In this document: positions 1 to 21,514 of the stretch, in pieces | Layout: each line of letters opens with the position of its first letter | Position numbering within the stretch: position 1 is the stretch's first letter | Virus record (IMG/VR): IMGVR_UViG_3300021440_000136 | Location: 1 to 21,514 of that record | Strand: one strand, 5' to 3' | DNA from: a virus | Length of the DNA stretch: 21,514 bases | Position numbers and translations under genes: made by a program | Notes under the pieces: generated by a model | What the model was told of the DNA's origin: nothing | Seen by the model: only the letters and a program-made list of their open reading frames with translations | The model's database searches: none

Positions 1-559
1 TTGGTGTTTGCGTCGGCTTGTAGACGCCCGGAGCCGTTTGCTCCCAGGTCAGCGTCGCGGGGTCTACCAGCCGAAGTTCGGTAGGCACGTAGGTCTTGTC
101 GAGCACCAGCTCGCGGGCCGTTCCGCCGCGAAGCAGCATCATGTATCGATCCTGCATGCAGAGATCGTCGACCGTCGGCTTGTTCGAATATCCAATGGTG
201 TAGTCGTTGTTGGTTGTCATCACGGCCAGAAGCTGTTGTCCGAGTGCGATTCCGTCCTGAGACGGCTCATCCTTCTCGTCATACGCCGTGACAATTGGAT
301 CCACCGAACCTGCGACTGACAGGAACGCGGTGATGGCTGCCGAAACATCCGGGTCGAAGTTCGCCAAGCTGGCAATCAGGGTTCGACTGTCGCTGGCAGT
401 CCGGCTCGAATAGAGGTCTTCAAGGTGCTGGCGGTAGGTTGGGGCCGACATTGTCGGATTGCTGCGCACGAAACCGGGCGTGGCCGACTTGCCACCTTTT
501 GCTCCCTTGCCCTTCGGCAGGAGAATGGTGCTCAGGCCGGTGAGAATGCTGTCTGCCAT
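1..559 (-). CDS. Phage portal protein (N-terminal part, runs off window)
   Basis: The reading frame is open on the minus strand from an ATG at 559 to the window edge, giving about 186 residues. The start has a good ribosome binding site (AGGAA) and lies inside the last 28 bases of the terminase gene, so the two are probably translationally coupled. The visible part has a flexible Gly/Lys-rich N-terminus, then the stretch DPDVSAAITAFLSVAG, and later RYMMLLRGGTARELVL followed by LRLVDPATLTWEQ and GVYKPTQ. This pattern resembles the N-terminal half of siphovirus portal proteins. A portal forms the dodecameric ring at the capsid vertex through which the terminase pumps DNA. Position directly after the large terminase subunit fits. 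The identity rests on remembered family patterns and gene order; the clip and wing regions are outside the window. Confidence 0.62.
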   Translation of the reverse strand, partial: MADSILTGLSTILLPKGKGAKGGKSATPGFVRSNPTMSAPTYRQHLEDLYSSRTASDSRTLIASLANFDPDVSAAITAFLSVAGSVDPIVTAYDEKDEPSQDGIALGQQLLAVMTTNNDYTIGYSNKPTVDDLCMQDRYMMLLRGGTARELVLDKTYVPTELRLVDPATLTWEQTAPGVYKPTQTP

Positions 560-2337
560 GTGTCAATTCCTGCAATGCGACCTTCGCCCTTGAGATTGCT
601 CTTGCCGCTGAAATTCAGAGCCGCATCGTGCGCGCTACCAAAAGGTGAGCAGAAGAACGAGGACGAAGTTGCCATGGTGGACAGCTGAGTTGCGAACATA
701 TGTTCGCTGACACGCCGTGCCAGAAGGTTGAATGCGATCGAGTGCATGAAATGGTCGTTGCCGGTGGTCTTCATCCACTCGGCCTGCTCGCTCTCACCCG
801 GCTTTTCGTTCCGAACCATGTCGGTCAGGTGTGCAATCAGCACCTCCCGCTGACCTCGGTAGCCTGAGAGAACCATTTTCCGGTGCTGCATCAGCGACTG
901 AACCCGATCGAGGATCAGGGTGTTGTTCGCCGAGTAGTGCGATAGAATCTTGGTGTCCGGTTCGGTGACCGGTTGCAGGGCGGCGTTGCCTCGATACTGG
1001 ATCGGGATGATCAGCCCATTGGTGGTGTCGCGAAGAGCATCAGCCTGCGGCGTATATGGGAAACGGTCGATGCAGCCCTGCACGATGTTGTAAATCTTGC
1101 ACAGCTCCTCAACGCGGCGCTCCAGGTAGGCCGCCGGGACGGTATCGAACAGAACGAAGACCGGAAAGCCGTCGTCGTCGTCGAAGCTGATGGTGATGTG
1201 GCAGGTGAAGCCGACGTCGATGCCGAGGTAGTACGGCTTGTCAGCCATGGCCTCTGGAATGCCTGCCGTGCCCTTCGCCATGGCCGCTTCGATGTCCGCT
1301 TTCTGGAGGCGGGCATCAGCTGCGGTATACTCCTCGCCGAGCACGGTGTTGTAGAAACCTCGTGTGAACGACTTCTCCTGATACTGAGCCAGCTGGCCGA
1401 AGATGTATGCCGGTCGGATACGACTCGTCGAGAAGGGTCGAACCTGATAGCCACGGAAATTGAGGCGGCTGGGAAACGTCGGCACCCACTCGCGAAGGTC
1501 TGGATTGCCCAGCTCCAAGCGCGCGCCACAGCGTTCGCACTTGACGTAGCAATCTTCGAGATCAAGCAAAGCGATCTGCTGAGCCGTCAGGTCGGTGAAC
1601 TCCTCGACATCGAAACGCTCGAAGTTGTTGACGTGAACGAAAGCCGGAGTGAACCGTGGGATTTGAAAGTGGCGGCAAGAGGAGCACCGGCACAGGTACT
1701 CCCGCTGGTCCGTCAGCTGATATTCCTTGTCGATGCCGTATCCTGCGAAGGTCGGGGTCGAGAACGATTGCGTGATCTGAACGTCGGAACCCTGCAAACG
1801 CGACTGATACAGACCGATGATCTCCTGAGGACTCAGGTCAAGTTCGTCGTGGAACAGGAAGTCGCAGCTCAAACTGGTGGCGTCCGCTTCCGTACAGCCG
1901 GTGATGTAGCCGAAGCTATCGCGAATCTGGATCTGATCACGCGAGCGGGTAGGTTTGCTGGCCGTCGGAGGATTGAACACCGAATCCTGTTCGAGGATCG
2001 GCTTGATGCGCCCGTTGTAGGTCTTGGTGAACATCTTCTCGTTCGGCATCGAGAAAAGACCGGCGATGCCGGTGCTGCGCGTCAGGATCGCGAGGAATTT
2101 GCGAATTTGAACCTCGGTCAGGCCGATCTGCGAACACTTCTTGACCGACAGCCGCTGGTGCATGTCGTCAGCAATCGCCTTCTGGAACTGGTAGTGCTCG
2201 AAAGAGAAGGGTCGCTTCTTGATCGTCGTGTTTGCACAGATCCAATCCCCCATAGATTGCGAGGCATTGACGTCGCCGAAGCGCATCTTGACGGATTGGT
2301 AAAGCTCTTCGAAGAGTGACATATCACGCGAAATCAC
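532..2337 (-). CDS. terL: Terminase large subunit (GpA-like ATPase/nuclease)
   Basis: The 601-residue length fits the lambda GpA-type large terminase family, the motor that drives DNA into the prohead and cuts it. Numbering from the GTG at 2337, an N-terminal ATPase region has a deviant Walker A (KKCSQIGLTE, residues 66-75) and a Walker B (FLFHDELD, D164/E165). Two CxxC pairs (C218/C221 and C267/C270) could bind zinc, as seen in GpA-type proteins. The nuclease domain starts near LGIDVGFT with acidic D374. An ATG at 2322 (MSLFEELYQ) is an equally good start; neither has a strong ribosome binding site. The gene follows the 70-aa gene and overlaps the portal gene by 28 bases. No frameshift or missing motif was seen. 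Confidence 0.88.
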   Translation of the reverse strand: MISRDMSLFEELYQSVKMRFGDVNASQSMGDWICANTTIKKRPFSFEHYQFQKAIADDMHQRLSVKKCSQIGLTEVQIRKFLAILTRSTGIAGLFSMPNEKMFTKTYNGRIKPILEQDSVFNPPTASKPTRSRDQIQIRDSFGYITGCTEADATSLSCDFLFHDELDLSPQEIIGLYQSRLQGSDVQITQSFSTPTFAGYGIDKEYQLTDQREYLCRCSSCRHFQIPRFTPAFVHVNNFERFDVEEFTDLTAQQIALLDLEDCYVKCERCGARLELGNPDLREWVPTFPSRLNFRGYQVRPFSTSRIRPAYIFGQLAQYQEKSFTRGFYNTVLGEEYTAADARLQKADIEAAMAKGTAGIPEAMADKPYYLGIDVGFTCHITISFDDDDGFPVFVLFDTVPAAYLERRVEELCKIYNIVQGCIDRFPYTPQADALRDTTNGLIIPIQYRGNAALQPVTEPDTKILSHYSANNTLILDRVQSLMQHRKMVLSGYRGQREVLIAHLTDMVRNEKPGESEQAEWMKTTGNDHFMHSIAFNLLARRVSEHMFATQLSTMATSSSFFCSPFGSAHDAALNFSGKSNLKGEGRIAGIDTWQTAFSPA

Positions 2338-2377
2338 CCGTTAGAGGTCATATGGCAAGCGGTTGTCAGTCAACCGC

Positions 2378-2590
2378 CTAGAACAGCGCCTTGGCACCAC
2401 GGTAGATTTGTGCGTCGCTGCGAACGCCGAGATAGACCTGTGAGCGCGTCTTGGCCCCGCGATAGATTGGTACAACTGCAGTGACCACAGTCATGATCTT
2501 GCGGCTGAACCAACCGGCGCTGGTCGCAAGCCGGGAGAACCAGCCCAGCGGAATGGCATACCGGGAGTAAAGGCCACCGAGATTTGCCAT
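2378..2590 (-). CDS. Small repeat-motif phage protein (70 aa)
   Basis: This 70-residue protein is not recognised by name. Its ATG at 2590 overlaps the stop of the preceding 303-aa gene (ATGA arrangement), and a GGTGAG ribosome binding site lies upstream. The C-terminal half holds three copies of a short aromatic-glycine repeat: IYRGAK, VYLGVRS and IYRGAK, spaced about 11 residues apart. Repeats of the type VYLG-x-x-x-V are common in small or tail-associated phage structural proteins. The N-terminal half repeats GWFSR twice. It sits between fibre-like genes and the terminase, so a minor virion or decoration role is plausible but unproven. Confidence 0.6.
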   Translation of the reverse strand: MANLGGLYSRYAIPLGWFSRLATSAGWFSRKIMTVVTAVVPIYRGAKTRSQVYLGVRSDAQIYRGAKALF

Positions 2591-3501
2591 CAGCTCACCG
2601 CTGCGTAGAGGCTTGCGGTACCGGCGGTGATCGCCGTGGTTGCCGGGTTGGGCAAGGACGTCGTCAAGCCGGTGTTCGAGTTGCCGTGAAGGATCGGCGC
2701 ATCAGCCGCAACGGCTGCGTTGAGTTTGGCAGCGCCGCCGAGGAGCGTCGCAATGGTGGTCGCCACCTGCAAGACCCCGATGTAGTACACGCCGCTCGAA
2801 GGGATGCGATACGGCGTGGTCATCGCCAAGGTCTTCTTGGTGTTGGCGGTCCATGTATAGGCACCTTGGTTCGCCGAGGTTGCCAGCAGGTTCCGGTTCA
2901 CGTCATAGAGGCCGAACAGCAGAGCCGTCGTGGTGGCTGCGGCGGTGGTCGCCGAGAACATCGTGATGTTGCTTACCAGCGTCCCCGCTTGCAGGTAGAT
3001 TGCCTGCAGAAACAGTGTGCCGGTCGCGCCGATGGTGGTGTTAGTTGTCGCAAACATACGGTCAAATGACTCGGCCAGAATGCCGCTCGCGCCGAGCTTC
3101 GGGAGTGAGGTGCCTTGATAGAAATACTCGGCCCCTTGCGCGTCGTGGTGACGCCACTGGCCGGTCTCATCGAACACCATATTCTCACCAGCGAGCAGGG
3201 TAACACCGAACAGGTCGGCTGCGTTGGTGTTGTCGAAGTGCTGGACAGTCGCCTGCGTGTTACCCGACCCGCTGTTGTTGGTGATCTGGATCGACTGGAC
3301 GTTTCGCACCAAGCTGGCGTTGCCGCTCGCCGGTACGATGGTCGTGGTCGTGGCCCCGGTGATGATCGTCACCTGACTGCCCGGCGTGATTGCGCCAGTG
3401 CTGGGGTTGATGTCCACCCACGACGTGCTGACGGTGATCGAGGTCACCGCCGCGCTCGTCACAAGACGAACAAGGCTGGTCGAGGTGGCGAGATTGATCA
3501 T
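2590..3501 (-). CDS. Putative virion structural/fibre-associated protein (303 aa)
   Basis: The protein is rich in Thr, Ala, Ser and Val with few charged residues, typical of beta-rich phage fibre or baseplate-periphery proteins. The N-terminus (LVRLVTSAAVTSITVSTSWVDI) alternates as beta strands. The middle part contains GENMVFDETGQWRHHDAQG, and the C-terminal part contains LFGLYDVNRNLLATSA and GVYYIGVLQVA, resembling a jelly-roll adhesive domain. The ATG at 3501 is three bases downstream of the stop of the 363-aa fibre gene. No catalytic motif is visible. The role as a virion surface protein is inferred from composition and neighbours. Confidence 0.6.
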   Translation of the reverse strand: MINLATSTSLVRLVTSAAVTSITVSTSWVDINPSTGAITPGSQVTIITGATTTTIVPASGNASLVRNVQSIQITNNSGSGNTQATVQHFDNTNAADLFGVTLLAGENMVFDETGQWRHHDAQGAEYFYQGTSLPKLGASGILAESFDRMFATTNTTIGATGTLFLQAIYLQAGTLVSNITMFSATTAAATTTALLFGLYDVNRNLLATSANQGAYTWTANTKKTLAMTTPYRIPSSGVYYIGVLQVATTIATLLGGAAKLNAAVAADAPILHGNSNTGLTTSLPNPATTAITAGTASLYAAVS

Positions 3502-3504
3502 GGC

Positions 3505-4596
3505 TTACCCGATAATGGTCGCGCGCACGGAGCTGGCAGCCGGAGCCGCAGCGAACGTGAAGGTGACAGTGTTGACGTCGGTCGCAACCCAGTCGACGAT
3601 GATCATTTCGTCGGTGGCGACCAGACGAGTCGCCACGGTCACGTCCTTGGTGCCAAGGTTGTGCGTCACGGCGATCGAAGTCAGAGCACCGTTACCGATG
3701 CTGGAGCTGAACTTGCGAGCGACGATCGAGGTATCGACCTGAATGCCGCTGCCGCCGACCAGAATACCGCCCGAAGCGACGACCTGAACCGAGAAGACGT
3801 TACCGGCCAGTGCAAGGCCGTTGCCATTGGTGTAGGTGTTGCCGCTACCCCACTGGGTGATGGTGATCGAGGTGCTGCCGATCGTGATCGTTCCGGTATT
3901 CGACACGCGCCACTGCGAGGTGGAGTTGGTGGTGCCTTCTTCGACGTACCAGAAGGCCCCCGGAGTGATCTCGCCAGCGCCATCCGCGTCGGCGGCTCGG
4001 GTCCAGGCACCGGCGGCAACGACATAGACGCCGTTCTGGCTCGCGGTGGTCTGGTTCTTCGCGAGAACGCGGTCACCGGCAATGACAGCCACGCCGTCGA
4101 TCGTCTGAGTGCCCGAAAGAGTGAGGTTTGCCGTCGAGGCGACCCGAACCGAGGGCTTGGAGTCGATACCTGCGGCGGCGCTCTGAACGGCGACGGTCAG
4201 GTTGTTCATGGTCGCCGCATCTTGCGGGTTCACGCCGTCAGCGAGGCCGGTGATCTTGCGGCTGTTGAGATTCAGGTCGGCCGTCGGAACCGCAAACTGG
4301 TCGAGGCGATACGCCTGCACGGTCGTAGCCAGATCGCTGATGGTTGCAGCGGTCTGCGTGCCGGTGTGGTTCGCCCGCGAGAGGTAGAAGGCAGCGTTTT
4401 GGCCGTTGAGGCTCAGCGCGTTATCGCTGGTGAGTCCCCAAGCGTTGTTCGCGGCATTGCGAACCTGAAGACGATCGAGAGCCGTGTCGAAATACAGCTG
4501 CCCGGCAACCGGGCTGGCGGGAGCAGACGCGAGAGGGTCGATGACCAAGCTCTTGATCGCGTTCTTCAGCATGTCGATGGGTGAATAGAACTTCAT
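3505..4596 (-). CDS. Tail-fibre-like protein (363 aa)
   Basis: This protein carries several phrases typical of phage tail fibres. An N-terminal segment has SPVAGQLYFDTALDRLQVRN. Then comes LSRANHTGTQTAATISDLAT, a common fibre shaft phrase, followed by LNSRKITGLADGVNPQDAAT. A repeat domain has VAVIAGDRVLAKNQTTASQNG followed by VYVVAAGAWTRAADADG, found in many host-recognition fibres. The C-terminus ends in a beta domain with VTHNLGTKDVTV. A GAGGT ribosome binding site precedes the ATG at 4596. The gene is followed after three bases by the 303-aa gene. The general role (virion fibre, probably host binding) is well supported by motifs; the exact virion location is not. Confidence 0.78.
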   Translation of the reverse strand: MKFYSPIDMLKNAIKSLVIDPLASAPASPVAGQLYFDTALDRLQVRNAANNAWGLTSDNALSLNGQNAAFYLSRANHTGTQTAATISDLATTVQAYRLDQFAVPTADLNLNSRKITGLADGVNPQDAATMNNLTVAVQSAAAGIDSKPSVRVASTANLTLSGTQTIDGVAVIAGDRVLAKNQTTASQNGVYVVAAGAWTRAADADGAGEITPGAFWYVEEGTTNSTSQWRVSNTGTITIGSTSITITQWGSGNTYTNGNGLALAGNVFSVQVVASGGILVGGSGIQVDTSIVARKFSSSIGNGALTSIAVTHNLGTKDVTVATRLVATDEMIIVDWVATDVNTVTFTFAAAPAASSVRATIIG

Positions 4597-4600
4597 GGCG

Positions 4601-4939
4601 TTACCTCAGGTCTGCGGTGCCGAGCACTGGGACCATGAACTCGACCATGCAAGTGTTTTGATCCAGGTGGGTGACAGTGGTGAACAAAACTTCTCCCGAC
4701 GGATCACGAACCGCAACAAGCGGATATTTGCCGAGATTGTGTGGGATAATCCAAGTAGCTTGCGCGCTCGGTGGCGACCAAGCTATTGAAACTGCTGCAC
4801 TAGGCGGAGCTGGAACCTCGCCAACCACCTCTCGGTAGCTGGGATCGCGCAAACGAATGGCTGTCGGGCGCACGGGATTTGTCATCACCCGGATCAAGGC
4901 GAAGGGCAAGGCACTCACCTGTTCGCGGGTGATAAGCAT
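4601..4939 (-). CDS. Short fibre-like virion protein (112 aa)
   Basis: This small protein has a C-terminal half that resembles the tip domain of the adjacent 363-aa fibre: WIIPHNLGKYPLVAVRDPSG here against VTHNLGTKDVTVATRLVAT there. The HNLG turn followed by beta strands is common at the ends of phage fibres and of short collar or head fibres. The proline-rich centre (VPAPPSAAV) looks like a linker. The ATG at 4939 has a GAAGG ribosome binding site and follows the stop of the 102-aa gene by one base. The next gene starts four bases after its stop, so the block is one transcription unit. The exact structural role is unknown. Confidence 0.6.
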   Translation of the reverse strand: MLITREQVSALPFALIRVMTNPVRPTAIRLRDPSYREVVGEVPAPPSAAVSIAWSPPSAQATWIIPHNLGKYPLVAVRDPSGEVLFTTVTHLDQNTCMVEFMVPVLGTADLR

Positions 4940-4940
4940 A

Positions 4941-5246
4941 TCAGGCCTTCACAATGAGGAGGGTCGGCTCCGGGATGTAGAACGTGCCGTCGACAAAACT
5001 GTAGTGGCTGTAGATGAGGTAGCGCCCGAGCGGCAACGACGTGGTGTTGGCGAGGGTCATTCGCCACTGATTGGTTTCAGCCACGACAGTCAGAGCCGTA
5101 TGCGTGGCTCCGGTCTTTGGTTCATCGGCCCCGTCCTGCGCAGGCACAATGTAGGCGGTCGGGTTACCGGCCACGCCGGAAATATCGCCGGTTGCTGACT
5201 CGACGAAGATCAGGCTGGAGCCTTGGCGGATGGTCATGAAGCTCAT
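4941..5246 (-). CDS. Small beta-rich virion-operon protein (102 aa)
   Basis: This is the first gene of the leftward operon. I start it at the ATG at 5246 (MSFMTIRQGSSLIF). A longer reading to 5381 would run through the divergent control region, and its extra residues look non-coding. The protein alternates short hydrophobic strands (LIFVE, AYIVPAQDG, ALTVVAE, WRMTLAN, GRYLIYSHYSF) and ends TLLIVKA, an immunoglobulin-like or small beta-sandwich pattern often found in phage tail or fibre accessory proteins. Its stop lies one base from the next start. No function can be named. The ribosome binding site is weak, so the start is not certain. Confidence 0.55.
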   Translation of the reverse strand: MSFMTIRQGSSLIFVESATGDISGVAGNPTAYIVPAQDGADEPKTGATHTALTVVAETNQWRMTLANTTSLPLGRYLIYSHYSFVDGTFYIPEPTLLIVKA

Positions 5247-5373
5247 ATTTGCCGTCTGAGGCCAGTCGTGGTGGAGGTCAAGGTCACTTTTCCTCAACCA
5301 GCGCCAGAAATATACCTGGTGTATGGTACAAAAACGCATTGTGTTCGAAATTCCAAGGGAGCAGACGAAACTC
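5247..5373. promoter_or_regulatory. Divergent intergenic control region
   Basis: This 127-base gap separates the leftward structural operon from the rightward replication genes, so promoters for both should lie here. No clear sigma-70 -35/-10 pair was recognised on either strand. The most notable sequence is the dyad at 5309-5325, which matches two sites at 10987 and 11140. A purine-rich AAGGGAG at 5355-5361 is the likely ribosome binding site for the gene starting at 5374. Confidence 0.5.
5309..5325. promoter_or_regulatory. Operator-like dyad, copy A
   Basis: The sequence AATATACCTGGTGTATG has the layout AATATAC, three-base centre, GTRTATK. It matches the perfect dyad AATATACCCGGTATATT at 10987-11003 at 14 of 17 positions. 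It lies between divergent operons, where a regulator could act on both. Binding of a phage regulator is inferred from the repetition and symmetry; no protein is shown to bind it. Confidence 0.5.
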
Positions 5374-5874
5374 ATGTCCAACTATCCGCAACTTCGAATC
5401 GTGGTCCTTCAGGGACTGCTCGCTCTCCGAGATCAGGTTCAGGCCGATCCGGAGTTCCTTTCAGCCCCCGAATGCCCCTACGATGAGGGCACAAAAGACA
5501 TTCTCACCCAGCTTTTTTCGGTGCGGACGGTCGAAAAGATCGTCGAGAAAGAGGTTCGGGTTGCCGAACGAGGCCGTCCGTCGAAGGACATTAAGCTGGA
5601 CAACGAGGATCAGCGAAAGGTTCTCGACGAAATCAAGAAGACCCTCGAACAGCTCAACAACATGACGATGGATGCGACGCTACAGACCGGCGAGCGGATC
5701 CAGATCGCCAAGACCAAGAGCGATCTGCTCGACAAGCTGCTCAAGATGATGGAGCGCCACACCACCGTGGCGCGCGTCGAGCAGTTCAAGGAAGCCGTGA
5801 TCGGCATCCTCAACGACTTGGTCAACGAGAAAGACCGAGACCTGTTTCTATCCAAAATCGATCCTTTGAGGTAA
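5374..5874 (+). CDS. Coiled-coil phage protein, possible terminase small subunit (166 aa)
   Basis: I start at the ATG at 5374 because an AAGGGAG lies upstream and an alternative ATG at 5323 overlaps the operator-like dyad. The protein has an N-terminal helical region (LRIVVLQGLLALRDQVQ), a central linker with VEKIVEKEVRVAERGRPSKD, then long amphipathic helices with high coiled-coil potential from about residue 75 to 130. The C-terminus has RVEQFKEAVIGILNDLVNEK. The GRPSKD linker and helical C-terminus resemble small terminase or other DNA-packaging accessory proteins, but there is no clear N-terminal helix-turn-helix. It is four bases from the primase gene and divergent from the terminase operon. 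Treat the packaging role as a weak guess. Confidence 0.55.
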   Translation: MSNYPQLRIVVLQGLLALRDQVQADPEFLSAPECPYDEGTKDILTQLFSVRTVEKIVEKEVRVAERGRPSKDIKLDNEDQRKVLDEIKKTLEQLNNMTMDATLQTGERIQIAKTKSDLLDKLLKMMERHTTVARVEQFKEAVIGILNDLVNEKDRDLFLSKIDPLR

Positions 5875-5878
5875 AATC

Positions 5879-8350
5879 ATGAGCATTTTCAAAGACAACG
5901 CCTCGCATTACTGGAATGCGGGCCTGCCAGTCATTCCTCTCAAGCGTTGGGACAGCCCTGCAAAGGGCGCAGGCAAGGCTCCGATCCTTCTCGAATGGAC
6001 GACCTACTCGGCGCACATGCCGTCCGAGGGCGTGCGCGCCGGATGGCTGCAGCAGTACCCCGAATCGAACATCGGCCTGCCCTTCGGCGAGGCTTCGGGT
6101 TTGTGTGCTATCGACATCGATACCGAGGATCAGACGCTGGTCGATGCCATTCTCGAAGCGTTGCCTCGCTCTCCGTGGAAGCGGGTCGGCAAAAAGGGCA
6201 TGGGGCTGATCTATCGCTGGCAGGGGCAACCCAACTTCAAGCTTCGCGATGGCAACAATCAATCAATTGTCGAATTCCTCGGCAAGGGCAACCAGATGGT
6301 TATGCCGCCCTCGATCCACCCGGATACGGGCAAGCCATACACGGCAAACGCAAACTTGTGGGACGTCCTCGACTCGATTCCCGCCCTTCCTGTAGACATC
6401 GAAGCTGTCTTGCGGCGGGCGCTGGGAGCAGTCCCCGGCTTGTCAATCGCCCAGACCGGCCGCTCTTCGCCGCTCAAGGTAGTTCCGGCTGGTGAGCGCG
6501 ACATCCAGATGGTGCGCCACGCCGGTTATCTGGCGCGGATCGTGCTCGGGATCGACAAGAATGAGCGTCGCCCTCTGTCCGAGGCCATGGAGCACATGCG
6601 CCACTGGGTCGAGGAATACACCGCGAAGAACGCTGGCGATGATATGGATCCTGAAAAGGGTGTGGCCAAGCTGGTAGAATTCCTGCTCAAGGATGTTGAA
6701 AAGGGTCGGACCCTGCCTGATGGGTGGGATACTGGGCTGACCGACGAGCAACGCGAACATCCGGCTATTGCCGAGATGATCAAGTACAACCAAGTTGCTC
6801 GCTGGACTATTGGCAAAGCAAAGGCGTGGCTTGTTGCCGAGCTGTCTGCCCAGCCGGGGGACCAAGACTTTGCCATGAGCAAAGTCATCGAGTTGGTAGA
6901 GCAAGTGGCCAAAGACGAGAATTTTCGCGAGTTCGAGATGAAGACCCTCGCTTCACAGATCAAGGACGATCTCAAGCGAACAATTCCTATTTCGAAGCCT
7001 GACCTCCTCAACCTGTTCAAGGAAGCGCGACGCGATGACACTGAGCAGGCTGCCGATCAGGAGGCCATTGCGCGTCAGGTCTTTGAGGAGATCAACCGTG
7101 GCGGCCAGCTGGCCTATGACAAATCGACGTTCTGGCAGTGGTCTGGCTCATGTTTTGAGCAGAAAGAAACCGAAGAGATCACCGCCACTATCGCTCGCGA
7201 TGTCAAGGGAAACCAATTGGCGCGTCGCCACGGCGATTACACCGCCATCACCAAGACGCTGGCGCTGATTGCTCGTGGGAAGGTGGGCGCGGAACTGGAA
7301 GATGGCGTCAACTTCGCCAATGGTTTCCTCGACGTGAACCTTGAGCTGCATGAACACTCGCCGAAGTACGGCAAGACGTTCACCATGCCGTTCGACTACA
7401 TCCCCGAGCGTGCCAGCGAGGCACACAAGTGGCTCGAATACCTTGAGACGTGCTGGGGCGACGACGAGGACTATTTCGACAAGGTGAACGCGCTGCAGGA
7501 AGCCTTCGCGGCGACCATGTTCGGCATCTCGTGGAAGTACCAGCGTGCCATTCTGCTCTACGGGCAGGCTCAGACGGGCAAGACCCAAGCTCTGAACGTG
7601 CTTCGCTCGATGATGCCGCCCAACTCGCAGTCGTCGGTTCCGCCGACCCTGTGGGGTGAGCGGTTCCAGCAGGCCCCGATGGTGAACAAGGCCCTGAACA
7701 TCTGCGGTGAGCTGCCCGAAGAGGCGGTCATTGACGGTCGGACTTTCAAGGAAATCATTGAAGGAACCGAGCAGAATACCGAGTTCAAAGGCACGGCCAT
7801 CTTCCAATACAAGCCCACGGCGGCGCAGTGGTTTGCATCAAACTTCCTGCCACGGACGCGGGACACTTCGAAGGGGTTTGTGCGACGTTGGCAGGTCTTC
7901 GAGTTCAGCCGGGTTGTACCGCAGGCCGAGCGGATCGTGAATTTCCACGAGATGCTCGTTGCTGAAGAACGTGAGGCTATCGCCGCATGGGCCGTGCAGG
8001 GGCTTCATCGCCTGCAGAAGCAGAACGACTACACTCAACCCAAGAGCCAGATCGAAGCGCTGGAACAGATCTCTCGGGCCAACAACAGTGTGGTCGCCTT
8101 CCTGATGACTTCGGACAAGGTTCGCCCGGAGGAGGGTCAGGCTGCGGACTCGCGAGCGGTGTTCGATTGCTACTGCGACCACATGAAGACTGTGAGCCGT
8201 GGCTATCCGGTGAGCTTCGAGCGGTTCAAGCAGATGGTTCGCGAGCTTGGCTATAAACTGCGCCCGTATGTTGACGGTGTCGGAGTCCACCGTGAGGAAG
8301 TCCTCGGGTTGTCGCTCAAGCAAGCTATTCTTGCAGGACTTCGCAGTTAG
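5879..8350 (+). CDS. Bifunctional DNA primase-polymerase/D5-like helicase (823 aa)
   Basis: This is a two-part replication protein. The N-terminal half is an archaeo-eukaryotic primase (Prim-Pol) domain of about 180 residues: it starts with the typical NAGLPVIPLKRWD, has a metal-binding IDID pair (D79, D81) and the second motif PPSIHPDTGKPY (S145, H147). The C-terminal half is a superfamily 3, D5-like helicase with Walker A GQAQTGKT (562-569), a Walker B-like ALNICGEL (E611), a sensor asparagine in WFASNFLPRT (N655) and an arginine finger candidate in GFVRR (R669/R670). It probably makes primers and unwinds the fork of the phage genome. The ATG is preceded by GAGGT overlapping the end of the previous gene. 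A strong terminator follows the stop. Both catalytic sites look intact. Confidence 0.9.
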   Translation: MSIFKDNASHYWNAGLPVIPLKRWDSPAKGAGKAPILLEWTTYSAHMPSEGVRAGWLQQYPESNIGLPFGEASGLCAIDIDTEDQTLVDAILEALPRSPWKRVGKKGMGLIYRWQGQPNFKLRDGNNQSIVEFLGKGNQMVMPPSIHPDTGKPYTANANLWDVLDSIPALPVDIEAVLRRALGAVPGLSIAQTGRSSPLKVVPAGERDIQMVRHAGYLARIVLGIDKNERRPLSEAMEHMRHWVEEYTAKNAGDDMDPEKGVAKLVEFLLKDVEKGRTLPDGWDTGLTDEQREHPAIAEMIKYNQVARWTIGKAKAWLVAELSAQPGDQDFAMSKVIELVEQVAKDENFREFEMKTLASQIKDDLKRTIPISKPDLLNLFKEARRDDTEQAADQEAIARQVFEEINRGGQLAYDKSTFWQWSGSCFEQKETEEITATIARDVKGNQLARRHGDYTAITKTLALIARGKVGAELEDGVNFANGFLDVNLELHEHSPKYGKTFTMPFDYIPERASEAHKWLEYLETCWGDDEDYFDKVNALQEAFAATMFGISWKYQRAILLYGQAQTGKTQALNVLRSMMPPNSQSSVPPTLWGERFQQAPMVNKALNICGELPEEAVIDGRTFKEIIEGTEQNTEFKGTAIFQYKPTAAQWFASNFLPRTRDTSKGFVRRWQVFEFSRVVPQAERIVNFHEMLVAEEREAIAAWAVQGLHRLQKQNDYTQPKSQIEALEQISRANNSVVAFLMTSDKVRPEEGQAADSRAVFDCYCDHMKTVSRGYPVSFERFKQMVRELGYKLRPYVDGVGVHREEVLGLSLKQAILAGLRS

Positions 8351-8356
8351 TGTTGC

Positions 8357-8403
8357 AAAAATGACGCACTAAGGCCTGGAAATGGTCTTAGTGCGTCATT
8401 TTT
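8357..8403. terminator. Strong bidirectional Rho-independent terminator
   Basis: A perfect 17-bp stem pairs 8357-8373 with 8387-8403, and three further pairs (one G-U) extend it to a 7-base loop at 8377-8383. The arms begin AAAAATGACGCACTAAG and end in a run of T, so an oligo-U tract forms on either strand. It lies six bases after the primase-helicase stop and cleanly closes that operon. Confidence 0.9.
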
Positions 8404-8734
8404 AAGTCAAAAAGTCGAAAAAATATGCAGAAATTGGGCGGCCATGATTGGACTATAGGGTCGAGTTTTGGGGTTAAAAATCGTGTTACCCTTGTGCTAA
8501 ATGCTTGTTTTTCAATGGTTTAAGCGTGTCAAGACACAAAAGGCAGGGCCTGGAGCTTTATTAGGCTATACGCTAGTCATAGTCTTTATATAGGCAAGAG
8601 GGGCGGCAGGCGAACCGATCGGCTAACCCTGCTCCGTAGCAGGGGGGAGAAGTGCGCCTTTGAGTCGCGCCCCTGCTGGGACTGGTCCCAAAACAATGCA
8701 ACTGCGGCAAGGCCGCTAATGAAAGGTTGATAAC
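8404..8734 (+). other. Long leader without a supported gene; several small stem-loops
   Basis: This stretch is AT-richer in its first half than the genes around it and holds no convincing gene. Visible structures are GTGTC-AA-GACAC (8526-8537), CCCTGCT-CCGT-AGCAGGG (8627-8644), the palindrome TGGGACTGGTCCCA (8677-8690) and GCGGC-AAG-GCCGC (8704-8716). The last one ends just before the ribosome binding site (AAAGG) of the gene at 8735. A TATATAGG at about 8588 could be part of a promoter but no matching -35 was found. It may be a structured 5' leader, an origin region, or both; the sequence alone does not decide. Confidence 0.4.
8677..8690. repeat. TGGGAC-YR-GTCCCA palindrome, copy 1
   Basis: TGGGACTGGTCCCA has two 6-bp arms around a TG centre. 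It lies 44 bases upstream of the start at 8735. The same element recurs at 9605, 9888 and 10018 and was not found elsewhere in the window. It may be an operator or a small dispersed palindromic element. Confidence 0.75.
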
Positions 8735-9490
8735 ATGACGGAACAAGCCAATCAGGCCCCGGCAACCGTTAAGGTTTGCGGTGCGGAATACGAATTTTCT
8801 GCGCAATCGTTCGGCGATGCCGTGGCGCGGTGGAAGGCGTCGCTTGTCGGCGCGGCAACTACGGTGGAAAACGCTGACAATCTGTTTGGCCGGACCGCGC
8901 TTGTCGCGCTGCTGTCTGGCACTGTCACCCCTTCCAATCTGGCGCTTGCGGCCTATGCCGCGTTCAATCCCAAGAGTGCCAAGGGCGACAAGTGCAAGCC
9001 CAAGCTGCAAGGCGATATGGTTCTGTCCGTATCGTCCCTGCGCAATGCCAAGGGCGGCGACAATGCGCGGAAAGCGCTTGACGCGCTTTGCGCTATTCAC
9101 GCCACCATGAACGGACAGACCGACGCCGACGGGGCAAACATCATGGCCCCGGCGGTTCTCGCTTTCGTCAACGGCGAAAAGGGCGCGGCCTCGTCCGTTC
9201 GCAAGCTGGCGGAAGTGCTGGCCAAGGCGGCGCTTGAACATGCCAAGGCCCTTGGCCTTGTGAACGACAATGATGAAGCGGCCAGCGATGCCAGCGAAGG
9301 CAAGCCCGAGGGCCAGACCGATGCCGCACCGGCCACCCTGTCCGATGCCATCCTTACGCTGGCGGCAACGCTGGAAAGCGCCAGCGATGCCGAATTGGCA
9401 ACGGTGGGCGATGAAATGGCTATCCTTTGGGAAGTCATCGGCGCGCGTTTCAACATCAGTGAGGGCGAAGGCGAACGCAAGGCGGCATAA
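8735..9490 (+). CDS. Unrecognised Ala-rich acidic protein (251 aa)
   Basis: I do not recognise this protein. The ATG at 8735 has an AAAGG ribosome binding site. The sequence begins MTEQANQAPATVKVCGAEYEFSA and is then helical and alanine-rich. The first 180 residues look like a compact helical domain, followed by an acidic linker (NDNDEAASDASEGKPEG) and a C-terminal helical segment with LSDAILTLAATLESASDAE. There is no membrane segment, signal peptide or known catalytic motif. It stands after a leader with the first TGGGAC palindrome and is followed by a stem-loop, so it appears to be its own transcription unit. Its codon choice (frequent CTT and GGCGAA) seems somewhat unlike the neighbouring phage genes, which would fit later acquisition, but this is an impression. 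Confidence 0.7.
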   Translation: MTEQANQAPATVKVCGAEYEFSAQSFGDAVARWKASLVGAATTVENADNLFGRTALVALLSGTVTPSNLALAAYAAFNPKSAKGDKCKPKLQGDMVLSVSSLRNAKGGDNARKALDALCAIHATMNGQTDADGANIMAPAVLAFVNGEKGAASSVRKLAEVLAKAALEHAKALGLVNDNDEAASDASEGKPEGQTDAAPATLSDAILTLAATLESASDAELATVGDEMAILWEVIGARFNISEGEGERKAA

Positions 9491-9507
9491 GCCCCGCCCC
9501 TAGCTAG

Positions 9508-9538
9508 TCCGGGCCTAGCCTATCCCGCTAGGCCCGGA
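9508..9538 (+). terminator. GC-rich stem-loop after the 251-aa gene
   Basis: A perfect 12-bp stem pairs TCCGGGCCTAGC (9508-9519) with GCTAGGCCCGGA (9527-9538) around a 7-base loop. It starts 17 bases after the stop of the 251-aa gene. No T-run follows, so it may be a weak or factor-assisted terminator or an mRNA-stabilising hairpin. Confidence 0.6.
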
Positions 9539-9604
9539 TTATGCCCCGCCCAGGTTTTCGGCCTGGCGCGGTCGTGCCCCCGCGCGCCCGCGACAAGCCT
9601 AAAA

Positions 9605-9622
9605 TTTGGGACTGGTCCCAAA
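9605..9622. repeat. TGGGAC-YR-GTCCCA palindrome, copy 2 (extended)
   Basis: TTTGGGACTGGTCCCAAA is part of a perfect inverted repeat that spans 9603-9624 with 10-bp arms and a TG centre. It lies 20 bases upstream of the ATG at 9645, between the preceding stem-loop and that gene, which is where an operator would be expected. Confidence 0.8.
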
Positions 9623-9644
9623 TTCTCAACCGGAGCAACGCCTA

Positions 9645-10142
9645 ATGCGCGCGCTTTCATCCACCCAAATCGGGGACGTTTTCACCGCCTTGCGCGACCG
9701 CCTGCCCAAAATCGGGCGCGAAGTCCGTTTCGCGGTCAAGCTGCGAACCGATTTTGACGGACCGATTGAACGGCCAAGCCGAAAAATCCCCAAGCCGCGC
9801 GCAATTCCCAAGAGCGACGCCGTCAAACACGCGGAGGCGCAACGCGCGGTGCTCAAGCATATTGAGCGCGGGATGCATTTCTCGAAATTTGGGACCAGTC
9901 CCAAATTGACCGTCAAACGGCCTGAAATCGCCCCCGCGCCAGTCCAGCGTCCGCCTGTGCTGCTCCTGACGGATCAGCGCAGCGACCGCCGCAAGCTCCT
10001 TCACCAGCCCGAAAATCTGGGACCAGTCCCAAATCAGGTGCTGGACCAGCGCATTGCGCAGATCAACGCCGCCATGGCCGTGCAATTCGGCCCGTGGCTC
10101 CCGCAACTGCAAGCCCTAGCCTATGAGGTGATCCGTGTTTAG
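9645..10142 (+). CDS. Unrecognised basic protein carrying two in-gene palindromes (165 aa)
   Basis: The ATG at 9645 follows a GGAG ribosome binding site; upstream codons would read through the palindrome and are not needed. The protein is basic and proline-rich in the middle (PIERPSRKIPKPRAIPKSD), suggesting nucleic acid contact or an extended linker. The C-terminal part has VLDQRIAQINAAMAVQFGPW. Two copies of the TGGGAC palindrome fall inside the gene and are read in different frames, giving FGTSPKL at about residues 82-88 and LGPVPNQ at about 125-131. I know no family for it. The in-gene palindromes suggest either small element insertions tolerated by a flexible protein or binding sites for its own control. 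Confidence 0.65.
   Translation: MRALSSTQIGDVFTALRDRLPKIGREVRFAVKLRTDFDGPIERPSRKIPKPRAIPKSDAVKHAEAQRAVLKHIERGMHFSKFGTSPKLTVKRPEIAPAPVQRPPVLLLTDQRSDRRKLLHQPENLGPVPNQVLDQRIAQINAAMAVQFGPWLPQLQALAYEVIRV
9888..9905. repeat. TGGGAC-YR-GTCCCA palindrome, copy 3 (extended, in gene)
   Basis: TTTGGGACCAGTCCCAAA lies in a perfect inverted repeat at 9886-9907. It is the exact reverse complement of copy 2 over the full 22 bases and sits inside the 165-aa gene, read as F-G-T-S-P-K. Confidence 0.8.
10018..10031. repeat. TGGGAC-YR-GTCCCA palindrome, copy 4 (in gene)
   Basis: TGGGACCAGTCCCA is inside the 165-aa gene and read as L-G-P-V-P-N, one frame off from copy 3. The flanks (AATC on the left, AAAT on the right) are a one-mismatch version of the 22-base palindrome of copies 2 and 3. 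Confidence 0.8.
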
Positions 10143-10266
10143 CATCTGGTCGATCAACAAGGCGCGTCCTCTGCGCCGCAAGCTCCCCAACTTCCGCCAA
10201 GCCTGTGACTTGGCCGACAAGCTGGAAAAGCGGACGGGCACGCCTCTGACCGTGGTGTGGCCGTGA
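10135..10266 (+). CDS. Small overlapping basic protein (43 aa)
   Basis: A GTG at 10135 with GAGGTG just upstream opens a 43-residue frame that overlaps the end of the 165-aa gene by eight bases and the start of the next gene by four. The product begins MFSIWSINKARPLRRKLPNF and ends LTVVWP. It is basic with a helical centre (RQACDLADKLEKRTG). No family is recognised. The tight overlaps on both sides and the ribosome binding site make it a probable real gene. Confidence 0.5.
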   Translation: MFSIWSINKARPLRRKLPNFRQACDLADKLEKRTGTPLTVVWP

Positions 10267-10481
10267 TCCCCGGCGCGAGCCTCGTGGGCCTGGGCATGGT
10301 CGTGGGCCTGGCGGTTGCCACGCCCCTGATGGTGTGGTGGCTTGACCGCAAAGGCGCGCGCGCCGAAATCTCCAAGCGCGATCAGGTCAATCGAAACAAT
10401 CGCGCTTTCTATGGCGCGATCGGCGAAAAGTGGTATCCCCATAGGAATGAGGACGGAACGACCAGCCACTATCCCACATGA
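10263..10481 (+). CDS. Small single-pass membrane protein (72 aa)
   Basis: Start is taken at the GTG at 10263, which overlaps the previous stop (GTGA); a GTG at 10257 would add two residues. Residues 2-25 (IPGASLVGLGMVVGLAVATP and on to LMVWW) form one clear membrane segment. A basic cytoplasmic-type flank follows (LDRKGARAEISKRDQ), then a polar tail ending in KWYPHRNEDGTTSHYP. This suggests an N-out or short-N topology with the basic side in the cytoplasm. Its role is unknown; a holin or spanin cannot be claimed from one segment without other lysis genes nearby. Confidence 0.6.
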   Translation: MIPGASLVGLGMVVGLAVATPLMVWWLDRKGARAEISKRDQVNRNNRAFYGAIGEKWYPHRNEDGTTSHYPT

Positions 10482-10482
10482 C

Positions 10483-10971
10483 ATGGGGGCAACCCTGCCC
10501 ACGGTCGCGCGCCTCACGGACTCCAGGTTCCGTCGGGCGCGCAAAGTGTTTCGATTGGATGTGGCCGACGCGGTTGAGTTGACCGCGTTTCTCCACATCG
10601 TGCCGCCCGAGTTCGCGCGGTGGATTTTCGGCTGGAAAAGGACCAGCGTGCTCGCGGCGAGGGAATTTCTCGCGGACCCACGGCTGAATGAGCTGGCTGC
10701 GCCGCTCGTCGTGGAGAACATCCACGCTTTGAGCGTGGACGTGGGCCTGGTGATCCTCAAAGCCATGCAAGAGGGCGGATGGCGCGCTCGTAACACCGCC
10801 CCCAAGATTGTGTTCGACACGATTGCGGAGCTTCGCGCGAATGGAATGCCCCCGGAGCAGATCGCAAAGGCCACCGGTCTGCGTGTGGAGACGGTGTGGA
10901 AGTGGTCGAGGCCAAAAACCAACCGGGCTGAAGGCCAGCGTGCTCGCGCTGCTGCTGCCTTGGTTGTCTGA
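10483..10971 (+). CDS. Protein with C-terminal helix-turn-helix (162 aa), possible regulator
   Basis: I start at the ATG at 10483, one base after the preceding stop; an upstream in-frame ATG at 10446 is possible. The N-terminal 110 residues are helical and basic (RFRRARKVFRLDV). Residues about 113-142 read TIAELRANGMPPEQIAKATG then LRVETVWKWSR, a good match to a resolvase/Hin-type helix-turn-helix with the pattern L-x-x-x-G-x-x-x-x-x-I-A-x-x-x-G. The gene ends just before the dyad-rich control region at 10977, so it is a candidate for the protein that binds those dyads or the TGGGAC palindromes. The fold is visible from sequence; the target is inference. Confidence 0.65.
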   Translation: MGATLPTVARLTDSRFRRARKVFRLDVADAVELTAFLHIVPPEFARWIFGWKRTSVLAAREFLADPRLNELAAPLVVENIHALSVDVGLVILKAMQEGGWRARNTAPKIVFDTIAELRANGMPPEQIAKATGLRVETVWKWSRPKTNRAEGQRARAAAALVV

Positions 10972-10986
10972 CGGTTATTTTTCTTC

Positions 10987-11003
10987 AATATACCCGGTAT
11001 ATT
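10987..11003. promoter_or_regulatory. Operator-like dyad, copy B (perfect)
   Basis: AATATACCCGGTATATT is a perfect dyad with 7-bp arms around CCG. It is preceded by TTTTTCTTC, which is also present next to copy C in mirror orientation. Confidence 0.6.
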
Positions 11004-11065
11004 TTTTCTCGGAGAGCGAGTGTGACATATTTATCACACTGATCTAAGTATATGATCTCTATATA

Positions 11066-11071
11066 TATAAT
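11066..11071 (+). promoter_or_regulatory. Possible -10 box for the accessory operon
   Basis: TATAAT at 11066-11071 is a perfect sigma-70 -10 hexamer lying between the two sets of dyads and about 95 bases before the first gene. The -35 position (about 11043-11048, TCTAAG) is a poor match, which could mean activator dependence. In such AT-rich DNA a chance match is possible. Confidence 0.35.
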
Positions 11072-11139
11072 CATGTATTTGGCTACCAATTTCCGAGAAA
11101 ATTTATCCTTCATAGTGGTAATTATGTCACACATTGGGA

Positions 11140-11156
11140 AATACACCGGGTATATT
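11140..11156. promoter_or_regulatory. Operator-like dyad, copy C
   Basis: AATACACCGGGTATATT is the reverse-sense copy of the dyad at 10987 with one arm mismatch. The surrounding 28-base arm ends inside the ATG at 11165, so a bound protein would also cover the translation start region of the first operon gene. Confidence 0.6.
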
Positions 11157-11164
11157 GAAGAAAA

Positions 11165-11509
11165 ATGAAATCTATGGAGGTGAAGGTGATCTCTCTGTGG
11201 CGCATTCAACGGAAGGATGAGCCGCGACGCGGCCCGTTCACAACACTGGTCCAGCCCGGCCATCCCGCTTGGGATAATCTCCCTCCTCCGTGCGAGGAGG
11301 GCCACGATCTCTCCCGTGGCTACGAGTTTTGCGCCTTCAAAAGCTTGGAAGACCTCCACGAGTATTTCCCGCCCGACGACCCTGTGTTAAGCCATCCGGA
11401 CTTCGAGGTGGTTGTGATCGAGGCGCGCCGAGCCATCATCCTTAACAACCAAGCCATTTTCCGCTGGGAACATGTCGAAAGATGGTCCCCAATCAACGAA
11501 GAGGAGTGA
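11165..11509 (+). CDS. Unrecognised protein, first gene of accessory operon (114 aa)
   Basis: Start at the ATG at 11165 or nine bases later at 11174 (MEVKVISLW); the first ATG overlaps the inverted repeat arm. The protein begins with strands (VKVISLWRIQRKDEP), has a proline-rich loop (NLPPPCEEGHD), and continues with YEFCAFKSLEDLHEYFPPDD and VVVIEARRAIILNNQAIFR. Mixed alpha/beta, soluble, no membrane segment. The phrase AFKSLEDLHEYF followed by VVVIEA resembles small phage proteins that display a parameter-like beta-alpha unit, but I cannot name a family. It leads the densely packed operon that continues to 16407. Confidence 0.65.
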   Translation: MKSMEVKVISLWRIQRKDEPRRGPFTTLVQPGHPAWDNLPPPCEEGHDLSRGYEFCAFKSLEDLHEYFPPDDPVLSHPDFEVVVIEARRAIILNNQAIFRWEHVERWSPINEEE

Positions 11510-11514
11510 AGATT

Positions 11515-11661
11515 ATGCGCATCACCATCGGACGCGGCCGCAACCGCATCAGCACCGAAGTCGCCACCGGCCCGCACATCGCCAAGGGCGAGCGCGAGAA
11601 GACCGCGTGGGATCTGAAGATGATCCTGTTCAATCGCGGCTACCTCAAGAGCCTCGCGTAA
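11515..11661 (+). CDS. Very small basic protein (48 aa)
   Basis: The ATG at 11515 lies five bases after the previous stop with GAGGAG upstream. The 48-residue product starts MRITIGRGRNRISTEVATG and ends ILFNRGYLKSLA. It is basic, with a short beta start and a helical end. Its stop overlaps the next start (TAATG). No family known; the operon fit and ribosome binding site support it as a gene. Confidence 0.55.
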   Translation: MRITIGRGRNRISTEVATGPHIAKGEREKTAWDLKMILFNRGYLKSLA

Positions 11662-12074
11662 TGCGCTGGCTGCGAAAGCGGCTAGCACCCTCGCCGTCCC
11701 AAATCCTCGTGGGCCTGATCGCGGACGATGTTCTGCGCCACGCCCACGAGTGGGACAATCTTCACCAACCGGCCAGGTTCTCCAAGGACTACCGCGTGAT
11801 CCGTCGCAAGGGCTACGCCTTGGAGTTTGTCGAATACGACTTCCACAAGGACGGACGTGTAACCGTCCACCCACAGCCGCTCACCAAGGGCTTCACGCTC
11901 GACAAGGACGAGGCCGAATTTCTCGGTAAGGCTCTGACGCAGGCCAAGCGGCTTTACCAAGCCGCCGTGGATGCCACCAAGGCGATCGAGGACGGTCTCG
12001 AAGCCAACGCCAAGGAAGCCAAGCGCCAGATGGCCGCGTGCGACGCAATCGAAAGGTTCATGACCCATGCTTGA
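11661..12074 (+). CDS. Unrecognised phage protein with helical C-terminus (137 aa)
   Basis: The ATG at 11661 overlaps the preceding stop. The N-terminus is basic (MRWLRKRLAPSPSQILVG) and could associate with membranes or nucleic acid but has no full membrane segment. The centre has beta character (DYRVIRRKGYALEFVEYDF), then a long charged helix region, KDEAEFLGKALTQAKRLYQA and onward to EANAKEAKRQMAACDAIERF. It overlaps the next gene by eight bases. No function can be assigned. Confidence 0.65.
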   Translation: MRWLRKRLAPSPSQILVGLIADDVLRHAHEWDNLHQPARFSKDYRVIRRKGYALEFVEYDFHKDGRVTVHPQPLTKGFTLDKDEAEFLGKALTQAKRLYQAAVDATKAIEDGLEANAKEAKRQMAACDAIERFMTHA

Positions 12075-12324
12075 ACATCTCAAAGCCCGGTGGCCCGAGG
12101 TCACCTTCGCCACGCACGAGACGCACCCATGGGCAAGCGTCACGTTCAAGGGCACGCGCCACAAGATCACCCTGACCATGCCGAACACGTCGGACTTCCT
12201 CTCGGAGCTTCCCGACCATGAGTTCCCGATGCTGGTCGCCGACGCCAGCGTGATTTACACCAACACCGACGTGGTGGGCGGCTACACGCAGGCCACCATC
12301 GAAATCCTGACCCTGGAGGACTGA
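12067..12324 (+). CDS. Small acidic alpha/beta protein (85 aa)
   Basis: The ATG at 12067 lies within the end of the previous gene and has AAAGG upstream. The product alternates strands (VTFATHETHPWASVTFKG, HKITLTMP, FPMLVADASVIYTNTD, ATIEILTLED) with a short helix near SDFLSELPD. This looks like a compact beta sheet fold. No family is recognised. It is followed after three bases by the 78-aa gene. Confidence 0.6.
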   Translation: MLEHLKARWPEVTFATHETHPWASVTFKGTRHKITLTMPNTSDFLSELPDHEFPMLVADASVIYTNTDVVGGYTQATIEILTLED

Positions 12325-12327
12325 ACC

Positions 12328-12564
12328 ATGAAAGTCACCGACCTTGAAAACGCCACCAAGCTCAAGGCTCGCTTCGATCGCATCACGGCGAAGCAGAAGG
12401 CGATCGAAGAACCCAAGCACGTCACCGTCTCGGTCGACAACTTCAAGTTCGACCTGAACGAGGCCAATCGTGCGCGCATCCTCGCCGTCCTGTCGAACCA
12501 GCTGGCGATGGAACACGCCACCTGCGCGGCGCAGGCGATCGACCTCGGCCTGGAGTTCGAGTGA
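12328..12564 (+). CDS. Small helical protein (78 aa)
   Basis: The ATG at 12328 has GGAGG upstream. The protein is a helix (LENATKLKARFDRITAKQKA), a short beta pair (HVTVSVDNFKFDL), then another helix (EANRARILAVLSNQLAMEHA). Helix-strand-helix proteins of this size with an N-terminal charged coil are frequent in phage early regions, but I cannot name a role. The next gene starts in its stop codon (TGATG). Confidence 0.6.
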   Translation: MKVTDLENATKLKARFDRITAKQKAIEEPKHVTVSVDNFKFDLNEANRARILAVLSNQLAMEHATCAAQAIDLGLEFE

Positions 12565-12890
12565 TGCCGATCAAGCTCCCTGACAACATGACTTTCCGCA
12601 ACGTGCTCGAACTCACGCCCAACGTGTGGGTGTGCGAGGGCACCCACGCGCAGCGGGTCACCGCCAACAGCGTTTGGCACACCTTCATCTACGCGCTCGA
12701 CAAGAAAGGCAGGACAATCCGGGTCGGCTCCACGCGCAATACGCGCCGCTGGGGGTCGCCTGTGATCCGAGCCGAGGTGTGGGGAGTCCCCTCGTCCACT
12801 CAGGACTACATCAGCATGGAGTGTGCAACGACCCAAATGGACGTCGCTGCCCGCTTCCTCACAACCCTCGCCAAGGAGTTTTGGCCGTGA
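12564..12890 (+). CDS. Unrecognised protein, possible paralogue of the next gene (108 aa)
   Basis: The ATG at 12564 overlaps the preceding stop. The product has several aromatic strands (NVWVCEGTHAQRV, VWHTFIYALDKKGRTIRVG, AEVWGVPSS) and a C-terminal helix ending AARFLTTLAKEFWP. The last segment resembles the end of the following protein (HFLIYAAKKFWI), and both place a VWH/IWY pair early in the chain, so the two may be diverged duplicates. No function known. Its end overlaps the next GTG start. Confidence 0.6.
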   Translation: MPIKLPDNMTFRNVLELTPNVWVCEGTHAQRVTANSVWHTFIYALDKKGRTIRVGSTRNTRRWGSPVIRAEVWGVPSSTQDYISMECATTQMDVAARFLTTLAKEFWP

Positions 12891-13267
12891 CCCAACCCAC
12901 CGAAGGCCCTATCCATGAACGCTGGGGTCCATACATTCGCAACATCCAGCCGATCGACGGCACCCCTCTGTTCATCGCCGACGCCTGTCGCGGTGTGAAG
13001 GGCAAGGGACGCATCTGGTATCCATTGATCCTCGCGCCCAACCCCAACGCGGGTAAGCCGAGCTGGATCAATGGTCCGCCCCAAGGCGAGTGGCTGAAAA
13101 TCGGTTGCGTCAAGGAGGCCACCGGCTGTCGCCAAGGCCTGCTTAAAGCCTCGCTTTATGGCCGAAAAGACCCGGTCAGCGACACCTGGTGCCGGGTCGA
13201 AGCCTTTCTGCCGGACTCGGAAGCCGTCCACTTTCTGATCTACGCCGCCAAGAAATTCTGGATCTAA
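12887..13267 (+). CDS. Unrecognised protein, GTG start (126 aa)
   Basis: The frame opens with GTG at 12887 (MTQPTEGPIHERWGPYI) with AAGGAG upstream; an earlier in-frame start would lie deep in the previous gene. The centre has RIWYPLILAPNPNAGKPSWI and a Cys/Gly segment (IGCVKEATGCRQG). The C-terminus is FLPDSEAVHFLIYAAKKFWI. It shares a weak terminal pattern with the gene before it. Soluble alpha/beta; no known motif. Confidence 0.6.
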   Translation: MTQPTEGPIHERWGPYIRNIQPIDGTPLFIADACRGVKGKGRIWYPLILAPNPNAGKPSWINGPPQGEWLKIGCVKEATGCRQGLLKASLYGRKDPVSDTWCRVEAFLPDSEAVHFLIYAAKKFWI

Positions 13268-13280
13268 CAGGAGAACTACC

Positions 13281-13487
13281 ATGATCGCATCCCCCTACGC
13301 CACCGAACGCACCAAGGCCCAGATGGAAGGCCGCGCCGAGCGCGAGGCTTTCCAGAACCACAACGGCAAGCCCTTCCGCACCAAGGCGCAGAAGCGCATG
13401 GCGCGCGAGCACGCCGAGGAGGGCCGCGACGGCGCGTGGCGGAGCTTCGCGCCCGTCAGCTACCACCCGATGCCGAAGACCAACTGA
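13281..13487 (+). CDS. Small highly charged protein (68 aa)
   Basis: ATG at 13281 with AGGAGAA at good spacing. The protein is rich in Lys, Arg, Glu and Gln (RTKAQMEGRAEREAFQNHNG, then RTKAQKRMAREHAEEGRDG) and looks mostly helical and hydrophilic; the RTKAQ motif occurs twice. It may be disordered alone or bind nucleic acid. No family recognised. The next gene begins in its stop codon. Confidence 0.6.
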   Translation: MIASPYATERTKAQMEGRAEREAFQNHNGKPFRTKAQKRMAREHAEEGRDGAWRSFAPVSYHPMPKTN

Positions 13488-13693
13488 TGGTTCCCGCTGT
13501 CAACATGCGCAACGCGCTCATCGCCGCCCATAACCGGGGCAAATCCAACATCTGCATCCAGGACGTTCTCGGCAACACCACGAACGTCCGCATCGAATGC
13601 GTCACCGACGACGCCATCTCGTGCGTGACCGAGCAGGGTTCCGTGCGCCTGATCCATTTCCACGCGATTGTGTGGATCGAATGGATCGCCTAG
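13487..13693 (+). CDS. Small Hfq/Sm-like candidate (68 aa)
   Basis: The ATG at 13487 overlaps the previous stop (TGATG). The 68-residue protein has a short N-terminal helix (MRNALIAAHNRGKS) followed by about five strands: NICIQDVLGN, TNVRIECVTDD, AISCVTEQG, SVRLIHFHAI, VWIEWIA. The order resembles Hfq, where NALRRERVPVSIYLVNG is followed by five strands and a final YKHAIST motif; here HFHAIVWI takes that place. Hfq proteins are ring-shaped RNA chaperones that bind small RNAs. The similarity is by eye, key Hfq residues such as the Q8 and Y55-K56 equivalents are not clearly kept, and other small barrels would look alike. Confidence 0.5.
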   Translation: MVPAVNMRNALIAAHNRGKSNICIQDVLGNTTNVRIECVTDDAISCVTEQGSVRLIHFHAIVWIEWIA

Positions 13694-13803
13694 CGGCACT
13701 CGCGGCACTGACAAAGCGGCCTTCACCACCCAAGGTGGAGGCCGTGCCGCGCCCGACCGTCGTCGCCAAGGTCCAAGACCCAACGAAGGACTTCAACCCA
13801 TGA
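13681..13803 (+). CDS. Very small overlapping protein (40 aa)
   Basis: An ATG at 13681 inside the end of the Hfq-like gene opens a 40-residue frame that ends in the ATGA start of the next gene at 13800. The product begins MDRLAALAALTKRPSPPKVE and is then proline- and valine-rich. It contains an 11-bp inverted repeat at the DNA level (13717-13727 with 13734-13744). There is no clear ribosome binding site, so coupling to the upstream gene would be required. Support is only the exact overlaps on both sides. Confidence 0.4.
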   Translation: MDRLAALAALTKRPSPPKVEAVPRPTVVAKVQDPTKDFNP

Positions 13804-14996
13804 CCAAGATCGACTGGACCAAACCCATCGAACTCGATGATGGGACGCCGCTGATCGCCAGCGACACCGGCGAAACCTACCACGTCGACATTCGCACGGT
13901 AGCGGGCGTCCGACATTCCGCTTTTCCGTCGAGCACCCACGGCAAGGGAAGCGCTCGACGTGACACAGGGCTGGTGATCAGCAATCACAAGTTCCGTGTC
14001 CGTAACATCAGCCGTCGGACGATCGACCTGTCGTTCCAGACCCTCGACCGTGTCACCTGCACCGAGTTCCCCGGCGAGTGGCAGATCGAGAAGATCGAAG
14101 GCCCCTATTTCACCCTCAAGAACCGCAAGGGTGAGACCGCAGGGAACCTGCAAGCGCACCATCTCAAGTTCGCTTGCCACAACCACGATGCGCCGTTCAC
14201 GACGATCAGCTGCGACCACGCCGAGGACTTCGCCGATGGCTATCAGTCCGGCTTGGCGATCGGTCTCACCGGTGACTTCTACCAAGCCGGAGGGCCTGGT
14301 GGCGTCAAACTCAACAAGCCGGGCGTAACTTGTCGGCACTACAAGGAGCACGACGAAATCGATGCGGCGCGCAGCAAGTCGTGGCGCGAAGGCTGGCGCA
14401 AAGGCCAAGACGACGCGCGAACGCCCAAGATCGACTGGACCAAGCCGATCGAGGCGCTCGGCAACAACGGAAAGGCTGTGCCTGCCAAAGTCGTCCGCTC
14501 GACGGCCCCTGCCGCGCGCGAAGTCTTTGTCGACGGGAAGTCCTACGAGTTCAACAATCTCGGCGGCATGATCCCGCGCAACTTCGATTGGGTGATCCGC
14601 AACAAGGGCACGCTGCAGCGCACCGGCTACGGCATCTTCGGCCAGACCCACACCAGCCTGTTCGACACGCTGGAAGAGGTCAGCGCACACTGGTGGAAGA
14701 CGCGCGATCCCGCGCGAGGCACCAAGCAGCTGAGCGGCGAGTTCATCGTCCGCCTGGAGCAGGAGCGCGACACCGGCCATGATCCGTGGACCACGATCAG
14801 CACCAGCGGGCCGATCGAGCCGCTTCCCGCACCGCCGGTTGTTGATCACGTTTACCAAGCCACTGGCCGGGGTTACGTGTGGGGATCGGTGTTCACCAAC
14901 GAGGCCGACGCACGAAAAACGTGTGCTCCGGTGGAAGGTATCGCCAAGGTCACCCGCACCGATGGCAAGGTAACCGCTGTGGAGTTTCTGCCATGA
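13800..14996 (+). CDS. Phage protein with duplicated IDWTKP module (398 aa)
   Basis: ATG at 13800 overlaps the previous stop. The motif KIDWTKPIE appears at residue 3 and again at residue 210, and 17 bases are identical at the two places. IDWTKP followed by a Gly/Asp turn and a strand pair is a frequent start of small phage proteins of unknown function, so this looks like a fusion of two such modules. Between them is a region with HHLKFACHNHDAPFTTISC, ADGYQSGLAIGLTGDFYQ and SKSWREGWRKGQDDA; the His/Cys cluster could bind metal, and SWREGWRKGQ is a helix often found in phage Rmf/CrpP-like small proteins. The C-terminus ends GYVWGSVFTNEADARKTC plus strands. Function unknown. Confidence 0.7.
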   Translation: MTKIDWTKPIELDDGTPLIASDTGETYHVDIRTVAGVRHSAFPSSTHGKGSARRDTGLVISNHKFRVRNISRRTIDLSFQTLDRVTCTEFPGEWQIEKIEGPYFTLKNRKGETAGNLQAHHLKFACHNHDAPFTTISCDHAEDFADGYQSGLAIGLTGDFYQAGGPGGVKLNKPGVTCRHYKEHDEIDAARSKSWREGWRKGQDDARTPKIDWTKPIEALGNNGKAVPAKVVRSTAPAAREVFVDGKSYEFNNLGGMIPRNFDWVIRNKGTLQRTGYGIFGQTHTSLFDTLEEVSAHWWKTRDPARGTKQLSGEFIVRLEQERDTGHDPWTTISTSGPIEPLPAPPVVDHVYQATGRGYVWGSVFTNEADARKTCAPVEGIAKVTRTDGKVTAVEFLP

Positions 14997-15370
14997 TCAG
15001 TTTTGATGATTTCAAGAAGGCGCTTGACCGACATCGTGTCGTCCTGAGCAGTCGTCAGATCAACGACATTCTCAACGATCTCTTGCCTAATCCACAGTGC
15101 GGATTTAGCGTGGGAGGCGTCAACGTGTGGGGCGATAAGGAGTCGATCGAGCTAGTGCGCCGCTGGCAGCACGATTCGGTGGAAACCGTTCCTGCGCTGC
15201 GTCGAGCCTTCAACATGGATGATCGCTATATCAACATCAAGGTCTGCATTCGGAACGAACGACCGGAAGATGAGAAAATCGCTTTGGAGCAAGTGGTCCA
15301 AGCGATTGATCAGTTCATCGACAACGGCAAGGCCAGAGTTTCCTTCGCCTCAACGGAGTTGCTGCCGTGA
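14993..15370 (+). CDS. Unrecognised protein (125 aa)
   Basis: ATG at 14993 overlaps the previous stop (ATGA). The product begins with a helix (MISFDDFKKALDRHRVVLSS), has a glycine-rich turn (CGFSVGGVNVWGDKES), further helix (IELVRRWQHDS) and a C-terminal helix-strand end (EQVVQAIDQFIDNGKARVSF). Soluble alpha/beta with no known signature. Its stop overlaps the GTG of the following frame, so translation coupling is likely. Confidence 0.6.
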   Translation: MISFDDFKKALDRHRVVLSSRQINDILNDLLPNPQCGFSVGGVNVWGDKESIELVRRWQHDSVETVPALRRAFNMDDRYINIKVCIRNERPEDEKIALEQVVQAIDQFIDNGKARVSFASTELLP

Positions 15371-15600
15371 ACCGAACACCCTTCATGCCGCCGCTCAACT
15401 CGAAGTGGCGGCTGACCCGCGACGTGGAGCTGCCGACCAGCTTCCTCAAGCGGTATGCCAATCAAGATTTGGTCGACCACCGATATGCGCTGAAAACCGT
15501 GCATCAGTGGCTGGACGAGCCGGGAAATCGAACCACCGATCCAGAGTGGTCAAGAACTGGCACGCCTTCGACGCCACGCAGCGGCCCGAGACATTCCTGA
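15367..15600 (+). CDS. Upstream half of a gene apparently split by a -1 frameshift (77 aa as read)
   Basis: The GTG at 15367 overlaps the preceding stop. The frame begins MNRTPFMPPLNSKWRLTRDV and reads sensibly to about NRTTDPEW (15546), then turns into a low-quality tail (SRTGTPSTPRSGPRHS) before the stop. The -1 frame from the same place continues with KNWHAFDATQRPETFLIPAG, which looks like the natural continuation. A single missing G in GTGGTC (15546-15551) would restore DPEWVKNWHAF. Alternatively a slippery GGGAAAT at 15522-15528, in the right register, could produce a joined protein. Confidence 0.5.
   Translation: MNRTPFMPPLNSKWRLTRDVELPTSFLKRYANQDLVDHRYALKTVHQWLDEPGNRTTDPEWSRTGTPSTPRSGPRHS
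15522..15550 (+). promoter_or_regulatory. Possible -1 frameshift signal
   Basis: The heptamer G GGA AAT at 15522-15528 fits the X XXY YYZ slippery pattern in the frame of the upstream half and shifts into the frame of the downstream half. A small stem follows (ACCAC 15532-15536 with GTGGT 15546-15550). The stem is short and only three bases away, so this could be coincidence beside a true deletion. Confidence 0.3.
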
Positions 15601-15803
15601 TCCCGGCCGGGACGGTGGTGTCGTTCAACCGCTATCACGCCAGCAACTCGGGCGACGTGCAAATGACCCTCCAGTTCATCGCATCGCCTGACCTGATGCT
15701 CACGCCCAAGAAGCAGGGCGGCAAAGGCAAGGGTCACATGCGTTTCTACGTCAACCTCGACGAGTTCAATTCATTAGGGGAGCTTGAATATGTTCATGAT
15801 TGA
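15546..15803 (+). CDS. Downstream half of the frameshifted gene (85 aa from GTG)
   Basis: This frame could start alone at the GTG at 15546, which has no ribosome binding site, or be the continuation of the upstream half. The protein has KNWHAFDATQRPETFLIPAG, then TVVSFNRYHASNSGD, TLQFIASPDLMLTPKKQGGK and MRFYVNLDEFNSLGELE. The layout (P-x-GTV then a strand with an R-Y or R-I turn, a SPD segment, then a strand with LDE-N) matches a small family of unknown-function phage proteins that normally carry an N-terminal part such as the one encoded just upstream. It overlaps the next gene by 14 bases. Confidence 0.5.
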   Translation: MVKNWHAFDATQRPETFLIPAGTVVSFNRYHASNSGDVQMTLQFIASPDLMLTPKKQGGKGKGHMRFYVNLDEFNSLGELEYVHD

Positions 15804-16407
15804 CAAGGTGCAGCTCATGCACGCGGCAATGAACCTGGGTTCGCCTCGGCCTGTCGAACGAGGACCGAACAACGAGACGATCGAGTGCGAAGGCACTCGC
15901 TATGTCGAGCAGATGGAGCAGAAGCTCAAGATCGCTCCGCCGCCGGGGACGCAGTTCGGCACGCGGGTCCGCATGATCGAGACCAAGGTGAACCCGCTGA
16001 TGGGCACACGCAAGCAGATCGTGGCCTTCCCCGGCTTCTACAGCGTGGCGCTGTGCAGGCTGAACCCGGACCTGTTCTTCGTGTTCGGCGACAACATGCA
16101 GCGCGTCGGCATGGGCGGTCAGGCGATCATCCGTCAGCAGCCCAACATCATTGGTGTTGCCACCAAGCGCGACCCCGGCACAGGCTTCATGACCGACTGC
16201 CCGTTCGACATGGGCCAGGTCATGACCGACCTGATGAAGGTTGAGCGTCTGATCGCCGAAGGCAAGCGCGTGGTGGTGCCGATCACCAAGGAGGGACGGA
16301 TCAGCCTCGGCTGCGGCCTTGCCGAACTGCCCTATCGCGCACCGCTGGTCTACGCGACCATCGAAGCATGGTTTCGATCGCTCAAGGGCGTTGAAATCGT
16401 CAAGTAA
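15790..16407 (+). CDS. FGDN/GGQA-motif phage protein (205 aa)
   Basis: ATG at 15790 with AGGGGAG upstream. The first 75 residues are a polar, helical extension. Residues 78-195 hold a conserved set: LFFVFGDNMQRVGMGGQA (95-112), PNIIGVATKRDPG (118-130), EGKRVVVPITKEG and SLGCGLAEL (172-180), then a helix with APLVYATIEAWF. FGDN-R-x-G-x-GGQA followed by G-I/V-x-TK is found in many bacterial and phage proteins of unknown function. The order of strand, Gly-rich loop and a second Gly-x-Gly loop is suggestive of a nucleotide or ADP-ribose pocket, similar to macro-type folds, but this is inference. It is the last gene before a stem-loop. Confidence 0.72.
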   Translation: MFMIDKVQLMHAAMNLGSPRPVERGPNNETIECEGTRYVEQMEQKLKIAPPPGTQFGTRVRMIETKVNPLMGTRKQIVAFPGFYSVALCRLNPDLFFVFGDNMQRVGMGGQAIIRQQPNIIGVATKRDPGTGFMTDCPFDMGQVMTDLMKVERLIAEGKRVVVPITKEGRISLGCGLAELPYRAPLVYATIEAWFRSLKGVEIVK

Positions 16408-16412
16408 TACCT

Positions 16413-16432
16413 CACTATTACCGGGAATAGTG
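16413..16432 (+). terminator. Stem-loop after the FGDN gene
   Basis: CACTATT (16413-16419) pairs with AATAGTG (16426-16432) around ACCGGG, followed by TTGTATTT. It lies six bases after the stop and may end the accessory operon, though the T-run is interrupted. The central CCCGGT (other strand) also recalls the operator-like dyads, so it may instead be a binding site. Confidence 0.5.
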
Positions 16433-16466
16433 TTGTATTTGTTCACCACCCGGACGGAGAAATACT

Positions 16467-16865
16467 ATGGCCAACTTCAAGACCACGGTGAAGGCCGCCG
16501 TGACGACCCTGCTCGCTGCCGTGAAGGGCGAGACCAGCAAGGAAGCCGCTGTGCGCACGCTCGGCGTTGCTTCGGAGCTGGTGCGCCTGGGCGAAGCCGA
16601 CAAGAAGAAGGCGAAGAAGTCGCTGGAAGACCTCGGCGTGATCGTCCCCGGAAGCTACACGCCCGGCGAAACCAAGGTCGTCTTCGACAGCCCGAACTAC
16701 GTCATGACCGCCACGACCAAGGCCCCCGGCTCGCGTCTCGACGCCGAGAAGCTGAACGTCGCGCTGGCGCAGGAAAACATCTCGCAGGCCGCTCGCCGCC
16801 GCATCATCGCGGCTTCGACGGTCGAGAATGCTCCGGCGACCAGCTTCGCGGTTGAAGCGAAGTGA
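16467..16865 (+). CDS. Unrecognised Lys/Ala-rich protein (132 aa)
   Basis: ATG at 16467 with GGAGAA upstream. The N-terminal half is helical and rich in Ala and Lys (KTTVKAAVTTLLAAVKGETS, then RLGEADKKKAKKSLEDLG). The middle has strands (VIVPGSYTPGETKVVFDSPN, YVMTATT) and the phrase APGSRLDAEKLNVALAQE precedes a short basic helix (QAARRRIIAAS). This looks like a small nucleic-acid or protein-binding accessory protein, but I know no family name. It is set apart from its neighbours by stem-loops at 16413 and 16980, and its codons are strongly biased to C-ending forms, which would suit high expression. Confidence 0.68.
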   Translation: MANFKTTVKAAVTTLLAAVKGETSKEAAVRTLGVASELVRLGEADKKKAKKSLEDLGVIVPGSYTPGETKVVFDSPNYVMTATTKAPGSRLDAEKLNVALAQENISQAARRRIIAASTVENAPATSFAVEAK

Positions 16866-16975
16866 GGATCGGGATTGCTCTGATCGCCATCGGCCTTGTG
16901 CTGATGGTGATCGGGCACCTTCAACACGACCAACAGAACTGCGTCGAAGTTGTAGAGGTTCCGACCACCGACTAG
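16862..16975 (+). CDS. Very small membrane protein (37 aa)
   Basis: The GTG at 16862 overlaps the previous stop (GTGA). The product is MRIGIALIAIGLVLMVIGHL followed by a polar, acidic tail with one Cys (HDQQNCVEVVEVPTTD). Residues 3-18 are one membrane segment or an uncleaved signal anchor. The tail would face the periplasm if the Arg at position 2 stays inside. No family known; coupling to the upstream stop and the clear hydrophobic segment support it. Confidence 0.5.
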   Translation: MRIGIALIAIGLVLMVIGHLQHDQQNCVEVVEVPTTD

Positions 16976-16979
16976 CTGA

Positions 16980-17011
16980 AACACCCGGTGTCTGCGAAGG
17001 CACCGGGTGTT
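16980..17011 (+). terminator. Perfect 11-bp stem-loop
   Basis: AACACCCGGTG (16980-16990) pairs exactly with CACCGGGTGTT (17001-17011) around a 10-base loop. It starts five bases after the 37-aa gene and ends 50 bases before the next start. Lack of a T-run argues for a weak terminator or a processing/stability hairpin. Its left arm contains ACCCGGTGT, a nine-base match to the operator-like dyad C. Confidence 0.65.
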
Positions 17012-17061
17012 CCCCGCAAGAGTTTTCTGCCAGCACCACCCCCAACCGAAAGGACGTATCC

Positions 17062-19104
17062 ATGTTCAAGGACTTTTCCATCGCCGTGAACAAGCGACTG
17101 CAAGATTTCGCTGAGCTTGACCTGTTCAAGGTCGATACGCTGGACATTTTCGCCAGCTATCTCGCCGCCTTCCCTGAAGGCACCAACCCGATCTTCCGCG
17201 AGCGCACCGAGCACGACTGCAACTGCTGCAAGCAGTTCATCCGCAACCTCGGCAACGTGGTGGCAATCGTCGACGGCGAAATCTGGACCGTGTGGGACAA
17301 CCACGCTGGCCTGCCCTACCCGTATGACGTCGTCAGCAAGGCGATGGCCGACCTCGTGCGCCAGTCGCCGATCCGCTCGGCCTACAAGACGAAGGAGCCG
17401 AAGTTCGGCACTGGGTCCAATCGCGACAACCACGACGCAAGCATCGTCTGGAACCACTTCCACGGCGAGGTGCCGAAGAAGGCCAAGTCGCGCCAGCCTG
17501 ATACGGATCGCGGCAAGATTGACACGATGGCCCAAGTGTTCAAGCGCGGCCTGAACGAAATCGCACTGGCCGACCTCGATACGATCGTCGATCTGATCGA
17601 AGCCAACAACCTGTATCGCGGTCAGGAACACTTGGCTTCCGTCAAGGCCTTCCGCGAGCTGAAGCAGGCTTACAACACGGCCGGTCAGACCGATCGCTTC
17701 GTGTGGGAAAACATCAGCAACCGCAATGCTGGCTTCCGTAACACGGTGATCGGCACACTGCTGGTCGACCTCGCTGATACCGCTGACCTTGAAGGCGCTG
17801 TCAAGCGGTTCGAGGCCAAGGTGGCCCCGAGCAACTACAAGCGCCCGAAGGCTTTGATCACTCCCAAGATGATTGAGCAGGCGGTCGAAAAGCTGAACGA
17901 ACTCGGCCTCGACGGTGCGGTGGAGCGTCGCTTCGCTCGGATCGAAGACGTCAGCGTCACCGACGTCCTGTTCGTCGACAATTCGGTCCGCTCGAAGATG
18001 AAGGGCGGCCTGACCGACCTTCTGATGGGGTCGGACAAGGTGAAGCTGGCCAAGGTTGCGGACAAGCCGACGCCGATCACGTTTGACGCCTTCATGGCCC
18101 TCGGTGCGAGCGAAATCAGCCTGGTGCTGTCCAACAGCCAGCTCGGCAACTTCGTGAGCCTCACCGCGCCGCAGCACGCCGACACTGGCAAGCTGTTCAA
18201 ATGGAACAACGACTTCGCATGGTCCTACGACGGCGAGGTTGCGGACTCCATGCGGCAACGCGTGGCCGAGGCCGGTGGTCGTGTCGATGGGCCGTTCCGG
18301 TTCACGCACTCGTGGAACCATGAGGGTCGGCGCAACGCCAGCCTGATGGATCTTCACGTTTACTTCCCCGGCTTCCCGATGCCCGTGAACGGCAGTCAGT
18401 CGTCCCCCTACGGACGCGGCCGAGGACGCGGTAGTCGGATTGGGTGGGACATGCGAAGCGACGGCCTGACTGGTGGGTCGCAGGACGTGGACTACACCAA
18501 TGCGGCCCCTGTTGGGTATATACCGGTCGAGAACATCGCGTTTCCCGACGTGAAGCGGATGCCTGAAGGAACCTACAACTGCTTCATCCACAATTGGTCG
18601 CTGCGTCAGCCGAACGACGGTGGTTTCAAGGCGCAGATCGAGCTGAACGGCACGATCTATGATTACGACTACCCGAGTCCGGTGAAGAAGTTCGAATGGG
18701 TCCACGTCGCTGCCGTGACCCTCAAGAACGGCGAGTTCACGATCGAGCACAAACTGCCCTCGTCCGCAACCTCGCGCGACAAGTGGGGTGTGCCCACGCT
18801 CAAGCCGGTGAAGGTAGACACCATCATGCTCTCGCCCAATTATTGGGACGGAGCTGGCAGTGTCGGCAACAAGCACGTGTTCTTCATGCTCGACGGCTGC
18901 AAGAACCCGGACCCGGCTCGCGGCATCTACAACGAGTTCCTGCGCGGTGAACTGGAACCGCACCGCAAGGTTTTTGAAGTCCTCGGTTCCAAGACCAAGT
19001 GTGAGCCTACCCCGGATCAGTTGTCCGGCGTCGGCTTCTCCTCAACTCGCGGTGATAAGGTGATCGCAATCGCCGACGGCCGCACCTATGAATTGGAGTT
19101 CTGA
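17062..19104 (+). CDS. Large CNCC-motif protein with YfaP-like C-terminal domain (680 aa)
   Basis: ATG at 17062 with AAAGGA upstream; earlier in-frame codons would cross the stem-loop. The N-terminal region has EHDCNCCKQFIRNLGNVVAI (residues 50-69), a cysteine cluster that could bind metal, followed by WTVWDN. The middle (about 150-370) is helical. The C-terminal part has SWNHEG (417-422), LMDLHVYFPG (428-437), a short Arg-Gly run YGRGRGRGSR (450-459), DVDYTN (475-480) and MPEGTYNCFIHNWS (500-513). The set of D-L-H-V-x-x-P, D-V-D and P-x-G-T-Y-x-x-x-x-N matches the YfaP/DUF2135-type beta domain. Large proteins with this CxCC start are known in phages but have no proven role. It is two bases from the next gene and near an rIIA-like ATPase, so a shared host-takeover or exclusion function is possible. 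Confidence 0.72.
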   Translation: MFKDFSIAVNKRLQDFAELDLFKVDTLDIFASYLAAFPEGTNPIFRERTEHDCNCCKQFIRNLGNVVAIVDGEIWTVWDNHAGLPYPYDVVSKAMADLVRQSPIRSAYKTKEPKFGTGSNRDNHDASIVWNHFHGEVPKKAKSRQPDTDRGKIDTMAQVFKRGLNEIALADLDTIVDLIEANNLYRGQEHLASVKAFRELKQAYNTAGQTDRFVWENISNRNAGFRNTVIGTLLVDLADTADLEGAVKRFEAKVAPSNYKRPKALITPKMIEQAVEKLNELGLDGAVERRFARIEDVSVTDVLFVDNSVRSKMKGGLTDLLMGSDKVKLAKVADKPTPITFDAFMALGASEISLVLSNSQLGNFVSLTAPQHADTGKLFKWNNDFAWSYDGEVADSMRQRVAEAGGRVDGPFRFTHSWNHEGRRNASLMDLHVYFPGFPMPVNGSQSSPYGRGRGRGSRIGWDMRSDGLTGGSQDVDYTNAAPVGYIPVENIAFPDVKRMPEGTYNCFIHNWSLRQPNDGGFKAQIELNGTIYDYDYPSPVKKFEWVHVAAVTLKNGEFTIEHKLPSSATSRDKWGVPTLKPVKVDTIMLSPNYWDGAGSVGNKHVFFMLDGCKNPDPARGIYNEFLRGELEPHRKVFEVLGSKTKCEPTPDQLSGVGFSSTRGDKVIAIADGRTYELEF

Positions 19105-19105
19105 T

Positions 19106-19504
19106 ATGACCGATCTGTTCCTGACCGCCGCCCGCAAGGCCTTTCGTTTCGCCTCACCGCAGGGTGATCTGACCACCGAGCAGCTGTTCCAGCTGCCGCT
19201 GGCGAGCACCCGCTCGAACGTGGCCAGTCTGAACGACTGCGCCATCCGCATCAACCGCCAGCTCAAGGACCAGGGTGAGGAGTCGTTCGTCGAGAACCGC
19301 TCGAATCCGGTCAAGACCGAACTGGGTGACAAGCTCGAACTGGTCAAGGCGGTGATTGCGATCAAGCAGGCCGAGAACGCCGAAGCCACGGCGCGGCAGG
19401 TGCGTGCGTCGCAGAATGCCCGCATCGACGAGCTGATCGCTCAGAAGAAGGACGCGCAGCTGTCCGAACTGAGCATCGAAGAACTCGAAGCCCTCAAGGG
19501 CTAA
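19106..19504 (+). CDS. Conserved phage protein of unknown function (132 aa)
   Basis: I use the ATG at 19106, one base after the previous stop region, with GGAG upstream; an ATG at 19088 would overlap the 680-aa gene. The protein reads FLTAARKAFRFASPQGDLTT, EQLFQLPLASTRSNVASLND, a segment EESFVENRSN, then helical ELVKAVIAIKQAENAEATAR and ends LSELSIEELEALKG. The pattern (A-x-R-K-x-x-R-F-x-x-x-x-G-x-L-T-T-E-x-L-x-x-L-P-L) is one I know from many tailed phages, where it is annotated as hypothetical. The long coiled-coil half suggests oligomers. A stem-loop follows. Confidence 0.78.
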   Translation: MTDLFLTAARKAFRFASPQGDLTTEQLFQLPLASTRSNVASLNDCAIRINRQLKDQGEESFVENRSNPVKTELGDKLELVKAVIAIKQAENAEATARQVRASQNARIDELIAQKKDAQLSELSIEELEALKG

Positions 19505-19511
19505 GAGCAAC

Positions 19512-19535
19512 TGGGGAGGGTTTCGGCCCTCCCCA
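19512..19535 (+). terminator. GC-rich stem-loop after the 132-aa gene
   Basis: TGGGGAGGG (19512-19520) pairs with CCCTCCCCA (19527-19535) around TTTCGG. It lies seven bases after the stop. There is no T-run, so it may act as a partial terminator or a stabiliser. The next ribosome binding site (AAAGGA) follows within 10 bases. Confidence 0.6.
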
Positions 19536-19552
19536 CAACTGAAAGGACTGTC

Positions 19553-19747
19553 ATGTTGCAAGGCGCATTATGCGGCGCGCTGATCGCGCTGGTGATATAC
19601 ATTGTCACCTACGCCCAAGCCGCCAATGATCGCGAGTTATGCGGAGAGACCGAAGCCGTTATTCGGCTCAACCCGCTGCCCGCCGTCCTCATCCTAGTCG
19701 TCTGCGTCGTCGTGGGCGCACTCATCGGAGTCAAAGTCAATGGGTAA
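19553..19747 (+). CDS. Small membrane protein with two hydrophobic segments (64 aa)
   Basis: ATG at 19553 with GAAAGGA upstream. Segment one (ALCGALIALVIYIVTYAQA, about residues 5-23) and segment two (LPAVLILVVCVVVGALIGV, about 42-60) flank a polar loop with AANDRELCGETEAVIRLN. This gives a hairpin topology. It could be a holin-type or superinfection-control protein, but a two-segment protein of this size cannot be placed by sequence alone, and no lysis enzyme is nearby. Its end overlaps the next gene by eight bases. Confidence 0.6.
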   Translation: MLQGALCGALIALVIYIVTYAQAANDRELCGETEAVIRLNPLPAVLILVVCVVVGALIGVKVNG

Positions 19748-20021
19748 GAAACTCAACAAACAGCTCGCACAACTTCGCGCTCGCCTCGTCGCTGGCGACG
19801 CGACCGCAATGAAAGCGATCCAGTCGCTGCTCTATGTGCCGAGCTACCTGCAGCGCATGACCCCTCGCCTTCCGCTCAAGAATGCGAAGCTGTTCAAGAT
19901 GACTCACGTCGCCAAGCGCAGTGGTCGCGCCATCCCCTGCATTGGCACCATCGGGGCGGTTGAGGAATTTCCGTTCCGCGTTGCCCGGCTCAAGAAAATC
20001 AAGGAGCGTCGCCATGCGTGA
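19740..20021 (+). CDS. Small very basic protein (93 aa)
   Basis: The ATG at 19740 lies in the end of the membrane protein gene. The product has a basic helix (MGKKLNKQLAQLRARLVAGD), a second helix (AMKAIQSLLYVPSYLQRM) and a basic end (RVARLKKIKERRHA), with an estimated strong positive charge. Binding to nucleic acid is plausible from charge only. It overlaps the next gene by eight bases. No known family. Confidence 0.6.
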   Translation: MGKKLNKQLAQLRARLVAGDATAMKAIQSLLYVPSYLQRMTPRLPLKNAKLFKMTHVAKRSGRAIPCIGTIGAVEEFPFRVARLKKIKERRHA

Positions 20022-20520
20022 CATCAAGGTCTACAGTCATCCCACCGGTAACATCCCGCAAATGGAGATGGTCTCATCCATCCTCGCCGCCATGCGCGCC
20101 GGGATCTCGATCTCTTTCATCTATGATGGGAAGACACGGATCGTCGAACCTCACGCGATGGGCGTATCCACCAAGGACGGTGGCTCGTTGCTGCGCGGCT
20201 ATCAAGTCGCTGGTGAAGCCAGTCGCCCGCTGCCGCAGTGGACGCTGTTCCGCCTCGACAAGATTGAGGGTCTCGGCGCAACCTTCACCGAGAGCCACGC
20301 GCCCCGCGAAGGCTACAAGATGGGCGACGCCCAAATGGGCCACATGATCGCCGAATTGGTGACATCGCGGGCATTCGATCAAGGGCTGGCTTTGTTTGGG
20401 CCAGCCCTTATCCTCGAACGAGATTTTGATGATGTTCATGGCCAGCTCACGAGCGAGACGCTGGACTACATCTACGCTGAACCGAAATATTCGCTCGATC
20501 GTCAATTACTCAACATCTGA
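20014..20520 (+). CDS. Phage WYL-like domain protein (168 aa)
   Basis: ATG at 20014, overlapping the previous gene, with AAGGAG upstream. Residues 20-88 follow the WYL pattern: a helix (VSSILAAMRAG), a strand (ISISFIYDGKTRIVEPHAMG), then LLRGYQVAGEA and PQWTLFRLDKIEGL. In WYL domains the same order (F-x-Y-x-x-x-x-R-x-x-x-P, then L-x-x-Y, then F-x-L-x-x-I) forms an SH3-like sheet that binds nucleic acid or nucleotide ligands. The usual N-terminal helix-turn-helix of WYL regulators is absent; the C-terminal 80 residues are unrelated and mostly helical (KMGDAQMGHMIAELVTSRAF). It could be a single-domain ligand or DNA/RNA sensor. The next gene is the GHKL ATPase. Confidence 0.7.
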   Translation: MRDIKVYSHPTGNIPQMEMVSSILAAMRAGISISFIYDGKTRIVEPHAMGVSTKDGGSLLRGYQVAGEASRPLPQWTLFRLDKIEGLGATFTESHAPREGYKMGDAQMGHMIAELVTSRAFDQGLALFGPALILERDFDDVHGQLTSETLDYIYAEPKYSLDRQLLNI

Positions 20521-20534
20521 TAGGAGAATCCCAA

Positions 20535-21514
20535 ATGCGCGTTGAAAACGTCAAGCGCGAGGTGGAGTCCGCTGGCACCATGCAGGTGAGCCGAGCAACC
20601 ATCAAAGCAACCCCCAAGATTTTCGACATGTTTGCGAACGATACCTACGCAAACAAGCCGGTGGCGATCCTTCGCGAGCTGGTTGCGAACGGGGTTGACG
20701 CCCACGTCGCCGCCGGGCGGGCTGACCGCCCCGTTGAAGTTCACCTGCCGACGGAACTCGATCCCACCTGCCGCATTCGCGATTTCGGCACCGGCATGCC
20801 TCACGACTTCGTGATGGGACCGTTCATGGCCTACACCGACGGATCGACCAAGGATAAGGACGACAGCGCAATCGGCGGCTTCGGTATCGGGTCCAAGTCA
20901 CCGTTCGCCTACGTCGATCAGTTCACGCTGCGTGTGGTTCACGAGGGGGTGCTCTCGGTTTACACCATGTTCAAGGATGAGGATGGCATCCCGGCGATCG
21001 GCCTGCAAGCGCAGACCACCACCGACGAGCCGAACGGCGTCGAAGTCAGCTTCCCGGTCGAGGATGCCGACATGCTCACGTTCCGTGAAGCTGCGCAGGA
21101 GGCGTTGCAGTATTTCCTGCCGCTGCCGCTAGTGTCCAACGGCACCCTCAACGGTCCGGACTACACCTACGTCGGCAACGGGTGGGCGATGCGACCGAAG
21201 GCAGGCGAACTCGGCGTGATCATGGGCGGCGTCCGCTATCCGGTCTCAAAGGGAAGCTTGGCGTGGGATGTGCAGAACGATAAGCAGATCTCTCCGCTGC
21301 TCGATTACGGCATCGACATCACGCTGCCCATCGGCGCTTGCGGCGTCGCCATGAGCCGCGAACAGCTCTCCTACGTGCCCAAGACCAGTGTGTCGATCGG
21401 TCAAGCCCTGCACGGCATTCTCGACGACGTGGTCAAGACCTTCGCCAACTACTTCGACACCTGCCAGACCGAATGGGAGGCGATGGAGAAGCTGATGAAC
21501 GAGGTCGGCACCGG
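20535..21514 (+). CDS. rIIA-like GHKL ATPase (N-terminal part, runs off window)
   Basis: ATG at 20535 with TAGGAGA upstream, 14 bases after the previous stop. The Bergerat-fold ATP site is complete: N-box LRELVANGVDAH (E48, N52, D55), G1 box RDFGTGMPH (D83, G85, G87) and G2 box GGFGIGSKSPF (G114-K121). The next 200 residues (VEVSFPVEDADMLTF, MGGVRYPVSKGSL, GVAMSREQLSYVP) resemble the second domain of phage T4 rIIA-like proteins, where a motif M-S-R-E-x-L-x-Y is usual. T4 rIIA with rIIB is needed to overcome exclusion by a resident prophage. The C-terminal part is outside the window. An MORC/HSP90-like ATPase of other use is possible but phage context favours rIIA. Confidence 0.8.
   Translation, partial: MRVENVKREVESAGTMQVSRATIKATPKIFDMFANDTYANKPVAILRELVANGVDAHVAAGRADRPVEVHLPTELDPTCRIRDFGTGMPHDFVMGPFMAYTDGSTKDKDDSAIGGFGIGSKSPFAYVDQFTLRVVHEGVLSVYTMFKDEDGIPAIGLQAQTTTDEPNGVEVSFPVEDADMLTFREAAQEALQYFLPLPLVSNGTLNGPDYTYVGNGWAMRPKAGELGVIMGGVRYPVSKGSLAWDVQNDKQISPLLDYGIDITLPIGACGVAMSREQLSYVPKTSVSIGQALHGILDDVVKTFANYFDTCQTEWEAMEKLMNEVGT

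Follow-up and report, generated by a model that had tools for sequence, protein, structure and literature searches.

A direct terminal repeat (DTR) is generally accepted to be made by cutting a concatemer at fixed sites with staggered nicks, after which extension synthesis duplicates the repeat (PMC5557969). Beyond T7, the duplication of terminal repeats of kilobase length by phages is poorly understood. For T7, a hairpin that includes the terminal repeat has been reported to arise during infection (PMC4281155), and for N4, inverted repeats and hairpin priming of DNA synthesis at the 3′ end have been described, with the right end preferred (PMC3896407). Among the ~80-kb siphophages related to the DNA examined here, termini were obtained from reads with PAUSE for Seuss (PMC4591317) and with PhageTerm for Lumi (PMC9959647) and EAb13 (PMC10508131); the records of fJoAci01 and fJoAci04 also name PhageTerm as the source of their termini. 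The ends of JWF and 2-1 were taken as recorded, and the DTR boundary of 2-1 was computed from the positions of its repeated genes. In these isolates, the DTR lies just downstream of the primase gene and measures 1.47–2.30 kb, with exact repeats of 1748, 1466, 2298 and 2177 bp at the record ends of Seuss, JWF, Lumi and EAb13, respectively.

The stretch of DNA analysed here in full (hereafter, the window; 21,514 nucleotides) is a 21.5-kb virus record representing a fragment of an ~80-kb phage, probably virulent, related to Seuss, JWF, Lumi and EAb13. Its terL and primase operon are divergently arranged and encode proteins homologous to those of the Seuss/JWF/EAb13 type, in which it was therefore placed. 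The terminase large subunit is GpA-type (phrog_675; 532..2337, minus strand), and the Prim-Pol/DUF5906 primase (5879..8350, plus strand) served as the anchor for comparisons. This primase matched those of ~80-kb contigs at 63%–68% identity and, at 31%–39%, those of the isolates Caulobacter phage Seuss, Achromobacter phages JWF and 2-1, Xylophilus phage Lumi and Acinetobacter phages EAb13, TCUP2199, fJoAci01, fJoAci04 and Mystique. Between the two genes, a 183-aa protein (phrog_30421; 5323–5874), conserved in the relatives examined, is a candidate small terminase subunit. A perfect 17-bp hairpin with a T-run immediately past the primase stop (8357–8403) is a likely terminator just ahead of the predicted DTR start. 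The first gene of the predicted DTR (8735..9490, plus strand) encodes a 251-aa product related solely to that of a gene at the equivalent position in L007, and the window also encodes an operon of small genes. A gene for a DNA-binding protein with a Hin/resolvase-like HTH at about residues 108–142 (10483..10971, plus strand) is located directly 5′ of the element described below, and the first early-region gene after the element (11165..11509, plus strand) is phrog_1106-like, with no function assigned. Foldseek and family searches with the 10483 product returned HTH matches only and no TerS match; its predicted fold gave no confident structural hits, and neither a single-protein search of IMG/VR nor a search of phages gave a match.

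A repeat search of the window ranked one separated inverted repeat first, with a score of 25 against a maximum of 13 when the same DNA was dinucleotide-shuffled 60 times. Its outer arms (left, 10977..11004, plus strand; right, 11139..11166, minus strand) are 28 nt long, complementary at 27 of 28 positions and spaced 134 nt apart. Each holds a 17-bp dyad with ACCCGGT in the middle, namely AATATACCCGGTATATT at 10987–11003 on the left and the imperfect AATACACCGGGTATATT at 11140–11156 on the right. Thus, the 28-base arms with a single mismatch and their operator-like dyads, as given in a preliminary description of this DNA, were confirmed, and so was its characterisation of the region as a strong AT-rich outlier. 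The repeat region is the lowest-GC stretch in the window (0.27–0.29 vs. 0.595 for the window), with the minimum in an AT-rich core flanked by the arms (11043..11091), and when folded as single-stranded DNA it reached -38.8 kcal/mol, compared with -14.7 ± 3.3 for shuffles (z = -7.2). Two further inverted pairs lie inside the outer arms: an imperfect inner pair, GTGTGACATATTTATCACAC / ...ATGTCACAC (11020–11042 / 11110–11132; 23 nt, 83%), which scored 12 against the shuffle maximum of 13, and a third pair, TTTTCTCGGA / TCCGAGAAAA (10999–11013 / 11092–11106; 15 nt, 87%), whose centre is shifted by ~19 nt. Taken alone, both interior pairs are near chance. The description of the pairs as sharing nearly the same centre applied to two of them (11071.5 and 11076) but not to the third (11052.5). 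From the outside in, the pairs follow the order A-B-C in the left half but A-C-B in the right half, and because the interior pairs are swapped, one simple hairpin cannot pair all three.

This element is probably the right-end concatemer-processing (terminus) site of an ~80-kb long-DTR phage rather than a gene switch. What the analysis shows directly is the repeat itself, its conserved position, its dyads and, in relatives, that it coincides with mapped DTR ends. When separated inverted repeats were scanned in a 15–23 kb stretch per phage (loop >15, span ≤260), the first-ranked repeat bracketed the DTR right end in Seuss, JWF, EAb13, fJoAci01 and fJoAci04. The repeat bracketing the DTR end of 2-1 ranked fifth, and the top-ranked repeat of Lumi was found 26 bp from the DTR end, wholly within the DTR. 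Across four lineages, the fractions of positions that were as good (within 30 nt) were 0.009, 0.018, 0.029 and 0.024 (combined p = 9e-5); the Acinetobacter phages are not mutually independent cases. Nothing comparable was found at the opposite DTR end in five isolates. The distance from the mapped end to the arm varied, from ~2–3 nt (Acinetobacter phages) through 8 (Seuss) and 17 (2-1) to 54 (JWF), and the arms of the mapped isolates do not share the window dyad. Given that the DTR ends of T7, SPO1 and N4 had no comparable repeat and that of T5 only a weak one, the inverted repeat is not something that DTR phages have in general.

One contig end resembled these mapped termini. Contig L050, which is 99.7% identical to L049 at the contig end, stops at L049 position 9164, eight bases ahead of the right arm, and the mapped DTR end of Seuss is likewise 8 nt before the right arm. 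This single stop could be a terminus or, alternatively, an assembly break. Other contig ends did not fit termini (L010 and L101), and neither did those of L053, which ends within a local repeat, and L058, which ends 34 nt beyond the outer edge.

The same region might instead be read as a replication origin beside the genome end, in which the AT-rich core acts as a DNA-unwinding element between initiator dyads. The core does sit between paired dyads, the inverted repeats at the 3′ end of N4 have been reported to start DNA synthesis (PMC3896407), and GC-skew extremes lie near the element in both the window and JWF, where the cumulative skew maximum (~79 kb) is beside the DTR end at 80.1 kb. However, an origin alone leaves unexplained why, in four lineages, read-mapped ends lie within the repeat or adjoin it, and the window element has no iteron array. 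The sign of the GC skew flips around the repeat, in line with the skew check suggested in the preliminary description, but skew also tracks gene orientation and is shaped by genome ends, and therefore it does not single out an origin. We consider this reading unlikely.

The primase alignment yielded 78 viral loci and eight loci in genome assemblies, and group members in bacterial assembly contigs include L113 (Sphingopyxis flava NZ_FUYP01000011) and L117 (Burkholderia paludis MSh1). In the 32 loci with enough downstream sequence, the lowest-GC 100 bp past +800 from the primase was located and the surrounding 360 bp was tested. A significant inverted repeat was present at this AT dip in 30 of the 32 loci, some of which are closely related, so that these are not 30 independent cases; the window has a separated inverted repeat at the dip downstream of its primase (score 25 vs. 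13). The repeats of L004 and L098 were weak (p = 0.23 and 0.26), the best-scoring repeat at the dip was a different pair in L069 and L008, and the repeat in L071, L075 and L008 was not obviously of the same kind. The longest arms measured 62 nt (L055), 54 (L056), 48 (L044), 45 (L051), 41 (L047) and 35 (L086), and the others 10–33; although their position is conserved, arm sequences differ between phages. A blastn search with the element against phages and plasmids gave nothing, and no copies of the exact arm in IMG/VR, or of the element in the remainder of its own record, were found. Many arms contain a dyad resembling TACCCGGTA or TGACCWGGTCA. The dyad WKACYNRGTMW occurred 21 times within 60 nt of the elements, in 18 loci, against 0.57 expected, a 37-fold enrichment that is descriptive because the motif was derived from these same elements. 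A recurrent core like ATTCATCCGYCTT...AAGAAGAAG...TATATATAGGG was also observed between the arms, ahead of the right arm, in the elements of L049 (8958–9207), L055 (14915–15170), L051 (14409–14654) and L064 (15164–15384), and might contain a promoter or the region that is cut.

Such dyads would also suit an operator or promoter hub of the early operon, bound by a regulator, for example the 10483 HTH protein, with the closeness to the DTR end being incidental. Their enrichment, the early genes beginning right behind the element and an HTH gene adjoining the element in five phages are consistent with this possibility. Homologs of the 10483 HTH protein were found in L004, L005, L008 and L009, followed in each case by the AT-rich minimum of the locus, and the minimum in L004, L005, L007 and L009 contains an inverted repeat with a TTACCCGGTAA-like core. 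With up to one mismatch, TACCSGGTA occurs just 3–5 times per 21–22 kb locus, and a pair is found within the element of the window, L004, L005, L007 and L009, whereas the L032 element has four exact copies (spacings 153, 75, 76, 81 and 78; 76/82/61 in L032). In L032, however, the element precedes the HTH gene, that is, it lies on the opposite side, and the HTH gene was not found in L007; this reversed order indicates that the gene need not adjoin the element on one given side. Arms of up to 62 bp exceed what an operator pair needs, a scan of the window element for a sigma-70-like promoter found none, and the mapped ends of relatives are bracketed by the repeat, which makes a regulatory hub quite improbable. 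The two functions envisaged in the preliminary description, a phage origin with initiator sites and a master switch controlled by two proteins, were not supported as stated, since the comparisons tie the element to the packaged chromosome end; its interpretation as a whole is only partly supported and needs changing.

A protelomerase site, an attP site or a MITE-like mobile insertion would account for the terminal-inverted-repeat appearance, the integrase-family genes in some relatives and the presence of several relatives inside bacterial genome assemblies, but the position of the element is conserved while its sequence differs per phage, and we regard this reading as very improbable. As individual candidates, an N15-type telomere (telRL) was rejected on finding a telomere resolvase (ResT-TelK_cat) in 0 of 12 records, among which the window record is a fragment and those of several relatives are near full size; attP was rejected on the absence of an integrase from the window and four close relatives, and a MITE or insertion element on a single occurrence with no further copies having the same ends.

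A left terminus block, CGAAAAAATATGC ... CGTGTTACCCTT (8416..8493, plus strand), is predicted after the primase, with the first base of the predicted DTR at ~8447. An A-rich box followed by CGTGTTACCCTT ~60 nt later occurs once after the primase in all seven window-clade loci (7/7), and GTG[CTG][TC]ACCCT has a single match after the primase in each of 20 loci. The block CGTGYTACCCTT after the primase agrees by spacing with mapped DTR starts: a TAC.CTT-like box, a match noticed after the fact, has an offset of +39 to +41 relative to the mapped start in Seuss, Lumi, 2-1, EAb13, fJoAci01 and fJoAci04, and is off in JWF (+52). Since a profile of the window-clade left block recovered none of the DTR starts of the isolates, this correspondence is no more than suggestive, as is the placement of the window DTR start near 8447 by box spacing. 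In the window clade, the box and the repeat are ~1.7–3.4 kb apart, which is similar to the measured DTR lengths. Terminus-like elements occur at both sites in the window, and the DTR predicted from the sequence between them spans about 2.7 kb (8447..11130); its right end would fall within 11110..11138, with a best guess of ~11130 based on the geometry of Seuss and L050.

The palindrome TTGGGACYRGTCCCAA has four copies in the window (8676, 9606, 9889 and 10017), all confined to the predicted DTR, against 0.19 expected. Each phage has a perfect palindrome of its own (TTGGGACYRGTCCCAA, CTTAAAYRTTTAAG, GATAAACWGTTTATC and TTGGGAAWWTTCCCAA) in 4–5 copies, nearly all in or beside the predicted DTR of an 80-kb genome (window, 8676–10032; G001, 11568–14480; G002, 21374–23577; G005, 44327–45662; G003, 11012–13942), with weaker copies also elsewhere in the G003 genome. 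These palindromes are probably operators of the terminal-repeat genes. Proteins encoded by the DTR genes of different groups showed no detectable homology, except in three pairings (window with L007, L004 with L005/L008/L009, and JWF with 2-1).

For the right-end terminus site, we infer a nick-and-fill step in which the chromosome end of the window phage would lie at the repeat. Two inverted arms, many with a dimer-site-like dyad, would flank the AT-rich core and could be bound by terminase or its small subunit. The packaging machinery would cut the concatemer by nicking inside the core, giving the right end, and a second nick at the block after the primase (~8447) would give the left end. The ~2.7 kb between the nicks would then become the DTR, with extension synthesis that starts at the staggered nicks completing the copies.

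A hairpin might also be used in this process. We tentatively propose that the nicked strand folds back into a hairpin and primes synthesis through the terminal repeat, such that one arm is copied from the other. The arms are long (up to 62 bp) and near-perfect, yet phage-specific, and fold-back therefore fits them better than protein binding alone. In the Acinetobacter group (L023, L025, L026, L029 and L037), C-G, T-G, T-A and C-A all occur at one arm position, and no covariation evidence for compensatory change between the arms was obtained; because arm positions vary independently in this one close group examined, we consider fold-back possible but doubtful. The four combinations look as though the halves to the left and right are reshuffled by recombination at the DTR end. 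If true, fold-back would make the terminus self-correcting, for which we found no description in long-DTR phages.

A description of the family-wide element was likewise not found in the papers retrieved and read from full-text searches of the open literature. A recognisable, conserved terminus element could make chromosome ends in this group predictable from sequence alone, including in metagenomic contigs without reads. In addition, two arms and an AT core provide a compact DNA substrate on which models of nicking and of hairpin formation could be examined, using relatives that can be cultivated, for example Seuss.

Among known systems, phages of the T7/T3 type share fixed-site concatemer cutting and extension synthesis with the mechanism proposed for the window. 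However, T7 belongs to an unrelated phage family and has a 160-bp repeat whose boundary lacked a separated inverted repeat in our scan, and whereas a hairpin intermediate has been reported for T7, the window shows folding potential only (z = -7.2). N4 resembles the window phage, as predicted here, in having a DTR and inverted repeats at one of its ends, but its morphology is different and its DTR much shorter. In the left 3 kb of N4, no comparable long inverted repeat was found near 390–440 bp, where the DTR length presumably places the boundary. The cos site of lambda combines a cosN of rotational symmetry with R sites that bind gpNu1, and the element, if it is cut by terminase as proposed, would resemble it in its two-fold symmetry and in the protein sites on either side; in contrast, lambda has 12-base cohesive ends rather than kilobase DTRs, and the window has only a candidate small terminase subunit. 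The ~80-kb siphophages Seuss, JWF, Lumi and EAb13 share with the window the order terL, primase, DTR (predicted in the window) and early genes as well as a homologous primase (31%–39%), and have an inverted repeat at the mapped DTR end (26 bp away in Lumi). Their arms are unrelated in sequence to those of the window, whose clade has the TACCCGGTA dyad and the CGTGTTACCCTT block in addition.
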